From assembly GCA_903895595.1 (NCBI GenBank), contig CAITUP010000138.1, positions 1 to 64,000 of the forward strand: a DNA stretch of 64,000 nt, written 5' to 3'. Under the pieces are notes generated by a model. It saw only the letters and a program-made list of their open reading frames with translations. It did no database searches and was not told the DNA's origin. Below, piece by piece: positions 1 to 64,000 of this stretch. Made by a program: the position numbers and the translations under genes. Origin of the DNA: an uncultured Acetobacteraceae bacterium (GTDB taxonomy: Bacteria > Pseudomonadota > Alphaproteobacteria > Acetobacterales > Acetobacteraceae). Each line of letters begins with the position of its first letter. The stretch's first letter is position 1.

Positions 1-495
1 CGCGCGCAGACCGGTCAAATCGAACCGCTCGCCGGTCAGGTAGGACACCGCGCTGACGCCGATCAACCGGGTCCGCTCGTTCACCATCGCCGCGATCCGC
101 TCCGGCTCGCCGCCATGCGCGACCCGCAGTTCGGGCGCGGGGCGGCGCATCGCGAAGGGGCCGACGACCGAGGGATACTCGTCGCCGTCGATGACGATAT
201 TGTCCCCTTCCCGCCATTCCAGGCTTTCCGCGACGATCGACACGCCCTCGGCCACGTTCGACACAAAGCCGATATCGCCGTGCTCGACGTGCCAGAGGCG
301 CGCGATCCCGGCCCGAGCAGCCTCAATCTGCGCCTCCTGCCCGACGCGGCCTTCCATGCCGTTGCTTTTGTCCTCGGCGTAGCGCAGCAGGGCGGCATCG
401 TGGCGGCGCAGGAACGGGGTCTCGCCGCCGGCGCAGATATGGGCGATGCCCGGCGGCAGGCGGAAATCGGCGGGGTCGAACAGAGGCTGGGTCAC
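1..495 (-). CDS. PLP-dependent aminotransferase class V, N-terminal part (cut by window edge)
   Basis: The reading frame runs from a GTG at 495 to the left edge without a stop, giving the first 165 residues. It looks like the N-terminus of a class V aminotransferase (cysteine desulfurase / isopenicillin epimerase-like fold): an Asn-x-x-Glu-Gly-Val segment near residue 80 where such enzymes bind the cofactor phosphate, followed by a conserved Asp-Glu-Tyr-Pro-Ser stretch near residue 107. The PLP-binding lysine would lie beyond the edge, so activity cannot be judged. It is divergent from the SDR gene at 607, with 111 bases between. The substrate is unknown. GTG is chosen because no ATG near it is in frame with the conserved start of the protein. 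Confidence 0.75.
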   Translation of the reverse strand, partial: MTQPLFDPADFRLPPGIAHICAGGETPFLRRHDAALLRYAEDKSNGMEGRVGQEAQIEAARAGIARLWHVEHGDIGFVSNVAEGVSIVAESLEWREGDNIVIDGDEYPSVVGPFAMRRPAPELRVAHGGEPERIAAMVNERTRLIGVSAVSYLTGERFDLTGLRA

Positions 496-606
496 GACGC
501 GGCTCCGGCAAACAAGGCCGCATTATGCACCGCGGCGCCGCAAAAACCCAATGACGGCGTGCGCGCGAGCGGTCATGCTGGCACCGGCAGCGAAGGACGG
601 AACGAC

Positions 607-1356
607 ATGAACGGCAAAGCGGCACTGGTCACGGGCGCGCAACAAGGGATCGGCGCGGCAATCGCCATCGGCCTCGCCCAGGCCGGGGCGGATGTCGCGA
701 TCAACTACCTGGATGGCGAAACGGAGGCGAAAGCGGTCGCCGCGGCGGTCGAGGCCACGGGGCGCCGCGCCATTCTGGTGCAAGGCAATGTCGCCACCGC
801 CGGCACACCGGCCGCGCTGGTCGCCGCCACCGTCGCGGCGTTCGGGAAGATCGATGTTCTCGTCAACAACGCCGGGGTGTTTCCGCGCGTGGCGATGCTG
901 GACATGACCGACAAGGACTGGGATTTCGTCCATTCCATCAATCTGAAGGCCGGATTCTTCTGTGCTCAGGCGGCCGCGCGGGCGATGATCCAGGCCAGCA
1001 CGCAGGGCGCCATCGTCAACATCGCATCCTCGGCCGTCTACGGCGCCTCCCCGCTCGGGGTTCACTATTCGGCGAGCAAAGGCGGCGTCGTGTCGATGAC
1101 CCGCGCGATGGCGACGGAATTGGCGCCGCACCGCATCCGGGTGAACGCGATCGCGCCGGGCCTGACCGACACCGCGCAACCACGCTACGGCATGACCGAG
1201 GCCGAACTGACCGCGCGTGCCGCGACGATGCCGCTGGGCCGGATCGGCGTGCCCGAGGATATCGGGCATGTCGCGGTGTTCCTGGCGTCCGACAAGGCCG
1301 CCTTCGTCACCGGGCAGACGTTCCATGCCAATGGCGGGATTTTCATGGCGACCTGA
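607..1356 (+). CDS. SDR family oxidoreductase (249 aa)
   Basis: Classical short-chain dehydrogenase/reductase of normal length. The nucleotide-binding TGAQQGIG lies at residues 9-16, the NNAG motif at 87-90, and the catalytic tetrad is complete (Asn112, Ser141, Tyr154, Lys158). It should reduce or oxidise a small alcohol or ketone with NAD(P)H in the cytoplasm. The cofactor is unclear, because no Asp follows the second beta strand and the segment there reads AINYLDGE. A GAAGGAC ribosome site precedes the ATG. A second SDR follows 63 bases downstream on the same strand, then an NHL protein, suggesting one catabolic operon. The true substrate cannot be told from sequence. Confidence 0.93.
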   Translation: MNGKAALVTGAQQGIGAAIAIGLAQAGADVAINYLDGETEAKAVAAAVEATGRRAILVQGNVATAGTPAALVAATVAAFGKIDVLVNNAGVFPRVAMLDMTDKDWDFVHSINLKAGFFCAQAAARAMIQASTQGAIVNIASSAVYGASPLGVHYSASKGGVVSMTRAMATELAPHRIRVNAIAPGLTDTAQPRYGMTEAELTARAATMPLGRIGVPEDIGHVAVFLASDKAAFVTGQTFHANGGIFMAT

Positions 1357-1419
1357 GGCCGGCTTGCACCCTTCCCCGCGGTCCCATAGCGTCCTGACCA
1401 ACGGATAAGGGAGAACGTG

Positions 1420-2181
1420 ATGCGCTTTCAGGATCGTGGCGTGCTGGTCACCGGCGGTGGCAGCGGCATCGGCCAACAGGTTTGCTACGCCGCCGCCGAG
1501 GATGGGGCGCGCGTCGCCGTAGCCGATTTGGACCTGGAACGAGCCGAGGCCACCGCCGCGGAAATCCGCCGCCGCAAGGGCGAGGCGCATGCGTTCCAAA
1601 TCGACGTCGCCGCCCCTTTATCCGTAACCGATTGCGTCTCCGCCGCCGCGACCACGCTCGGGCGTCTCGACGTGTTGGTGAATTCCGCCGGCGTGCGGGA
1701 AATCGTCAGTGTGCTCGATCTGTCGTTCGAGGAATGGAACCGCGTATTGACCATCAACCTGACCGGCACGTTCCTTGTCAGCCAGGCGTTCGCACGGCAC
1801 CTGGTCGCGGCGGAAAAGGCCGGACAAATCGTCAATCTGGCCTCGACCCTTGGCCTGATGGCGGCCCCGAATCGCGCGGCATATACGGCATCGAAACATG
1901 GCGTGGTGGGACTGACGAAACAAATGGCGCTGGAACTGGGTGCCAAGGGCATCCGCGTCAACGCCGTCGCGCCGGGTGTGGTACGGACGCCGCTGACAGA
2001 ACGGTATTTTCAAGACCCGGAATATTCTCAGATGATCCGGGATATCCACGCGGTCGGGCGCTGGGCGGAGCCTCGGGAAATTGCCAACGCCATTCTGTTT
2101 TTGGCCGATGAGGCCAACAGTTTCATCACCGGCACCGTCATGCCGATCGACGGCGGCTGGACCAGCGGCAAACGCATGTAA
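1420..2181 (+). CDS. SDR family oxidoreductase (253 aa), probably NAD-dependent
   Basis: Second classical SDR, 63 bases after the first. TGGGSGIG is at residues 11-18 and the catalytic Ser142, Tyr155 and Lys159 are present. An acidic residue (Asp36) ends the second beta strand, which in this family favours NAD over NADP. The start is the ATG at 1420, preceded by AAGGGAG with 7-base spacing; an in-frame GTG three bases upstream is the less likely start. The C-terminus PIDGGWTSG is typical of the family. It is followed 19 bases later by the NHL-repeat gene. The two SDRs are not close copies of each other, so they probably act on different intermediates. Confidence 0.94.
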   Translation: MRFQDRGVLVTGGGSGIGQQVCYAAAEDGARVAVADLDLERAEATAAEIRRRKGEAHAFQIDVAAPLSVTDCVSAAATTLGRLDVLVNSAGVREIVSVLDLSFEEWNRVLTINLTGTFLVSQAFARHLVAAEKAGQIVNLASTLGLMAAPNRAAYTASKHGVVGLTKQMALELGAKGIRVNAVAPGVVRTPLTERYFQDPEYSQMIRDIHAVGRWAEPREIANAILFLADEANSFITGTVMPIDGGWTSGKRM

Positions 2182-2200
2182 CCGACAGGGAAACGCAACC

Positions 2201-3070
2201 ATGAGCGAAATCAACGCCGATCGCTACGAAGTCATCCAGGATTTCTTCAAGCTGCCGAACAACGAACGTTTCGGGCTGATCAGCCGCGTCGCCGCCGATG
2301 CGAACGACCGGATCTACGTGTTCCAGCGGAGGGATCCTCCGGTCGTGGTGTTCGAGCGCGACGGGACGTATGTCGGCGCCTGGGGCGCGGGCGAAATTCG
2401 CGACCCGCACGGGCTGAAGATCGTGGGCGATACGGTTTACACGACGGATCGTTCGGATTCCGTGTGCAAGTCGTTCACTTTGGATGGAAAGGTGAAGCTG
2501 ACGTTGGGCACGGCGGGTGTGCACTCCGACACCGGCTGCACGGGCTCGCCCTGGTTGGCGGAGCGGGCAGCCGGGCCGTTCAATCATCCGACGGAAATGA
2601 TGAAGCATGCCAACGGCGATATTTATGTCACCGATGGGTACCGGAATGCGCGGGTGCATCGTTTCACGGCCGATGGGGTGTTAGTGAAATCGTGGGGTTC
2701 GCCGGGCAACGGGCCGGGGCAATTCCATCTGCCACACAGCATCGCGTTCGACGACGACGGGAAGCTGTATGTGTCGGATCGTTCCAACCGGCGCATCCAG
2801 ATTTTCACGCCGGATGGGGATTTTCTGGGGACGTGGACGGGAATGGGCGGGCCGAACGACATTTCTCGGGCCAAGGACGGGACGTATGCGATCGCGGAGC
2901 AGGAGGCGGATGGGAATCCGGCTTATGTAACGGTGCGGGATGCGCAGGGAAATGTGTTGGCTCGGAAAGCCAGCCGGCATGTGCACGGAATCGGGGTGGA
3001 TTCGCACGGGGATATTTATGCCGGTCTGACGGTGAACCGGGGGGTGGATAAGTTCGTGCGGCGGGGGTGA
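2201..3070 (+). CDS. NHL-repeat beta-propeller protein (289 aa)
   Basis: The whole protein is a series of beta-propeller blades: recurrent 'hydrophobic-Asp-x-x-Gly-x-hydrophobic-Tyr-Val' strands such as NGDIYVTDGYRNARVHRF (about residues 139-156) and GKLYVSDRSNRRIQIF (about 187-202). This resembles the NHL / peptidyl-alpha-hydroxyglycine lyase-like family. No signal peptide is seen, so it is probably cytoplasmic. Relatives are often annotated as lyases or lactonase-like hydrolases, but I see no residue set that proves catalysis. It starts 19 bases after the SDR stop and closes this plus-strand operon. A role in the same catabolic route is inferred from position only. Confidence 0.85.
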   Translation: MSEINADRYEVIQDFFKLPNNERFGLISRVAADANDRIYVFQRRDPPVVVFERDGTYVGAWGAGEIRDPHGLKIVGDTVYTTDRSDSVCKSFTLDGKVKLTLGTAGVHSDTGCTGSPWLAERAAGPFNHPTEMMKHANGDIYVTDGYRNARVHRFTADGVLVKSWGSPGNGPGQFHLPHSIAFDDDGKLYVSDRSNRRIQIFTPDGDFLGTWTGMGGPNDISRAKDGTYAIAEQEADGNPAYVTVRDAQGNVLARKASRHVHGIGVDSHGDIYAGLTVNRGVDKFVRRG

Positions 3071-3130
3071 TCCATTCGCTGGCCCCCGATGACTGACGCC
3101 AAACCGGGTGAGAGACCGCCTTTCTTCCCG

Positions 3131-3202
3131 CAAAGACCACCGAGAACGCTCAGAGAACGCACCAAGACTGTGTGCAGGCTTTGTGTTTCTCGGTGGTCTT
3201 TG
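3131..3202. repeat. 16-bp inverted repeat between convergent genes
   Basis: A perfect 16-bp inverted repeat, CAAAGACCACCGAGAA at 3131-3146 and its complement at 3187-3202, with a 40-base spacer. It lies in the 213-bp gap between the convergent NHL and lipocalin-like genes, where a bidirectional transcription stop could be used. There is no T-run right after either arm, so a classical intrinsic terminator is not proven. The arms look like dispersed intergenic repeats of alphaproteobacteria, which is memory rather than a search result. Confidence 0.7.
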
Positions 3203-3283
3203 TGTTAAAAGAGCGGAATATCTACCATCCGGACTTCGCTTGGAGATGCTCACGCCGGGGATCGGCACGCATCGCCTTAGCCG

Positions 3284-3691
3284 CTAAGCCGCCGTCGCGC
3301 TCACCCGCTCCCACATCAATTCCCGCTGCACATCCACGCCCGAAACCGCCAACGGCGGCGGCGTCAGCGTCATCCGGTCAGCGCCATCGAAGCGCACGCC
3401 CCGCACCTGATCCCCGCCGAGCGCGATACGCGCGATCGAGGAGCCATCGACGCGGGTCGTCAGCGTTTGCCCGTCAAAGGTGTAGGTGCCGGAATAGGAG
3501 ACATATTCCCGGGCAGTGCCCTCCGGCACCGCCGCACGCCCATCGTTCAGTACCGCCATCATGCGCCCGTTCGGTTTGAACGTGACCAGCCCCATGCCCT
3601 CCGGCCCGTACGGCCGGGGTACCGGCTTGCCCTCGGGGTCGCGCGCCGAAGAACCTACGAGCTTCCAAATACCGACGATACGAACATCCAT
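3284..3691 (-). CDS. Lipocalin-like domain protein (135 aa)
   Basis: Small beta-rich protein. The opening (IVGIWKLVGSSARDPEGKPV) and the later 'GxxxFxxxGRMMAVL' and 'YSGTYTFDGQTLTTRVDGSS' strands match the lipocalin-like domain family found in many soil bacteria. No signal peptide is seen. It starts 3 bases after the stop of the upstream SDR gene on the same strand, so the two are almost certainly co-transcribed. Such domains are thought to bind small hydrophobic ligands or act as isomerase-like helpers, but no catalytic residue is recognisable. Function is inferred only from its neighbour. Confidence 0.82.
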   Translation of the reverse strand: MDVRIVGIWKLVGSSARDPEGKPVPRPYGPEGMGLVTFKPNGRMMAVLNDGRAAVPEGTAREYVSYSGTYTFDGQTLTTRVDGSSIARIALGGDQVRGVRFDGADRMTLTPPPLAVSGVDVQRELMWERVSATAA

Positions 3692-3694
3692 AAC

Positions 3695-4483
3695 TCAAAC
3701 CCCTTCCGAAGGTGCGACGGTCCCGATCGTGACTCCGCCGTCGATGACCAAAGAATGGCCAGTGGTAAAACTCGCCGCGGGCGACGCCAGATAGACCGCC
3801 GCCCCCGCGATCTCGTCCGGCTCCCCGATGCGTTGCAGCGGGGCGGAGCTCGTGGTGCGCTTGTAACGTTCCGGATCTTCCCACAAAGCGCGAGCGAAGT
3901 CGGTGCGGACCAGCCCCGGCACGATGGCATTGGCGCGCACGTTCGACGGGCCCCACTCCACCGCGATGTTGCGGATCAGCGCCATGTCGGCGGCTTTGGA
4001 GATGCCGTACATCCCGATTTTCGGCTGCCCGACGATGCCTGCGATGGACGAGATGACAATGAACGATCCGCCGCCGCGCGCCGCCATATGCGGGCAGGTC
4101 ATGTTCGCAAGCCAGAAATTGCTGCGGACGTTGGTGCCCATGATGCGGTCGAAGACCTCATCGGACGCACCCGCGGCCGGCCCGAAATACGGATTGATCC
4201 CGGCGTTCGCGACCACGATGTCGATGCCGCCGCATTGCGCCACGGTCTTGTCCACCAGTGCCTGCAATTCTTCCTTCCGCCCGACATGGCAGGGAATCAC
4301 GACCGCCTTGCCGCCTTCCGCCCGGATATCCGCGGCGACGGTCTCGCACACATCCGCCTTGCGGCTCGAAACCACCACGGTCGCCCCGTGCTCGGCCATC
4401 CGGCGCGCGATGGCGAGACCGATCCCCTTGGTGGAGCCGGTGACGATGGCGACCTTTCCGGTCAAATCGAACAAAGTTGGCAT
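3695..4483 (-). CDS. SDR family oxidoreductase (262 aa)
   Basis: Classical SDR with TGSTKGIG at residues 15-22, NAG at about 93-95 and catalytic Ser146, Tyr159 and Lys163. The ATG at 4483 is chosen because the protein then begins MPTLFDLTGKVAIVTG, the usual spacing to the cofactor loop; upstream in-frame codons to 4528 have no family resemblance. Ser-Ser-Arg-Lys after the second strand (about residues 39-42) would fit NADP. It is the first gene of a two-gene minus-strand unit with the lipocalin-like gene and is divergent from the MFS carrier at 4622. This arrangement suggests linked uptake and oxidation of one substrate. Confidence 0.93.
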   Translation of the reverse strand: MPTLFDLTGKVAIVTGSTKGIGLAIARRMAEHGATVVVSSRKADVCETVAADIRAEGGKAVVIPCHVGRKEELQALVDKTVAQCGGIDIVVANAGINPYFGPAAGASDEVFDRIMGTNVRSNFWLANMTCPHMAARGGGSFIVISSIAGIVGQPKIGMYGISKAADMALIRNIAVEWGPSNVRANAIVPGLVRTDFARALWEDPERYKRTTSSAPLQRIGEPDEIAGAAVYLASPAASFTTGHSLVIDGGVTIGTVAPSEGV

Positions 4484-4575
4484 GGCATGGGTTTCCTCGG
4501 TTTCGCTGCCGCGAGTATGCTGTCGCACGGGGTAAGGTCAATCGTCGCAGGTTTCGCTTGGCGCGGGTGGCCGAA

Positions 4576-4597
4576 CAGTGACAGTGTAACTTCACTG
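4576..4597. promoter_or_regulatory. Possible operator between divergent SDR and MFS genes
   Basis: CAGTGA at 4576-4581 and its complement TCACTG at 4592-4597 form a small inverted repeat with a 10-base spacer, 25 bases before the MFS start codon. It could bind a dimeric regulator controlling the divergent pair, but the arms are short and no regulator gene is adjacent. Confidence 0.25.
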
Positions 4598-4621
4598 GAA
4601 CCAAGAAACAGGGGAGCCTTC

Positions 4622-5980
4622 ATGCCGAGTAATACGACACCGGGTTTGCTGCACCGCGACAGAACGATTGCCGGACCGGGATTCAGCCGCTGGATGGTGC
4701 CTCCGGCCGCGCTGTGCGTGCATCTGTGCATCGGGCAGGCCTACGCCTTCAGCGTCTTCAACCTGCCAATGACCAAGTTGATCGGCATTACGAAGTCCGC
4801 GCCGGACGACTGGAAGCTGACCGACCTCGGCTGGATTTTCAGTATCGCGATCGTGTTTCTCGGCCTCTCCGCCGCCGTCATGGGGCGCTGGGTGGAGGAA
4901 GGCGGGCCGCGGCGCGCGATGTTTACGTCCGCGCTGCTGTGGTCGGGCGGATTCATGCTCTCGGCCGTTGGGGTCAGCATCCACAATATCTGGCTGATCT
5001 ATATTGGCTACGGCGTGTTCGGCGGCTGCGGGTTGGGGATCGGCTACATCTCCCCGGTTTCGACACTGATCAAATGGTTCCCTGACCGGCCCGGCATGGC
5101 GACGGGCATGGCGATCATGGGCTTCGGCGGCGGCGCGTTCGTCGCTTCGCCGCTCTCGGTCTGGCTGATGGGCCAATTCGCCACGGCTACCAGTGTCGGC
5201 GTGATGGAAACCTTCGTCTGCATGGGGCTGATCTATATCTGCTTCATGATGGTCGGCGCCACGATCGTGCGTTTGCCCCCGCCCGGTTGGGTGCCGGAGG
5301 GCTACGTCGCCCCGACCAAGTCCGAGGGACTGATCACCCGCAACAACGTCTACGTGTATGAGGCACTGAAAACCCCGCAGTTCTGGCTGATCTGGATTAT
5401 CCTGTGCATGAACGTGTCCGCCGGCATCGGCGTGTTGGGTCAGGCTTCCGCGATGAGCCAGGAGATGTTCCCCGGCAAGGTCACCGCCGTGTCCGCCGCC
5501 GGATTCGTGGGCTTGCTGAGTCTGTTCAACATGGGTGGGCGGTTCTTCTGGGCCTCGATCTCCGACTATATCGGCCGCAAGGCGACGTATCTGTGCTTCT
5601 TCGTGCTGGGGATCGTCCTTTACGCCGCCGTGCCGACCACCGGATCGATCGGCAGCGTGACCCTCTTCGTAGCCTGCTTCTGCGTCATCATGAGCATGTA
5701 TGGCGGCGGTTTCGCGACCGTGCCGGCCTACCTGAGGGACATGTTCGGCACCCGCTACGTCGGCGCCATCCACGGCATGCTGCTGACCGCATGGTCCACG
5801 GCGGGCGTGCTGGGGCCGGTTTTGGTGAACTATGGGCGGCAATATTACATCGACCATGGATCGGCGAACCGCGATGCCTATAACATGGTGATGTATGCGA
5901 TGTGCGGCCTGCTGGTCGTCGGTCTGATCGCCAATCTGTTGGTCAAAGCCGTCGATAAACGCCACCACATGGCCGAGTAA
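4622..5980 (+). CDS. MFS transporter, oxalate/formate antiporter (OFA) type (452 aa)
   Basis: Twelve-helix major facilitator carrier of the inner membrane. The length, the helix-rich pattern, the loop ISDYIGRKATYL (about residues 316-327) between halves' helices 8 and 9, and the segment GCGLGIGYISPVSTLIKWFPDRPG (seen in pieces from about residue 137) are typical of OFA-family carriers, which move small carboxylates. The ATG at 4622 has an AGGGGAG ribosome site. Thirteen bases downstream lies a 38-codon gene for a small membrane protein, then an enolase-superfamily enzyme. Together these suggest uptake and processing of a hydroxy- or dicarboxylic acid. The exact substrate is not readable. Confidence 0.9.
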   Translation: MPSNTTPGLLHRDRTIAGPGFSRWMVPPAALCVHLCIGQAYAFSVFNLPMTKLIGITKSAPDDWKLTDLGWIFSIAIVFLGLSAAVMGRWVEEGGPRRAMFTSALLWSGGFMLSAVGVSIHNIWLIYIGYGVFGGCGLGIGYISPVSTLIKWFPDRPGMATGMAIMGFGGGAFVASPLSVWLMGQFATATSVGVMETFVCMGLIYICFMMVGATIVRLPPPGWVPEGYVAPTKSEGLITRNNVYVYEALKTPQFWLIWIILCMNVSAGIGVLGQASAMSQEMFPGKVTAVSAAGFVGLLSLFNMGGRFFWASISDYIGRKATYLCFFVLGIVLYAAVPTTGSIGSVTLFVACFCVIMSMYGGGFATVPAYLRDMFGTRYVGAIHGMLLTAWSTAGVLGPVLVNYGRQYYIDHGSANRDAYNMVMYAMCGLLVVGLIANLLVKAVDKRHHMAE

Positions 5981-5993
5981 GGGGGAAACGATC

Positions 5994-6110
5994 ATGGACC
6001 GCAAAGGCACCACTACGCTGCATCTGGCCCTGGCCTGGGGTTTTGTCGGCATTCCCCTCGCCTGGGGGGTCTACAAAACGCTGCTCAATGCGATGAAACT
6101 CTTCGGGTAA
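5994..6110 (+). CDS. MFS transporter small subunit (38 aa)
   Basis: A 38-codon gene that starts 13 bases after the MFS stop with a GGGGGAAACG ribosome site and ends 4 bases before the next gene. It encodes one membrane segment (about residues 8-27, ALAWGFVGIPLAWGVYKTLL) with a charged N-terminus. Small single-helix proteins of this pattern accompany OFA-type MFS genes in many proteobacteria and are annotated as MFS transporter small subunits. I recognise the pattern from memory, not from a search. It is tightly packed in the operon and has a good ribosome site, so it is very likely translated. Confidence 0.78.
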   Translation: MDRKGTTTLHLALAWGFVGIPLAWGVYKTLLNAMKLFG

Positions 6111-6114
6111 CGCC

Positions 6115-7254
6115 ATGAAGGTCACCGCGCTGCGGGCGCATCCCGTTTCGGTGAAACTGCCCGCGACGTTTTGGGTGGGCAATGCGTCGTTCGACACCGC
6201 CTCCATCGTCGTGGTGGAGGTGAAAACCGACGAAGGTCTGACCGGATTGGCCACCCTGCATGGGCGATCCATGAAGACCGTCGTCGCCATGGTGCACGAG
6301 CTCCAAGCGCTGGTGGTCGGCATGGACCCAATGGCGCATGAGGCCATCTGGGCCAAGGTGTTCGCCATCACCACGGCGCACCCCGACCCCACCAAGGGAC
6401 CACGCAGCCCCTTGTTCCACGCCGATAACCGAGCGGCGCTGATGACCGCGCTCGCCGGCATCGACATCGGGGTATGGGACATCAAGGGCAAAGCGCTCGG
6501 CCTGCCCATCTGGCGCCTGCTGGGGGCGGAGCGGCACGTGCTGCCGGCCTATGTCACCGGCGGCTACTACCGCTCCGACCGGCCCAACGGCGGCATGCGC
6601 GACGAAATCCTGTCCTACATGGAGCAGGGTTATACGGCGGTAAAGATCAAGGTCGGCGCCTCCACTTTGGAAAACGACATCGAGCGCATCGCCGAGGTCC
6701 GCGACACGCTCGGCCCCGACGGGGCGATGATGCTGGACGGCAACGGCGGCTATTCTCTGGCGGAAGCCGAACGCGCCATCGACGCCTTCGCCGAATACAA
6801 GCCGGCATGGTTCGAGGAACCGCTGCACTGGTACGACTCCTACCGAGCACTGGGGAAGCTGGCGGTGCGGACGCATATCCCGATCGCGAGCGGCGAGTCG
6901 GAAATGCACGCCTGGGCCTGCCGCGATCTGGTGGATCTGGGCGGCGTGCGGGTCATGCAGTTCGACGCGACACGCTCCGCCGGTGTGACGGAATGGCTGC
7001 GGGTCGCGGCCTATTGCCACCTACAAGGCGTCGCGATGAGCACGCATCACGAGCCGCACATCCAAGGCCACCTCGCCGCCGCCGCGCCGAACGGGCTGAA
7101 CGTGGAAACGTTCCCGGACGCCGAACGCGACCCGATCTTCGCGGGGTTGTACGAAGATCGGGCGCAGTTGGAGAAAGGACAACTGATCCTGAACGACAAG
7201 CCGGGGTTCGGGTTCTCGATCGATTGGGATTTTGTCGCGAAGCACGCGGCTTGA
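6115..7254 (+). CDS. Mandelate racemase / muconate lactonizing enzyme family protein (379 aa)
   Basis: Full-length enolase-superfamily enzyme. The catalytic K-x-K pair is Lys177/Lys179 (AVKIKVG), the metal ligands are Asp208 (MLDGNGG), Glu234 (WFEEPL) and Glu261 (SGESE), and His311/His312 may be the base on the opposite face. These enzymes abstract a proton next to a carboxylate, typically to dehydrate or racemise a sugar acid or hydroxy acid. It begins 4 bases after the small subunit gene, so it shares an operon with the OFA carrier. A substrate prediction beyond 'carboxylic acid' is not supported. Confidence 0.93.
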   Translation: MKVTALRAHPVSVKLPATFWVGNASFDTASIVVVEVKTDEGLTGLATLHGRSMKTVVAMVHELQALVVGMDPMAHEAIWAKVFAITTAHPDPTKGPRSPLFHADNRAALMTALAGIDIGVWDIKGKALGLPIWRLLGAERHVLPAYVTGGYYRSDRPNGGMRDEILSYMEQGYTAVKIKVGASTLENDIERIAEVRDTLGPDGAMMLDGNGGYSLAEAERAIDAFAEYKPAWFEEPLHWYDSYRALGKLAVRTHIPIASGESEMHAWACRDLVDLGGVRVMQFDATRSAGVTEWLRVAAYCHLQGVAMSTHHEPHIQGHLAAAAPNGLNVETFPDAERDPIFAGLYEDRAQLEKGQLILNDKPGFGFSIDWDFVAKHAA

Positions 7255-7315
7255 GGGGCGTTCTCATTGGGTGGTTCGCTTCCGGGGGAGGACCACAGCC
7301 GCCTCCGTCAGCCGG

Positions 7316-7672
7316 CTACAGCTCCCCCAGCCCAGCCAACTCCCGCGTGACCGCATCGAGGAGGCTCGGCAAGCTCAAGGTCAACGTGCGCCAGACGCGA
7401 TGCGCCGTTACGTCTTCATAATCGTGACGGTAAATATTCCCGGCCCCCGCCATCGCCCGCCAATCGATGGTCGGGTTCCGTGCCTTCAATGCGTCCGGCA
7501 AGCGACGCGACGCTTCGGAGACGATCTCCAAACACCGGACCACCGCGTAGAGCCTCAAATTGTCGTCTTTAAACGCGTCGTAACCCATGTGCGCGACGAA
7601 ACCCTGCGCCATCGCGACGTGGTGCTGAATGTCGATCAACCAGCGACGCGTCGCTTCCCGGTCAGAATGCAT
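7316..7672 (-). CDS. hepT: HepT-like toxin of a HepT/MntA toxin-antitoxin pair (118 aa)
   Basis: All-helical small protein of the HEPN (DUF86) family. The segment near residues 76-85 (AGAGNIYRHD-Tyr) matches the subfamily in which Arg82, His83 and Tyr85 replace the spaced R-x4-H-x-Y motif. HepT proteins are HEPN toxins usually described as RNases and are silenced by partner MntA, which AMPylates a tyrosine near this motif. The gene overlaps the 3' end of mntA by 11 bases, the standard order for type VII systems. The compressed Arg-His spacing may alter RNase activity. A second, better conserved pair lies at 25142-25820. Confidence 0.85.
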   Translation of the reverse strand: MHSDREATRRWLIDIQHHVAMAQGFVAHMGYDAFKDDNLRLYAVVRCLEIVSEASRRLPDALKARNPTIDWRAMAGAGNIYRHDYEDVTAHRVWRTLTLSLPSLLDAVTRELAGLGEL

Positions 7673-7958
7673 AGATTGCGTCGGCGGTCGCAGCCGGGCG
7701 GATGTAAGCCTTCAGCCCATCGCGATCCACGACATCGACAGGACCATCGAACAGGTTGGCGATGAACTCTTTGATCCCGACATATTCGTAGATCCCGACT
7801 GGCGCATCCGGGTCGATCTCGATCATGATGTCGGTGTCGCTGTCGGGCCGAGCATCGCCGCGGGCGCGTGATCCGAACAGGGCGGCGTGGGTGACACCGC
7901 GCTTCCGCAGCACGTCCTCATGTTCCCGCAAGCGGGCTATGATGTCCTGCTTATCCAT
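7662..7958 (-). CDS. mntA: MntA-like nucleotidyltransferase antitoxin (98 aa)
   Basis: Minimal nucleotidyltransferase with a canonical G-S-x10-D-x-D motif: Gly29-Ser30, then Asp41 and Asp43 (FGSRARGDARPDSDTD). MntA antitoxins of this type transfer AMP to the HepT toxin encoded directly downstream. The ATG at 7958 gives the normal length; there is little Shine-Dalgarno signal, and an in-frame ATG four codons upstream is possible. The pair sits between an enolase-superfamily gene and an MFS gene, a typical genomic island-type insertion point. Confidence 0.88.
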   Translation of the reverse strand: MDKQDIIARLREHEDVLRKRGVTHAALFGSRARGDARPDSDTDIMIEIDPDAPVGIYEYVGIKEFIANLFDGPVDVVDRDGLKAYIRPAATADAIYAF

Positions 7959-8134
7959 TGCGTGGAACATAGCACAAAAACGGGGTGAGTGTAACATAGA
8001 TCGCCTGGACGGCCAAAGTGCGATGGCGGCAGCCGGAAGCCCCAAGGCCATCGAAGGCGATGAATTGCCCGAGGGATGGTTGGAGGCTACTGCTACCCCT
8101 TGAACCGACACCGTTGCACAGCGAGGAAGCGGCC

Positions 8135-9334
8135 TTGAACGAAGAACAACCTGTAACCCCCGAGGCCCGCAAAGCCGTCTGGGGCGCCGCCATCGGCTAC
8201 GCGATGGACGGTTTCGACCTGCTGATCCTCGGCTTCATGCTGCGCGCCATCGCGCCGGCCCTGGGGCTGACGCAGCCGCAAGCCGCGTCGCTGGTCACCG
8301 CGACGCTGGTCGGCGCGGTGCTCGGCGGGATCGGGTTCGGGATGCTGTCGGACCGGTTGGGGCGTATCCGGGTGCTGACCTGGACCATTGTCGTGTTCGC
8401 CGTGTTCACCGGACTGTGCGCGCTGGCGCAGGGGTATTGGGACCTCCTGGCGTATCGCACCATCGCCGGCCTCGGCCTCGGGGGCGAATTCGGGATCGGC
8501 ATGGCTCTGGCCTCCGAGGCCTTTCCCGCCGCGAAGCGCGCCCGCGCGACGTCCTATGTCGGGCTGGGATGGCAGGCGGGCGTGCTGGCGGCGGCGCTGC
8601 TGACGCCGCTGCTGCTGCCGGCGATCGGCTGGCGCGGCATGTTCGTGCTGGGCATCTTCCCGGCTCTGGCCGCGTGGTTCATCCGCCGCAACCTGCATGA
8701 ACCCGCGGTGTTCGAGGACCGGCAACCCGCCAAAACATCCCTCTGTTCGCTGTTCAAGGATGGGCAGACAGCGCGAGTCAGCCTCGGGATGATCGTTCTC
8801 TGTTCGGTTCAGAACTTCGGCTATTACGGGGTGATGATCTGGCTGCCGAACTACCTCGGCACGCGGTTCCATTTCGGGCTGACGCAATCGGCGGTCTGGA
8901 CGGCGGTCACTATCGGCGGCATGGCGCTGGGGATTTTCGTGTTCGGCCACGTCGCCGACCGCATCGGGCGGCGGCCGTCCTTTATCGGCTGGATGGCCGG
9001 CGCGGCGGTCATGGTCGTGATGTATTCCCGGCTGTCCGACCCCACCGCCCTGCTGATTGGCGGCGCCATCATGGGCTTCTTCGTCAACGGCATGCTCGGC
9101 GGCTATGGCGCGCTGATGAGCGAGCTGTACCCGACCGCGACACGCGCGACGGCGCAGAACGTGCTGTTCAATATCGGGCGCGCGGTGGGCGGTTTCGGGC
9201 CGGTCGCGGTCGGGTCGGTCGCGGCGGCGTACGGGTTCGAGACGGCGATCGCGCTGCTGGCGGTGCTGTATGTCGTGGATATCGTGGCGATGTGGGCGCT
9301 GATCCCGGAACGGAAGGGGGCAGCGCTGACCTAG
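8135..9334 (+). CDS. MFS transporter, aromatic-acid:H+ symporter type (399 aa)
   Basis: Twelve-helix major facilitator carrier. The first helix contains GYAMDGFDLLILGFML (about residues 18-33); the D-G-F-D motif is the hallmark of aromatic acid/H+ symporters and related sialate or niacin carriers. The loop SDRLGRIRVL follows helix 2 and GHVADRIGRRPSF lies in the second half. The TTG at 8135 is chosen as start because GAGGAAG lies 5 bases upstream and no ATG fits; the longer in-frame stretch to 8018 has no family features. It leads an operon with an amidohydrolase and an iron-dependent dioxygenase-like gene, so the cargo is probably their substrate. Confidence 0.88.
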   Translation: MNEEQPVTPEARKAVWGAAIGYAMDGFDLLILGFMLRAIAPALGLTQPQAASLVTATLVGAVLGGIGFGMLSDRLGRIRVLTWTIVVFAVFTGLCALAQGYWDLLAYRTIAGLGLGGEFGIGMALASEAFPAAKRARATSYVGLGWQAGVLAAALLTPLLLPAIGWRGMFVLGIFPALAAWFIRRNLHEPAVFEDRQPAKTSLCSLFKDGQTARVSLGMIVLCSVQNFGYYGVMIWLPNYLGTRFHFGLTQSAVWTAVTIGGMALGIFVFGHVADRIGRRPSFIGWMAGAAVMVVMYSRLSDPTALLIGGAIMGFFVNGMLGGYGALMSELYPTATRATAQNVLFNIGRAVGGFGPVAVGSVAAAYGFETAIALLAVLYVVDIVAMWALIPERKGAALT

Positions 9335-9394
9335 CGCGCCCTTGCCGCGCGGGGACGGCACCGATACCGTCCCCAAAACGCCAGGAAACACCCC

Positions 9395-11089
9395 ATGTCC
9401 CCCAGCTTGGTCATCCGTAACGGCACGATCGTCGATGGCTCCGGCAATGAGCCTTACGTCGCCGATATCGCCATCGCCGGCACGACGATAACAGCCATCG
9501 GGCTGAACCTCCCGCGTGGCGCGCAGGAAATCGACGCCACCGGCAAGCTGGTGACGCCTGGCTTCATCGATGTCCACACGCATTACGACGCGCAGGTGAC
9601 CTGGTCGCCGCGCCTGTCTCCCAGTTCCTGGAACGGCGTCACGACGGTGCTGCTGGGCAATTGCGGGGTCGGGTTCGCGCCGTGTCACCCGGATCAGCGG
9701 GACATGCTGGTCAAACTGATGGAGGGGGTGGAGGACATTCCCGAAGTCGTGTTGACCGAGGGCCTCCCCTGGAACTGGGAGACTTTTCCGGATTTCATGG
9801 ATGCTCTGGCGGCGAACCAGTACGATACCGACATCGCGACGCAGGTGCCGCACGCGGCGTTGCGGGTCTACGTCATGGGCCAGCGCGGCGCCGACCGAGG
9901 GATCGCCACGGCGGACGACCGCGCCAAGATGGCCGCGCTGACGGCCGAAGGCATCGAAGCCGGGGCGCTCGGGTTTTCGACGTCGCGGACGCTGAACCAC
10001 CGGACGCTGGACGGCAAACATATTCCGACGCTGCGCGCGGAAGAAATCGAGCTATCCGAAATCGCGCAGGCCATGGGCGCCGGCTGGGTGCAGATCGTGT
10101 CCGATTTCGACGATCCCGAGGCGGAATTCACATTGTTCCGGCATGTGGCCGAACAGTCGGGACGCCCGGTGACTTTGACGCTGCTGCAATCCGATACGCA
10201 CCCGGACGGGTGGCGTCTGTTGATGGACAGGATCGAGGAGGCCAATGCCGCCGGGCTGCGGATTACCGGCCAGGTCCGCTCCCGCCCGACCAGCGTGCTG
10301 CTGGGATTCGAGCTGTCGCAAAACCCGTTCATGGGCCGGCCAAGCTACAAGGAAATCGCCCACCTCCCCTTCCCGGAACGTCTGGCTCGGCTGCGCGATC
10401 CGGCATTCCGCGCGCGGGTCCTGGGCGAGGAATTTCAGGGCGGCAAACGCGCCCGGCGCGTGATGCGGTGGGAGCGGATGTTTCCCCTCGGCGATCCCCC
10501 GAATTACGAACCGACACCGGATCAAAGCGTCGCCGCCATCGCCGCTCGTGAAAACCGGACGCCGGATGACGTCGCTTACGACATTCTGCTGGAAAACGAA
10601 GGCAAAGCGATCCTGTATTTGCCGACGACGAATTACGCGGCCGGCAATCTGGATGTCGTGCGCGACATGATCGCGCATCCGGATACGTTGATCGGTCTGG
10701 GCGATGGCGGGGCGCATGTCGGGATCATGTGCGACGCGACGGCGACGAGCTACACGCTGACCCATTGGACTCGGGACCGAGCACGCGGCGGCCTGTTTTC
10801 GGTGCCGTTCGCAATCAAACGGTTGACGTTGGACAACGCCGCCGCCATCGGGCTGCACGACCGGGGCCTGCTGAAACCCGGCAAAAAGGCCGACATCAAC
10901 ATTCTGGACTACGACCGCCTTGTTTTACGCGGCCCGCAAATGGTTTACGACCTGCCGGCCGGCGGCAAACGCCTTGTGCAACGAACGGAAGGATTCGACG
11001 CCACGATCGTTTCCGGCGCCATCGTCTACCGTAACGGCGAACCCACGGGCGCCCTGCCCGGCCGTCTTGTCCGAGGAGCACAATCATGA
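9395..11089 (+). CDS. N-acyl-D-amino-acid deacylase family amidohydrolase (564 aa)
   Basis: Amidohydrolase-superfamily protein of the D-aminoacylase branch. The N-terminal beta domain (residues 1-55) is followed by the metal motif DVHTHYD (His61, His63) and Cys90 in GNCGVGFAP, a zinc ligand special to D-aminoacylases. Near residue 444 GLGDGGAHVG supplies the conserved catalytic Asp region. Such enzymes release D-amino acids or act on related N-acyl or carbamoyl compounds in the cytoplasm. CCAGGAA precedes the ATG. The stop overlaps the next start by 4 bases (ATGA), implying translational coupling to the dioxygenase-like gene. Confidence 0.9.
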   Translation: MSPSLVIRNGTIVDGSGNEPYVADIAIAGTTITAIGLNLPRGAQEIDATGKLVTPGFIDVHTHYDAQVTWSPRLSPSSWNGVTTVLLGNCGVGFAPCHPDQRDMLVKLMEGVEDIPEVVLTEGLPWNWETFPDFMDALAANQYDTDIATQVPHAALRVYVMGQRGADRGIATADDRAKMAALTAEGIEAGALGFSTSRTLNHRTLDGKHIPTLRAEEIELSEIAQAMGAGWVQIVSDFDDPEAEFTLFRHVAEQSGRPVTLTLLQSDTHPDGWRLLMDRIEEANAAGLRITGQVRSRPTSVLLGFELSQNPFMGRPSYKEIAHLPFPERLARLRDPAFRARVLGEEFQGGKRARRVMRWERMFPLGDPPNYEPTPDQSVAAIAARENRTPDDVAYDILLENEGKAILYLPTTNYAAGNLDVVRDMIAHPDTLIGLGDGGAHVGIMCDATATSYTLTHWTRDRARGGLFSVPFAIKRLTLDNAAAIGLHDRGLLKPGKKADINILDYDRLVLRGPQMVYDLPAGGKRLVQRTEGFDATIVSGAIVYRNGEPTGALPGRLVRGAQS

Positions 11090-12237
11090 ACGAAATCAAC
11101 CGGATCGATTACGCGGCCGAGGACGCGGCCATGCGCGATTACATGGCCGAGGGCGAAAAGCGCGCCTACGCGCTGGGCAATCGCGGCCCGATCCGTTTCA
11201 CCGCCGATGGACGCGTCCACCCGGATATTCTGGAAGCTTACTGGCGCTGCGGATTTTATGTGTTCGAGGGCGTGCTGAAGCCGGACGAACTCGCGGATAT
11301 CGAGGCCGATCTGCACGATATTCAGGCGCGCCTGCCGGTGGAAAAAGGGGCAGCGGTGGATACCCTCGGCCGTCCCGCGATGGGCACCGGGCTGGAGGCC
11401 CCTACCCTGTTCTGGGCACGGCCGTTGAGCGACCCGTTCGGCGGCACCGACCTCGCGGGCGGCCGACATCCGGTGAAAATGCATGAGCCTCAGGCAGCGT
11501 CCGATGCGCCGAAGGAGGTTGTGTATCTGATCCTCGGGTCGTTGCAGTTCTCCGAAGCGGCTTTGCGGGTCTACGGACACCCGGATTTGCTGGCCGTCGC
11601 GGCGGCGGTGAACGGGGACGATTTCGTGCCGTTCAATGAGGCGTTGTGGATCAAGGAGCCGGGACGCGGCGCCTCGGTCGCCTGGCACCAGGATGGGCTG
11701 ACGCATTGGGACAGCCCGGATATGGATCAGGGCACGCACGGGTTCAATTTCATGGGCCAGCTGTATGGCTGCACGCCGGCCAACGGGGTGTGGGTCGTGC
11801 CGGGGTCGCACAAGAACGGGCGGGCGGATATTCGCGGCATGGTGGCGGCGGCGGGGACGTCGCGGTTGCCGGACGCGGTGCCGATCATCTGCGCGCCGGG
11901 CGATGTGGCGATGACAAACCGGCAGGCGGTGCATGGGTCTTTCGCGAACAACAGCAAAGATTGGCGCGTGACGGTGAATTTCGGGTTCCACCGTCGAGCT
12001 TCCGTGTTGGATGTTATGGCGGGCGGGATTCATAACGCGGCGGCGGTTTACGACGCGGCGCGGATCGAGCATCGGGCGCGGATGATCGGGTACGGGATTG
12101 AAGCCCGCAAGCAGCGGTTTCCGGCCGAAACGCCGTTCGCCTACGCACCGCATGTCGCGCGAGGGCTGACATACAAGTGGGACGCGGCGGCAAAGGCGGA
12201 CGTCAAAGATTACAACCTCGACGATCTGAGTATCTGA
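11086..12237 (+). CDS. Phytanoyl-CoA dioxygenase (PhyH) family protein (383 aa)
   Basis: Fe(II)/2-oxoglutarate-type oxygenase fold. The iron triad is readable: His201 and Asp203 in AWHQDG, and His283 in AVHGSFANNS, with Arg294 eleven residues later as the likely 2-oxoglutarate anchor. The N-terminal 100 residues are the usual helical lid. It probably hydroxylates a small organic acid or amide. It overlaps the amidohydrolase stop by 4 bases and ends 4 bases before the convergent SulP gene. Because it follows a carrier and a D-aminoacylase-like enzyme, all three may process one amide-type substrate. That is inference. Confidence 0.88.
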   Translation: MNEINRIDYAAEDAAMRDYMAEGEKRAYALGNRGPIRFTADGRVHPDILEAYWRCGFYVFEGVLKPDELADIEADLHDIQARLPVEKGAAVDTLGRPAMGTGLEAPTLFWARPLSDPFGGTDLAGGRHPVKMHEPQAASDAPKEVVYLILGSLQFSEAALRVYGHPDLLAVAAAVNGDDFVPFNEALWIKEPGRGASVAWHQDGLTHWDSPDMDQGTHGFNFMGQLYGCTPANGVWVVPGSHKNGRADIRGMVAAAGTSRLPDAVPIICAPGDVAMTNRQAVHGSFANNSKDWRVTVNFGFHRRASVLDVMAGGIHNAAAVYDAARIEHRARMIGYGIEARKQRFPAETPFAYAPHVARGLTYKWDAAAKADVKDYNLDDLSI

Positions 12238-12241
12238 TCCG

Positions 12242-13870
12242 CTACGACGGCAGCCGCAACGCCCGGATCGCATCCTCGACCGACCGGAACACGTGGTGCG
12301 GCCCCAGCGCCGCCAGCACCCCCAACCGTTCGGCCTGACGCCGAGCGGGTTCGGCGGACAGGCGGGCCATGGCGACGTCGATGCCGCGTTCGCGCAAGAA
12401 CGCGATCAGGCGGCACAGCATCGTGCCGCCGGTGAAGTCGATGTCGATCATGCCGCTGGCCTCGATCACCACCAGCCGCACCGGGGTCTCTGCCTGCTCG
12501 ACGGCGTCGCGCAGCCGTCCGCGAATGTAGGACGCATTGGTGAAGTTCAAGGGGGCGGCGGGGGCGAAGACCAGCACACCCGGTTCCCGCTCGCTGCTCT
12601 CACCTTCCGGCGGCCACCACACCGTGCTCCCCGGTGCGCGTCTCAGTTCGGCGCAATGCGGGCGGGCAACGATGGTGAAGCCATGCAACAGGGAAAACAC
12701 CACGCCCAGGATCATGCCGGTCTGGATCGGCAGCACCACGACCAGCAACGCGCTGACCAGAACGGCCAGTACCTCCCACCCGCCCAGGCGGGCGATGTGA
12801 AGCATGTCCCGGACGCGAAACACCCGGCAGGCGACGGCGAGCAGGATGCCGCCGAGGGCGGCATGCGGGACGAAGGTCAGAAGCCCTCCGCCGCCGAACA
12901 GCAGAACCAGCGACAGCACGACGGCCACCAAACAGGCCCATTGGGAACCGCCCCCGGCTTCCACCACCACGGCGGTGCGCGGCGGGCTGGCGTTCACCGG
13001 AAAGCCGCCGACCAGGCCGGACAGAATGCAGCCGGCGCCGATACCGCCGAAATCCCGCGCGACGTGCAGGGGGCCCTCGGGCTGCGACGGGTAGGCGCGA
13101 AGCACCGCGGCGGTCTGCATCATGCAGACCATGGCAACGATCAGAGCCAGCGGGATCAAGCGATAGATGTCCCCGAACGACGGCAGCACGGGATGCGGCG
13201 TGACCGTATTCAAGGCGCCGAGCATGGCGACGCCGCGGGATTCCAAGTGCCAAACAGCCCCCGCGCCGGCCGCGACAAGTAGCGCCAGCAGCGCACCCGG
13301 CACGCGCGGCGCGAGACGTTCGGTCAGCAGGATTGCTGCCAGCACCGCTAGTCCAACTCCGGCCGACCATGGATTAGCCGCCGGCAGCCGGTGCCACAAC
13401 GCCAGCAGGCGATCCGGCAACGTGCCTGTCGCGTCCGACACCCCCAGAACGATAGGCAGCTGCCCCGCGACGATATGCACCGCGATCCCCGCCAGAACCC
13501 CGGTGACGACAGGCGCCGACAGCAGATCGGCGATCCACCCGGCACGCAGCAGCGCGGCGGCGATCAGTACGATCCCCACCATGACAGACAACAGCGCCAC
13601 CGTCCCCGCGTATTGGCTCGATCCCACCGCCGCGACGGCTACCAGCCCGCCGGCAAAGATGGGCGCGATCGTGGAATCCGCGCCCGCCGACAGGAAGCGG
13701 TTGGTGCCGAACAGCGCGAATCCGACCGCGCCGGCCGCGAAGGCGTATAGACCCGCCTCAGCCGGCATCCCCGCCAATCGCGCGGTGGCAAGTTGCTCCG
13801 GTATGGCGATGGCGGCCAGGAGAAGGCCCGCCAAAATGTCTTGCCGGCTGCCGTGGCGGAGTCCAATCAT
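12242..13870 (-). CDS. SulP family anion transporter with STAS domain (542 aa)
   Basis: Inner-membrane SulP carrier: roughly 10-14 hydrophobic segments from residue 10 to about 410, then a cytoplasmic STAS domain (about 430-540) containing VVIEASGMIDIDFTGG. SulP proteins carry sulfate, bicarbonate or dicarboxylates with H+ or Na+. The family signature around residues 25-45 (PEQLATARLAGMPAEAGLY) is clear. The ATG at 13870 gives a normal N-terminus (MIGLRHGSRQDILAG). The gene is divergent from the enoyl-CoA hydratase, with 48 bases between. No carbonic anhydrase or sulfate gene is adjacent, so the anion is unknown. Confidence 0.92.
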   Translation of the reverse strand: MIGLRHGSRQDILAGLLLAAIAIPEQLATARLAGMPAEAGLYAFAAGAVGFALFGTNRFLSAGADSTIAPIFAGGLVAVAAVGSSQYAGTVALLSVMVGIVLIAAALLRAGWIADLLSAPVVTGVLAGIAVHIVAGQLPIVLGVSDATGTLPDRLLALWHRLPAANPWSAGVGLAVLAAILLTERLAPRVPGALLALLVAAGAGAVWHLESRGVAMLGALNTVTPHPVLPSFGDIYRLIPLALIVAMVCMMQTAAVLRAYPSQPEGPLHVARDFGGIGAGCILSGLVGGFPVNASPPRTAVVVEAGGGSQWACLVAVVLSLVLLFGGGGLLTFVPHAALGGILLAVACRVFRVRDMLHIARLGGWEVLAVLVSALLVVVLPIQTGMILGVVFSLLHGFTIVARPHCAELRRAPGSTVWWPPEGESSEREPGVLVFAPAAPLNFTNASYIRGRLRDAVEQAETPVRLVVIEASGMIDIDFTGGTMLCRLIAFLRERGIDVAMARLSAEPARRQAERLGVLAALGPHHVFRSVEDAIRALRLPS

Positions 13871-13918
13871 ACAAGCACCATGCGCCGCGCGGTTCTGCCG
13901 CGAAAGAAGGAATGTCCG

Positions 13919-14701
13919 ATGAACGACACTGAGGTGTTGCTGCGTGCCGATCGCGACCATGTGGCGTGGCTGACGATGAACCGGCCGGCCCAGCGCAACG
14001 CCCTGTCCATGGGGCTGATGGACGCGCTGGATACCGAACTTGCATCCATTGCGACCGACAAGGCTGTGCATGTCGTGGTCATCGCCGGCGCCGGCCCAGC
14101 GTTCAGCGCCGGCCACGATTTGCGGGAGGTGCGAGGCGATGCGCGGCGGGAATCCTATGAAGCGCTGTTCGCTGCATGCTCCCGCCTCATGCAGCGGATC
14201 GTGCGTCTGCCCAAGCCGGTGATCGCGCGCGTGCATGGCGTCGCGACCGCCGCCGGGTGCCAGCTGGTGGCGAGCGCCGACCTCGCCATCGCCAGCGAGT
14301 CCGCCCGCTTCGCCACGCCGGGCGTGAATATCGGCCTGTTCTGCTCCACCCCGATGGTGGCGCTGTCCCGAGCCGTCGGGCGCAAAGCCGCCATGGAAAT
14401 GCTGCTTACGGGCGACTTGATTTCCGCCGAGCGGGCGCGAGAGATCGGGCTGGTGAACCGCGTGGTAGCGGACGCGGAGCTGGACTCGGCGGTGATGGAA
14501 CTGGCCGCGCGAATCGCCAGCAAAAGCACCCTGACGATCGGCATCGGCAAACAAGCGTTCCAGCGGCAGGCGGAGATGGACCTCGCGTCCGCCTACGATT
14601 TCGCCTCCGTCGTCATGACCGAGAACCTGCTGGCGAACGACGCCACCGAGGGGATCGACGCGTTTCTGGAAAAACGCCCGCCGGTGTGGACGGGCACTTG
14701 A
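13919..14701 (+). CDS. Enoyl-CoA hydratase/isomerase family protein, ECHDC3-like (260 aa)
   Basis: Crotonase-fold protein. The oxyanion-hole segment is FSAGHDLREVRG (about residues 61-72) and the second one is ATAAGCQLVASADLAIA (about 109-125). Overall it reads like the ECHDC3 branch: PGVNIGLFCSTPMVALSRA (about 132-150) is typical, and the usual catalytic glutamates of true hydratases are not obvious there, so its reaction is uncertain. The ATG at 13919 follows GAAAGAAGGAA. It stands 30 bases before a DnaJ-like gene but has no clear functional link to it. Confidence 0.9.
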   Translation: MNDTEVLLRADRDHVAWLTMNRPAQRNALSMGLMDALDTELASIATDKAVHVVVIAGAGPAFSAGHDLREVRGDARRESYEALFAACSRLMQRIVRLPKPVIARVHGVATAAGCQLVASADLAIASESARFATPGVNIGLFCSTPMVALSRAVGRKAAMEMLLTGDLISAERAREIGLVNRVVADAELDSAVMELAARIASKSTLTIGIGKQAFQRQAEMDLASAYDFASVVMTENLLANDATEGIDAFLEKRPPVWTGT

Positions 14702-14731
14702 TGTTTCGGGGACGGGTCATTACCTGAAACC

Positions 14732-15622
14732 ATGCCCATGAAAGACCCTTACCAAATCCTCGGCGTGCAAAAGTCGGACGACGCGGCAGCGATCCGTTCG
14801 GCTTACCGCAAGCTGGCCAAAACCCATCACCCCGACCTGAATCCCGGTAAACCGGACGCGCTTGAGCGGTTCAAGGAAATCAGCGTCGCGTATGAACTGC
14901 TCTCGGACGCCGATAAGCGCGCGAAGTTCGACCGGGGGGAGATCGACGCCGCCGGCAACGAAACGCGCCGGGAACAGCCGTATTACCGCGATTTCAGCGA
15001 TGGCCACGGCCGCTACCAACAGGGCGGGATCGACCCCGAAGATCTGGACAGCATCTTCGCCCAGGCCTTCGGTGCGGGTGGCGGCAGGCGGGCAAACGCG
15101 CGCGGGCGCGATGCGCATTATACGCTGACCATTAGCTTCCTGGATGCCGCCAACGGCACCACCCGCCGCATCTCCATGCCGGAGGGGCGCACCCTGGACG
15201 TGCGCATTCCCGCCGGGGTGACGGACGGACACGTGCTGCGTCTGAAGGGCCAAGGCATGCCCGGCCTCGGTACCGGAGCAGCCGGCGACGCGCTGGTGGA
15301 AATCGCGGTCGCACCGCATCCGCTGTTCCACCGCGAGGGCGACGACATCGTCATCGAGCTACCCGTCACCGTGAAAGAAGCCGTGCTCGGCGCCGCGCTG
15401 GAAGTGCCAACAGTTAAAGGCAAGGTCCGCTTGACGATACCGCCTGGCTCCGGCTCCGGCACGCGCTTGCGCCTGCGCGGCCGCGGTATCCGGGAAGGCC
15501 ACCAGTTCGTGCAACTGCACGTCGTCCAACCGCCGGGCGAGGAACCTGAACTCGCCGCCTTCCTGCGTGACTGGACGCCCCAGCACCCACTCAATCCGCG
15601 CGCCGGGTTGGAGGACGTATGA
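14732..15622 (+). CDS. DnaJ C-terminal domain protein, CbpA-like co-chaperone (296 aa)
   Basis: Type B J-protein. The J domain covers residues 4-70 with the HPD motif at His33-Pro34-Asp35, which stimulates the ATPase of DnaK. A glycine-rich linker follows (about 80-125) and then two beta-barrel substrate-binding domains (about 127-285). No cysteine zinc finger is present, which separates it from DnaJ proper and matches CbpA. An alternative ATG two codons downstream (14738) is equally possible. It overlaps the following CbpM-like gene by 4 bases, the same arrangement as cbpA-cbpM. Confidence 0.93.
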   Translation: MPMKDPYQILGVQKSDDAAAIRSAYRKLAKTHHPDLNPGKPDALERFKEISVAYELLSDADKRAKFDRGEIDAAGNETRREQPYYRDFSDGHGRYQQGGIDPEDLDSIFAQAFGAGGGRRANARGRDAHYTLTISFLDAANGTTRRISMPEGRTLDVRIPAGVTDGHVLRLKGQGMPGLGTGAAGDALVEIAVAPHPLFHREGDDIVIELPVTVKEAVLGAALEVPTVKGKVRLTIPPGSGSGTRLRLRGRGIREGHQFVQLHVVQPPGEEPELAAFLRDWTPQHPLNPRAGLEDV

Positions 15623-15936
15623 TGCGCATTGCCACCGTAACGGCGTTGTTCGCCGACGTGCCCGAGGCCGAATTGCTGGGTTGGATCGAACGCGGCTGGG
15701 TCCGGCCGCGACAGGACCCCGAAGATTTCGTGTTTCACGAGATCGACGTCGCCCGCATTCGGCTGATCCGCGACCTACGCTTCCAAATGGAGGTGCGGGA
15801 GGACACGATCCCTCTGGTGCTCTCGCTGCTGGATCAGGTTTACGGCCTGCGCGGGTCGTTGCAGTCGGTCCTGCGCGCGGTGAACGCGCAACCCGATCCC
15901 GTCCGCGACGCGATTCTGGCCTCGATTCGGGGTTGA
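15619..15936 (+). CDS. CbpM-like chaperone modulator, MerR-type fold (105 aa)
   Basis: Small helical protein beginning with a MerR-like helix-turn-helix region (residues 1-60, including LLGWIERGWVRPRQ and FHEIDVARIRLIRDLR) followed by a helix pair. This is the pattern of CbpM, which binds the J domain of CbpA and blocks its action on DnaK. The start codon overlaps the stop of the J-protein gene (ATGATG; TGA at 15620-15622), so the two are translationally coupled. A role as inhibitor of the upstream co-chaperone is established for the family and inferred here. Confidence 0.85.
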   Translation: MMRIATVTALFADVPEAELLGWIERGWVRPRQDPEDFVFHEIDVARIRLIRDLRFQMEVREDTIPLVLSLLDQVYGLRGSLQSVLRAVNAQPDPVRDAILASIRG

Positions 15937-15989
15937 GGCCGCCGCGATTTCGGGCGCATCATGCCGGCAGGCAACCGGGGGCGTAGGTC

Positions 15990-16415
15990 ATGCTGCAAAT
16001 CAAACAACTCGACCATCTGGTTCTGCGAGTCAGCGACCTTAAGGCGATGATGGGGTTCTATATCGACGTCATCGGCTGCTCGCTGGAAAAGACGCAGGAG
16101 GCTTTGGGCCTGTACCAGCTCCGTGCTGGTTCCTCTTTGATCGACCTGGTGCCAGTGGACGGTCCGCTCGGGTTGAAGGGTGGCGCGGCGCCGGGAAAAG
16201 AGGCGCGTAATCTCGACCATTTCTGCTTGCAGATCGAACCGTTCGACGCGGATGCGATCATCGCCCATTTGAAAGCCCATGGCGCCGAGCCGGCACCGGT
16301 TGCGTCCCGCTACGGGGCGAAAGGCCAGGGACCGTCGATCTACGTGCCGGACCCCGAGGGCAATGTCGTAGAGCTAAAAGGCCCGCCGTGGCCGGACGGC
16401 GTTGGGCCGGCGTAA
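15990..16415 (+). CDS. VOC family (glyoxalase-like) protein (141 aa)
   Basis: Single vicinal-oxygen-chelate domain: it opens with QLDHLVLRVSDLKAMMGFY, and residues near 109-129 read GPSIYVPDPEGNVVELKGPP, the classic second motif. Metal ligands would be His9, a His in LDHFCLQI (about residue 77) and the Glu in VVELKG. Such proteins act as lyases, dioxygenases or resistance proteins, and the exact reaction is not readable. It follows the CbpM-like gene by 53 bases and is convergent with the hydrolase at 16514. Confidence 0.9.
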   Translation: MLQIKQLDHLVLRVSDLKAMMGFYIDVIGCSLEKTQEALGLYQLRAGSSLIDLVPVDGPLGLKGGAAPGKEARNLDHFCLQIEPFDADAIIAHLKAHGAEPAPVASRYGAKGQGPSIYVPDPEGNVVELKGPPWPDGVGPA

Positions 16416-16430
16416 AACGTCGCCAGGGCC

Positions 16431-16511
16431 AGGCCGGCGGTTGATTCCTCCGGCCTTCGCCACCCTCCAGGAAAATGGTGAAGAAAAATTTAACGTCGGC
16501 GGAAATTCCGC
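16431..16511. terminator. Possible terminator hairpins between convergent genes
   Basis: Two small hairpins lie in the 98-base gap between the VOC gene and the convergent hydrolase: AGGCCGG/CCGGCCT at 16431-16437 and 16450-16456 (12-base loop), and GCGG/CCGC at 16499-16511 (5-base loop). Read on the minus strand, the second is followed after a few bases by a T-rich run, so it could stop the hydrolase transcript. The stems are short. Confidence 0.3.
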
Positions 16512-16513
16512 GC

Positions 16514-17395
16514 CTAAGCCGTGAAAAACCGCAGGAACCAGTCCAGCACCTCTTCTGGCGCTTCCTCGTTCACATAATGCCCACTCGGCAGAGCCTCCCC
16601 GCGCACATCCTCGGCCCGCAGCTTCCACAACCCCAGCGGATCGGCGAAACGCTTGCCAACGCTGCTGCTGGCGCCCCAAAGGATCAGGATCGGCATCGCC
16701 AATTTCCGGTGCAGATCGGCCGTATCCAAGTCGCAATCGATCCCGGCCGCTGCGCGGTAGTCGCCGCAGGAGCCGCGGATGGTTTTCTCGTTGAAGCAGC
16801 GCACGTATTCGGCCCAAATCTCCGGCGGGATATGATTCAAATCGGCCGTCAGTTTCAGCAGTTTCTTGCGCATGAACCAGTCGGGATCGACCGCGTTGAA
16901 GAACATCTCGGGAAAGCCCTGAGGCTGCGCCATGAACGGCCAGTGCCACCCGCCGATGGAACCCTCCTTGTCCATCGCCGCCCACATATCCAGGGTCGGC
17001 ACGATGTCGATAATCGCGGCTTTGATCACCTTCTCGGGATGATCGAGGCACATGCGGTGCGTGGTGCGGGCGCCTCGGTCGTGCCCGGCGACGTAGAAGC
17101 GGTCGTAGCCGAGCGTCTTCATGACCTCGACCTGATCTTGGGCCATGGCGCGGAAGGAGTAGTTGGCGCTGTCCGCTTCCTCCGGCGGCGCGGAGCTGTC
17201 GCCGTAGCCGCGCAGGTCCGCGGCGACGACGTGGAAGCGTTCGGCGAGACGCGGGGCGACCTTGTGCCAGGCGACATGGGTCAGGGGGTTGCCGTGCAAC
17301 AGCAGCAAGGGCGGGCCGCTGCCGCCGTGGCGCAGGCGGATGCGCGCCCCGCTGGTTTCGATGTCTGTCAGCGTAAATCCCGGCATGATTTCCAT
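16514..17395 (-). CDS. Alpha/beta hydrolase, fluoroacetate dehalogenase-like (293 aa)
   Basis: The known active-site set of fluoroacetate dehalogenase can be read with nearly constant offsets: nucleophile Asp106 in GHDRGAR with Arg107 and Arg110 (carboxylate binding), Asp130 and His273 (triad), and the halide pocket His151-Trp152 and Tyr213. These enzymes displace halide from haloacetates via an aspartyl ester. The ATG at 17395 follows GGAGGGGG and matches the family start; in-frame upstream codons do not. It is divergent from the dehydratase at 17472. A haloacid role is a strong family prediction, but relatives with the same residues may hydrolyse other substrates. Confidence 0.88.
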   Translation of the reverse strand: MEIMPGFTLTDIETSGARIRLRHGGSGPPLLLLHGNPLTHVAWHKVAPRLAERFHVVAADLRGYGDSSAPPEEADSANYSFRAMAQDQVEVMKTLGYDRFYVAGHDRGARTTHRMCLDHPEKVIKAAIIDIVPTLDMWAAMDKEGSIGGWHWPFMAQPQGFPEMFFNAVDPDWFMRKKLLKLTADLNHIPPEIWAEYVRCFNEKTIRGSCGDYRAAAGIDCDLDTADLHRKLAMPILILWGASSSVGKRFADPLGLWKLRAEDVRGEALPSGHYVNEEAPEEVLDWFLRFFTA

Positions 17396-17471
17396 AGCGT
17401 CCCCCTCCGCGCGTCGATGCCGGAGTATGTCCGGTGCGCCACACCTTGTCATCGCCCGCCACCGGGGTACG

Positions 17472-19181
17472 ATGCCCGCCATGACAAACCAGCCCCCCAA
17501 AACCGGCCTCGCCCGCAACACCGCAAACTACGGTGATCGCGATTTCGCCCTCTATCTGCGGCGGTCCTTCGCCAAGTCGATGGGCTACTCCCAGACCATG
17601 CTGGACAAGCCGGTCGTGGGAATCGTGGACACGGGATCCGACTACAACAACTGCCACCGCACGGTGCCGGAGCTTGTGGAAGCCGTGAAGCGCGGCGTGC
17701 TGGCAGCCGGCGGCCTGCCGATGGCGTTCCCCACGGTGTCGCTGTGCGAGCCGAGCCTGTTCCCGACGTCGATGCATTATCGCAACTTGGCGGCGATCGA
17801 TACCGAGGCGATGCTGACCGCGCAGCCCATGGACGCCGCCGTGCTGATCGGCGGCTGCGACAAGACCGTGCCGGCGCAGCTGATGGCCGCCGCGTCGGCA
17901 GACATCCCCGCCGTGCAGTTGGTCACCGGCCCGATGCTGGCGACTCCGTTTCAGGGCGAGCGCCTGTCCGCCTGCACCGATTGCCGCCGCTACTGGGCGA
18001 TGTATCGCGCCGGTACCGTCACCGGGGAGCGCATCGCGCAGATCGAGGGCCGCTTGGCCACGACCGCGGGCACCTGCGGCGTGATGGGCACCGCCTCCAC
18101 CATGGCCTGCATCGCCGAAGCCCTGGGCATGATCCCGCTGGGGCATGGCTCGATCCCCGCCGTGCACGCCGACAGATTGCGGGCGGCCGAGGAAGCGGGC
18201 GCCCTGGCGGTGCGGCTGATTACCAACCCAATCAGGCCGTCGCAGGTGATCACCGCGAAATCCGTGGAAAACGCGCTGCGGGTGCTGCTGGCGCTCGGCG
18301 GATCGACCAACGCGCTGATCCATCTGACCGCGGTGGCGGGGCGGATCGGCGTGAAGATCGACCTGCAACGCCTGAACATGCTGTCGGATACGACACCCGT
18401 CCTGGTCGACTTGAAGCCGACCGGCGAGGGCTACATGGAGGATTTTCACAGCGCCGGCGGCATGCCCGCGCTGCTGTGGGAACTGCGCGATCTGCTGCAC
18501 CTTGACTGCATCGACGTGACCGGCGTGCCGCTGGGCGAGCGCTTGTCAGAACCGCAATTCGTCGACCGCCGCTACATTCGCGCCCGCGCCGAACCGGTGT
18601 CTCCGGTGGGGGGGATCGTGTCGCTGTTCGGGTCTCTGGCCCCGCGCGGCGCGATCCTCAAACGCAGCGCCGCGACGGAATCGCTGTTCGAGACCGAAGC
18701 ACGGGCGATGGTGTTCGACGGGCTCGAAGACCTCGCGAACCGGATCGACGATCCCGATCTGGACGTGAAAGTCGGCGATATCATGATCCTGAAGAACGCC
18801 GGCTCTTTGACTCCGGCCGGCATGCCGGAAGCCGGGTACTTGCCGATCCCGCGCAAACTGGCGTTGGCCGGCGTGAAGGATATGGTGCGCATGAGCGACT
18901 GCCGCATGTCCGGCACCGCTTTCGGCACGATCGTGCTGCACATTACCCCGGAAGCCGCCGCCGGCGGGCCCTTGGCGCTGGTGGAAACCGGGGATGTCAT
19001 CCGGTTGTCGGTGAAGGACCGGTCTTTGGACCTGCTGGTGCCGGAGGACGTGCTGGCCAAGCGCCGCGCCGCCTGGGTGCCGCCGGAGAAGCCGAAGCGC
19101 GGCTGGGACCGGATCATTCACGAACAGGTCCTGCAGGCCGACGAAGGCTGCGACTTGGCGCTGATGCGTCAAGAAGGATGA
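17472..19181 (+). CDS. IlvD/Edd family dehydratase, sugar-acid type (569 aa)
   Basis: Iron-sulfur dehydratase of the IlvD/Edd family. Three cysteines fit the [2Fe-2S] ligands seen in L-arabonate dehydratase: Cys61 (YNNCHRT), Cys129 (GGCDKT) and Cys202 (GTCGVMGTAST). Lys131 next to Cys129 corresponds to the carbamylated lysine that binds magnesium. This suggests dehydration of a sugar acid to a 2-keto-3-deoxy acid rather than branched-chain amino acid synthesis, though dihydroxy-acid dehydratase activity is not excluded. ATGs at 17472 and 17481 are both possible. The enolase-superfamily and D-2-hydroxyacid dehydrogenase genes in this window would fit sugar-acid use. Confidence 0.92.
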   Translation: MPAMTNQPPKTGLARNTANYGDRDFALYLRRSFAKSMGYSQTMLDKPVVGIVDTGSDYNNCHRTVPELVEAVKRGVLAAGGLPMAFPTVSLCEPSLFPTSMHYRNLAAIDTEAMLTAQPMDAAVLIGGCDKTVPAQLMAAASADIPAVQLVTGPMLATPFQGERLSACTDCRRYWAMYRAGTVTGERIAQIEGRLATTAGTCGVMGTASTMACIAEALGMIPLGHGSIPAVHADRLRAAEEAGALAVRLITNPIRPSQVITAKSVENALRVLLALGGSTNALIHLTAVAGRIGVKIDLQRLNMLSDTTPVLVDLKPTGEGYMEDFHSAGGMPALLWELRDLLHLDCIDVTGVPLGERLSEPQFVDRRYIRARAEPVSPVGGIVSLFGSLAPRGAILKRSAATESLFETEARAMVFDGLEDLANRIDDPDLDVKVGDIMILKNAGSLTPAGMPEAGYLPIPRKLALAGVKDMVRMSDCRMSGTAFGTIVLHITPEAAAGGPLALVETGDVIRLSVKDRSLDLLVPEDVLAKRRAAWVPPEKPKRGWDRIIHEQVLQADEGCDLALMRQEG

Positions 19182-19212
19182 TTCGGCCGTCGGAATGGAG
19201 TAGCATCGCCGT

Positions 19213-19779
19213 ATGAGCGCAACCCAGCGTAAGCCCATGACCGTGGCCGAATTCCTCGACTGGGAGGAACAGCAGGAACTGCGCTGGGAATTCGACGGGT
19301 TCGAACCGGTCGCGATGGCAGGGGGAACCGAACAGTCGGCGGCCATTCAACGTAATTTGAACGGTCAGCTTTATGCCCGTCTGCGCGGTAAACCATGCCG
19401 GCCCTACGGCAGCGAATTGAAAATATTCGTCGCTGGCAGCATCCGTTATCCGGACGCGTTCGTCGTCTGCTCGCCCGTCGCGCCGAAGGCGACGGTGGTC
19501 GCCGAACCGGTCGTGGTGTTCGAAATTCTCAGCCCCTCCACGGCTTTCATCGATCGCGGCGTGAAAAACGAGGAATACCGCGATACGCCATCCATCGTCC
19601 GCTACGTCATGCTGGAACAGGATCGTCAGGCGGCCACTGTCTTCACCCGCGTGGGCGACGACTGGGTCGGGCATATCCGGTCCGGGGATGCGGTATTGAA
19701 CATGCCTGAAATCGGCATCGATCTGCCTTTGGCGGACATCTACGAAGACATAACATTCGACGAAACCGGGATGGGCTGA
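19213..19779 (+). CDS. Uma2 family putative restriction-endonuclease-fold protein (188 aa)
   Basis: DUF820/Uma2 protein with a PD-(D/E)xK nuclease-like core: RYPDAFVVCSP (about residues 76-86), then VVFEILSPSTAFIDRGVKNE (about 101-120), with the Lys in the 'R-x-V-K' position. The N-terminus MTVAEFLDWEEQQELRWEF is typical. These proteins are abundant in cyanobacteria and scattered in other phyla, often in mobile or multi-copy form; their targets are unknown. It sits alone between the dehydratase and the dioxygenase genes with short gaps. Confidence 0.88.
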   Translation: MSATQRKPMTVAEFLDWEEQQELRWEFDGFEPVAMAGGTEQSAAIQRNLNGQLYARLRGKPCRPYGSELKIFVAGSIRYPDAFVVCSPVAPKATVVAEPVVVFEILSPSTAFIDRGVKNEEYRDTPSIVRYVMLEQDRQAATVFTRVGDDWVGHIRSGDAVLNMPEIGIDLPLADIYEDITFDETGMG

Positions 19780-19803
19780 ACCCGTCCGAGCAAGGAAACG
19801 GCC

Positions 19804-21144
19804 ATGACCCTCCCGATCGACCAGCTGATCGACCCGCAGCGCGGCATCATCAGCCGCGAGATTTTCGTCAGCCCCGAATTCCATAAGGAGGAGCTGGAGA
19901 AACTCTTCACCCGTGCCTGGTTGTTCGTCGGCCATGTCAGCCAAATCCCGAAGCCGGGGGATTTCTACACCTCCCGCATGGGCGAGGAATCGGTGATCCT
20001 CTGCCGCGACTCCCGCGGCGAGGTGCATGTCTTCCTGAACTCCTGCCGCCATCGCGGGATGAAGGTTTGCCGTTACGAGCAGGGGAACACGTCCCTGTTC
20101 GTCTGCCCCTATCATTCCTGGTCCTACACGACCGACGGGAAATTGCAGGGCGTTCCCCTGTATCGCAGCCTGTACGAAGGCGTGCTGAACCGCGAGGAAT
20201 GGTCGCTGGTCGAAGTGCCGCGGCTGCATATCTACAAAGGCACGGTTTGGGCATCATGGGACCCGGAAGCGCCGGACTTCCTGACCTACCTGGGCGGCGC
20301 GGTGGATCACCTGGATCAGGTGCTGGATTGCCGCGACGGACGGCCCGGCGGGTCGGAGGTGATCGGGGTCCACAAATGGGTCCTCCCCACCAACTGGAAA
20401 TTCGCGGCCGAAAATTTTCTCGGCGACACCTACCACAACCCATCCCACCGTTCCGTCGACATGATCGGCATCGGTCCCAGTGGCGAAAAGGGTGCTCGGC
20501 GCGATAACGAATATGCCAAAGGGCAACATGTGTGGGTGAGTTTTCCCCAAGGCCACGGCATGCACAGCGTATGGATGCCGGAAGAGTTCGGTTACCAAAC
20601 CACCTACGCACAATATCCGGAAGTGGACGAATATTTCCGGCATTGTTTCGAGGAGCGTAAGCGCCGCCAGGGCGTGAAAGCCCGCTTGATGCCGTTTACC
20701 GGCAATCTGTTCCCCAACACGTCCTACCACGGCCGCCAGCCGCGCGGCCTGTGCGTGTGGCACCCGCACGGCCCCACGGAAACCGAAGCTTGGCGCTTCT
20801 TCCTGGTGGATGCCGACGCTCCGGCGGCGGTGAAGGACGTCCTACGTCGTTTTTACATGCGATATTCGGGCCCGGCCGGGATGACCGAGCAGGACGATAT
20901 GGAAAACTGGCTGTATGCGACGCAGTCGAGCATGGGGACGATCGCGCGGCGCTATCCATTCAATTATCAGGCCTCGATGGGGGCGTATAAGACGAACGAT
21001 CCGATTCCCGGCGATGTGTCGATGCAGATTACCGATCAGACGCCGCGGAATTATTACCGGGTTTATGCGCGGTATCTGAAGGGCGACGGCTGGGATTCGC
21101 TGCTGGGGCGCGATGTGGCGCCGATGCAGGCCGCGGCGGAGTAG
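19804..21144 (+). CDS. Rieske aromatic ring-hydroxylating dioxygenase, alpha subunit (446 aa)
   Basis: The N-terminal Rieske domain has Cys81-x-His83 and Cys101-x2-His104 for the [2Fe-2S] centre. The catalytic domain has Asp208-x2-His211-x3-His215 (GDTYHNPSHRS) for the mononuclear iron, with the third ligand probably in EQDDMENW near residue 385. Such oxygenases dihydroxylate or demethylate aromatic acids using electrons from a reductase that is not encoded nearby. A very similar alpha subunit follows at 21253. AAGGAAA precedes the ATG. Position with a shared beta subunit gene suggests a catabolic role. Confidence 0.94.
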   Translation: MTLPIDQLIDPQRGIISREIFVSPEFHKEELEKLFTRAWLFVGHVSQIPKPGDFYTSRMGEESVILCRDSRGEVHVFLNSCRHRGMKVCRYEQGNTSLFVCPYHSWSYTTDGKLQGVPLYRSLYEGVLNREEWSLVEVPRLHIYKGTVWASWDPEAPDFLTYLGGAVDHLDQVLDCRDGRPGGSEVIGVHKWVLPTNWKFAAENFLGDTYHNPSHRSVDMIGIGPSGEKGARRDNEYAKGQHVWVSFPQGHGMHSVWMPEEFGYQTTYAQYPEVDEYFRHCFEERKRRQGVKARLMPFTGNLFPNTSYHGRQPRGLCVWHPHGPTETEAWRFFLVDADAPAAVKDVLRRFYMRYSGPAGMTEQDDMENWLYATQSSMGTIARRYPFNYQASMGAYKTNDPIPGDVSMQITDQTPRNYYRVYARYLKGDGWDSLLGRDVAPMQAAAE

Positions 21145-21163
21145 CGGGGATGTGCATTCACAG

Positions 21164-21247
21164 CCACCCGTCACGGTCGGGCTTGACCCGACCGACTCAG
21201 GCCAATTGGAACGACGTGGTCGGGTCAAGCCCGACCATGACGGGTGG
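21164..21247. repeat. REPIN-like palindrome between the two dioxygenase genes
   Basis: A 30-bp inverted repeat with one mismatch (arms 21164-21193 and 21218-21247, 24-base spacer). Each arm itself contains a hairpin with 7-bp stem GGTCGGG/CCCGACC: 21175-21193 with loop CTTGA and 21218-21236 with loop TCAAG. Two hairpin-forming units in inverted orientation is the architecture of REP doublets (REPINs). The core GGTCGGGCTTGACCCGACC is, from memory, a common dispersed repeat of alphaproteobacteria. It ends 5 bases before the start codon of the second alpha subunit and includes its only Shine-Dalgarno-like bases. Confidence 0.9.
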
Positions 21248-21252
21248 TTAAC

Positions 21253-22581
21253 ATGACCAATCCCATCGATACCGAACGCGGCCTGATCAGCCGCGAAATC
21301 TTCGTCTCCCCCGAATACCACCGAGCGGAGCTGGAGAAACTCTATACGCGGGCTTGGCTGTTCGTGGGGCACGAAAGCCAAATCCCCAATCCCGGCGATT
21401 TCTTCGTCTCCCGCATGGCCGAGGAATCCGTCATCCTCTGCCGCGACGCGCGCGGAGAAATCCGGATATTCCTGAACTCCTGCCGGCATCGCGGGATGAA
21501 GGTTTGCCGTTACGAACAGGGAAATACCTCGCTGTTCGTCTGCCCCTATCATTCCTGGTCGTACACGACCGACGGCAAATTACAGGGCGTACCACTGTAT
21601 CGTTCCCTGTATGAGGGCACGCTGAACCGCGACGAATGGTCGCTTGTTCCAGTGGGCCGGCTGGCGAATTACAAGGGATCGATCTGGGCCACCTGGGACG
21701 AAACCGCACCGGATTTCCTGGCATATCTCGGCGACGCCGTCGATCATCTGGATCAGGTGCTGGATTGCCGCGACGGCCGTCCCGGCGGGGCCGAGGTGAT
21801 CGGTGTGCACAAATGGGTGTTTCCGTCGAACTGGAAGCTGGCGGCGGAGAACTTCCTCGGCGACAGCTACCACAACCCCTCGCATCGTTCCGTGGACATG
21901 ATCGGCATGTCCGGCAGCGCCCAACCCGGGCAACGCCGCGACAACGAATATACCAACGCGCAACGTGTGTGGATCGGATTTCCCGCCGGCCACGGCCTCA
22001 CCGCCGGCATCGCGCATCCCGACCTGGAATATACGCCGACCTACGCGCAATACCCGGAAGTGGACGAATATTTCCGGTACTGTTTTTACGAGCGCAAACG
22101 CCGTCTCGGCGAAAAAGCGCGCAACCTCGCGCTGGTGGGCAACATTTTCCCCAACACGTCCTACCACGGACGCCAGCCGCGCAGCCTCTGCGTCTGGCAC
22201 CCCTCCGGCCCTGATAAGGTCGAGGGCTGGCGCTTCTTCCTCGTCGATGCCGACGCGCCGGCGGCGGTGAAGGATGTCCTGCGCCACTATTACATGCGCT
22301 ATTCCGGTCCGGCGGGCATGACCGAGCAGGACGATATGGAAAACTGGCTGTATGCGTCGAAGGCGAGCAGCGGCACCATCGCGCGCCGTTACCCCTTCAA
22401 CTACCAGATGGCGATGGGCAAGCCCAACGCGGCGAATCTCGGTCCCGGCTTGGTCGCGACGCAAATGACCGATCAGACCCCGCGCAATTTCTATCGCACC
22501 TACGCCCGCTACCTGAACGGCGACGGCTGGGATTCCCTGCTGGGCCGCGATCTCCAACCCATCCGAAGGGCCGCCGAATGA
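21253..22581 (+). CDS. Rieske aromatic ring-hydroxylating dioxygenase, second alpha subunit (442 aa)
   Basis: Close paralogue of the gene at 19804, clearly a tandem duplicate: long stretches around the Rieske site (Cys77, His79, Cys97, His100) and around residues 160-210 are identical or nearly so. The mononuclear iron motif GDSYHNPSHRS is kept. The two differ most at about residues 220-260, near the substrate pocket (GIGPSGEKGARR in one, GMSGSAQPGQRR in the other), suggesting different substrates. The stop overlaps the beta subunit start by 4 bases. The ATG at 21253 gives the same N-terminus as the paralogue; it has only a GGGTGG ribosome-like site, inside the palindrome. Confidence 0.94.
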   Translation: MTNPIDTERGLISREIFVSPEYHRAELEKLYTRAWLFVGHESQIPNPGDFFVSRMAEESVILCRDARGEIRIFLNSCRHRGMKVCRYEQGNTSLFVCPYHSWSYTTDGKLQGVPLYRSLYEGTLNRDEWSLVPVGRLANYKGSIWATWDETAPDFLAYLGDAVDHLDQVLDCRDGRPGGAEVIGVHKWVFPSNWKLAAENFLGDSYHNPSHRSVDMIGMSGSAQPGQRRDNEYTNAQRVWIGFPAGHGLTAGIAHPDLEYTPTYAQYPEVDEYFRYCFYERKRRLGEKARNLALVGNIFPNTSYHGRQPRSLCVWHPSGPDKVEGWRFFLVDADAPAAVKDVLRHYYMRYSGPAGMTEQDDMENWLYASKASSGTIARRYPFNYQMAMGKPNAANLGPGLVATQMTDQTPRNFYRTYARYLNGDGWDSLLGRDLQPIRRAAE

Positions 22582-23099
22582 GCACGATCGAACGACTGTT
22601 GCTGAAGCAGGAGATCGAGGATTTCCTTTACCTCGAAGCCGATCTGCTGGATGGCCGAAAATTCCGCGACTGGCTCGATCTGCTGGCGGAAGACCTTGTC
22701 TATTTCATGCCGATCCGCCGCAACGTGAAATTCGGCCAGCACGACGAAAAGGAAAACACCCGCCAGGGCGAGGGTATTTCCTGGTTCGACGAGGATAAAT
22801 GGACGCTGACCAAACGCGTCGAACAGGTGCTCACGGGTGTACATTACGCCGAGGAGCCTTTGTCCCGCGTCACCCATATGGTCAGCAATATCCGCCTGCT
22901 GGACGTAACCCCGACCGAAGTGACGGTCGGCTGCCGCTTTCTGGTCTACCAGAACCGTGTCGAATACGAAAATTACACCTTCATCGGCCGCCGCACCGAT
23001 GTGCTCCGCCGCAACGGCGAATCCTGGCTGATCGCCAAGCGCGAGCTGATCCTGGAACAAAACGTCCTGCTGGCGAAAAACCTTAGCATTTTCTTCTGA
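22578..23099 (+). CDS. Aromatic ring-hydroxylating dioxygenase, beta subunit (173 aa)
   Basis: Small alpha+beta-fold (SnoaL-like cone) subunit of Rieske dioxygenases: residues 8-30 (LKQEIEDFLYLEADLLDGRK in part) and the C-terminal strands (about 110-165) match the family. It has no catalytic metal; it builds the alpha3-beta3 hexamer. Translation is coupled to the second alpha subunit through ATGA. Only one beta gene is present for two alpha genes, so either both alphas use it or the first works as alpha-only. It is followed 15 bases later by a small unknown gene. Confidence 0.92.
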   Translation: MSTIERLLLKQEIEDFLYLEADLLDGRKFRDWLDLLAEDLVYFMPIRRNVKFGQHDEKENTRQGEGISWFDEDKWTLTKRVEQVLTGVHYAEEPLSRVTHMVSNIRLLDVTPTEVTVGCRFLVYQNRVEYENYTFIGRRTDVLRRNGESWLIAKRELILEQNVLLAKNLSIFF

Positions 23100-23114
23100 A
23101 CGGGGTGTAGGAAA

Positions 23115-23300
23115 ATGATCGAACTGATCGGCGTGCCCGTCGGCGCCAAGTTGAAGCTCCAGGGCGGCATCGTCGCCGAAATCCTGGAATGCATCGACGA
23201 CGAATGGGTCAAAATCCGCCTGCTGGAATCCGATCGCCCCGGCGCTAATCCCGGCGATGAGGAACTCTGTCACGCGACGGACGTGATCCAGGTTCTGTAA
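23115..23300 (+). CDS. Small protein of unknown function (61 aa)
   Basis: I do not recognise this protein. It has alternating hydrophobic strands (LKLQGGIVAEILECIDDEWV) and an acidic C-terminal half, as in small SH3-like or beta-barrel proteins. It starts 15 bases after the dioxygenase beta gene with a TAGGAAA ribosome site, and its stop overlaps the next start by one base (TAATG). Tight packing argues that it is real and tied to the dioxygenase operon, perhaps as an assembly or stability factor. No function is claimed. Confidence 0.65.
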   Translation: MIELIGVPVGAKLKLQGGIVAEILECIDDEWVKIRLLESDRPGANPGDEELCHATDVIQVL

Positions 23301-23692
23301 TGTTGCGCATCGGTTTCCTGCCCAGCGACTTCAACCCAATGCTTCTCATGCTCGGCGACGCCGAGGATTTTCGCGCGCTCGGCGGCGTGATGCGCGGTTT
23401 CGCGCGCGCGCCCGCCGATACGCGGATCGATACGATGGGGTTTTGCGTCCCATCGAACACCGCCGTCACGCTGACAGGCTCGGCCGGACCGCTCGGCGTG
23501 CATCGCGACGGCAACGATGTGGTGTGGCGGATCGATGCCCCGCGTGCGGCAAGTTTCGCCGAACAGATGGAAACGCTGGCCGATCCGAACATGGCATCGG
23601 GATCGGAAATCCTGGCCTGCGGCCTGGAAGACGAAACAACCGTAAAACTGTCGCACGGCGAATATACCGACGATTTCCTGTTACCGGCTTAG
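23300..23692 (+). CDS. Hypothetical protein, last gene of the dioxygenase operon (130 aa)
   Basis: No family recognised. The protein has no signal peptide or membrane segment and looks like a single mixed alpha/beta domain; the N-terminus MLRIGFLPSDFNPMLLMLGD is followed by several short beta strands. Its start overlaps the previous stop by one base, and its 3' end overlaps the convergent CoA-transferase by 12 bases. Base composition and codon pattern match the neighbours. Its position suggests a part in the dioxygenase pathway, but nothing in the sequence shows what. Confidence 0.65.
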   Translation: MLRIGFLPSDFNPMLLMLGDAEDFRALGGVMRGFARAPADTRIDTMGFCVPSNTAVTLTGSAGPLGVHRDGNDVVWRIDAPRAASFAEQMETLADPNMASGSEILACGLEDETTVKLSHGEYTDDFLLPA

Positions 23693-25024
23693 CCACGCCG
23701 CGGCATCGACACCCAACGGCCCGGCGGGCACATCCCACCGCATCGGTGCGCCCGCGACCGATAACGGCGCGTGCAGCCGCCATGCCCGGCCCCAGCCCGT
23801 TTCCTCCGCCATCGGCTGCCAATCTACCTCTCCGGGGGGGTTGAAAGCGTTACCGGACTGCACCGAACCGGCCGAGGTCAAAAGCCGAGCGGTGCGAGCC
23901 AAGGAGAGGCGCCAGCGCGTGGCGACCCGGTCGCGGGCGCGCCGGTTCAGGCCATGGATGGCCGCGGCGGCCATGAGGTAACCGGTCGCGTGGTCCAGCG
24001 CCTGCACGGGCAGTGGCACGGGTTTTGCGCTGCCGGACCGGCGCATGCCCTCGGCGGCGATGCCGGTGCTCATTTGCACCAGGCTGTCGAAGCCCCGGCG
24101 CAGCGCCCAGGGACCCGACCAGCCGTAGGCGTCGAGGCAGACGTCCACCAATCCGGGGCGCAGGCGTTGCCGTTCCGCATGGCCGAGGCCGAGACGTTCC
24201 AGCGCGTCGGCGCGATAGCCGTGCACAAAGACATCGGCCGACGCCAGCAGGTGGCGGAATGCCGCGATCCCTTCCGGGGTGCGGAGGTCCAGACGGGCGC
24301 GGCGCTTGCCCAGAGTCACCTCCGGCAGGACGCCCGGTTCGTCCCAGGTTGGGGGATCGATGCGTAGGACCTCGGCGCCGAACCCGGCCAGGAAGCGGGT
24401 GGCGACCGGGCCGGCGAGGACGCGGGTCGCATCCAGCACTCTGATCCCCGCCAGCGGCCGGGCGGCCCGTGGGGCGGGCAATGGAGACGCCTCTCCGGTA
24501 ACTTCCGACCGCACCAGCGGTTCTTCGGCCACCGCGCGGCCCTGCGGATGGGCGCCCCAATCGTCCAGCGAACGCATTGCCGCCGCGCAGCCATTGGCGG
24601 CGACGACGGCGGATTCCAGGTCGTCGATACACCAGCGAGACACCGCTCCGGCGACGGCCTCTTTTTCCGCGGGGCCGCCGAGCACGGACAGCGCGGCGTC
24701 GCGATGGTGCGGGGCGTTGGTGTGCAGGCGGATCCAGCCGTCGGCGGCAGCATAGTCGCCGGCAATGGGGTCCCAGGCGGGAGGCAGGCTCCAGCCGTCG
24801 GGCCGCAGCGTGGTGCCGAACCAGAACGACGCCAGCCGGCGGTCTACCGTGACTCCGGGTGCGCCGATCAGCTCAGCGATGGCACCTCCCGCCGTTCCGA
24901 TCGCGGCGGCGGCGAGGTCGCTGACCGCGAAGACCGATGGCAGGTCGCCGCTTCCGGCGATCCCGATATCTCGGGATTGGGCGCCGAGCGCGGTTTGGAT
25001 TTCGGGGAGGAATGGGGCGGTCAT
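23681..25024 (-). CDS. CaiB/BaiF CoA-transferase family III protein (447 aa)
   Basis: A family III CoA-transferase-like protein with an unusual order of parts. The typical N-terminal CaiB segment (PLAGIRVLDATRVLAGPVAT, then LGKRRARLDLRTPEG and ADVFVHGYRADALERLGL) appears in the middle, about residues 190-285, while the first 180 residues look like the smaller interlocking domain. This arrangement is known in a subset of these proteins. They move CoA between carboxylic acids. The catalytic Asp cannot be assigned with certainty. Its 3' end overlaps the last dioxygenase-operon gene by 12 bases, convergently. Confidence 0.85.
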   Translation of the reverse strand: MTAPFLPEIQTALGAQSRDIGIAGSGDLPSVFAVSDLAAAAIGTAGGAIAELIGAPGVTVDRRLASFWFGTTLRPDGWSLPPAWDPIAGDYAAADGWIRLHTNAPHHRDAALSVLGGPAEKEAVAGAVSRWCIDDLESAVVAANGCAAAMRSLDDWGAHPQGRAVAEEPLVRSEVTGEASPLPAPRAARPLAGIRVLDATRVLAGPVATRFLAGFGAEVLRIDPPTWDEPGVLPEVTLGKRRARLDLRTPEGIAAFRHLLASADVFVHGYRADALERLGLGHAERQRLRPGLVDVCLDAYGWSGPWALRRGFDSLVQMSTGIAAEGMRRSGSAKPVPLPVQALDHATGYLMAAAAIHGLNRRARDRVATRWRLSLARTARLLTSAGSVQSGNAFNPPGEVDWQPMAEETGWGRAWRLHAPLSVAGAPMRWDVPAGPLGVDAAAWLSR

Positions 25025-25141
25025 GGGGGCCTCCGTCGTCGTGCGGCTTTACGACGGTAGGCTTCCGGCGGTCGCGCGGTCCAGCCGAATATGGCGAGGG
25101 GTGGGGCATTCGTGCTAATCGGAGCGCGAAAGGCGCCCGTC

Positions 25142-25459
25142 ATGGACTTGGCATACGCGATCACGGCAGAAGAAGTCATCCGGATCCTGCGCGCGCGGGA
25201 GGATGAGTTGCGCCGCTTCGGCATCAGGCGGCTGGGGATTTTCGGCTCCGTCGCTCGTGGGGATGCACGGCCGGACAGCGATATCGATTTGGTGGCGGAG
25301 CTGGACCCGGATGTGCGGGTCAGCCTTTTCGATCTTATGGGTCTGGAAGAGGAACTCGGCACCGTGTTCGGGCGGGAGGTTCAAATCCTGACGGGCAAGA
25401 TCAAGAAGGACCGCTTGCGCGCCCACATCGAGCAGGATCGCGTCGATGTATTCCCGTAA
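25142..25459 (+). CDS. mntA: MntA-like nucleotidyltransferase antitoxin, second copy (105 aa)
   Basis: Minimal nucleotidyltransferase with the G-S-x10-D-x-D motif near residues 35-49 (FGSVARGDARPDSDID). It is related to, but clearly different from, the copy at 7662. It precedes a HepT-like gene that it overlaps by 14 bases, the normal order. The ATG at 25142 is used, with no strong ribosome site visible. By family knowledge it AMPylates and neutralises the HepT partner. The pair lies between the divergent CoA-transferase and an M20 peptidase. Confidence 0.88.
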   Translation: MDLAYAITAEEVIRILRAREDELRRFGIRRLGIFGSVARGDARPDSDIDLVAELDPDVRVSLFDLMGLEEELGTVFGREVQILTGKIKKDRLRAHIEQDRVDVFP

Positions 25460-25820
25460 GCACCGAGCCATCGACTGCCTCCAAGACATTATCGACAATA
25501 TTGCTCGCATCGAGAGACACGTGGGCGACCTGGACCGTGACGCCATCGACGCGGACGAATTGCGACACGACGCGGTGGAGCGGTGTATGGAACGCTTATG
25601 CGAAGCTGCGTTCCGGCTGGGAAACCGTGCCGATGTTCTGCTGCCAGGACATCCTTGGGGACGCATCCGGGGGATGGGAAACCGGCTCCGGCATGGCTAC
25701 GACCAAATCGACTTCAATGTCGTGTGGGACGTCGTCTCGAACGAGTTCCCGCGCTTGAAGATCGACGCTTACGAAGCCCTCGAACGCCTCCAACCCGAAT
25801 CCCCCGATCAGGAACCCTGA
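25446..25820 (+). CDS. hepT: HepT-like toxin, second copy (124 aa)
   Basis: HEPN-fold helical protein. Residues about 72-92 (GRIRGMGNRLRHGYDQIDFN) hold the active segment: an Arg-x5-Arg-His-x-Tyr pattern, with Arg, His and Tyr as in RNase-type HepT proteins. The N-terminus (about 8-30) and the long acidic helix match DUF86. It overlaps mntA by 14 bases and ends 4 bases before the M20 peptidase gene, so the peptidase may share its transcript. Predicted toxin of a type VII toxin-antitoxin module. Confidence 0.87.
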   Translation: MYSRKHRAIDCLQDIIDNIARIERHVGDLDRDAIDADELRHDAVERCMERLCEAAFRLGNRADVLLPGHPWGRIRGMGNRLRHGYDQIDFNVVWDVVSNEFPRLKIDAYEALERLQPESPDQEP

Positions 25821-25824
25821 AACC

Positions 25825-27216
25825 ATGCCATCCCGCGAAACCGCCATCGCCCGCGCTTTGGACTTCTTCGACACCAACGGCTTCCGCGACCGTCTGGCGT
25901 CACTGGTCGCGGTACGCAGCACCTCCCAGGACCCGGCGCACGAAAAGGATGTGCAATCCTATCTGGCGGATTCGATCCAACCCTGGCTCGAACGGTTGGG
26001 GTTCACCGTCGCGATCCATCCCAACCCCGCCGCCGGCTTCGGCCCTATCCTGACCGCCGAGCGGATCGAGGACCCGGCCCTGCCCACCGTTCTGACTTAC
26101 GGCCACGGCGACACGGTGCGCGGGCTGGAGGATCAGTGGCGCCCCGGCCTCGATCCCTGGACGCTGACCGAGGAAGGCGATCTTTGGTACGGCCGCGGCA
26201 CCGCCGACAACAAGGGCCAGCACGCGGTGAATTTGTCGGCGCTGGAAGCGGTCATCGCCGAACGCGGCGGCAAGCTGGGCTACAACGTCAAACTGGTGCT
26301 GGAAACCAGCGAGGAACGCGGCTCCGTCGGGCTGAAAGCCTTCGTTGCGGAACGGGCGGAGGCGCTGAAGGCGGATGTGCTGATCGCGAGCGATGGGCCT
26401 CGGGTCATGCCGGAGGTGCCGACGATCGCCACCGGCACGCGCGGCACGTATCACTTCGATCTGGTCCTGAACCTGCGCGCGGGGGGCGTGCACTCCGGCC
26501 ATTGGGGTGGGCTGACGACCGATCCGGCGGTGGTGCTGACGCATGCGATCGGCTGCGTCATCGATAGGAAAGGCAAAATCCTGGTCCGCGACTGGTTGCC
26601 CCGCAACGGCGTCCCGGCGGCGGTGCGTTCGGTGCTGGCCGGCTGCCCGGTCGGCGGCGGCGGAGAAGCCGCGTCGATCGACCCCGATTGGGGCGAGCCG
26701 GGCCTGACCCCGGCCGAGAAAATCTACGGCTGGAACGGGTTTATCGTGCTCGCCATGACCTCCGGCCGGCCGGAAAACCCGGTCAACGCGGTGGCGCCGA
26801 ACGCGCGGGCGCATTGCCAGATTCGCTACACCGTCGACACCGATCCGGCGGACTTCGCCCCTGCCCTGCGCCAACATCTGGATGCCGAGGGTTTCGGCAA
26901 CATCCAGATCGAAAACGCCGGCATCCGCATGCCCGCCAGCCGCACCGACCCCGGCCACCCCTGGGTTCGTTGGGCCGTCACCAGCATGGAAAAGACGCTC
27001 GGCAAGCATGTGCAGGTGATCCCGAATTCCTCCGGCGGGCTGCCGGGTGACGTGTTCGTGGACCACTTGGGTGTGCCGCTGGTGTGGATTCCCCACAGCT
27101 ACAACGGCTGCAAACAGCACGGACCGGACGAGCATTTCCTGCGCGCCCCCGCTCGGGAAGGCATCGCCGCCTTCGCCGGGATCTGGTGGGATTTGGGGGA
27201 GCGGGGGACGCCATGA
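25825..27216 (+). CDS. M20 family metallopeptidase/amidohydrolase (463 aa)
   Basis: Zinc-dependent M20 hydrolase. Metal ligands and catalytic residues are readable: His94 and Asp96 (YGHGDTV), Asp128 (GRGTADNKGQ, bridging), the Glu pair at 163-164 (SEERGS), Asp191 (IASDGPR) and a C-terminal His near residue 435. The dimerisation domain lies at about 205-330. Such enzymes cut dipeptides, N-acyl amino acids or carbamoyl compounds. It overlaps the next gene by 4 bases (ATGA), so the SnoaL-like gene is translationally coupled. The substrate is unknown. Confidence 0.93.
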   Translation: MPSRETAIARALDFFDTNGFRDRLASLVAVRSTSQDPAHEKDVQSYLADSIQPWLERLGFTVAIHPNPAAGFGPILTAERIEDPALPTVLTYGHGDTVRGLEDQWRPGLDPWTLTEEGDLWYGRGTADNKGQHAVNLSALEAVIAERGGKLGYNVKLVLETSEERGSVGLKAFVAERAEALKADVLIASDGPRVMPEVPTIATGTRGTYHFDLVLNLRAGGVHSGHWGGLTTDPAVVLTHAIGCVIDRKGKILVRDWLPRNGVPAAVRSVLAGCPVGGGGEAASIDPDWGEPGLTPAEKIYGWNGFIVLAMTSGRPENPVNAVAPNARAHCQIRYTVDTDPADFAPALRQHLDAEGFGNIQIENAGIRMPASRTDPGHPWVRWAVTSMEKTLGKHVQVIPNSSGGLPGDVFVDHLGVPLVWIPHSYNGCKQHGPDEHFLRAPAREGIAAFAGIWWDLGERGTP

Positions 27217-27671
27217 AACTCCTGCGGGATTTCTGCGCCGCGGTTGAAGCGGAGGACGCCGAGCGCTTCGCCGCATTGTTTACCGAGGACGGCGTCTACC
27301 ACGACGTGTTCTATGGAGCATTCACCGGGCGCGCCGGCATCGCGGACATGATCCGCGACCGGTTCTGCCGCGACGCCACCGATTTCCGCTGGGACATGCA
27401 CGATCCGGTCACCAACGGCACAACTCTGTATGTCCGTTACGTGTTCAGCTACCGCTCCAAAATGGCGGAGTCAGAAGGCAAGCGCGCGATGTTCGAGGGG
27501 GTATCGATCATGACCCTCCGCGACGGCTTGATCGCGACCTACCGGGAAATCGCCGACACGGCGCCCGGTTTCGTCGATCTCGGCTTCGCGCCCGAACGCA
27601 TCGCCCGCTTCGCTGCCCGTCAGGGCAAAGCGTTGCGCAGCCAAGCGGAAGCGGCGCGGCATCTGGATTAA
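27213..27671 (+). CDS. SnoaL-like / NTF2-like domain protein (152 aa)
   Basis: Small cone-fold protein of the NTF2/SnoaL type: the helix MKLLRDFCAAVEAEDAERFA, then ALFTEDGVYHDVFYGAFTGR and a C-terminal beta sheet with EGVSIMTLRDGLIATYREIAD. Such domains bind small hydrophobic ligands or catalyse isomerisations, and no metal site is needed. Start overlap with the M20 peptidase suggests that both act on the same compound. The length is normal for the family. Confidence 0.85.
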   Translation: MKLLRDFCAAVEAEDAERFAALFTEDGVYHDVFYGAFTGRAGIADMIRDRFCRDATDFRWDMHDPVTNGTTLYVRYVFSYRSKMAESEGKRAMFEGVSIMTLRDGLIATYREIADTAPGFVDLGFAPERIARFAARQGKALRSQAEAARHLD

Positions 27672-27681
27672 GCCGCGTTTC

Positions 27682-28022
27682 ATGGTCCGTCCCATCATCT
27701 ATCAGGTCGCCGACACGATCGAATTGTTGGAAAGGCAACGGGTCAACCGGACCGATCTGCGCGAGGGGACGAAAATATGGGTCTGGCGGCATTTTTATGT
27801 CACCGATCGCGCCCAGGTCGCACCGCTGCTCGATGCGCTGCGGGCGTCCCGTGGTACGATGTGTGCGAGCAGGTCTATAACATGGGGAAAACGAACGCCG
27901 CACCGCCGGCCGTGCCAGCCACGGCGATCGACGTCCTGGCACGCGACGCGAAAACCCCGCGACCCGAACCATCCATGCAGCGGGGTTGGTTCGGGCGGTT
28001 ACGGCGGTTGTTGGGATTCTAA
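27682..28022 (+). pseudogene. Small gene split by a frameshift (unknown function)
   Basis: Two reading frames join into one plausible protein: residues 1-55 from 27682 (start MVRPIIYQVADTIELLERQR, ending LLDALRA) and then, in the frame one base earlier, PWYDVCEQVYNMGKTN through to a basic C-terminus GWFGRLRRLLGF, ending at 28022. The switch lies around 27840-27855. Neither frame alone looks natural beyond that point. The 28022 stop overlaps the convergent OmpA gene stop by four bases, supporting that end. It could be a real mutation or a sequencing error; no slippery heptamer is seen. Function unknown. Confidence 0.6.
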
Positions 28023-29068
28023 CGCAGGATGATTTCCACCCGGCGGTTTTGCGGCTCGCGGACGCCGGGGGCAGTGGGGACCAGCGGTTTCGTGTCGCCG
28101 AACGCTTGGATGGAAATGGCGGTCTTCGGCACGCCATCTTTCACCAGTTCCGCCGCCACGGCCTGGGCGCGGCGCATCGACAGGCCCTGATTGTAGGCGT
28201 GGGTGCCAGACGCATCGGCGTTGCCGTTCACCTCGATTTTCGTGGTCTGCACCTTAGCGGAGGCATCCGCCGCTTCCTTCACGATGGTGCGGGCGCGCTC
28301 GGTCAGCACCGCCTTGTCCCAATCGAAGAACACCAGATAGGACCGAGCGGGCACGACGGCCGGGACGGCGGCGGTGGCGGGCGTGGGCGGTGGGGTCACC
28401 CCGAAGGCGTAGCGGACACCGAACAGAAAATTGTGGCTGTTCTGGCTGTCGGTGACGAAGTGGCCGCCATTATTGACGTTCCGGAAGGTCTGTTTCCCCT
28501 CCATATGGAAGAACCGGTATTCGGCGGTCAGCGACAGGCCGGGCATGTTCGGCATGGGGAATGACACGCCGCCGATGCCCTGCGCCGCGAGACCGCCGTC
28601 GGTGCCCGAGAGCAGCGACGACCGTCCGAACGGCGAGGTGATCGTCACGTTCTGCAGGCTGGTCCAGCCATACCCGACGCCGGCCCCGACGTACGGGTAA
28701 AGCCAGTTGGCGCCGACATCCATGTCGAACATCACGTTGGCCATGGCGGTGTATGTCCGCAGGTTGCCGCCGACATTGCCGGTGACGCCCTGGCTCGCGA
28801 CCGACGACAAACCGGTTTGCTGCGCCCCGCCCTCGATCTCGAACCGGAGGCCGTTACCGAGGCCGTAGCCGGCGCTGGCCAAACCGATGAAGCTGCCGGA
28901 TGTCCGCAGGGTAGCCTTGGGGTTGCCGGGCGGGGTGACGACGGTGATGTCCAGCGGCAAATGGTAACCCGCGCCGCCGCCGATGTAGAAACCCTGGAAC
29001 GGCTGCGCCATGGCCGCGACTGGCGTGGCGAGCATGGCGGCGGTGAGAACGGCGGAACGGATGCGCAT
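28019..29068 (-). CDS. OmpA family outer membrane protein (349 aa)
   Basis: Signal peptide at residues 1-21 (cleavage after AMA), then an eight-stranded outer-membrane barrel (about 25-225; alternating strands such as FYIGGGAGYHLPL and TAEYRFFHMEG), a Pro/Ala linker (about 227-240) and an OmpA-type peptidoglycan-binding domain (about 243-349; NADASGTHAYNQGLSMRRAQ and the final QNRRVEIILR). It anchors the outer membrane to the cell wall. A GAGGAG ribosome site lies 6 bases before the ATG. It stands alone on the minus strand. Confidence 0.95.
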   Translation of the reverse strand: MRIRSAVLTAAMLATPVAAMAQPFQGFYIGGGAGYHLPLDITVVTPPGNPKATLRTSGSFIGLASAGYGLGNGLRFEIEGGAQQTGLSSVASQGVTGNVGGNLRTYTAMANVMFDMDVGANWLYPYVGAGVGYGWTSLQNVTITSPFGRSSLLSGTDGGLAAQGIGGVSFPMPNMPGLSLTAEYRFFHMEGKQTFRNVNNGGHFVTDSQNSHNFLFGVRYAFGVTPPPTPATAAVPAVVPARSYLVFFDWDKAVLTERARTIVKEAADASAKVQTTKIEVNGNADASGTHAYNQGLSMRRAQAVAAELVKDGVPKTAISIQAFGDTKPLVPTAPGVREPQNRRVEIILR

Positions 29069-29376
29069 GGTGGGGCTCCTCGGGAAAATCCCGCGCGGGA
29101 TTGGTTGTCGCCATTATGGCCTGTTCCGCGTCCGGTTGAAACCGCGAACGTGCCGCCAGGTCTTTATGCCGCGATCGCCCCACGGATCGGGGAGATCGGC
29201 TGGACGGCCTCGATCCCTCTGATTGCTTCCGTCGTTGGTGCCATGATGTGCGCCCGCGTCTGCGACAGACTCGCGGCAGCCGGGATGGAGATCGTGGCCG
29301 TCGCGCCACGATTCATGAAGGCCATTCCCGTCGTTTCGCCTCGCGCGCGATGCGCCCACGCCTGCTGTTCACCCCC
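29069..29376. other. 308-bp gap without a supported gene
   Basis: Between the OmpA gene start and the stop of the small membrane protein gene. The OmpA ribosome site (GAGGAG) and presumably its promoter lie in the first 60 bases. I see no repeat, RNA gene or convincing coding sequence in the rest. An open frame from a GTG at 29150 has protein-like hydrophobic stretches but no ribosome site and runs antisense into the next gene. Confidence 0.6.
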
Positions 29377-29493
29377 TCAAAAACAAAACACCGTCCGCAG
29401 ATCGAGCAACATCGCCTCCCCTCGGACGGTGTAAAGCCACACCGCCCCCACCAGCAGCAACCCCACGCCAACGCGCAGGATAAACCTGATCAT
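29377..29493 (-). CDS. Small single-helix membrane protein coupled to an MFS gene (38 aa)
   Basis: The start codon overlaps the stop of the MFS gene (ATGA at 29490-29493), so translation is coupled. The 38-residue product has one membrane helix (about residues 4-21, FILRVGVGLLLVGAVWLY) and a short tail ending in LLDLRTVFCF. I do not know a named family. By position it resembles the small subunit at 5994-6110, also 38 residues and also directly behind an MFS gene, but the sequences are not alike and this carrier is not of the OFA type. Confidence 0.65.
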   Translation of the reverse strand: MIRFILRVGVGLLLVGAVWLYTVRGEAMLLDLRTVFCF

Positions 29494-30704
29494 TCCGCCG
29501 CCGCGGCCGCCAACAGGCGCGGCACCGGCCGTTCGCGGATCGGCAGATGCACCAAGCCCGCGAACAGGCCCAACCCCGCCGAAATCCACCACATCGTCGT
29601 GTAGGAATGCGTCGCGTCGTACAGCACGCCCGCCATGTAAAGGCCCAGGAACGAACCCAGCTGGTGCGACAGAAACACGAACGCGAACAGCATCGACATC
29701 CAGCTTGTGCCGAAGAACGTACCGACCAGCGTGCTGGTCAACGGGATCGTCGACAGCCAGAACAAGCCGAGCAGCGCGCTGATTCCGATCACCGTGATGG
29801 GCGAGACCGGCAGATAGATCATGCCCAGGAACAACACGGTGCGCGCGAAATAGATCGTGCTCAAAGCGAAGCGCTTGGGCATCACGCGTCCGGACTGGCC
29901 GGCGAGCCAGGTGCCGACGATGTTCGCGATCCCGACAGCCATCAGCGCCCAAACGCCGACCCAGGCGCCCAGCCCCTGGTCCTGCACGTAGGCGGGCAGA
30001 TGCACCGAATAGAACGCCACGTGGAAGCCGCAGACGAAGAACCCGAAGGTCAGCAGCCAGAAGCTGGGCGTCGCGAAGGCCTCTTTGAAGGCTTCCGTCA
30101 TGGTCTGTTTGCGGACCGTGGTTGCCGCGACAACGGGACGGCCCGCGACGAACAACGTCAACGGCAGGGTCAGCGCAATCGTCGCCGACACCGCCAGCAG
30201 GCTGGCGCGCCAGCCAAGCCATTCGATCAGCACATGCACATAGGGATAGGCCAGAAAGGTCGCGATCCCCGTCGCCATGCCCAAGGATGCGACAGCGGCG
30301 GTGCGCTTTTCCGGCGGCGTGGCGCGACCGACCGCGCCCACCAGCGCCGTCATGCCCGACCCGCTGGACCCCAGCCCCATCAGCACGCCCGCGGCCAGCA
30401 GCCCGGCGCCCGTCGATACCTGGGTAATCATGAAAAACCCGAACATGGAGCACAGCACGCCCACCGCCACAGCGCGTCCAGCGCCGTACTTGTCAGCCCA
30501 GAACCCGAACGGGATCGCGGCGAAACCCCAAACCAGATTGGCGGTGGCCATCGCGTTGGAGAATGGCTCCCGCCCGACGCCCAAATCCATCGTCACCGGG
30601 CGCAGATAGAGCCCCATCACCTGACGCAGGCTCATGGACAGGCCGACGATCAGGCAGGCCGCTGTGACCGTGATCCAGACAGGACGCAGTTTCGTGTCGC
30701 TCAT
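29490..30704 (-). CDS. MFS transporter (404 aa)
   Basis: Twelve-helix major facilitator carrier. The loop FWADKYGAGRAVAVG follows helix 2, and TPPEKRTAAVASLGMATG sits between helices 4 and 5, as in MFS members related to monocarboxylate and CynX-like carriers. An AGGAG site lies 9 bases before the ATG at 30704. It is divergent from a MarR regulator with a 57-base gap containing a palindrome that probably controls both. The cargo is unknown; a MarR link often points to efflux or uptake of an aromatic acid. Confidence 0.9.
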   Translation of the reverse strand: MSDTKLRPVWITVTAACLIVGLSMSLRQVMGLYLRPVTMDLGVGREPFSNAMATANLVWGFAAIPFGFWADKYGAGRAVAVGVLCSMFGFFMITQVSTGAGLLAAGVLMGLGSSGSGMTALVGAVGRATPPEKRTAAVASLGMATGIATFLAYPYVHVLIEWLGWRASLLAVSATIALTLPLTLFVAGRPVVAATTVRKQTMTEAFKEAFATPSFWLLTFGFFVCGFHVAFYSVHLPAYVQDQGLGAWVGVWALMAVGIANIVGTWLAGQSGRVMPKRFALSTIYFARTVLFLGMIYLPVSPITVIGISALLGLFWLSTIPLTSTLVGTFFGTSWMSMLFAFVFLSHQLGSFLGLYMAGVLYDATHSYTTMWWISAGLGLFAGLVHLPIRERPVPRLLAAAAAE

Positions 30705-30752
30705 GGGGCGGGACTCCTTAGCGCTCTTGACGATCGGGCGCTTGCGCCAGAA

Positions 30753-30770
30753 TATGGGCATATGCGCATA
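30753..30770. promoter_or_regulatory. Probable MarR operator over the marR start codon
   Basis: TATGGGCAT at 30753-30761 and ATGCGCATA at 30762-30770 form an 18-bp inverted repeat with a single mismatched pair, centred on the first base of the marR start codon. MarR dimers bind such 16-20-bp palindromes. The position would let the protein repress its own gene and affect the MFS promoter on the other side. A second, smaller repeat (GGCGC-TT-GCGCC) lies at 30737-30748. Confidence 0.6.
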
Positions 30771-31217
30771 AAGGACAAGCCCCTTCTTGTTTCGCCCTGC
30801 ACCTGCGCCGCCATCCGGCAGGCGGCGCGGCGGGTGACGCGGCTCTACGATCAGTCGTTGGCGCCGTTCGGGCTGCGCATTACGCAGTATCCAATCATGG
30901 TCAGCCTCGCGGTGAACGGACCGGAGACGATCGGCGCGCTGGCCGAGCGGCTGGTGATGGATCGTGCGACTTTGGGGCATAACCTGCGCCCGCTGGAGGC
31001 GCAGGGATTGGTGGACATGCGAACCGGCGCCGACCGACGCGGCCGGGTGGTGGCGTTAACCGAGGCCGGCCGAACAAAACTCCGGCAAGCGCGCCCGGCG
31101 TGGCAGGCGGCGCAGGATGCGTTCGACGCGGCATTCGGCGGGGACGACGCGGCGGCGCTGCGCGCCACCATGGCCCACGTGGCGCACCTGGAAATTCCCC
31201 TCCCCGCCCCGGCCTGA
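30762..31217 (+). CDS. MarR family transcriptional regulator (151 aa)
   Basis: Winged-helix regulator: helices CTCAAIRQAARRVTRLYDQ (about residues 13-31), recognition region GALAERLVMDRATLGHNLRP (about 60-79) and wing VDMRTGADRRGRVVALTEAG (about 87-106, with the conserved DxRxR-like pair). It is divergent from the MFS carrier, which it probably represses until a phenolic or similar ligand binds. The ATG at 30762 has no ribosome site and is covered by a palindrome; a leaderless mRNA or an undetected alternative start is possible. Confidence 0.9.
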   Translation: MRIKDKPLLVSPCTCAAIRQAARRVTRLYDQSLAPFGLRITQYPIMVSLAVNGPETIGALAERLVMDRATLGHNLRPLEAQGLVDMRTGADRRGRVVALTEAGRTKLRQARPAWQAAQDAFDAAFGGDDAAALRATMAHVAHLEIPLPAPA

Positions 31218-31283
31218 TCCCACGGATTTGGCTTCCGGCGCCACCGGCCTATGATGGGTCCAAAGGTGGTTCGGGAGGACGAT

Positions 31284-32327
31284 TTGAAACCCATACATAT
31301 CGCGCGCCTGCTCGGCGCGATGACGGTCGCGCTGTTGCTCGGGCTGTCGCCGTCGCGCGCCGCCGATGCGCCGCTGAAGCTGAACATCATCACCGCCGGC
31401 AACAGCCTGAACAATTTCCCGGCGCTGCTGGCGCGGCGGATGGGCTTCTACAAGGAAGCCGGCCTCGATGTTCAGATGATCAACGTCAACGGCGGCGCCT
31501 TGGCGATCACGGCGGTGATGAACGGCAACTCCGACCTGTTGAACGCGGTGTTCGACCACACCATCGACATGCAGGCCAAGCACAAGCCGATGACCGCGAT
31601 CTTCCAGATGAACAAGGTGCCCGGCGCGATGCTGGTCGTGTCGCCGAAGTTCACCGACCGGATCAAGACCATCAAGGACCTCGCCGGCCAGACGGTGGGG
31701 GCGAGCGCGCCGGGGGCGTCGTCCGACTTCCTGGTGAAATTCCTGCTGGCCAAGGCAGGCGTGGACACGACCAAAGTGCCGGTCATCGGCGTCGGCATCG
31801 GCCCGTCGTCCGTCGCGGCGCTGGAGCAGGGATCGGTTGCCGCCGCCGTTATCTACGACCCCGCCGCCTCCACCATGATCGCGCGGCATCCCGACATTCG
31901 CGTCCTGTCGGACAACCGCGACCCCGTCGTCGCCCGCGCCTTGTTCGGCGGCGATTATCCGGGGACCTCGGCTTACGGCATGACCGGCTGGATTGACTCC
32001 CACCCCGAGGAATGCCGCCGCTACACGCTGGCGATGGCGAAAACCCTGCACTGGCTGCAAACGCACACGGCCGAGGAAGTCATGGCGATGGCCAAGGACG
32101 ACTATCCCGGCTTCGATCCGGCGGTGTTCCTGCTCGCGATCCAGAAGACCCTGCCCGGCTGGAACACCAGCGGCATGATCGACCCGAAGGGCGCCGAGGC
32201 CGCGTTGCAGGTGCTGCGGCAATTCCTGCCGGAGGTCGCGAACGCCACCATCGATCTGGAAAAAACCTACAACAACACCTTCATCCGGCAGGCCTGGGGC
32301 ACGCTCGGGCTGCCGATCCCGCAATGA
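31284..32327 (+). CDS. ABC transporter substrate-binding protein, NitT/TauT type (347 aa)
   Basis: Periplasmic binding protein with a signal peptide (residues 1-25, ending SRAADA). The body (LNIITAGNSLNNFPALLARR, then FYKEAGLDVQMINVNGGA) matches the nitrate/sulfonate/thiamine-precursor (SsuA/THI5-like) family. The TTG at 31284 has a GGGAGGA site 5 bases upstream; an ATG further up (31251) would add 11 residues before the signal and is less likely. It overlaps the ATPase gene by 4 bases. The ligand is not readable. Confidence 0.9.
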   Translation: MKPIHIARLLGAMTVALLLGLSPSRAADAPLKLNIITAGNSLNNFPALLARRMGFYKEAGLDVQMINVNGGALAITAVMNGNSDLLNAVFDHTIDMQAKHKPMTAIFQMNKVPGAMLVVSPKFTDRIKTIKDLAGQTVGASAPGASSDFLVKFLLAKAGVDTTKVPVIGVGIGPSSVAALEQGSVAAAVIYDPAASTMIARHPDIRVLSDNRDPVVARALFGGDYPGTSAYGMTGWIDSHPEECRRYTLAMAKTLHWLQTHTAEEVMAMAKDDYPGFDPAVFLLAIQKTLPGWNTSGMIDPKGAEAALQVLRQFLPEVANATIDLEKTYNNTFIRQAWGTLGLPIPQ

Positions 32328-33109
32328 CCCCGGCCGTATCCTTCGACGCCGTCACCATCCGCCTGCCCACCTCCGACGGTGGGGCGCTGACGGTCGCTAC
32401 CAACCTGTCGCTCGACATTGCCGAAGGGCACTTTGTTGCCATCGTGGGGCCAAGCGGTTGCGGAAAATCGACGCTGCTGAACCTCGCGGCGGGGCTGCTG
32501 TTCGCGCCGGAGGGGAAGGTGCGGATTTTCGGCGACGAGCTGGGCGGGATCAACCAGCACGCGGCCTATCTGTTCCAACAGGACGCCCTGCTCCCCTGGC
32601 GCACCATCATCGACAACGTTCTGCTCGGCCCGCTGATCCGCGGCCGGTCCCACGCCGAGGCAGAACCCGAGGCACGGCATTGGCTGCAACGCGTCGGGCT
32701 GGCGGGGTTCGAGATGCAGTTCCCGCATCAGCTCTCGGGGGGCATGCGCAAACGGGCGGCGCTGGCGCAAAGCTGGATCGTCGATCCGCGCATTCTGCTG
32801 ATGGACGAACCGTTCAGCGCGTTGGACGTGCAAACCCGCCAAATCATGGAAACCGAGTTGCTGGGGCTATGGGCGGAGACGCGGAAGACGGTGCTGTTCG
32901 TGACGCACGATCTGGAGGAAGCGATCGCTCTGGCCGACGAGGTCGTGGTCCTGTCGGCGCGTCCGGCTCGGATCAAGGGCGTTTATCCGGTCGATCTGCC
33001 GCGGCCGCGCGATGTGGCGGAAATCCGCATGATCCCGGAGTTCAATACACTGTACAACAAGATTTGGGCGGATCTGCGCGTCGAAGTGGGGGCCGCCGCT
33101 CATGGCTGA
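32324..33109 (+). CDS. ABC transporter ATP-binding protein, NitT/TauT type (261 aa)
   Basis: ATPase with Walker A GPSGCGKST at residues 42-50, Q-loop FQQDALLPW (about 83-91), signature LSGGMRKR (about 133-140) and Walker B LLMDEP (about 152-157), then the D-loop SALD and the His switch (about 188). Arginine/methionine in the signature is common in this subfamily. It energises import with the binding protein before it and the permease behind it, with which it overlaps by 8 bases. Confidence 0.95.
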   Translation: MTPAVSFDAVTIRLPTSDGGALTVATNLSLDIAEGHFVAIVGPSGCGKSTLLNLAAGLLFAPEGKVRIFGDELGGINQHAAYLFQQDALLPWRTIIDNVLLGPLIRGRSHAEAEPEARHWLQRVGLAGFEMQFPHQLSGGMRKRAALAQSWIVDPRILLMDEPFSALDVQTRQIMETELLGLWAETRKTVLFVTHDLEEAIALADEVVVLSARPARIKGVYPVDLPRPRDVAEIRMIPEFNTLYNKIWADLRVEVGAAAHG

Positions 33110-33905
33110 TCCAGTAACCGTCGCCACCGCGACGACGCGGCGGGAAGCGGGGCGCCCCGTTATTCTGGCCATGCAGGTCGGGTTTTTCGTGCTGTCGATG
33201 GTCGGATGGGAACTCATGTCGTCGACCGGCCTGCTCGATGTCTTCTTCTTCAGCAAGCCGAGCCTGATCGCGGTGCGGATGTGGGACTGGCTGTCGAGCG
33301 GGTTCATTTACGAACATCTTTTCACCACGCTGATCGAGGCGCTGCTGGCCTTTATCATCGGCACGGTGTTGGGCGTGATCTTCGGCCTGACATTCGCGCG
33401 GGTGCGGCTGCTGGCGGCGGTGTTCAACCCGTATATCCGGGTGTTCAACGCCCTGCCCCGCGTCATTCTGGCGCCGATCTTCCTGCTGTGGTTCGGGCTG
33501 GGCATCGCGTCCAAGGTCGCGCTCGGGGTGACGCTGGTGTTCATGGTGGTGTTCTTCAACACCTACCAGGGCATCCGGGAGGTGAACCCCGTGCTGCTGA
33601 ACAATGTGCGGATGTTGCAGGCATCTCAGCGGCAGTTGCTGCGGTATGTGTATCTGCCTTCGGCGATGACGTGGATTTTTTCCAGTTTGCATACCAGCAT
33701 CGGCTTTGCGCTGGTGGCAGCGGTGGTGGGCGAATATCTGGGTTCGGCGCGCGGCGTCGGGTTCGTGGTGGCGCAGGCCGAGGGTGTATTCGACACGACC
33801 GGCGTGTTCGCTGGCCTTATTCTCACGTCCGTGGTGGTGCTGGGCATCGATCTGCTGATCGAGCGGCTGGAAAACTATTTACTCCGGTGGCGGCCGGGCG
33901 GGTAG
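33102..33905 (+). CDS. ABC transporter permease, NitT/TauT type (267 aa)
   Basis: Six-helix inner-membrane permease. The EAA loop that contacts the ATPase is around residues 165-190 (NVRMLQASQRQLLRYVYLPS). Hydrophobic helices start at about residue 22 and the C-terminal helix ends at about 250. The gene overlaps the ATPase gene by 8 bases, closing a complete importer operon (binding protein, ATPase, permease) at 31284-33905. Confidence 0.94.
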   Translation: MADPVTVATATTRREAGRPVILAMQVGFFVLSMVGWELMSSTGLLDVFFFSKPSLIAVRMWDWLSSGFIYEHLFTTLIEALLAFIIGTVLGVIFGLTFARVRLLAAVFNPYIRVFNALPRVILAPIFLLWFGLGIASKVALGVTLVFMVVFFNTYQGIREVNPVLLNNVRMLQASQRQLLRYVYLPSAMTWIFSSLHTSIGFALVAAVVGEYLGSARGVGFVVAQAEGVFDTTGVFAGLILTSVVVLGIDLLIERLENYLLRWRPGG

Positions 33906-33940
33906 GACCGGGGACGCGCCCCGATCCCTCCCGCTACTGA

Positions 33941-34657
33941 CTACTGTGGCTTCTTCGCGGCGTAAGACCCGCCGGCCGCGCGCACCTCGGCCGCTGTCGT
34001 CGCGGCGCGCAGACGGGCGAGATGCTCCGCCTCCTGCGCCAGCATCGCTTTCGCGTTCGCCAGCACCTGTTCGGCTTTGTCCACCGGGAATTTCACGGCG
34101 CCGTTCTCGTCCATATGGATCAGATCGCCCGGCGCCACATCCATGCCGCCGACGGACACCGGCACATTCACCGCCTGGACCGCCATTTCGCCATGGCCGG
34201 CGGTGACGCCGCCAAGCAGCATCTGGAAATTCAGGCGGCGCACCGCATCCACGTCGCGCGAGGGGCCGTTCGACAGCATGCCGATGCAGCCGACCGCTTT
34301 CATGGACGTCACCATGATCTCTCCGGCCAGCCCGGCCTTGGACATCAGATGCGCCGGCCACTTCTGCTGGATCACCAGGATCGTCGGCTTCTTCATCGCG
34401 TCCAAGGCGTCCACCACATCCATGAAGCTCAGGCGGCCGGTGTAGTTGGGGTCGGGCAGACCGAACACGCAGGTCACGGCATGGCCGACGATGGCGCCCA
34501 TTTCCGGGTAGATACAGCGGATGGAGGTGTCGGTGTACCAGTTCTCGGTCCAGGGATTGTACAGCCCCAGGCAGAGCGGATTCTTCGGATAGGTCGCGAC
34601 CACGTTGGTGATGGTGGGAGTGTCGATGGTACGCAGTTCGGTCAGCACGTCGGTCAT
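33941..34657 (-). CDS. RraA family protein (238 aa)
   Basis: RraA / HMG-aldolase-fold protein. The characteristic segment GCIGMLSNGPSRDVDAVRRL (about residues 123-142) contains the Gly-x-x-x-Arg-Asp stretch that binds the substrate carboxylate and divalent metal in aldolases of this fold. Many such proteins are mislabelled methyltransferases; likely activities are oxaloacetate decarboxylase or 4-hydroxy-4-methyl-2-oxoglutarate aldolase. The ATG at 34657 has a GGAAGGAAA site. It is divergent from the thioesterase and convergent with the ABC permease gene, so it may be its own unit. Confidence 0.88.
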   Translation of the reverse strand: MTDVLTELRTIDTPTITNVVATYPKNPLCLGLYNPWTENWYTDTSIRCIYPEMGAIVGHAVTCVFGLPDPNYTGRLSFMDVVDALDAMKKPTILVIQQKWPAHLMSKAGLAGEIMVTSMKAVGCIGMLSNGPSRDVDAVRRLNFQMLLGGVTAGHGEMAVQAVNVPVSVGGMDVAPGDLIHMDENGAVKFPVDKAEQVLANAKAMLAQEAEHLARLRAATTAAEVRAAGGSYAAKKPQ

Positions 34658-34788
34658 GGGGTGTTTCCTTCCGGTTTCGCTGCCGGAGTCATTCGCCGAA
34701 CGCCGCGGCACTGGCAACCCCCGAACTTTCATGAACGATCCCGGCGGTTCGCCGCTATAAGCGCGGCATTCCTTGTCGCGAGTCCCCA

Positions 34789-35187
34789 ATGTCCGAACCG
34801 CAGCCCACCGGTAGCCTTGCCTTCCGCACCGTCGCCATGCCGGCCGATACCAATCCGGCCGGCGATATTTTCGGCGGCTGGATCATGTCGCTGATGGACC
34901 TCGCGGCCGGCACCGCGGCGTCGGACCGAGCGCGGGGACGGACGGCGACGGCGGCAGTGTCGCATCTGACGTTTCTGCGGCCTGTGAAGATCGGGGACGT
35001 CGTCAGCGTGTTTACCGATGTGACGCGGGTCGGCCGGACTTCGATCGTGCTGACGGTGGAGGCCTGGGCGGTGCAGCGCGGGCAGCGCGATTTGCACAAG
35101 GTGACGTCGGCGGAGTTCGTGATGGTGGCGCTGGACAAGGACGGCAAGCCGACGCCGGTGCCGGCGGAGGACGAAGCGGGGCCTTAA
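34789..35187 (+). CDS. Acyl-CoA thioesterase, hotdog fold (132 aa)
   Basis: YciA-type hotdog thioesterase: TVAMPADTNPAGDIFGGWIM (residues 14-33), with the catalytic Asn22/Asp26 region, and the central helix MDLAAGTAAS. Such enzymes hydrolyse acyl-CoA to release CoA. The length is normal. Its stop overlaps the stop of the convergent GyrI-like gene (35184-35187). It is a single-gene unit. Confidence 0.93.
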   Translation: MSEPQPTGSLAFRTVAMPADTNPAGDIFGGWIMSLMDLAAGTAASDRARGRTATAAVSHLTFLRPVKIGDVVSVFTDVTRVGRTSIVLTVEAWAVQRGQRDLHKVTSAEFVMVALDKDGKPTPVPAEDEAGP

Positions 35188-35663
35188 CGTTCGTCCAGCA
35201 ACGGCCGGTTCAATTCCGTGCGCCAGCCGGCGGGATCGGACGTCGATTGCGGGCCGATGGCGTAGACCTCCCACAAGCGGTTGGCCGGGACGTGCCCATT
35301 GTCCTTCACCCACGCATCGAACGCATGCCATGCGGCGGGCAGCCCTTCGTAGGGCCCGCTGTAAACCGTCCGAGCGATCCTGGCGGCCGGCAGTTCGCTG
35401 GCGGTCACGCGTCCGGTCGCCGCGATAGGGGCCGCGACCTCCACGCCCAATTCGAAATCGAAAAATTCCGGGCTCAGCGTCAAGTGATGCGCGAAGACAG
35501 CGCTATCGGGTTTCACGCCTTGCGCCGCGAGGGCTGCCATCAGCTCTCCGACAGCGGGGCCGAACGCCTTCATCATGTCCTGGCGCGGAATCGTCAGGCG
35601 AATGGCCGCCGTCGTTTTTCGGTCGGTATGGATAATCCGAGGGGGATCGATCTGCGCGGTCAT
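35184..35663 (-). CDS. GyrI-like effector-binding domain protein (159 aa)
   Basis: SOUL/GyrI-like fold: paired beta-alpha-beta units with TTAAIRLTIPRQDMMKAFGPAVGELMAAL (in part, residues 17-45) and the later PAARIARTVYSGPYEGLPAAWHAF (in part, about 92-115). Stand-alone proteins of this kind bind small amphipathic molecules. It overlaps the AtuA-related gene behind which it stands by 4 bases, making it the third gene of that minus-strand operon. Confidence 0.85.
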   Translation of the reverse strand: MTAQIDPPRIIHTDRKTTAAIRLTIPRQDMMKAFGPAVGELMAALAAQGVKPDSAVFAHHLTLSPEFFDFELGVEVAAPIAATGRVTASELPAARIARTVYSGPYEGLPAAWHAFDAWVKDNGHVPANRLWEVYAIGPQSTSDPAGWRTELNRPLLDER

Positions 35664-35983
35664 ACCTCGTTATGCCCCGGTAATTCGATCGTCAGCATCG
35701 AGGCACTCAGGCTTTTGCCATGCGGATCGATCGCCAACGACCGCGTCACGCCGCCACCGAGTGCGTTCTCGATCACGAAATTCAGTGCGCGTAATTGCGG
35801 GAGTTCGTAACGACGGACCGGACCGGCGCCCAAATGCCGGAAATGCGCCAGCACCCGTTCGGGCGTCAATTCCCGGTGAATGACCGTCCAGCCGGCCGCG
35901 TCGTACGCCGTCACCGAGATATTCGACGTATTGCCCTTATCCCCCGCCCGCGCATGAGCGATGTCGTAGAGGCGGATGCTCAT
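35660..35983 (-). CDS. AtuA C-terminal-like ferredoxin-fold protein (107 aa)
   Basis: Homologue of the small domain that in some proteins is fused to the C-terminus of AtuA: LYDIAHARAGDKGNTSNISV (residues 5-24) is its signature, with the conserved Ala-x-Ala-Gly-Asp-Lys-Gly-Asn. It overlaps the large AtuA-like gene by 4 bases and the GyrI-like gene by 4 bases. By family it supports the AtuA protein in acyclic terpene or related acyl-CoA breakdown. The ATG at 35983 is chosen over one 12 codons upstream because the family starts here. Confidence 0.9.
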   Translation of the reverse strand: MSIRLYDIAHARAGDKGNTSNISVTAYDAAGWTVIHRELTPERVLAHFRHLGAGPVRRYELPQLRALNFVIENALGGGVTRSLAIDPHGKSLSASMLTIELPGHNEV

Positions 35984-37332
35984 GCCGCTTTCTCCATCAC
36001 GATTTCCGGTTTCACCCATTCGCGCGGGATCAGCACCGACTTCACCGCCAGAATTTGACGCGCGCCGAAATTGATGCCGCCGCCGGCGCCGGTCGGACCT
36101 TGCATATGCAGACTGCGGACTTCCGCGCCCACCGCCTCGGCGGCTTTCCTGTCGGGCGTGCGGGCGGCGATGCGCAGGCGGACTTCGTAGGGTTCCGGCG
36201 CCAGGGCCGCGTCGTTCGCGTGCAGGGAGTTCATACCGATCAGGTCGATGCGCATTTCCTCGTATGTCAGGCCGCGGCGGCGCAACCGTTCCTTCACCAC
36301 CTCGATCCCCAGCTTGGCGCGAGCCACGGCGTTGACGCCCGCGAAACCCATTTCGCCGGATCCCATGTAGCCGTCGAAATACCCCACCACGACCTTATAC
36401 GTCGCCGTCCGAGGCTTTCCGCGCGCGCCATGCAGCGCCACCCGGTCTTTCGCGAGTTGCTGGAACGACACCCCGGATGCATCCAGCACGCAGTCCGGCG
36501 TGATGTAGGCGGTCGGGTCGTGCATCTCGTACAGCAACTGCTCGGTGCACGTCGCGACATCCAGGCGCCCGCCGGACCCAGGGGTTTTGGATACTTCCGC
36601 GCGCCCGTCGGCCCAAACATCGGCCAGCGGGTAGCCAAGGCCGGCGAGGTCTTCCACTTCCTTCTTGCCGGGGTCGGCGAAGCACCCGCCCGTCAACTGC
36701 CCGGAACATTCCAGCAAATGCCCGACCAGGGTCCCATTCGCGAGCTTTGCGTAATCGTCGTACGACCACCCGAACGCATGCAGCATCGGGCCGAGGAACA
36801 GCGCCGGGTCGGCCACACGTCCGGTGATCACCAGATCGGCCCCTGTCGCGAACCCTTGCGCCACCACGTCGGCGCCCAGATACGCGTTCGCCGACGCCAT
36901 CTTCGGCAACAGCGATTCCAGCGGCGCCCCATCCTCCATCAGCGCCAACTCGGGGTGCGCGCGCATGATGTCCGTGACCTCATCCCCGCGCACCACGGCG
37001 CAGCTGTAGTCCGGGCAGCCCCAATCGGGGGCGTGTTTGCGCATGATGTTCGCGGCACCCATCGGGTTGGCCGCGCCCATGTTGGTGACGATCTTGATGC
37101 CGCGCTTCAACGCGGGCGGCATGATCGCCTCCATCCTTTCCAGCAGGACGGGCGTGTAGCCTTTGGTGGGGTCCTTGGCCCGGTCCAGCGTTTCGCGGGC
37201 AATGGTGCGTTCGGCGAGGCACTCCATGGCGAGGTAGTCGAGTTCGCCTCGTTCGACGATCTCCACCCCCGGGGGAATGCGATCGTCGGCGAAGCCGGCC
37301 CCGCAGCCGATCCTGATTTTGTCGCGCGCCAT
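35980..37332 (-). CDS. AtuA family protein, acyclic terpene utilisation-like (450 aa)
   Basis: Large AtuA-like protein: GCGAGFADDRIPPGVEIVER (residues 9-28), NMGAANPMGAA (about 84-94) and the C-terminal half GPTGAGGGINFGARQILAV are family hallmarks. AtuA was found in citronellol/geraniol breakdown in Pseudomonas, but its reaction is not settled, and many relatives act elsewhere. It is the first gene of a three-gene minus-strand operon with AGGAGG 6 bases before the ATG. There are no other terpene genes near, so the pathway here is open. Confidence 0.92.
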   Translation of the reverse strand: MARDKIRIGCGAGFADDRIPPGVEIVERGELDYLAMECLAERTIARETLDRAKDPTKGYTPVLLERMEAIMPPALKRGIKIVTNMGAANPMGAANIMRKHAPDWGCPDYSCAVVRGDEVTDIMRAHPELALMEDGAPLESLLPKMASANAYLGADVVAQGFATGADLVITGRVADPALFLGPMLHAFGWSYDDYAKLANGTLVGHLLECSGQLTGGCFADPGKKEVEDLAGLGYPLADVWADGRAEVSKTPGSGGRLDVATCTEQLLYEMHDPTAYITPDCVLDASGVSFQQLAKDRVALHGARGKPRTATYKVVVGYFDGYMGSGEMGFAGVNAVARAKLGIEVVKERLRRRGLTYEEMRIDLIGMNSLHANDAALAPEPYEVRLRIAARTPDRKAAEAVGAEVRSLHMQGPTGAGGGINFGARQILAVKSVLIPREWVKPEIVMEKAA

Positions 37333-37641
37333 GGATACCTCCTATCGGGGCGGAGTTGGCCAGCGGCCGTGCCGGCCGCACCCCCGTGGTAAGAAAATGG
37401 CTGTTTTCCAGGATTTTAGGCCAACCACCACTTCAATTTTCTTACTATGATAGACGCCTTGGGCCGTGCTGGCCAACCCGCGGCAAGAAGCGCTGAAACG
37501 AACCCGGCGTCCGGACGGTCGCGTCGTCCGATGGTAGACGCGGGGCCGCCAATGCAGAGTAAAGCGACTTCCAGCTGACGGGACAGTCACCGAACTCCGC
37601 CGGGGCGTCATTGCCCAGAAGGCGTCCCCGGAAAATGGCGG
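37333..37641. other. 309-bp gap with AT-richer stretch and 10-bp inverted repeat
   Basis: Upstream of the AtuA operon. It holds the AtuA ribosome site and probably promoter. From about 37389 to 37450 the sequence is unusually AT-rich for this genome; GTAAGAAAAT at 37389-37398 and its perfect complement at 37436-37445 enclose 37 bases. The rest (37450-37641) has no coding frame that looks natural, and may be remains of something lost. I see no transposase. Confidence 0.55.
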
Positions 37642-37830
37642 TTAATCGGCGGCGACCGAACCGCGCCCCACCGTCTCATTCCAGAAGCGCGAGGCCGACG
37701 CGTCCTCGACCCGCTGCCAGAGCGCGGCGTGCAGGTCCGGCGATACACCGTCGCTGTGCATAACCATCGCGATCAACGGATCGGCCAGCAATCCGGCCAT
37801 CGTCAGTCCACAGTCGGCGTTCGAGCACAT
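37642..37830 (-). CDS. Small protein of unknown function (62 aa)
   Basis: The ATG at 37830 has a well-placed AAAGGAA ribosome site 6 bases upstream, and the product begins MCSNADCGLTMAGLLADPLI, with two cysteines at residues 2 and 7, then one helix and an acidic stretch. The C-terminus ends GRGSVAAD. I recognise no family. The upstream in-frame stretch to 37956 shows no natural features. It is the only gene between the AtuA operon and the flavin reductase. Confidence 0.6.
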   Translation of the reverse strand: MCSNADCGLTMAGLLADPLIAMVMHSDGVSPDLHAALWQRVEDASASRFWNETVGRGSVAAD

Positions 37831-37971
37831 CGCGGCGTTCCTTTCAGTCCATCGCAGCGGGATGTTCCGCTGCCGATGAACCGGAGGTTGGCGCTTGATT
37901 GTGTCGGAAACGTGCCCTGTGTTTGTCGAATTTGGGTCTTTTGCGACGAAACCCAACCGGCGTTATGGGCG

Positions 37972-38463
37972 TTAGCCGGCGGCGACCTTGTGATAGCCAC
38001 GCGCGTAGTAGATCAGCCCTTCATGATACGGGCCGGTGCGCACGCCTTCGACCGAACAGAAGAACACGTCGTGGGTGCCGGATTCGACGATTTGCGTGAT
38101 GCGGCAATCGAAGGCGGCCACGGCCTCATCCAGCACCGGCGCACCGGTTTCCATGACGTGCCACGTGTGTTCCTGGAAGCGCTCGGCATCGCTGTGCTTG
38201 GTCATGCCCGCGAAGATCCCCGACAGCGCTTCCTGCGCGGGCGTCAGCGTATTCACGCATAAAACCTGATTCTTCATGAACGCCGGATACGAATCGTTGT
38301 TGCGGTTGGCGCACACCAGCAGCGTGGGCGGCATGTCGGTGACGCTGGTGACGGCGGAGGCGGTGAACCCGGCCTTGCCCCCCGGTCCATCGGTGGTGAT
38401 GACGTTCACAGCCGCGCCCAACCGGGCCATGGCATCGCGATAGGCTTGCTTTTCGACGGGCAC
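37972..38463 (-). CDS. Flavin reductase family protein (163 aa)
   Basis: HpaC-like flavin:NAD(P)H reductase domain: GAAVNVITTDGPGGKAGFTA (about residues 12-31) with the FMN-binding S-A-V-T-S-V-T region, and the C-terminal GPYHEGLIYYARGYHKV. It supplies reduced flavin to a monooxygenase in trans. The GTG at 38463 is the likely start: GGAG lies 7 bases upstream and the protein then has normal length. No monooxygenase gene is adjacent; it is divergent from the small protein/amidase operon. Confidence 0.9.
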   Translation of the reverse strand: MPVEKQAYRDAMARLGAAVNVITTDGPGGKAGFTASAVTSVTDMPPTLLVCANRNNDSYPAFMKNQVLCVNTLTPAQEALSGIFAGMTKHSDAERFQEHTWHVMETGAPVLDEAVAAFDCRITQIVESGTHDVFFCSVEGVRTGPYHEGLIYYARGYHKVAAG

Positions 38464-38587
38464 CGTACTTCTCCATCCCACTGCGGATACCAAGGAGTAT
38501 GGCGCGGGCGGAATCATTTGACCAGCATCTGGCGGACGCCCAAATTCCTGCCATACTGCACCGCACAATCAGGAGAGAGAGGCCGCC

Positions 38588-38791
38588 ATGGACGATTTCC
38601 CTCAAGCGACAGAAGCGGCGATCGCCCGCTGGTTCGGTGTCGCGCCGCCCAACGATCCCGGCCGCCGCATGGCCGCCGATCTGGTGCACACCATCGCCGC
38701 GTTCGAGAAACTCCGCGGCACCATGGTCTTCGAGGACGAACCGTCCAGCTTCGAATCCGCCCTGCAAGCGACGAAGGAGACCGCGCCATGA
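38588..38791 (+). CDS. Small amidase partner, GatC/AtzG-like (67 aa)
   Basis: A 67-residue, mostly helical protein (RRMAADLVHTIAAFEKLRG at about 26-44) whose last 4 bases overlap the amidase start. The position, size and helix-then-extended-tail layout resemble GatC and AtzG (DUF4089), small partners that wrap around GatA-type amidases. Direct sequence similarity to either is weak, so the match is a proposal. A GGAGAGAG ribosome site supports translation. Confidence 0.65.
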   Translation: MDDFPQATEAAIARWFGVAPPNDPGRRMAADLVHTIAAFEKLRGTMVFEDEPSSFESALQATKETAP

Positions 38792-40206
38792 CCGCCCTGG
38801 CCAATCTTTCGCTGACCGACGCCGCCGAGGCGGTGCGCACCGGACAAGCCACATCGCGCGAATTGCTCGATGCCTGTTGGGCCAACCTGGAAAAAGCCAA
38901 CCCAACGCTGAACGCCACGATCTGGCTGGATCGCGAGGGCGCCGAGGCCGCCGCCAAAGCCGCCGACCAGGCCGTCGCGGACAAAAAACCGCTCGGCAAA
39001 CTGCATGGCGTGCCGATGGCGCATAAGGATATGTATTATCAGGCGGGCAAGCTCAGCACCGCCGGATCGGCGCTCCGCCGCGACTGGCGCCCCACCATCA
39101 CCTGCACCGCCGTATCCCGCATGGCAAATGAGGGCGCCTACGTCTTCGGCGGCCTGAACATGGCCGAGTTCGCGCAGAATCCCACCGGTCACAACAAAAC
39201 CTATGGCGATTGCCACAATCCCTGGAACCCGCCGCGCATCACGGGGGGGTCTTCCTCCGGCTCCGGTGCCGCCGTCGCGGCCCGCATGACCTACGCAGCC
39301 CTGGGATCCGATACCGGCGGGTCGATCCGCCTGCCGGCCGCGGCCTGCGGCGTCACCGGCATAAAACCGACGCAAACCCGCGTGTCCCGCTACGGCGCCA
39401 TGCCGCTGTCCTTCACCCACGACAACGTCGGCCCCCTCGCCCGTACCGCTCGCGATTGCGCCCGCATCATGAGCGTCATCGCCGGCCACGACCCGATGGA
39501 CCCCACCAGCGCCCACGAACCCGTCCCAGACTACGAAGCCGCCCTGACCGGCGATCTGCGCGGCCTGCGGATCGGGGTGCCCACCACGTTCTTTCTGGAC
39601 AACGCCGACGCCCCCGTCCTCGCCGCCATGGACGAAGCCCTGGCCGTCCTCGCGGCAAGAGGCGCCACCGTCACCCGCATGACCCTGCCCCTCATGGATG
39701 CCGTCGCGGCCTATGGCGGCATCGTCTCCCGCGTGGAGGCCGCCACCATCCACGCCCAATGGATGCGCGACGACCCGCAGGCCTACGGCCAGCACATTTC
39801 CTCTCGCATGTACCCCGGCTACGCGATCCCCGCGCCCTACTACGTCGAATCCCTCAGCCGCCGAGGCCCCATCCTGCGCGCCTTCGCCGCGGAAGTGTTC
39901 TCCCGGGTGGACGTCCTGGTCACGCCCACCATTCCCACCTGCATCCCCACCCTGGCCGAAACCGATATCGACCACGGCCCGCCCGGCACCGAATACAAAT
40001 TCCTCGCGGTGTCCATCAACACACGCCCGTTCAATTACCTCGGCCTGCCCGCCGTCAGCGTGAACTGCGGCCTCGACCCGAACGGATGCCCCATCGGCCT
40101 GCAAATCGCCGGCCGCCCCTTCGCAGAAGCCCGCATCCTGGCGGCTGCCGACGCGTATCAACGCGACACCGATTGGCACATCCGCCGGCCACCGGTGCTG
40201 GGGTGA
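38788..40206 (+). CDS. Amidase signature family enzyme (472 aa)
   Basis: The Ser-cisSer-Lys triad is complete: Lys80 (HKDMYY), Ser155 in ITGGSSSGSG and nucleophile Ser179 in DTGGSIRLPAA. Such enzymes hydrolyse amides and form a covalent acyl-serine. It overlaps its small partner gene by 4 bases. The first bases of a large palindromic element lie in its stop codon (TGA 40204-40206). An asparaginase-like gene follows beyond that element on the same strand, so the region may deal with amides, though the substrate is unknown. Confidence 0.94.
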   Translation: MTALANLSLTDAAEAVRTGQATSRELLDACWANLEKANPTLNATIWLDREGAEAAAKAADQAVADKKPLGKLHGVPMAHKDMYYQAGKLSTAGSALRRDWRPTITCTAVSRMANEGAYVFGGLNMAEFAQNPTGHNKTYGDCHNPWNPPRITGGSSSGSGAAVAARMTYAALGSDTGGSIRLPAAACGVTGIKPTQTRVSRYGAMPLSFTHDNVGPLARTARDCARIMSVIAGHDPMDPTSAHEPVPDYEAALTGDLRGLRIGVPTTFFLDNADAPVLAAMDEALAVLAARGATVTRMTLPLMDAVAAYGGIVSRVEAATIHAQWMRDDPQAYGQHISSRMYPGYAIPAPYYVESLSRRGPILRAFAAEVFSRVDVLVTPTIPTCIPTLAETDIDHGPPGTEYKFLAVSINTRPFNYLGLPAVSVNCGLDPNGCPIGLQIAGRPFAEARILAAADAYQRDTDWHIRRPPVLG

Positions 40207-40472
40207 AGCAAGAGCGGGGCTTTGCCCCGGACCCCACCAGGAGGGCTTTGCCCTCCTGGACCTCCCACCAAAGGGCGACGCCCTTTGGAATCCGTCAGTT
40301 TGGTTTGTGTTGGGATGGGGGGCCTACACGGATGTTGCAACCGCCTCGGATGGCCCCCCATCCCAACACAAACCCAATTCAATGGTTCCAAGGAGCATCG
40401 CTCCTTGGTGGGGGCTCCAAGGGGGCAAAGCCCCCTTGGCGGAGCGCGAGGCAGGGCCTCGCCCTTACTTCA
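40204..40472. repeat. 269-bp symmetric element: two inverted 121-bp halves, six hairpins
   Basis: Halves 40204-40324 and 40352-40472 are inverted copies separated by 27 bases. The inner 23 bp (40302-40324 and 40352-40374) are identical; the outer 9 differ by one base. Each half has three hairpins with 3-base loops at exactly mirrored centres: 40222/40454, 40248/40428, 40278/40398. Stems differ between halves, yet stay paired through compensated changes, e.g. CCAGGAGGGC (40237-40246) against CCAAGGGGGC (40417-40426). This is the layout of an enlarged REP doublet. It fills the gap between the amidase and the asparaginase-like gene. Confidence 0.9.
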
Positions 40473-40492
40473 CACCAACCCGGAGACGACGC

Positions 40493-41491
40493 ATGAGCAA
40501 ACCGAAGGTCGCATTCATCGGCACAGGCGGCACGATCGCCTCGCTCGGCCGTGGCCCGTTGGACATTCAGGATTACGGCGCGGCGGGCAATGTGATGCAT
40601 GCCGACGCGATTCTGGCGCATTGGCCGGATGTGGCCTCGGTGGCCGATGTGTTCGCGGTGCGGTACCGCAATATCCCCAGCACGGCGATCGGGTTCGCGG
40701 ACTGGAAGGCGTTGGCGGCCTTGTGCGCGCAAGTGGAAGCCGAGACGCCCGATCTGGCGGGCATCGTGATCGGGCATGGCACGGCGACGTTGGAGGAAAC
40801 GGCGTATTTCCTCGATCTGACGGTCAAGGTGAAGGTACCCGTGGTCGTGGTCGGGGCGCAGCGGCCGTCCAGCGCGTTGTCGTCGGATGCCGGGCTGAAT
40901 TTGGTGAACGCGGTGCGTGTGGCAGCTAGCCCCGAGGCGCGCGGCCTGGGCGTGCTGGTATTACTGAACGATGAAATTCACGCGGCGCGGGAGGTGACGA
41001 AGACCGCGACCTCCCGCTTGCAAACGTTCCGCTCCCCCGATTTCGGCGTTCTGGGACATGCCGATGGGGACGCGATTGCGTTCTATCGCCGCCCGATCCG
41101 CCGTTGCGCGCCGGATACCGAGTTCGATGTGGCCAACCTTGAAGCTTTCCCCCGCGTGGACATCGCCTACGCCTACGCAGGCTGCGACGGCACCGCCGTT
41201 CGCGCGTTTGTGGCCGCTGGGGCACGGGGCATCGTATCCGCCGGTTTCGCGCCCGGTTTTACGTCGCCGGATGAAGCGGATGCGCTGAAGGAAGCCGTGT
41301 CGAAGGGCGTCGTGGTGGTTCAGAGCACGCGGGCCGGCTCCGGCCGGGTGTTTCGCGGCACGAAACTGCGGGAGAGCGGCTTCCTGGTCGCCGACAACCT
41401 TAACCCGCAGAAGGCCCGTATTCTTCTGGCCCTCGCGCTGACCCGCACCGCCGATCCGGACGCGATCATGACCATGTTCCAGACGTATTGA
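40493..41491 (+). CDS. Asparaginase-like protein with altered substrate site (332 aa)
   Basis: Type I/II asparaginase fold. The first catalytic Thr is Thr14 (TGGTIAS), the second Thr97 and Lys170 in VTKT are present. However, the usual H-G-T-D-T is HGTAT, so the Asp that binds the substrate amino group is Ala98, and the usual G-S-x-D segment near residue 60 is RNIPSTAIGF. It may therefore act on another amide or on none. CGGAGACG precedes the ATG. It is separated from the amidase by the palindromic element and may follow it in one transcript. Confidence 0.85.
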   Translation: MSKPKVAFIGTGGTIASLGRGPLDIQDYGAAGNVMHADAILAHWPDVASVADVFAVRYRNIPSTAIGFADWKALAALCAQVEAETPDLAGIVIGHGTATLEETAYFLDLTVKVKVPVVVVGAQRPSSALSSDAGLNLVNAVRVAASPEARGLGVLVLLNDEIHAAREVTKTATSRLQTFRSPDFGVLGHADGDAIAFYRRPIRRCAPDTEFDVANLEAFPRVDIAYAYAGCDGTAVRAFVAAGARGIVSAGFAPGFTSPDEADALKEAVSKGVVVVQSTRAGSGRVFRGTKLRESGFLVADNLNPQKARILLALALTRTADPDAIMTMFQTY

Positions 41492-41552
41492 GAATGGGGA
41501 CCTGTATCGCTTCATTGAAGACATATGGGACGATGGGCTAAGAGGCCGGCGT

Positions 41553-42233
41553 ATGCGCCATCCCCTTATTCTCATCGCCGCCCTGCTCTGCGCCGCCTCT
41601 GCTGCCGACGCGCAGGTGACGGTGGACCTGCACGCGCTGGATCGCTTGCCTTCGGCCGATCAGGCCCCTGCCCCCGCGCCAAGGCCACGTGCCGAACGAC
41701 GACCGATCGCCACGGCGCCCCGGACAACTGCACCTGTGAAGGGGCCAGCAACCGCGGCACTTCCGCCCGCTCCAGCGGTGTCGGAGGCAGCGCCGCCTCC
41801 CGTAGGTTCCCCGCCTCCACCGACCCCGGCGCCCGCCGCTCCGGTTGCAGCGCCGGCCGCCGCGCCGCCGCCACCTCCGCCTCCGGCCGTAGCCACCAAG
41901 CAACCGGCAGCGGCCAGCATTCGCATCCTGTTCGCCCGCGACCAATCGGAGCTGAATCCGGCCGGGATCGACGCTGTCAAAGGTCTGATCAAAACCGCGT
42001 CGGCCGGCGATGCCGCCGGCTTCACCGTGTCCGCCTATGCCGACGGGGTGGCGGACGATCCTTCCAGCGGCCGGCGCCTGTCCCTGGCTCGTGCACGGGC
42101 CGCGCGCGCAGCATTGATCGATAACGGCATCCCTTCCAGCCAGATCACCGTCCGCGCTTTGGGAGGACGGGTCGGCGAAGGCCCGCCCGACCGAGTCGAT
42201 ATCGTCGCCGGCAACGCCACGGGAACCCCATGA
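41553..42233 (+). CDS. Secreted Pro-rich protein with OmpA-like domain (226 aa)
   Basis: Signal peptide at residues 1-20 (cleavage near ADA-QVT). Residues about 37-118 are almost only Pro and Ala with basic stretches, as in a flexible periplasmic linker. Residues 122-226 form an OmpA-like peptidoglycan-binding domain (IRILFARDQSELNPAG, then SGRRLSLARARAARAAL and VRALGGRVGEG). It heads a five-gene run, and its stop overlaps the start of the MotA-like gene by 4 bases. It probably links a membrane complex to the cell wall. Confidence 0.8.
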   Translation: MRHPLILIAALLCAASAADAQVTVDLHALDRLPSADQAPAPAPRPRAERRPIATAPRTTAPVKGPATAALPPAPAVSEAAPPPVGSPPPPTPAPAAPVAAPAAAPPPPPPPAVATKQPAAASIRILFARDQSELNPAGIDAVKGLIKTASAGDAAGFTVSAYADGVADDPSSGRRLSLARARAARAALIDNGIPSSQITVRALGGRVGEGPPDRVDIVAGNATGTP

Positions 42234-43372
42234 CACGCCCCACGGTATATCTGTTTCGCATGGCGGTATTCCTGGCCGCCGTATGCGCGCTGGGCGCCTT
42301 CCTGTTCCCGATCCTTTGGCCGATCTTCGACAACAACCCTGGCCTGAACGGCCTGATCCTGGGGGTGCTGCTTTTCGGGGTCGCTTGGAACCTGCTGCAG
42401 GTCTTCCGCCTGACGACCGAGGTCGCGTGGCTGTCCACCTACCAGAACGCCCGCGACCGTCTGGTCACCGTCACATCACCCCGTCTGCTCGCACCGATGG
42501 CGCATATGCTCGCCGGCCGTGAAGGCAATGGCGGCCAGCGCCGCATGACGCTGTCCCCCACCTCCATGCGCAGCCTGCTGGACGGCATCTCGTCGCGGCT
42601 GGACGAAGGTCGCGAACTCTCCCGCTACATGACCGGCCTGCTGATTTTCCTCGGCCTGCTCGGCACCTTCTGGGGCCTGCTGAAAACCATCGGCGCCGTG
42701 TCCGACGTCATCGGCAGCATGAGCGCCGGGGCCGGCGACATGAACCTGCTGTTCGCGCAGCTGAAAACCAGCCTCGTCCGCCCCCTGGCCGGTATGGGCA
42801 CCGCGTTCTCCGCCAGCCTGTTCGGCCTGTCCGGCGCGCTGGTGCTGGGCTTTCTCGATCTGACCGCCGGCCAAGCGCAAAACCGGTTTTTCAATGAGCT
42901 GGAGGAATGGCTCGCCGGCCTGACCCGGCTGGCCTCGGGCGCTTTGGCGGACGGTGAAGGCTCCGTCCCCGTCTACGTCCAGGCGCTGCTGGAACAGACC
43001 GCCGAGAACATGGAAGGCCTGCAACGCGTCCTGACCCGTGGCGAGGATTCCCGAGCACGGGACCAGCAAGGCATTTTGGCGCTAACCGAGCGCTTGGGTT
43101 TGTTGACGGAGAGCATGCGCGCCAACCAACAGCTCATGATCCGCGTCGCCGAAACCCAAGCCGCGCTCGGCCCCGCCTTGCAGCGGCTGGCGGAGATTCA
43201 GGACGGCGACGAAATCGCCCGCGGCCATCTGCGCGCCATAGAGACCGCATTGAACCGCTTGCTGACCGAATCGCAGCAGGGTCGAACGGCGGTAACGGCG
43301 GAGCTGCGCGGCGATCTGCGCCTGCTGACGCGGACCGTGGCGGCGTTGGCCGAACCGCAGCGGCAGGCCTAA
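42230..43372 (+). CDS. MotA/TolQ/ExbB-type proton channel protein with long coiled tail (380 aa)
   Basis: Four membrane helices at about residues 11-33, 40-58, 134-154 and 192-212. The second pair holds the channel signature (GLLIFLGLLGTFWGLLKTI and PLAGMGTAFSASLFGLSGAL), as in MotA, TolQ and ExbB. From about 245 to 375 the tail is helical with many Gln, Glu and Leu and probably forms a coiled coil in the cytoplasm. It overlaps the OmpA-like gene by 4 bases and precedes a MotB-like gene by 3. Together they should form a peptidoglycan-anchored proton-driven motor unit of unknown use; flagellar genes are absent here. Confidence 0.87.
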   Translation: MTRPTVYLFRMAVFLAAVCALGAFLFPILWPIFDNNPGLNGLILGVLLFGVAWNLLQVFRLTTEVAWLSTYQNARDRLVTVTSPRLLAPMAHMLAGREGNGGQRRMTLSPTSMRSLLDGISSRLDEGRELSRYMTGLLIFLGLLGTFWGLLKTIGAVSDVIGSMSAGAGDMNLLFAQLKTSLVRPLAGMGTAFSASLFGLSGALVLGFLDLTAGQAQNRFFNELEEWLAGLTRLASGALADGEGSVPVYVQALLEQTAENMEGLQRVLTRGEDSRARDQQGILALTERLGLLTESMRANQQLMIRVAETQAALGPALQRLAEIQDGDEIARGHLRAIETALNRLLTESQQGRTAVTAELRGDLRLLTRTVAALAEPQRQA

Positions 43373-43375
43373 CCG

Positions 43376-44602
43376 ATGGCCCGCCAGCGCCGCCATATCG
43401 CCAACGGCCTGGACGCTTGGCCCGGCTACGTGGACGCGCTGTCCACGCTGCTGATGGTCATCATCTTCGTGCTGCTGGTGTTCGTGCTCGCCCAGGCCTT
43501 CCTGACCGCGACGCTCGCCGGCCGCACCGACAGCCTGGCCGAGGTGAATGCTCGGCTGGCACAACTGACGAACGCGTTTTCCCTGGAGCAGCAGGACAAC
43601 GCCACGTTGCGGCAGTCGGTCGCCGGCCTGAACAAAGATCTCGCCAGCGCCGCCGCCACGCGGGATACGCTAACCGCGCAGATCGCGGCGCTGACCCGGA
43701 CCGTCGGTGCAAACCGAGCGGAATTGGACGCCAAGGCGGCGGATATCGCGCGTTTGTCGGCCGAACTGGAAAAGATCGTCCGCGCGGACCGGGCCACGAT
43801 CGAGACCAAGTTGGCGGAGATCGCAAAACTCGATCAGCAGGGCCGCGCCCTACAGGCACTGATCGCGGAACTCGAAAAAAAGGCCCAAACCGCCGCCGCC
43901 GCCTCCCTGACCGAACAGGAAAAGCGCGCTGCCTTGCAGGCTCTGCTGACCGAGGAAAAGAACCTGCGCGACAGCGCCCGCGCCCAAATCGCCCTGTTGA
44001 ACCAGCAGGTCGAAGAACTGCGGGCGCAGTTCGCCTCCGTCCAATCGGCGCTTGGCCTCGCGGAACAAAAGGTGCGGGATCGCGACCTGGAAATCACCAA
44101 CCTCGGCGCTAAGCTGAACGCCGCGTTGGTAGAAAAAGTCGAAGAATTAAAAGCTTACCGCAGCGAGTTCTTCGGCAAGCTGAAAGTCCTGCTCGCGGGC
44201 CGGCCCGGCATCCAGATCATCGGCGACCGCTTCGTGTTCCAGAGCGAGGTGCTGTTTCCCGTCGGCAAGTCCGATTTGACGCCGGCCGGTGTGGCGCAGA
44301 TGACCACGCTCGCCATCACGATCAAGGACATCGCCGCGACCATTCCGCCGGATGTGCATTGGATCCTGCGGGTGGACGGTCACACCGACCCGCAGCCGCT
44401 GCGCGGTGGCAGCTTCATGTCCAACTGGGAATTGTCGGCGGCGCGTGCGATCTCGGTCGTGAAACTGCTGATCGTGTTCGGCGTGCCGCCGGAGCATCTA
44501 GCCGCGACTGGGTTCGGGGAACATCAGCCGTTCGGGCCCGGCGATACGGAGGATGCCTTCGCAAAAGACCGGCGGATCGAGCTGCGATTGACGGATCGGT
44601 AG
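43376..44602 (+). CDS. MotB-like protein: one helix, long coiled coil, OmpA domain (408 aa)
   Basis: A single membrane helix (about residues 20-45, DALSTLLMVIIFVLLVFVLA) begins with Asp20, matching the proton-carrying Asp of MotB. Residues 52-265 are an uninterrupted coiled coil, much longer than in flagellar MotB. Residues 280-405 are an OmpA-type peptidoglycan-binding domain (FQSEVLFPVGKSDLTPAG, then GHTDPQPL and LSAARAISVVKLL). It is the partner of the MotA-like gene, 3 bases upstream. Eight bases downstream starts the 142-residue unknown gene, so the run seems co-transcribed. Confidence 0.9.
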   Translation: MARQRRHIANGLDAWPGYVDALSTLLMVIIFVLLVFVLAQAFLTATLAGRTDSLAEVNARLAQLTNAFSLEQQDNATLRQSVAGLNKDLASAAATRDTLTAQIAALTRTVGANRAELDAKAADIARLSAELEKIVRADRATIETKLAEIAKLDQQGRALQALIAELEKKAQTAAAASLTEQEKRAALQALLTEEKNLRDSARAQIALLNQQVEELRAQFASVQSALGLAEQKVRDRDLEITNLGAKLNAALVEKVEELKAYRSEFFGKLKVLLAGRPGIQIIGDRFVFQSEVLFPVGKSDLTPAGVAQMTTLAITIKDIAATIPPDVHWILRVDGHTDPQPLRGGSFMSNWELSAARAISVVKLLIVFGVPPEHLAATGFGEHQPFGPGDTEDAFAKDRRIELRLTDR

Positions 44603-44610
44603 GCGGCGAG

Positions 44611-45039
44611 ATGGCCAAACGGCAGAGCAACAGACCGGATCGACGCCTCTGCTCGGTTGGGTTACTGGATGCCTCGGAACTGGCACGCATCGCGGCGACG
44701 GCCCGATATGGGGGAAGCGCCAATCACAATCTGCATGCCGGCGATTACGGCTTCGTCCCGCCGAGCAATCCCCGTGCATCGAAATCGCTGTGCGACGACA
44801 AGCGGACGATCCTGAAATCGGAAGCGCAGGCGCTGATGATGGAAGGTATCCGGCGCGGCATGATCAGCCGCGTTGAATCCGGGCAACTTCCGAAGTACAT
44901 CTGGGCCGTTGACGAATTCGGCGAGGTCTTCGAAGCCAAGACTAAGCCCGGCCAGGAAACCGAGTACCATGGCTACCGCCTGGGCGACGACGAGCGGCAA
45001 ATGCGTGCCGAAGTCCTGAAGGAATGGAACAGCCGATGA
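44611..45039 (+). CDS. Conserved-type small protein of unknown function (142 aa)
   Basis: It starts 8 bases after the MotB-like stop, with GGCGGCGAG just before the ATG. Highlights are ARYGGSANHN (about residues 34-43), GDYGFVPPSNPRASKSLCDD (about 48-67), then a helix LMMEGIRRGMISR and YIWAVDEFGEVFEAKTKPG. I recall relatives with a 'YGGxxxHKxxPGDFGLxPPxxPRxxKxLCD' pattern next to ImmA/IrrE-like genes, but no assigned function. Charged and soluble, with no membrane or signal part. Its stop overlaps the next start by 4 bases, forming a two-gene module. Confidence 0.75.
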   Translation: MAKRQSNRPDRRLCSVGLLDASELARIAATARYGGSANHNLHAGDYGFVPPSNPRASKSLCDDKRTILKSEAQALMMEGIRRGMISRVESGQLPKYIWAVDEFGEVFEAKTKPGQETEYHGYRLGDDERQMRAEVLKEWNSR

Positions 45040-46316
45040 CCCAAGGGCTGGAAATCACCCTGGCGCCGGAGCGGCTCAGCGAAGGCTCCCCTGAGGAACG
45101 GGCAGCGTTCGGCCTTTTCGCGATCGGTTCCGGCAATGTCGCCCTCACCGAGGGCTACGACTCCTTCATCGACGCCCTTCGTCCGGGGCCGCTGGTGTCC
45201 GGTTATCACGCCGCCGAATGGTTCGCCGCCAACTGGTGGCGTCTGCGTTACGAACCCTATTCTCCCCGCTCTGCCGATTGGTGGCGCGCCCACCGCATGA
45301 CCGCGATTGGCGAGGGATATGTATGGCCCAATATCGTCTTTCGAACCGACGGCGCACGGTCCGCGATCCTGTCCGAACCATCCAGCGATCCACAGGCAAA
45401 ACCGTTCCGCTATCTCGGTGCCAACCCATGGTTGGGACCATCGGTCGCGGTCGAAGAAGCCATCGACAATTTCCTTATGCGGATTGTCGGGCGATTGGCG
45501 GAACGCGGAATCCGCGAAAGTAACCTCAATCGCCTTTGGACCGAGGTGCTGACCGAACGGCAGGATTCCGATCAGGCAGAACGGCGCCGGCTTGAGGCGT
45601 TGATGGGCTTCGATCCCGATGAAGCCGACGAACGCTTTATTCAGACGCTCCTCGATGACCGACAACGATTTGGCAGCGCGGCAGTGGACGAACTGGCAGC
45701 GGAAACCGCGGGAACCTCACCGCTGACATCCGAGCGCCTGCTTTCCATCGCCGCGCGTGAGGGAGCAATGATCAAGCGGTCCGATGCCATGACCCTTTCC
45801 GCCGACGTTCTGGCGGAAACGTGCTCGCGGCCGCTTGCGTGGCAGCAGGGACAACACGCCGCGCGCATGTTGCGTAAACAGGAAAACCTTGGGGACGCAC
45901 CGATCGAGACGGCCCGACTCGCCGAAATGATTGGAGGCACCGGCATCGGGCCCGGTCGTGGCCAGCCGACGTCCCCTATCTCGTTCCTGTTTCCGGAGAG
46001 TTCGGTTAACGCGTCGATGGTGCTGCGGTCACGCTGGGAAACCGGGCGCCGTTTCGAATTGGCACGTCTGTTAGGCGATCATCTGCGGTTCGGGCAAACC
46101 GACCACCTGCTACCGGCGACCGGCGCATATACCTTCCGCCAACAGGCGCAGCGCACCTTTGCCGCCGAACTCCTGAGTCCGCTGAACGTCGTAACGGATA
46201 TGCTGCAAGGGGATTATTCGCCGGAAGCCATCGAGGACACTGCCCGGCATTTCAAAGTCTCGACGATGACGGTGGATAATCTGCTGCGCAACAACAACGT
46301 CTACGAAGCAGCCTGA
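45036..46316 (+). CDS. Degenerate ImmA/IrrE-like protein of unknown function (426 aa)
   Basis: The start at 45036 overlaps the upstream stop (ATGA); an ATG at 45024 is possible but its ribosome site is too close. The C-terminal third resembles ImmA/IrrE metallopeptidases: GRRFELARLLGDHL (residues 337-350) sits where they have the zinc motif, RTFAAELLSP (373-382) matches the segment after it, and ARHFKVSTMTVDNLLRNN (403-420) their final helix. The His-Glu-x-x-His motif is gone (Arg344, Leu345, Asp348), so it cannot bind zinc in the normal way. The first 300 residues are unrecognised, with Trp-rich AANWWRLRYEP near 64-74. Confidence 0.75.
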   Translation: MTQGLEITLAPERLSEGSPEERAAFGLFAIGSGNVALTEGYDSFIDALRPGPLVSGYHAAEWFAANWWRLRYEPYSPRSADWWRAHRMTAIGEGYVWPNIVFRTDGARSAILSEPSSDPQAKPFRYLGANPWLGPSVAVEEAIDNFLMRIVGRLAERGIRESNLNRLWTEVLTERQDSDQAERRRLEALMGFDPDEADERFIQTLLDDRQRFGSAAVDELAAETAGTSPLTSERLLSIAAREGAMIKRSDAMTLSADVLAETCSRPLAWQQGQHAARMLRKQENLGDAPIETARLAEMIGGTGIGPGRGQPTSPISFLFPESSVNASMVLRSRWETGRRFELARLLGDHLRFGQTDHLLPATGAYTFRQQAQRTFAAELLSPLNVVTDMLQGDYSPEAIEDTARHFKVSTMTVDNLLRNNNVYEAA

Positions 46317-47666
46317 TCACTTCCCCTTCAACGCCTCCAGCGCCGCCTGGATAGACTTCGCCTCTTCCCCGCCGGCCGGCAGCACCGCCAGCAGCCGAGT
46401 CCAGAACCCGCGCGCCGCCGCCGCGTCGCCCTTCTGCGCCGCCGCAAGCCCGAGATACCACAGCACCGCCGGCTGCCCCGGCGTCAGAGCCTCCATCCGC
46501 CGCAGCACCGCCACCGCACGCGCCGGAACTGGCGCCGTCGCAGACTGGTTCGCCAGCATCGCCTGCGCTGCCTGCTGCAAAATCCCGGCATCGTCCGGTT
46601 TCAGCATCACCGCGCGCTCATACGCATCGGCGGCCTTGTCGGTATCGCCCAGCACCCCATAGGCACGGCCGAGCCGCAGCCAGCCGTCGAGGTTGCTGGG
46701 ATCGGTTTCCATCTTGCTCGCCAGTTGCGTCACCATACCGCGCACCATCGCCTGACGGTCGGCCTCCGGCATTTGCGAGGCCGCTGCCATCGCCGCCGCG
46801 TCAGGACCGGGGGCGGCCGGTTTGCCCTCGGGCAGCGCCGGCACGGGCAAGCCCGCCGCCTTCGCGGCTTCCGCGATCCGTTGCACGATCGTGGCACGAG
46901 CCGGGGCATCCGCCGGCAGATCGGCCAGCAGCGCCTGCAACTGCGCCATCGCCTTGGCCGGATCGCCGTCCTGCCCTTCGGCCAGAGCCATGTAGTAGCG
47001 AGCCGCCTCGATGGTCGGGTCCTTCACCAGCGCGGCGGCGAAGGCGGTGCGAGCGGCGGGCGGGACCGTGCCGCCCGAGGCCAAGGTCAGCATTTCGCCG
47101 AATGCCGTCAGTGTCTCCGGGTCCGACTGGCCGAGCCGGATGGCGCGTTCCAAGGCGGTGGCGGATTCGGCCCATTGGTCGGTATCGGCGGCGGCGCGGG
47201 CGTAGCGCAGCCACGCCTCGGGGTTGGATGGCTCCGCCTCGGTGCGCTGTTTCAGAGCCGCCAGCGCCTGACCGCCGACCGGTGGGGCATCGATCTTGCG
47301 CGACGCAAAGGGCATATCGGGCACGGATGGCGCGCCAAGACGCAGATACAACCCCACCGAGCCACCAGCGATCGACAGCGCGATGACAACGGCGGCGATG
47401 GGGCTCGCCCCGCCCCGAACCGCGCGGCCGGACGGTGCCGCGGCGGCGGCCAGCAGGCGGCGCTGGATTTCCAGGCGGGCGGCGGCAGCCTCGGCCTCGT
47501 TCAAAACGCCACGGGTGCGGTCGCGTTCGAGTTCCCGCAACTGGTCGCGATAGACGGCCTGGTCGAAACTGCTGGCATCCGGGCCGGCGGGACCCGCGCG
47601 CAGCAGCGGCACCAGGATCCCCAAGACGACAGCGAAGACGATGACCGCAAGGAGCAGCGCCAGCAT
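46317..47666 (-). CDS. ccmI: Cytochrome c biogenesis protein CcmI/CycH (449 aa)
   Basis: CcmI: two N-terminal membrane helices (about residues 2-20 and 87-108), a leucine-zipper-like cytoplasmic loop between them, and periplasmic TPR repeats (about 140-430). It holds apocytochrome c for the heme ligation machine. Its stop codon touches the stop of the convergent 426-residue gene (TGA|TCA at 46314-46319) with no spacing. The start overlaps the ccmH stop by one base. It is the last gene of hemA-ccmF-ccmG-ccmH-ccmI. Confidence 0.92.
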   Translation of the reverse strand: MLALLLAVIVFAVVLGILVPLLRAGPAGPDASSFDQAVYRDQLRELERDRTRGVLNEAEAAAARLEIQRRLLAAAAAPSGRAVRGGASPIAAVVIALSIAGGSVGLYLRLGAPSVPDMPFASRKIDAPPVGGQALAALKQRTEAEPSNPEAWLRYARAAADTDQWAESATALERAIRLGQSDPETLTAFGEMLTLASGGTVPPAARTAFAAALVKDPTIEAARYYMALAEGQDGDPAKAMAQLQALLADLPADAPARATIVQRIAEAAKAAGLPVPALPEGKPAAPGPDAAAMAAASQMPEADRQAMVRGMVTQLASKMETDPSNLDGWLRLGRAYGVLGDTDKAADAYERAVMLKPDDAGILQQAAQAMLANQSATAPVPARAVAVLRRMEALTPGQPAVLWYLGLAAAQKGDAAAARGFWTRLLAVLPAGGEEAKSIQAALEALKGK

Positions 47667-48133
47667 CAGCCGTCTTCCCGCAGCAACCGGTCGAGCTGCT
47701 GCTGTTCGGCCACCGTCAGCGGCGTCGGCCCAATACCGGGGCGACGGCGCAGCCACAGAAAGGAACCGATCAAGCCAAGCGCCAAAAGCCCAACCGGTCC
47801 GAACCACAACACCCAGGTCGCGGGCTTCACCGGCGGGCGCAGCAGCACGAAATCGCCATAGCGCGAAACGACGGCGGCAGTTGCCTGGGCGTCGGTGTCT
47901 CCGGCGCTCAACCGCTCCCGCACCAGCACGCGGATGTCGTGCGCGAGGTCGGCGTGGGATTCATCGATGGATTCATTCTGACAGACCAGACAGCGCAGTT
48001 CGGCGCTCACCGCTCGGGCGCGGGCTTCCATAGCCGGGTCGGGTAGGCGTTCGGCGGGTTCGACGGCGAGGGCCGTTGCGACGGACCAGACGATGAGCAA
48101 AAACGCAGCAACCGGGCGGCCCAATACCCTCAT
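47666..48133 (-). CDS. ccmH: Cytochrome c-type biogenesis protein CcmH/CycL (155 aa)
   Basis: Signal/membrane anchor at residues 1-23, then the redox motif LRCLVCQ with Cys48 and Cys51 in a three-helix bundle, and one C-terminal membrane helix (about 106-127). It reduces or presents apocytochrome c cysteines for heme attachment. It overlaps ccmG by 4 bases and ccmI by one, so translation is tightly coupled. Confidence 0.95.
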   Translation of the reverse strand: MRVLGRPVAAFLLIVWSVATALAVEPAERLPDPAMEARARAVSAELRCLVCQNESIDESHADLAHDIRVLVRERLSAGDTDAQATAAVVSRYGDFVLLRPPVKPATWVLWFGPVGLLALGLIGSFLWLRRRPGIGPTPLTVAEQQQLDRLLREDG

Positions 48134-48666
48134 GACCCCCCCAGCGTCCGCAGCAATGGCAGCAATTCCTTCTCGATATCCGCCGGAGTCAGCGGACCGA
48201 CGAAGCGCTTGCGGATGTGCCCGGCAGCGTCCAGCACGTAGGTCTCAGGCACGCCATAGACCCCGAAATCCAGCCCGGTGCGGCCCAACCGGTCGATCCC
48301 AATGGCGCGGTACGGATCGCCCATCTGATCCAGCAGCCGCGTGGAATCCTCAGGTTTGTCCTTGTATGCGATCCCGTACACCGCCACTTTCCCAGTCGCC
48401 GCCAGACGCATCAGCAGCGGATGCTCCTGCCGGCACGGCACGCACCAGGAGGCGAAGAAATTGATCACCGCCGGCTGGCCGCGCAACGTGTCGCGGGCCA
48501 AAGCCTTCCCATCCCGCAGTCCGGGAAGATCGAACGCCGGCGCTTCCTTGTCGATCATCGCCGACGGCAGCGCGTGCGGATCGTAGCCCGGCTGCAGCAC
48601 CACAAAGAAGTAGGCAGCGAGAACCAGGAACAGCGCCACCGGTACCAGTGCAATCACGCGGCGCAT
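48130..48666 (-). CDS. ccmG: Thiol:disulfide interchange protein CcmG/DsbE (178 aa)
   Basis: Membrane-anchored thioredoxin fold: helix at residues 4-24, active site Cys75-x-x-Cys78 in FASWCVPCRQ, and GVYGVPETYV (about 135-144), the signature of CcmG. It keeps apocytochrome c thiols reduced in the periplasm. It starts 3 bases after the ccmF stop and overlaps ccmH by 4. Confidence 0.95.
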   Translation of the reverse strand: MRRVIALVPVALFLVLAAYFFVVLQPGYDPHALPSAMIDKEAPAFDLPGLRDGKALARDTLRGQPAVINFFASWCVPCRQEHPLLMRLAATGKVAVYGIAYKDKPEDSTRLLDQMGDPYRAIGIDRLGRTGLDFGVYGVPETYVLDAAGHIRKRFVGPLTPADIEKELLPLLRTLGGS

Positions 48667-48669
48667 GGT

Positions 48670-50652
48670 CTACTCGCCTGCCGCCGGAACCGCCGCACCA
48701 CGCCCGGACCGCGCCGCTGCGCCAACCCGCCAGCGCCGGTCGCTCAGACTGATCAGGCCGCCGCCCGCCATGATCAGGCAGCCCAGCCAGATCCAGGACA
48801 CGATGGGTTTCCAATAGGCACGCACCGTCCAATGCCCCGCGGCATCCGCTTCCCCGAGCGCGAGATACAGATCGGCGACCAGCCCGCCCCGGATCGCGGT
48901 TTCCCCGGTTGTCTGCTTTTGCAGCGGGAAGAAGCGGCGTTCCGGATACATCGTCGCCACCGTCTCGCCCGCCTTGCTGATAACGATCGTCGCTCGGTCG
49001 GCCGAAAAATTAGGGCCCGGCACTTTGTCCATCGCCTGCAAGCGGATCTCGAACGCGGCCAAACGCATCGAACCGCCGACCGGCAGCACCTCGATGGCCT
49101 CCTGACTGAAGGCCGAGGCCGAAACGCCGGCCACGAACACCGCCAGCCCGAAATGCGCCGCGCTCATGCCATACGCTGCCCGCGGCAGGTTCACCGCTCG
49201 GCGGACGCTGTCGGCGAGCGGCATGCGGAACAAGCGGATGCGGTCGGCCCATTCGGTGATCACCGCGCCGGCGAGCCACACGGCGATCGCAATGCCCAGC
49301 ACCGCCAGCACCGGCCCGCCATAGGTCATATAGAACAGGATCAACCCCGCGATCAGGCTGACCGCGAACGCCACCGACAGCCGCTGCAAGGCGCCCAGCA
49401 GATCGCCGCGTTTCCAGGCGAGCATCGGGCCGATGCCGACGGCGACGATCATCGGTACCATCAGCGGCACGAAAGTCCGGTCGAAGAACGGGTAGCCCAC
49501 CGACAGCTTCGGCCCGTTCATCGCATCGAGGAACAGCGGATACAGCGTTCCCAGGAACACCGTCGCGCAACCGCATGACAGTAAAAGATTGTTCAGGACC
49601 AGAGATCCCTCGCGCGACACCGGTGCGAACAACCCGCCCCCCTGCAACTTCGGCGCCCGAAACGCATACAACGCGAGCGAACCACCGATCGCAACCAACA
49701 GAAGCAACAGGATAAACGTGCCGCGCGCCGGGTCCGTCGCGAAAGCATGCACCGAGGTCAAGACGCCAGACCGCACCAGGAAGGTCCCGACCAGGGACAA
49801 GGAGAATGTCACGATCGCCAGCAGAATGGTCCAGGTCTTCAGCGTGTCCCGCTTCTCCACCACGATGGACGAATGGATCAGCGCGGTGCCGGCGAGCCAG
49901 GGCATGAACGACGCGTTCTCCACCGGGTCCCAGAACCACCAGCCACCCCAGCCCAACGTGTAGTACGCCCACCAGCTGCCCATCGCGATGCCGACCGTCA
50001 GCGCGCACCAGGACGCCAACGTCCAAGGCCGGACCCAGCGCGCCCAGGCGGCGTCCACCTTGCCCTCGATCAACGCGGCGACGGCGAAGGCGAAAGCGAC
50101 GGAGAAGCCGACATAGCCAAGGTAGAGGAACGGCGGATGGAACGCCAAGCCGGGGTCCTGCAGCACCGGGTTCAGGCCGTGCCCGTTTGCCGGCGGGTTC
50201 GGGGCGCGGAGAAACGGGTTGGAGGTGAACAGGATGAACAGCAGGAACCCGACGCCGATCATTCCCTGTACCGACAGCACGCGGGCCCGCAGCGGCGGGG
50301 GTAGATTATCGCTGAATAGCGCCACCGCTGCTGCGCAGAGCGACAGCATGAACACCCACAGCAGCATGGAACCCTCATGGTTCCCCCAGACACCGCTGAT
50401 TTTGTAGAGCAGCGGTTTGTCGGTGTGGCTGTTCTCGATGACGTTGACGACCGAAAAATCGGACGTGACGTACGCATGCATCAGCGCGGCCATGGCCATC
50501 GCGATCAGCGCGAACACCGCGAAGGCGCAGGTCCGTCCGGTGTCCATCCACCCGATATGCCGCCGGCTGGCGCCAACCAGCGGCACCGTCGCCTGAATAC
50601 AGGCAACGCACAGCGCCAGGATCAGGCAGAAATGGCCGAGTTCAACGATCAT
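48670..50652 (-). CDS. ccmF: Heme lyase CcmF/CycK (660 aa)
   Basis: Polytopic heme-handling protein with about 14-15 membrane helices; the Trp-rich heme motif [18 protein letters not shown] lies near residues 232-249, with flanking His residues expected to ligate heme. It joins heme to apocytochrome c. It overlaps hemA by 4 bases (50649-50652). The other ccm genes (ccmA-E) are not in the window. Confidence 0.96.
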
Positions 50653-51866
50653 GCCGCCGCGCGGCGGGCCGGCTGAACGATCGCGAGCAGCGCGGTCACC
50701 AGTTCGTCCATCATCGCGTCGGTGTGCAGCGGCCCCGGCGTGAAGCGCAGGCGTTCCTCGCCCCGTGGCACCGTCGGGTAGTTGATCGGCGTCGCGTACA
50801 TGCCGAACTCGTTCAGCAGCCGCTGGCTGACTTCCATCACCAGCTCCGCCCCGCCGATATGCAGCGGCACGATGTGGCTGTCCGACTCGATCCGCGGCAG
50901 GCCGGCAGCATCGAACCGGCGCTTCAACGCGTCCGCCCGCTCGAACAGCTTGTCGCGGCGGGCCTGATCGGCGCGCACATGCCGGACGGCCGCAAGCGCG
51001 GCGGCGACGGTGGTCGGCGGCAGCGTCGTGGTGAAAATGAACCCAGGCGCGGTGGAGCGGATGAAATCCACCACATCCGTATCGCCCGCGATGTAGCCGC
51101 CATGGCAGCCGAAGGCCTTGGCCAAGGTGCCCTCGATGATATCGACCCGATGCGCTACGCGGTCGCGTTCCGACACGCCGCCGCCATTGGGGCCGTACAT
51201 CCCGACGGCATGCACCTCATCCAAATAGGTCATCGCCCCATAACGCGCCGCCAGATCGCAGATCGCGCCGATGGGGGAGATGTCGGCATCCATGGAATAG
51301 ACCGACTCGAAGGCGATCAGCTTCGGCGCGGCGGCCGGCGCGGCGCGCAGCAGCGATTCGAGATGCGCCATGTCGTTGTGGCGGAAGATATTGACGATGG
51401 CGCGCGATCCCTTGATCCCCGCGATCATCGAGGCGTGGTTCTTGGCATCCGAGAACACCTGCCACCGTTCGTCCGGTCCGTTGGGCAGGCTGTTCAAAAT
51501 GGTGGACAGCGAGGCCTGATTGGACACGAAGCCCGAGGTGAACAACAGCGCCGACTGTTTGCCGTGCAAATCGGCCAATTCATGCTCCAGCGCGTCGATC
51601 AGCGGGCTTGTGCCGCTGATGTTGCGCGTGCCCCCGGCGCCCACGCCCATGGTGCGCGCCGCTTCGACCGCTGCTTCGACCAGCACCGGATGCCCGCCCA
51701 TCGCCAGATAATCGTTGGACGACCATACGGTCACATCCCGCCCGTCGGTATCCTTGTAGCGCGGAAATCCGTCCGCCTGCTTCAGCAACGGCGTAAACAC
51801 CCGATAGCGACCCTGCGCGCGGATCGATTCCAACGACTGGCGGCAAAAGGCGTGAAATGCGTTCAT
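50649..51866 (-). CDS. hemA: 5-aminolevulinate synthase (405 aa)
   Basis: PLP enzyme that condenses glycine and succinyl-CoA, the first step of heme synthesis in alphaproteobacteria. The PLP lysine is Lys250 ([13 protein letters not shown]), the Asp-Glu-Val-His at 216-219 holds the ring nitrogen Asp, and Asn51-Asp52-Tyr53 and the SGTSPL region match the family. The ATG at 51866 is preceded by GGAGAAAG at 9-base spacing. It heads an operon with ccmFGHI, tying heme supply to cytochrome c assembly. An FNR-type box lies 36 bases before the start codon. Confidence 0.96.
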
Positions 51867-51901
51867 GCTAAGGCACTTTCTCCGAGGCTCGGCCAGCGGC
51901 A

Positions 51902-51915
51902 TTGACCTGGGTCAA
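51902..51915. promoter_or_regulatory. FNR/FixK-type box upstream of hemA
   Basis: TTGACCTGGGTCAA is a perfect palindromic match to the FNR/CRP-family pattern TTGAY-N4-RTCAA, centred about 42 bases before the hemA start codon. In Rhodobacter and rhizobia hemA and cytochrome genes are under FnrL/FixK control by oxygen, so the site is plausible for this operon; the divergent DUF2889 gene starts 169 bases the other way and could also be affected. Confidence 0.65.
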
Positions 51916-52083
51916 CCTAACCGATGCGAGCCGGCACCGATAGGTGGCTTACCGCGAATTAAAAGTCAGACAACCGCGCGTTGCAGTGCCGTGGCGGGTA
52001 GCAGCCATGTTCCGATGATCTTTGCGTCCCGGCAAGCCCGTGCCCTAAATTCCGCTGCGGTGCAACATAACAGGAGTCCTCCC

Positions 52084-52719
52084 ATGCCGTTGAGCGCGCC
52101 CGCCGCACGCGAAAAGCAGCACACGCGTTCCATCCGGATCGACGGATATCGCCGGGAAGACGGTCTGTACGACATCGAAGCTCACCTCACGGACGTGAAA
52201 ACCTTCGGTCAGACGAACTTCGACCGTGGTTTCATCCCCGAGGGTGAACCGATTCACGATATGTGGCTGCGATTGACCATCGGCGAGGGCATGGAGATCG
52301 TCGGCGTCGAGGCCGTCAGCGACAAAACACCCTACCGGATGTGCCCGACAGCCGCGCCGAATTTCAGCCGCCTGGTCGGCATGCGGATCAAGGCCGGCTT
52401 CCTGCGCGACGCCAACCACGCCGTCGGCGGCACAATCGGTTGCACACATCTGCGTGAACTGCTCCAGCAGATGGCCACCACCGCCTTCCAAACCATCAAC
52501 CCCGCCCGAGTCCGCAAGGAAATGCGTGCCAGCGGCGAAGTCCCGCCGAACGGCAGCGATGTCGTCGACGCCCGCATCACCGAGAAGATGGGCGGGCCGC
52601 CGAAGATCCTGAATACCTGCCTCGCCTACAGCGACGAAGGCCCGCTGGTGAAGCGCCGCTGGCCGCACCTTTATAAAGGTGCGGACGCGGTCCCGGAAAC
52701 GGCGGCCGCCGCGGACTAA
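52084..52719 (+). CDS. DUF2889 family protein (211 aa)
   Basis: Matches the DUF2889 pattern: TRSIRIDGYRREDGLYDIEA (about residues 14-33), PIHDMWLRLTI, CTHLRELLQQMATTAFQ (about 119-135) and the final NTCLAYSDEGPLVKRRWP. Members are widespread near aromatic or CoA degradation genes, but no activity is known. The AGGAG site precedes the ATG. It is divergent from hemA and its stop overlaps the convergent ribbon-helix-helix gene by 4 bases. Confidence 0.9.
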   Translation: MPLSAPAAREKQHTRSIRIDGYRREDGLYDIEAHLTDVKTFGQTNFDRGFIPEGEPIHDMWLRLTIGEGMEIVGVEAVSDKTPYRMCPTAAPNFSRLVGMRIKAGFLRDANHAVGGTIGCTHLRELLQQMATTAFQTINPARVRKEMRASGEVPPNGSDVVDARITEKMGGPPKILNTCLAYSDEGPLVKRRWPHLYKGADAVPETAAAAD

Positions 52720-53024
52720 GCGGCCGTTCGGGTCTGCTGCGGCTCCTCGAACCGGGGAGTCGGCATCAGCCGCCCATGCCCAGCCTGAATGTGCCCGGCC
52801 TCGGTCGCTGCATCTCGGAAGTATTCGAGCACGAATACCCGCACGGCGCTGGTGCGCCCGCCCGGATGCTCGTTTGCTTCCACCTTACGGACAAGGCCGC
52901 TCAGGTCCTTACCCTCCCGTTCGCCGATTTCCACCAGCGCGTCCCATAACTCGGGCTCCAGCCGCATGCTGGTGCGCCCACGCTTGGCAATGACATTACG
53001 ATTGATCAGACGACTCGCCGTCAC
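52716..53024 (-). CDS. Ribbon-helix-helix domain protein (102 aa)
   Basis: Residues about 17-70 fit the RHH_4 domain: GRTSMRLEPELWDALVEIGE (ribbon plus first helix), REGKDLSGLVRKVEAN and SAVRVFVLEYFRDAA. Such proteins are DNA-binding or partner proteins of transport or sulfotransferase-type systems. The GTG at 53024 is preferred: GTGGGGG lies about 6 bases upstream, while the ATG at 53054 has no ribosome site. It is divergent from the GNAT gene; the AT-rich gap between holds the likely promoters. Confidence 0.75.
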   Translation of the reverse strand: MTASRLINRNVIAKRGRTSMRLEPELWDALVEIGEREGKDLSGLVRKVEANEHPGGRTSAVRVFVLEYFRDAATEAGHIQAGHGRLMPTPRFEEPQQTRTAA

Positions 53025-53100
53025 GGCAGCCCCCACTGTTTGAACCGGGAGCATTGGACCATACAGAAGGTTAAGAAATCGTTTACGCGACACAAAAAAC

Positions 53101-53131
53101 TTGCAGACGCACGCATGTTTTTTTCTATTAT
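53101..53131 (+). promoter_or_regulatory. Possible sigma-70 promoter of the GNAT gene
   Basis: TTGCAG at 53101-53106 and CTATTA/TATTAT at 53125-53131 with 18-19 bases between, in a distinctly AT-rich stretch (poly-T, TATA) of an otherwise GC-rich region. It would start the transcript about 50 bases before the ATG at 53189. Confidence 0.4.
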
Positions 53132-53146
53132 ATAGGCAATATATGC

Positions 53147-53163
53147 CCGGCAAAAATTGCCGG
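53147..53163 (+). promoter_or_regulatory. Palindrome in the GNAT leader
   Basis: CCGGCAA-AAA-TTGCCGG, a perfect 7-bp inverted repeat 25 bases before the GNAT start codon and upstream of its GGAGGAG ribosome site. It may be an operator for the divergent ribbon-helix-helix protein or a leader hairpin. Confidence 0.4.
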
Positions 53164-53188
53164 CCGCCCCATAACGGAGGAGCATCGT

Positions 53189-53617
53189 ATGCAACCGGTC
53201 CTGACCCTGTCCAGCAGCCCCGAACCGGAGGCCCGCGCCGTCATCGGCGATGGGCTGAATGCCTATAACGATGCGATCGTCGGCTACGCCGACCGGATGC
53301 CGCTGACAGTAAAGGTAACCGACCCCGAGACCGGTTCGGTCATCGGCGGAATCAGCGGCGGCACCTCCCTCGGGCTGTTGTTCGTCGATCTGGTGTTCCT
53401 GCCCGACACGCTCCGCGGCCAGGATGTCGGGTCCCGCATGATGGCCATGGCCGAGGACGAAGCCCGACGCCGGGGCTGCCGAGCGGGGATGCTGTACACG
53501 ATCAGCTTCCAGGCGCCGGAGTTCTACCGAAAGCTCGGTTGGCGCGTCTTCGGGGAAATCCCGTGCGATCCGCCGGGCACCAGCCGGTTCTTCCTGACCA
53601 AGACGTTCCGCGATTGA
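53189..53617 (+). CDS. GNAT family N-acetyltransferase (142 aa)
   Basis: Acetyltransferase fold: FVDLVFLPDTLRGQDVGSRM (about residues 65-84) with the R/Q-x-x-G-x-G/S acetyl-CoA loop, and AGMLYTISFQAPEFYRKLGW (about 99-118). It moves an acetyl group from acetyl-CoA to an amine; the substrate is unknown. Similar proteins resemble histone acetyltransferase HPA2-type enzymes. A strong GGAGGAG site lies upstream. Confidence 0.92.
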   Translation: MQPVLTLSSSPEPEARAVIGDGLNAYNDAIVGYADRMPLTVKVTDPETGSVIGGISGGTSLGLLFVDLVFLPDTLRGQDVGSRMMAMAEDEARRRGCRAGMLYTISFQAPEFYRKLGWRVFGEIPCDPPGTSRFFLTKTFRD

Positions 53618-53677
53618 CACCCCGGACACCGCCGGGTCATGCTGGTGCCATAAAAACGTAACGGGGAGTTCGCCGTC

Positions 53678-54133
53678 ATGGAATCAGCCGCGACACGCGC
53701 CTGCATCGGGTTTTCGGCCGGCGCCATTGCCGTATTGGTGTTTCACCAAGGTTTGGCCGGGGTGTTCGACATCGCTGGTCTGGGTAGCATGCGCGCCTTC
53801 CGATTGCTGCCAACCTGGCCGTTCGGCGTTCCCGCGCTCGTCAGCCTGAGTTTTTGGGGTTCGATGTACGGCATCGCCTTCGCACTGCTGTCCCCGCGGT
53901 TCGGCCGCCTGCTGTGGCTGGCGGGCCTGGGCATGGGGCTGATCGCCGGCATGATCACGCTGTTCGTTGTGCTGCCCCTCAAGGGCTTGTCGGTCGCCCA
54001 TGGCTGGGCCGCTTGGCCGGTCGCGCGGACGTTGCTGTTGACCTCCTTCTGGGGCCTCGGCGTCGGCATGTTGCTGCCGTTGCTTCGCCCCCGTCCGCTG
54101 CACCGCCCCGTGGCACGCGCGGTGCGGGCCTGA
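53678..54133 (+). CDS. Hypothetical four-helix membrane protein (151 aa)
   Basis: Four hydrophobic helices at about residues 8-28, 50-70, 79-99 and 112-135 and an Arg-rich C-terminus inside the cell. No family is recognised; homologues are common as unannotated membrane proteins. ACGGGGAG precedes the ATG. The next, interrupted cupin gene starts one base after its stop, so both are probably in one transcript. Confidence 0.8.
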   Translation: MESAATRACIGFSAGAIAVLVFHQGLAGVFDIAGLGSMRAFRLLPTWPFGVPALVSLSFWGSMYGIAFALLSPRFGRLLWLAGLGMGLIAGMITLFVVLPLKGLSVAHGWAAWPVARTLLLTSFWGLGVGMLLPLLRPRPLHRPVARAVRA

Positions 54134-54134
54134 G

Positions 54135-54692
54135 ATGTTCGAACGGGCCAGCTTCATCGCTGCGTGCGAGGCCGCGGTCGCAGCCGGCGGCGGGCAGCGC
54201 GAAATCCGCGCACTGCTGAAGGAAGCGGTCAGCGACCGCAGCCGGGTGATTGCCGAACTGGGGTAGCCGATCCGCGCCGGGATCGAGGTGCTGCACCGCT
54301 CGAAACATGTCACCATCCTCAACCTCGTCTGGGGGCCGCACATGACGGCCATGCCGCACAACCACCATATGTGGGCGACAATCGGCATGTACGCGGGGCG
54401 GGAGGACAATATCTATTGGCGGGTCCTGCCCGACGGCGCCAAATGGCCGATCGAAGCCGCCGGCGCGTCCTCCTTCATGCCCGGCGACGTCGGCACACTC
54501 GGTCCCGACATCATCCACTCCGTCACCAACCCGCTGGGCAAGCTGACCGCCGCGCTGCACGTCTACGGCGGGGATTTCCTGAAACAGGCGCGGGAACAAT
54601 GGGACGAGGAAACCCTCGCGTGCCGGCCCTTCGATACCGACATCGCTCGGCGGGCGTTCGAGGAGTCCAACCGGTTTCTGACTGGCGCATAG
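54135..54692 (+). pseudogene. Cysteine-dioxygenase-like cupin gene interrupted by an amber codon
   Basis: From the ATG at 54135 the frame reads a helical lead (MFERASFIAACEAAVAAGGG...) for 43 codons, meets TAG at 54264-54266, then continues in the same frame through PIRAGIEVLHRSKHVTILNL and the metal-binding cupin part WGPHMTAMPHNHHMW, to a stop at 54692. The joint residues read ELG-stop-PIRAG, so a Glu codon (GAG) one base away from TAG is the likely ancestor. A restart at the GTG 54288 could make a shortened protein that keeps the His cluster. Without the stop it would be a normal 185-residue cupin. Confidence 0.75.
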
Positions 54693-54787
54693 CCCCAGCC
54701 TGACCTGACCGGCTGCTGGCATCCAGCCGGCGGGATATGCTAGCTGCACCCGGCGCGGACACCCCAGGCACCGAAAGTCAGCCATCC

Positions 54788-55576
54788 ATGACCGTCACCA
54801 TTCTGATGCCCATGGCCGGGCGAGGCTCCCGCTTCGCGCGGGAGGGACAGGTTCTGCCGAAACCGCTGGTGCCCGTGTTCGGCGTGCCGATGTTCCGTCT
54901 CGCCTTAGCGTCCGTGCGCCGCACCCTGCCGAATGCCCGCTTGGTTTGCATCGTCTTGGCGGAGCATGACGCCAAGTTCCAGCTCGCCGGTGCGTTGCGG
55001 CAGGCAGACCCAAAGGCCGAGATCGTCACCATCGCCCAACCGACCGGCGGTACCATGGAAACCTGCCTCGCGGCGGAATCCGCAATTGCACCTGGCAGCC
55101 TGATTATCCTCGATTGCGATCTGACCTTCGCATCCGCCGCCTATGACGCCCATCTTCGCGACCTGGAAGCGGGCCGCTATCCCGCCGATGGCATGCTGTT
55201 GTCGTTCCGGTCCAACGGTCCGCAGTTCAGCTACGCCGAACTGGCCGGCGACCGAGTGATCCGCACGGCGGAAAAGCAGGTCATTTCCGATCGTGCGCTG
55301 ATCGGTTCCTATGGGTTTTCCGACGCTGCTCGGTTTTTCGGCCTGGCGCACGATATCGTCGACCGCATGCAGTTGAGTGGAAACGGCGAGTACTACGTCA
55401 GCAGCGCCTATAACCGCCTGATCGAAACCGGTGGCGTCGTGCAGCTTCGGGATGTCGACCGCTACTGGTCGGTCGGCACGCCGGAGGAATTGCGCACCGC
55501 CACGAACGATCCCGCTTTCCAGATCCATCTCCGCGATTTGGGCCTGATCGCCCCGAATGGAACGCCCCTGCCATGA
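54788..55576 (+). CDS. Sugar/choline-phosphate-type nucleotidyltransferase (262 aa)
   Basis: GT-A fold nucleotidyltransferase: MAGRGSRF (residues 9-16) and KPLVP (25-29) bind the nucleotide, Asp109 and Asp111 (LDCDLTF) bind metal. The C-terminal part (YYVSSAYNRLIETG and WSVGTPEEL) matches enzymes that make NDP-sugars or CDP-choline-like compounds. It overlaps the next gene by 4 bases. It opens a three-gene cassette with a nucleotidyltransferase-HAD fusion and a kinase. The product is probably an activated polar group for surface polysaccharide. Confidence 0.85.
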   Translation: MTVTILMPMAGRGSRFAREGQVLPKPLVPVFGVPMFRLALASVRRTLPNARLVCIVLAEHDAKFQLAGALRQADPKAEIVTIAQPTGGTMETCLAAESAIAPGSLIILDCDLTFASAAYDAHLRDLEAGRYPADGMLLSFRSNGPQFSYAELAGDRVIRTAEKQVISDRALIGSYGFSDAARFFGLAHDIVDRMQLSGNGEYYVSSAYNRLIETGGVVQLRDVDRYWSVGTPEELRTATNDPAFQIHLRDLGLIAPNGTPLP

Positions 55577-56682
55577 CCGCCGATACGCCCGCGCCTGCGC
55601 CTTTGTGGACGCTCGTTCTCCCCTGCGCGGGCCCCATCGATCTGGCAGCGCCCCGGCGTCCGAATTGGCTGCTGACGGCACCATCCGGGGCGCTGATGGT
55701 GCAGCAGGCTGCGGCCAGCGTTCCGGCCGATCATGTTGGCGACATCGTGATCGCGTTCCTGCGGGAGGTCGAAGACCGCTACCATTGCACCGAAGCCATC
55801 AAGCGCGCGTTCGATGGCCGCGCCCGCTGTATCGTGCTGGAGGAGCGCACCGGAGGCCCGGCCGACACCGTGCGGCAGGTGATCGACCGAGCGGGTATCG
55901 CCGGGCCGATGTGCATCAAGGATGGCGATTCGTTTTTCCATGTCGGCGCTTTGCCGGATTCCGCGTTCCTGGCGGTCGCCGACATTCGGCAGCGTAAGCG
56001 CCTCTCTTTCCCCGGCCGCAAAAGCTATGTCCGGTTGAATGAGCAAGGCATGGTCTCCGATGTCGTGGAAAAAAGCATCGTGTCGCATTTGGTATCGTGC
56101 GGGCTCTACGGTTTTCTCGACCCCAAGGATTTCACCGACGCCTTCGACCGGCTGGCGCGTCAGGTCGGACACCGGCGTCTTTTCGTGTCGCACGTCCTCG
56201 CCAGCGCGATCCTGAACGGTCGAATCTGCCTGCCCGTCGCCGCATCCGGTTACGTCGATCTCGACACTTCCGAGGAATTGGCCGAATACCGTGCCAATTT
56301 CAGTTCGGTGGTGCTGGATATCGACGGGGTCATTTTCAAAAACCAAAGCAAATTTTTCGCGCCATTTTGGGGCGACCCGGTGGAACCCATTCAGGAAAAT
56401 ATCGACCACCTGATTTTGCTGCAAAATCGCGGTGCCCAGTTGATTTTCATGACAGCCCGGCCGGAGAAATATCGGCAGGTAACACAGGACGCGCTGGAAA
56501 AAGCCGGTTTGCGCCCGCATGCCCTGATCATGGACTGTCTGCACGGGACCCGTTACCTCGTGAACGATCACGCGCCGTCCAATCCCTATCCTTCGGCCGT
56601 CGCGATCAGTGTCGACAGAAATCGGCCGAGTTTGCCGCAATATCTCCTATCCGCCCAAGCGGCATCCGCCACGGAATCCTAA
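55573..56682 (+). CDS. Nucleotidyltransferase-like plus HAD phosphatase-like fusion (369 aa)
   Basis: Two domains. Residues 10-235 are nucleotidyltransferase-like with a metal Asp pair in KDGDSFF (117-119), but without the N-terminal G-x-G-x-R loop, so possibly inactive or different. Residues 243-365 are HAD-like: Asp249-Ile-Asp251-Gly (motif I), Thr294 in FMTARP (motif II) and a final acidic site less clear. It overlaps the upstream gene by 4 bases and the kinase follows after 3. Similar fusions occur in capsule loci; the exact job here is unknown. Confidence 0.8.
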   Translation: MTADTPAPAPLWTLVLPCAGPIDLAAPRRPNWLLTAPSGALMVQQAAASVPADHVGDIVIAFLREVEDRYHCTEAIKRAFDGRARCIVLEERTGGPADTVRQVIDRAGIAGPMCIKDGDSFFHVGALPDSAFLAVADIRQRKRLSFPGRKSYVRLNEQGMVSDVVEKSIVSHLVSCGLYGFLDPKDFTDAFDRLARQVGHRRLFVSHVLASAILNGRICLPVAASGYVDLDTSEELAEYRANFSSVVLDIDGVIFKNQSKFFAPFWGDPVEPIQENIDHLILLQNRGAQLIFMTARPEKYRQVTQDALEKAGLRPHALIMDCLHGTRYLVNDHAPSNPYPSAVAISVDRNRPSLPQYLLSAQAASATES

Positions 56683-56685
56683 TCC

Positions 56686-57579
56686 ATGGATCGCCTCCCC
56701 GCGGGCCATGAGCCGATGCGGATCGCGCTGACCGGACATTCCGGTGCCGGCCTGCTGCTGATGTCTGACCATGGCCGCCAGTTCGTACGCAAGCAGGCGG
56801 GTTCCGAGAAACAAAATCCGCGGCTGCGCCTGCAATGCGAAAAGCTCCAGCAAGCGCATACCCAGGGTGTGCCCTGCCCGGCGGTGTATCGTTCCGGAGA
56901 GGACGGCGGCCTGTTCTCGTTCGACATGGAATATATCCCGGCCGACAGCGTCGCCCACGCATTGCTGGCCGGCCGGGATTTGGACTGGACCACGATCGTC
57001 CCGCCGTTGTTCGCGCTGGTGGACCGTTACCGGCAGACCAGCCAAGGCACGATCCCGGAAGCCGCGTTCCTGACCAAGCTGGACAGCATCGCCGCCGCTT
57101 GCGCGCTGAACGACACTCTCACGCCATGCCTGGACCGCATCGAAGGTATTATTGCGCAATTGAAGAACCGCGCCTGGGGCGGCATCCCGCTATCCGATTG
57201 CCATGGCGATCTGACATTGGAAAATATCCTGATGCGGCGGGACGGCCAGATCGTATTCATCGATTTCGATGTACCCGAACAAAGCTCCTGGTGGCTGGAT
57301 TTGGCCAAGCTGTTCCAGGATTTGCACGGTCATTGGTGCGCCAGGCATATGATTTTGCGCGCGCCCGAAAGCCCCGAATCCTTGACCGCGCACCTGGCCC
57401 TGTCGCGCGCCGCCGCTCGGTTGGAACCGTTGCTGTATCGTTTGATCCCCAAGGGACAGGAGCGGATATGGCCCCTGGTCGCATTTCATCTCTTACGCAC
57501 CATTCCATATGCGAACGATCGCGCGATCGCCGAATACGTGCTTCAACGGATCGACGCGGTCGCCGATGGGCGGTTGTGA
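56686..57579 (+). CDS. Phosphotransferase, aminoglycoside/choline kinase-like (297 aa)
   Basis: Eukaryotic-like kinase fold of the APH family. The catalytic loop is SDCHGDLTLENIL with His173, Asp175 and Asn180, and the metal Asp193 lies in VFIDFDVPE. The N-terminal lobe (about residues 20-90) has QFVRKQA for the ATP lysine. In LicA- and APH-like families it phosphorylates a small alcohol or amine. Together with two nucleotidyltransferase-type genes it could form an activation route: kinase then nucleotidyltransferase. Confidence 0.87.
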   Translation: MDRLPAGHEPMRIALTGHSGAGLLLMSDHGRQFVRKQAGSEKQNPRLRLQCEKLQQAHTQGVPCPAVYRSGEDGGLFSFDMEYIPADSVAHALLAGRDLDWTTIVPPLFALVDRYRQTSQGTIPEAAFLTKLDSIAAACALNDTLTPCLDRIEGIIAQLKNRAWGGIPLSDCHGDLTLENILMRRDGQIVFIDFDVPEQSSWWLDLAKLFQDLHGHWCARHMILRAPESPESLTAHLALSRAAARLEPLLYRLIPKGQERIWPLVAFHLLRTIPYANDRAIAEYVLQRIDAVADGRL

Positions 57580-57595
57580 GGGAGCAACGACGCCC

Positions 57596-58798
57596 CTACC
57601 CCTTCCACTTCACCGGCCGCAGCGGCGGATGCGCGCGAATAACCTCCTCATTCACCTCCGCACCCCAACCGATCCCGGTGGGAATCAGTAGCTCCCCGTT
57701 CTCGATCACCGGCACCTTGTCGACCAGATCGTCCTTCCATGGCACATCCTCGATATCGATCTCCATCACCCGGAAATTCGGGATCGCGGCGCACAGATGC
57801 GCGCTCATCAACGATCCGATATGCCCGTTGAAATTGTGAGGCGCGACGTTGATCTCGTACGCGTCGGCCATCGCCGCGATCTTGTAAGATTCCAAAATCC
57901 CGTTCCAGGCAACATCGATAATCGCCACATCCACCGCCTGTTGTTCGAAATACGGGCGGAACTGCCGGCGTCCATATAGCGACTCGCAAGACGCGATGCG
58001 CGTCCGCGTGCTGCGCCGGATCGTTGCCAGGGCCGCCGGGTCGTAGCTGTCGATCTCGGCCCACACCAGATCGAACGGCTCCAACGCCTGAGCCATGCGG
58101 ATGTAGCCTTCGGTCTTGAAGTTGAAGTTCAGGTCGAGATGCAGTCCGACGCCCCGGCCGGCCCCGGCGCGAAACGCCGTCATCTCGGCCACCACCGCGT
58201 CCACCAGCGCGGTATCGCAGTTCAGCTCCGGCCAGCCGCTGCCGTTGAAGCCGGGCATGTGGATGTAGGGTTTCTCGGCGTCGAACCGCATCATGTTGGT
58301 TTTCAGGCCTTTGAAGCCGCGCCGAGCGACCTCGGCCCCGGCGGCTTCAACATCCTTTAACCCACGGATCGGGTCCCAGCCGGTCCATTCCTTGATCCGG
58401 TCGGCGAAGCTCACCCGCCATGTGCCGCAATGCGACCAGTAAAGCTGCAACCGGTCCCGCACCGGCCCGCCGAGCAACTCGCACACGGGGATGCCGAGCG
58501 CCTTGGCTTTGACGTCGACCAGCGCATTCTCGATGGCCGCGATCGCCTGCTGGTTGATCCCGCCCGGCGCCTGTCGGGTCACGCCATGCAGAAACGCGAC
58601 GATTTTCTCCACCGGACGAGGGTCCATCCCGATCAGCCGCTCGCCGAGCCGCCCGATGACGGTGCCGAGGCCTTCGGAGCCGAAATTTTCCATGAACTCC
58701 GACCAGCCCACGATCCCTTCGTCGGTGGTGATCTTCAGGAACGAGAAATCGCGCCATCCGGCGTTGCAGTGCAAATCCTCGATCTTCACGATGCGCAT
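57596..58798 (-). CDS. Mandelate racemase / muconate lactonizing enzyme family protein (400 aa)
   Basis: Enolase-superfamily enzyme, different from that at 6115. The likely acid/base and metal residues are Lys166 (GLKTNMM), Asp222/Asn224 (LDLNFNF), Glu248 (WAEID) and Glu272 (ASCES), with a His in VAPHNFNGH near residue 330. The family dehydrates or racemises acids such as galactonate. It is divergent from the SGNH hydrolase gene (64 bases between) and convergent with the kinase. A GGAAACGGGAG-like leader precedes the ATG. Confidence 0.92.
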   Translation of the reverse strand: MRIVKIEDLHCNAGWRDFSFLKITTDEGIVGWSEFMENFGSEGLGTVIGRLGERLIGMDPRPVEKIVAFLHGVTRQAPGGINQQAIAAIENALVDVKAKALGIPVCELLGGPVRDRLQLYWSHCGTWRVSFADRIKEWTGWDPIRGLKDVEAAGAEVARRGFKGLKTNMMRFDAEKPYIHMPGFNGSGWPELNCDTALVDAVVAEMTAFRAGAGRGVGLHLDLNFNFKTEGYIRMAQALEPFDLVWAEIDSYDPAALATIRRSTRTRIASCESLYGRRQFRPYFEQQAVDVAIIDVAWNGILESYKIAAMADAYEINVAPHNFNGHIGSLMSAHLCAAIPNFRVMEIDIEDVPWKDDLVDKVPVIENGELLIPTGIGWGAEVNEEVIRAHPPLRPVKWKG

Positions 58799-58862
58799 GG
58801 CGTGTCTCCCGTTTCCTCGGTCCCGATGCTAGAGCGGCGGCGCCACCGCCGAAAGCCCGCCG

Positions 58863-59597
58863 ATGCTCCCCCGCCGCACGCTGTTTACCGTCCCTTTGCT
58901 GGCCGCCCTCCCCGCCCAGGCTAAAGCCCCGCTCGCGGCGACGCCGTTGTCGCGCGCCGACAAGTGGTGGCAGGCGCGGCATGAGGCGAAACTGGCGGAA
59001 ATCAAAACCAAAAAGCCGAACCTGATCTTCCTGGGCGATTCCATAACCCAGGATTGGGAGCATCCCGAATACGCGCAGGCGTGGCAGCGTTTTTACGGCG
59101 ACCGCAACGCGGTGAACCTGGGGTTCAAGGGCGACGCGACATCCCATCTGCTGTGGCGCATTCAGAATGGCGAAACCTCCGGCATCGCCCCGAAAGCCGC
59201 CGTCGTGCTGATCGGCGCCAACAACATGGGCCGCCTCCACTGGCCCGCCGAGGACACCCTGGCGGGCTTCGACGCGATCCTGACCGAGTTGCACCGCCGC
59301 CTGCCCGCCACCAAAATCCTGTTGCTGAGCGTGCTGCCGAGCGAACGGAACGCCTGGGTGACGGCCACGACAAACACGATCAATAAGGCCCTCCCCGCCC
59401 ATGCCAACGGCGCCACCTTCGTCGACGTAACGCATGTGTTCGCCAAAGACGGCCGCATCGATAAAAAGCTGTTCGCCGATCCCTTCATGACGCCGCCCGA
59501 ACCGGCGCTGCACCCCTCCCCCGCCGGGCAAATCCTGCTATCTCAGTCCATCGAACCGCATCTGGCCGCCCTGCTGGGCGACCGCCCGCACAAATAA
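58863..59597 (+). CDS. SGNH/GDSL hydrolase, exported (244 aa)
   Basis: N-terminal Arg-Arg and hydrophobic stretch (MLPRRTLFTVPLLAALPAQA) form a signal peptide. The nucleophile is Ser60 in FLGDSITQ, block III is IGANNMG with its Asn, and His is in PALHPS (about residue 217). The usual Asp three residues before that His is Pro, so it may work with a Ser-His pair. It is similar to platelet-activating-factor acetylhydrolase-type esterases. It is followed 13 bases later by a DUF1330 gene. Confidence 0.9.
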   Translation: MLPRRTLFTVPLLAALPAQAKAPLAATPLSRADKWWQARHEAKLAEIKTKKPNLIFLGDSITQDWEHPEYAQAWQRFYGDRNAVNLGFKGDATSHLLWRIQNGETSGIAPKAAVVLIGANNMGRLHWPAEDTLAGFDAILTELHRRLPATKILLLSVLPSERNAWVTATTNTINKALPAHANGATFVDVTHVFAKDGRIDKKLFADPFMTPPEPALHPSPAGQILLSQSIEPHLAALLGDRPHK

Positions 59598-59610
59598 AGG
59601 GAGCAAAACC

Positions 59611-59913
59611 ATGCCCAAAGCCTACTGGATCGCCCGCGTCGACGTCACCAACCCCGAGGGCTACCAAGGCTACGTCGCCGCCAACGGTGCCGCCTTCAAG
59701 AAATACGGCGCCAAGTTCCTGGTCCGCGGCGGCACGTTCGAAGCGCCAGAGGGCACGCCCCGCGCCCGCAACGTCGTCCTGGAATTCGCGGATTATGCGA
59801 CGGCCGTCGCCTGCTACAATTCCCCCGAATACGCCGCCGCCAAGGCGCACCGGATCGGTGCCGCCGAAGCGGACCTGCTGATCATCGAGGGGTACGACGG
59901 ACCGCAACCATGA
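59611..59913 (+). CDS. DUF1330 family protein (100 aa)
   Basis: Ferredoxin-like small domain: [20 protein letters not shown] (residues 4-23), [12 protein letters not shown] and a C-terminal [21 protein letters not shown] match DUF1330 (ABM superfamily). Similar folds act as monooxygenases or hold ligands. The stop overlaps the hydroxyacid dehydrogenase start by 4 bases, so the two are coupled. AGGGAG precedes the ATG. Confidence 0.93.
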
Positions 59914-60890
59914 AGATCACCATCCTCGACGACTATTTCGACACGATCCGCACGCTGCCCTGTTTCGCCAAACTCCGGGGACACGACGTCACCATCTGGA
60001 ACGACCACGTCCAGGACACCGACGCCCTGGCGGAGCGGCTGAAGGACACCGAAGTTCTCGTCCTGATCCGGGAGCGGACCAAAATCCGCACGCCGCTGCT
60101 GGAACGGCTGCCAAAGCTGAAACTGATCTCCCAGCGCAGCGTCTATCCGCATATCGACATCGACACCTGCGCGCGCCTCGGCATCGTCGTGTCGTCGTCG
60201 CAGCATGCCGACACGCCGTCCTACGCGGCGGCGGAGCTGACCTGGGCGCTGGTGCTGGCGGCGATGCGTCAAATCCCGCAGCAGGTGGCATCGATGAAAG
60301 CCGGCCACTGGCAAATGGGCATCGGAACCACCCTCCGCCACAAGACGCTCGGCATTCATGGCTACGGCCGTATCGCGCGCGTGGTGGCCAGCTACGCCGC
60401 CCCGTTCGGTATGAACGTCCTGGTCTGGGCGCGCCCGTCGAGCCTGGAAACCGCCCGCGCCGACGGCCACGCCATCGCCTCCGGCAAGGCCGAGCTTTAC
60501 GAGAAATCCGACGTCGTGGCCCTGCACATGCGGCTGGTGGACGCGACCCGCGGCATCGTCGTGGCCGAGGACCTCGCGCGCATGAAGCCGTCCGCGCTGC
60601 TGGTGAACACCAGCCGAGCGGGGCTGATCGTGCCGGGCGCGCTGGAAGCGGCGTTGCGGGCCGGGCGGCCGGGCGGTGCCGCGCTGGATGTGTTCGAGGA
60701 AGAACCCCTTACCGACACGGCGCATCCGCTGCTGAACATGGAAAACGTCGTTTGCACCCCGCATATCGGCTACGTCGCCAAGGACGAGTACGAGGTGCAG
60801 TTCACCGAAATCTTCGGCCAGATCGTCTCCTACACGCAGGGCACACCGACCAACGTCGTCAACCCCGCGGTGCTGGCGAACAGCCGGTAA
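59910..60890 (+). CDS. D-2-hydroxyacid dehydrogenase family protein (326 aa)
   Basis: NAD-dependent enzyme with the Rossmann motif [12 protein letters not shown] (about residues 147-158). The Arg in NTSRAGLI (about 234), Glu in DVFEEEPL (about 264) and His in TPHIGYVA (about 287) form the catalytic set. These enzymes convert 2-hydroxy acids to 2-keto acids. Its 3' end overlaps the convergent macrodomain gene by 32 bases. The partner DUF1330 gene is translationally coupled. Confidence 0.93.
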
Positions 60891-61386
60891 GCGCCGCCCG
60901 AAACGCTTCGGTCACCGTCTGGCCGAAGCAGGCGAACACCACCTGGGTCAGGGTCGCGTCGCTGGTCAGGAAGCTGGCAACGGTCCCCACCGCGATGCGG
61001 GCGGCATCGGGGATCGGATAGCCGTAGACACCGCAGCTGATGGCGGGGAACGCGATGGTCCGAACCCCGTGCGCAACTGCCAGCATCAGGCTTTCCCGGT
61101 AGCAACTCGCCAGCAGCGCCGGTTCCCCATGATGTCCGCCGCGCCAAATCGGCCCCACGGTGTGGATCACATGCCGAGCCGGCAGCCGGTAACCGCGCGT
61201 GATCTTTGCCTGCCCTGTGGGGCAGCCCCGTAACAGACGGCACTCCGCCAGCAACTCCGGCCCAGCCGCGCGATGGATGGCGCCATCGACACCCCCACCG
61301 CCGAGCAGCGTTTCGTTCGCCGCGTTCACGATCGCATCGAACGACAACGTGGTAATATCGGCTTCGCGGATTTCGATCCGGTCCAT
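60859..61386 (-). CDS. Macrodomain protein, O-acetyl-ADP-ribose deacetylase type (175 aa)
   Basis: YmdB-like macrodomain: [20 protein letters not shown] (residues 20-39) binds ADP-ribose, and [20 protein letters not shown] (about 112-131) is the second loop. It removes acetyl or ADP-ribose groups from ADP-ribose derivatives or proteins. Length and motifs are complete. It lies between the convergent dehydrogenase gene and the corA remnant on the same strand; their link is positional. Confidence 0.94.
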
Positions 61387-61396
61387 AGGCCCCCCG

Positions 61397-61788
61397 TCAG
61401 ATCCATTTTCGCCAGCGGAAGATCGCCAGCGGAATCAGCGCCGTCAATGCGATCTGGCGCAACCCGTAGGCGTAACCGTAGCTCCAGTCGTATTCCGGCA
61501 TACCCTTGAAATTCATGCCGTAAATGCCAGCCACCAGCATCGGTGGAATGCCGACGACGGAGGCGATGATCATCGCCTCCAACAGCCCAACCAGAACATG
61601 CCTGCTGTTCGGCTCCCGCGTCGCGAGCCGGCTGGAGATTTGGATTTCGCTGACATTGGCCTGCGAGGGGACCTGGAACCCGGTGGCTTCCTCGGTCGCG
61701 GCAATCTCCTCCGGGGAAGGCCTGACGGGTTCGATCCACACGGCGTCGGCCGAAGCATGCGGTCCTGATAGGCGAAAGCGGTGAGCAT
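61397..61788 (-). pseudogene. corA: corA magnesium transporter, decayed
   Basis: From the ATG at 61788, with a strong AGGAGGG site, MLTAFAYQDRMLRP looks like a CorA start. After this, a frame change is needed to read DAVWIEPVRPSPEEIAATEE and IQISSRL, typical CorA N-terminal text. This runs straight into the C-terminal membrane part with YGMNF and the second helix ending RWRKWI. About 200 residues of the cytoplasmic domain and most of the stalk helix are missing. The gene therefore carries a frameshift and an internal deletion and cannot make a working channel. Confidence 0.8.
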
Positions 61789-61859
61789 GGTCCCTCCTGC
61801 GGCTTACGATACCGCAACACCCTCTGGCATCCGCTACCCCAGTATGCTTATCCTCGGCC

Positions 61860-64000
61860 ATGACGGGAACATTGCCAGAACCTTTCGCGGCATGGTTCGC
61901 ATCCCAGGGGTGGGAACCGAGGCCCCACCAGCGCGCCATGCTGGAAGCCGGGCGCGCCGGGGAAAGCGTGCTGCTGATCGCCCCGACCGGCGGCGGGAAG
62001 ACTTTGGCCGGGTTTCTTCCTTCCTTGGTCGCGCTGAATGAAACCCCGTCCGACCGGCTCCATACGCTTTACATCAGCCCGCTGAAGGCGCTGGCCACCG
62101 ACATCGCCCGCAACCTGATGCGCCCGGTAGAGGACATGGCCCTTCCGATCCGCATCGAAACCCGCACCGGCGACACCCCCGCCAACCGGCGCGCCCGTCA
62201 AAAGAAACACCCGCCGCAACTGCTGCTGACGACGCCGGAGAGCCTCGCCGTCCTGCTGTCCCTGACCGACGCGCCGGATTTCTTCGCCAGCCTGTCCTGC
62301 GTCATCATGGACGAAGTCCACGCCCTCGCCGGCACCAAACGCGGCGACCAGCTGGCGCTCGGCGTATCCCGGCTGCGGGCGCTGGCCCCGGGACTACGCA
62401 CTGTCGGATTGTCCGCCACCGTCGCCCATCCCGCAGAAATCGCCGCCTTCGTCGGGGCGGACCGCACGATCGCCGTTGCCGACGGCACCCCGCCCTCCAT
62501 CGCCATGATGCTGCCGGAGGGCGAGCTCTCCTGGGCCGGCCACATGGGCCTTGAAGCCGCGCCGCAGATCATGGCGCGCATCGCGGCGTCCGGCATGACC
62601 ATCGTGTTCGTCAACACGCGCGCCCAAGCCGAGCTGATGTTTCAGGCGTTGTGGAAGATCAATGATTCCACCCTACCCATCGCGCTCCACCACGGCTCGC
62701 TGGAGATCGAACAACGGCGCAAAGTCGAAGCCGCCATGTCCGCCGGCCGCCTGCGCGCGGTCGTGGCGACGTCGTCGCTGGACCTCGGCATCGATTGGGG
62801 CGGCGTCGATCAGGTAATCCAGGTCGGCGCGCCCAAAGGCGTATCCCGCCTGCTGCAACGCGTGGGCCGGTCCAACCACCGCATGGACGAAGCCTCGCGC
62901 GCCATCCTCGTTCCCGCCAACCGCTTCGAAGTCCTGGAATGCGAGGCCTCCATCATCGGCGTCGCCGCTCGGGACCTCGACGGCGACCCGCCCCGACCCG
63001 GCGGGTTGGACGTGCTGGCGCAGCATCTGCTCGGGCTGGCCTGCTCCGCCCCGTTTCTCCCCGACGACATCTACGCCGAAGTCGTGACCGCCGCCCCCTA
63101 CGCCGCCCTGACCCGCAAAGACTTCGACGACGTCCTCACGTACGTCGAAAACGGCGGCTACGCCCTGACCGCCTACGAACAATGGCGGAAATTGTTTCGC
63201 GACAGCGAGGGCCGGCTGCATGTCCGCTCCGCCCGCATCGCCGCGCAGCACAGGATGAACATCGGCACCATCGTCGAGGCGCCATTGCTGAAAGTGAAAC
63301 TCGTCGCCGGGCGCAGCCGGATCGGCAAAATCCTCGGGGAACTGGAGGAATACTTCGCCGGCCTGCTTCGCCCCGGCGACACCTTCATGTTCGCGGGACG
63401 CCTCCTGAAATTCATCCAAATCCACGAAATGGCCATCGAATGCCAGGAAGGCGGCACGGGCGATCCCATGGTCCCGGCGTACGAGGGCGGGCGCATGCCG
63501 CTGACCACCAACCTCGCCGACGGGGTCCGCCTGCTGCTGCAACGCCCCGCCGAGTGGGAGGTCATGCCCGAACAAATCCGCGATTGGCTGCGGATGCAGC
63601 GCGCCGTGTCACGCCTGCCCGGCCGGAACGATCTGCTGGTGGAAACCTTCCCCCGCAGCGACCGCTGGTATCTGGTCGTCTACTGCTTCGAGGGCCGCAA
63701 CGCCCACCAAACCCTGGGCATGCTGATCACCAAACGCATGGAACGTTTCGGCATGGCGCCTCTGGGTTTCGTCGCCACCGACTACGTCCTGGGTATCTGG
63801 TCCGCCCAGGAACCCCACGACATCGCGCGCCTCTTCGACGAAGACATGCTCGGCGACGATCTGGAAGACTGGCTCGCCGAAAGCTCCATGCTGCGCCGTA
63901 CGTTCCGCAACGTCGCCGTCATCGCCGGCCTGATTTCCCGCAATCACCCTGGCGGCGAGAAAACCCGGAAAGCCGTGACCGTGAACGCCGACCTGATCTA
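61860..64000 (+). CDS. Ligase-associated DEXH box helicase, Lhr-like (cut by window edge)
   Basis: Open from the ATG at 61860 to the right edge (713 full codons). Walker A APTGGGKT is at residues 41-48, the DEVH box at 151-154, motif III SATVAHP near 184, motif VI QRVGRSNH near 338. The rest holds the Lhr winged-helix and core domains. The N-terminus LPEPFAAWFASQGWEPRPHQ and layout are those of the helicase usually found with an ATP-dependent DNA ligase, a nuclease and a phosphoesterase in a repair operon. Those partners would lie beyond the edge. The C-terminus is not visible. Confidence 0.93.
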   Translation, partial: MTGTLPEPFAAWFASQGWEPRPHQRAMLEAGRAGESVLLIAPTGGGKTLAGFLPSLVALNETPSDRLHTLYISPLKALATDIARNLMRPVEDMALPIRIETRTGDTPANRRARQKKHPPQLLLTTPESLAVLLSLTDAPDFFASLSCVIMDEVHALAGTKRGDQLALGVSRLRALAPGLRTVGLSATVAHPAEIAAFVGADRTIAVADGTPPSIAMMLPEGELSWAGHMGLEAAPQIMARIAASGMTIVFVNTRAQAELMFQALWKINDSTLPIALHHGSLEIEQRRKVEAAMSAGRLRAVVATSSLDLGIDWGGVDQVIQVGAPKGVSRLLQRVGRSNHRMDEASRAILVPANRFEVLECEASIIGVAARDLDGDPPRPGGLDVLAQHLLGLACSAPFLPDDIYAEVVTAAPYAALTRKDFDDVLTYVENGGYALTAYEQWRKLFRDSEGRLHVRSARIAAQHRMNIGTIVEAPLLKVKLVAGRSRIGKILGELEEYFAGLLRPGDTFMFAGRLLKFIQIHEMAIECQEGGTGDPMVPAYEGGRMPLTTNLADGVRLLLQRPAEWEVMPEQIRDWLRMQRAVSRLPGRNDLLVETFPRSDRWYLVVYCFEGRNAHQTLGMLITKRMERFGMAPLGFVATDYVLGIWSAQEPHDIARLFDEDMLGDDLEDWLAESSMLRRTFRNVAVIAGLISRNHPGGEKTRKAVTVNADLI

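Follow-up and report, generated by a model that had tools for sequence, protein, structure and literature searches.

The window, the whole stretch of 64,000 nt analysed here, carries between an amidase and an asparaginase gene a symmetric paired-hairpin element that is probably one copy of a non-autonomous mobile repeat amplified within its genus, with the size of a MITE and the layout of a REPIN. The element was found at many sites, relatives lacked it at the corresponding sites, and it nearly always formed a complete pair. In addition, assemblies showed that, between unchanged flanks, its interior can invert or give way to the interior of another copy. The unit would consist of two half-ends of different type, A and B, in inverted orientation. 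Each half-end would have three small hairpins; a long inner stem would link the two, and imperfect terminal inverted repeats would form the outer limits.

The first-pass annotation had described inverted halves of 121 bp around a 27-nt centre, with mirrored hairpin centres at 40222/40454, 40248/40428 and 40278/40398. All of these features hold, the inner 23 bp of the halves are identical, and the five compensated stem pairs by which the halves differ are real (Table 1). The two halves (40204-40324 and the reverse complement of 40352-40472) are identical at 94 of 121 positions, and an inverted-repeat search extended the arms to 126 nt (40199-40324 and 40352-40477; 78% complementary). No other inverted repeat of the window with a gap of 10-59 nt reaches the length of the perfect 23-bp arm; once the element is removed, the maximum is 19 bp, at another hairpin doublet. 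A covariance model of the half, R1, which was built on 56 halves, recovered both window halves (E 3.9e-13 and 9.3e-12), although these scores are not independent because the window halves themselves contributed to the model. The half-types of the window copy were read by eye from hairpin 3 and the spacer. The element RNA was predicted to fold into a single long hairpin at −184.7 kcal/mol (−184.7 and −198.4 kcal/mol for the two strands) and, when pairs were limited to 80 nt, into local hairpins plus a central stem at −153.7 kcal/mol.

Table 1. Features of the paired-hairpin element and its neighbouring genes (window coordinates)
Feature	Coordinates	Strand	Remarks
Amidase gene, upstream	38788..40206	+	start inferred; PF01425 E 6.3e-104 over 38812-40203
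Whole paired-hairpin element	40204..40472		inverted similarity extends to 40199-40477
Left outer arm, imperfect terminal inverted repeat	40199..40214	+	approximate extent; overlaps amidase stop codon
Left half, type B (hairpins 1-3 and spacer)	40212..40302	+	R1 match 80.4 bits
Hairpin 1	40216..40228	+	5-bp stem, loop TTT
Hairpin 2	40237..40259	+	10-bp stem, loop TTT
Hairpin 3	40268..40288	+	9-bp stem, 3-nt loop
Left inner arm, 23 bp	40302..40324	+	perfect pairing with 40352-40374
Asymmetric centre, 27 nt	40325..40351
Right inner arm, 23 bp	40352..40374	-
Right half, type A (hairpins 4-6 and spacer)	40374..40464	-	R1 match 72.8 bits
Hairpin 4	40388..40408	-	9-bp stem, 3-nt loop
Hairpin 5	40417..40439	-	10-bp stem, 3-nt loop
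Hairpin 6	40448..40460	-	5-bp stem, 3-nt loop
Right outer arm, imperfect terminal inverted repeat	40462..40477	-	approximate extent
Asparaginase gene, downstream	40493..41491	+	PF00710 and PF17763

Elsewhere in the window, at positions 21166-21245, ACCCGTCA...TGACGGGT encloses two hairpins, each with an 8-bp stem and spaced by 22 nt, which form a small inverted doublet distinct from the element. This doublet resembles a CGTC-type REP doublet, although CGTC repeats are reported as missing in Acetobacteraceae in the available part of PMC3733652. The same genome contains a similar stretch (locus L014, 2526-2547).

The own genome has a single copy of the element, and the next best match beyond its two halves had an E-value of 0.025 over 21 nt. 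When 40 genomes, 24 of them from the element's own genus, were searched with the window element at the DNA level, matches were obtained in 18 genomes (own included), all of the same genus, indicating that the element is not a chance palindrome. The genus appears to be Rhodopila (Acetobacteraceae), since the nearest genomes include Rhodopila globiformis DSM 161 together with many MAGs. The first-pass annotation had held that an element occurring only once would be a chance or gene-specific palindrome; this is the situation in its own genome, whereas the genus holds many copies. It had also proposed searching relatives with one half, and this search revealed a dispersed family, with R1 matches in 24 of 33 genus genomes and none in nine. 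At least 134 half-matches were present in each of G048 and G006, where all 134 scored candidates matched, followed by G016 (102), G023 (89), G040 and G013 (86 each), G042 (84) and G003 (58). These eight copy-rich genomes are apparently metagenome assemblies. Each of 16 other genus genomes had 25 or fewer half-matches, with two in the own genome, and G011 and G015 gave weak DNA matches yet no half-model match. Only four of 385 genomes drawn from the class matched, own included, under stricter filters by which weak matches were lost. Thus, some Rhodopila species carry dozens to perhaps hundreds of copies.

A 391-kb sample of G006 contained 33 halves. All but one of them were paired head to head, giving 16 pairs with 64-81 nt between the halves. 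This density of one pair per 24 kb corresponds to roughly 225 pairs per genome if the sample is typical, but the sampled contigs were long and already known to carry copies, so that the density may exceed the average; the minimum is 134 halves. All 17 sites were located between gene calls, which were made with a simple purpose-written gene finder, at a coding density of 89%, and at two of them the called start of a neighbouring gene fell inside the element. None of the copies seen contained a gene, none of the G006 pairs had room for one between the halves, and neither a gene-carrying long version nor a transposase between the same ends was found in the 391-kb sample. Several contigs terminated in or near a copy.

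Insertion was apparent when the same loci were compared across genomes. In 22 of 29 other fetched asparaginase loci, the amidase gene was directly upstream and the element was absent, with a gap of ≤30 nt in 20 loci and of 66 nt in two (G013 and G040). The window element is therefore an insertion between genes that are neighbours in relatives. Elements also occur at the soxD-soxA junction of G013 and G040 and, apparently independently, of G006, while the two genes are joined without insertion in 9 of 13 other fetched genomes; G017 (L165) and G020 (L164) have a 35-nt spacer there, and G019 (L163) has another insert of about 220 nt. The possibility that the element inserts only into pre-existing inverted repeats was discarded because the amidase and sox sites of relatives are free of such repeats. 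When three elements of G018 were probed in G044, none was intact: the L079 site held another insert, the L078 site held the right half only plus 2.1 kb of other DNA, and the L080 site held about 117 nt of other sequence.

Two further observations concern these sites. The soxD-soxA junction has received insertions repeatedly. The insert of G044 at the position of L079 is about 600 bp long (L140, about 570-1180, reverse complement), its ends carry TTCATCTGCGGTTTCA-like repeats, and an open stretch within it resembles a GxxExxY-type gene.

For alignment of the copies, the partial loci L050-L052 were skipped, leaving 68 elements, and L068, L069, L075, L076, L082, L088 and L102 were dropped before the halves were aligned, leaving 61 elements and 122 halves. 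In the 56 halves of R1, 96.4% of the cells in the three hairpins were paired, and double changes occurred at 12 of 17 pairs. The covariation check suggested by the first-pass annotation gave a strong hairpin signal, with 88 double-change cells against 26 in shuffles, counts that are inflated by related sequences. None of 500 shuffles was as high as the data on four of five measures; the fifth, further pair types, showed no excess (19 vs 19.0; 320 of 500 shuffles as high). The inner arms were nearly identical within an element (distance 0.026) and differed between random pairs (0.288) in 44 elements from four genomes. G016 was excluded from this test; its inner arms had distances of 0.302 within and 0.553 between elements, which is partly an alignment shift. 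These results show that the hairpins and the inner stem keep pairing as their sequence changes. In a loop count covering 106 halves, in which 3-nt-loop hairpins were tallied in the 70 halves with at least three of them, the loops had a pyrimidine majority on the inward strand in 71 of 73 cases for hairpin 1 and 68 of 77 for hairpin 2, indicating that these two hairpins have polarity. One-sided stem changes did not favour G-U over A-C (15 vs 25 cells) and thus gave no RNA-specific signal. In G003, loci L077 and L069 carry a further palindrome, ATTGGTCCGC..CTTCGCGGCCCAAT, inside or beside hairpin 2, resembling nested hairpins.

The two halves of an element are not equivalent. In 51 elements from five genomes, the distance across hairpin 3 and the spacer was 0.424 within an element versus 0.325 between random halves of the same genome, and none of 1000 shuffles was as high; hairpins 1 and 2 showed no such effect (0.271 vs 0.257; 89 of 1000 shuffles as high). 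The within-element distance between halves exceeded the between-element distance in each of six genomes. Two-way clustering separated the halves of an element in 6/6 cases in G003, 13/15 in G013, 7/7 in G016, 5/5 in G018 and 5/5 in G040, with 357, 44, 195, 636 and 604 of 5000 label shuffles, respectively, reaching the observed clustering. It failed in G006 (5/18; 4551 of 5000 shuffles), where four half-types could be distinguished by eye. Each element thus tends to join one A half and one B half. Because halves diverge more within elements than at random, each element pairs two old half-types, and the compensated differences noticed in the window copy are differences between these types. The first-pass annotation had concluded that the hairpins were kept while the halves drifted; covariation bears out the conservation of the hairpins, but the differences between the halves are not recent drift between equal halves.

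Interior rearrangement was observed in orthologous copies of G016/G048 and G013/G040. We compared seven pairs in which both flank probes lay on one contig at element spacing, leaving out probed loci whose flanks were on different contigs or for which one flank was found. The blocks of hairpins 2 and 3 had swapped sides in four of the seven pairs and were unchanged in three, while the flanks and mostly the outer hairpins remained constant; in L142 the left outer hairpin was degenerate. Inner arms could also be replaced by ones similar to those of another copy (L045/L147). Some copies carry N at the centre, indicating that such palindromes are hard to assemble. Flipping of the interior between fixed flanks is therefore probable, as seen in assemblies, where palindromes assemble badly. 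In yeast, template switching between inverted-repeat arms gives both homogenisation and spacer inversion, as described in the accessible part of PMC8604942.

Beyond the outer hairpins, the flanks form imperfect mutual inverted repeats that differ from locus to locus and fade over about 45-55 nt. The flank tests omitted the seven dropped loci and seven G040/G048 orthologues, included ten new G006 copies, and retained 62 copies with long enough flanks. Outer arms scored ≥14 in 26 of 62 comparisons within elements versus 16 of 2072 between elements of the same genome; those of the window element score 13, which is unexceptional. At the sox site the outer arms fall within the inserted DNA, and sibling copies resemble each other up to and including these arms, with little similarity outside them (L291/L292, 94% over 313 nt; L086/L096, 91% over 277 nt). 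For both reasons, the outer arms seem to be mostly terminal repeats of the moving unit, and the sharing between siblings led us to drop the notion that host DNA duplicated during insertion accounts for all of the symmetry of the flanks. At L101, the left arm is a conserved host gene end (...GRDFMLRRA*), which three other genomes, the own genome among them, share unchanged and a fourth has in a form one residue shorter, and the right arm is close to its inverted copy. A copying step of the kind just dropped is still required at this locus, which indicates that flank symmetry can in part develop after insertion. No fixed target-site duplication was detected in the 62 copies, in which direct repeats of length K were about as numerous as in controls (K=4, 587 vs 525; K=5, 139 vs 133; K=6, 36 vs 43). 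Read singly by eye, L055 and L162 suggested a target duplication of 4-6 bp.

The first-pass annotation had likened the element to an enlarged REP doublet (REPIN), which fits its layout and dispersal, but it has no REP tag and the expected transposase is not its regular companion. As in the REPIN/RAYT system described in the portion of PMC3116915 available to us, an inverted, extragenic doublet with hairpin ends is the replicative unit, and spacer pairing is kept through compensatory changes. The Rhodopila element differs in having three hairpins per end, two end types, a length of about 230-310 bp and outer paired arms, and in the lack of RAYT in seven of the eight copy-rich genomes. With bacterial MITEs (ERIC, NEMIS/Correia, RUP, Chunjie, QMITE), it shares a non-coding sequence, a size within 70-300 bp, terminal inverted repeats and many intergenic copies, according to the accessible text of PMC3733652 and PMC10969869. 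Unlike theirs, its terminal repeats are mostly locus-specific and rarely common to copies, there is no consistent target duplication, and no parental IS was found in the 391-kb G006 sample. CGTC-tagged REPs of Alphaproteobacteria are likewise palindromic intergenic repeats; those are the repeats reported as missing in Acetobacteraceae (PMC3733652, available part), and the half consensus of the Rhodopila element has neither a CGTC nor a GTAG tag. The element behaves like a REPIN or a MITE but, judged by RAYT and tag, is not a REPIN and, judged by conserved terminal repeats, is not a MITE. Among the titles and abstracts listed by searches of open-licence papers, none described this Rhodopila family.

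Outside the genus, R1 gave weak scores (E 8e-5 to 7e-4) for smaller modules, of which eight of ten non-own rows were viewed by eye. L188, L192 and L196 (same family, different genus) and L190 and L193 (different family) resemble the Rhodopila element in their head-to-head hairpins and GGACCC-type linker, but have two or one hairpins per side and no long inner arms. L189 and L195 have one side only, and L194 is arranged differently. These modules suggest an older, wider group. The window element gave one short match of 40 nt in plasmid collections and none in phage collections; in the same collections L188 gave three short matches, and L259 and L193 gave none.

A RAYT-like transposase, which the first-pass annotation had expected if the element is mobile, did not accompany the copies. 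The RAYT/Y1 transposase domain (PF01797) was present in 5 of 33 genus genomes and, among the eight copy-rich ones, only in G006; it was absent from G040 and G048, which are 97% and 98% complete. PF01797 was detected in 5 of 14 control genomes, including E. coli. On this distribution, RAYT was rejected as a regular partner. Reverse transcriptase (PF00078) was clear in four copy-rich genomes (G023, G040, G042 and G048), G006 and G016 gave weak matches, and G003 and G013 gave none (the G013 assembly is 64% complete); it was rejected as a partner, since it does not track copy number and many copy-poor genomes have it too. Nor can a loss of SbcCD from the copy-rich species explain the differences, since TIGR00619 behaves the same in rich and poor genomes: SbcD scored above the cut-off in none of the 33 genus genomes, and weak matches were present in 33. 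The weak-only SbcD matches may bear on the tolerance of long palindromes in the genus.

These data allow other explanations of the element to be weighed. That it is a true REPIN family moved by RAYT is very improbable: an inverted extragenic doublet whose hairpins and, as in REPINs (PMC3116915, in the part available), spacer show compensatory changes is what such a family would look like, but the PF01797 distribution, the untagged consensus and the three hairpins per half in place of one speak against it, and the small fetched locus around the G006 RAYT gene contains no half-model match. Equally improbable is a host regulatory or termination RNA element that is selected at gene ends. Its conserved, covarying hairpins and stable predicted folds on both strands are compatible with such a role, but the G006 sites (8 co-directional, 7 divergent and 2 convergent, versus 217, 53 and 54 for all neighbours) show no 3′-end pattern, the sites are species-specific and empty in relatives, and G-U pairs are not favoured. 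Neither the window nor 40 kb of G006 (L277 and L283) gave an Rfam match at gathering score, and the element has no T-run. An intrinsic terminator was specifically rejected, as the linker GGACCCC is not T-rich and 7 of 17 sites lie between divergent genes.

Because template switching homogenises inverted-repeat arms (PMC8604942, accessible part), compensation alone does not prove selection. The compensated changes could therefore result from template switching, which would perfect quasi-palindromes in the absence of any selection for hairpins, the family being mobile or ancient for another reason. We consider this unlikely, though less so than the two preceding explanations. The orthologue inversions and arm homogenisation match the yeast signatures, inner arms are near-identical within an element and different between elements, and the L101 flank points the same way. 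However, free homogenisation would erase both the fixed loop polarity of hairpins 1 and 2 (71/73 and 68/77) and the difference between A and B halves, which persist.

Under the favoured interpretation of a mobile repeat amplified in the genus, the element would spread by transposition in trans, through an enzyme for which the two hairpin ends would serve as recognition sites, probably in single-stranded or cruciform form. Template switching or recombination between the arms may then account for the later flips and the homogenisation of the arms. The window copy would have inserted between two genes that are neighbours in relatives, and is probably without host function. Weighing against this interpretation are the lack of genes inside the copies seen and of a consistent target-site duplication, the failure of Y1 transposase and reverse transcriptase to follow copy number, the mostly locus-specific outer arms, which ordinary MITE ends are not, the flank of L101, the fifth covariation measure, the poor assembly of palindromes in what appear to be metagenome assemblies and the single copy in the own genome.

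More tentatively, and with less confidence than in the mobile-repeat interpretation itself, the family might represent a separate, hitherto unnoticed class of bacterial mobile DNA, a superfamily of hairpin modules with its own mobiliser. Such a class would have two obligatory, non-equivalent multi-hairpin ends, spread with neither a Y1 transposase nor a reverse transcriptase and attain, by extrapolation, perhaps 200 copies or more per genome; its interior would keep flipping and swapping between copies after insertion, and it would have smaller relatives in other Alphaproteobacteria. The element copies may partly explain why their host genomes break into short contigs. In addition, where the stems in the two halves of a palindrome differ by compensated changes, the cause can be a pair of old end-types and not recent drift. 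The Rhodopila copies provide a natural high-copy test of how REPIN-like repeats spread without RAYT, and of how frequently inverted repeats flip and are homogenised in bacterial chromosomes.
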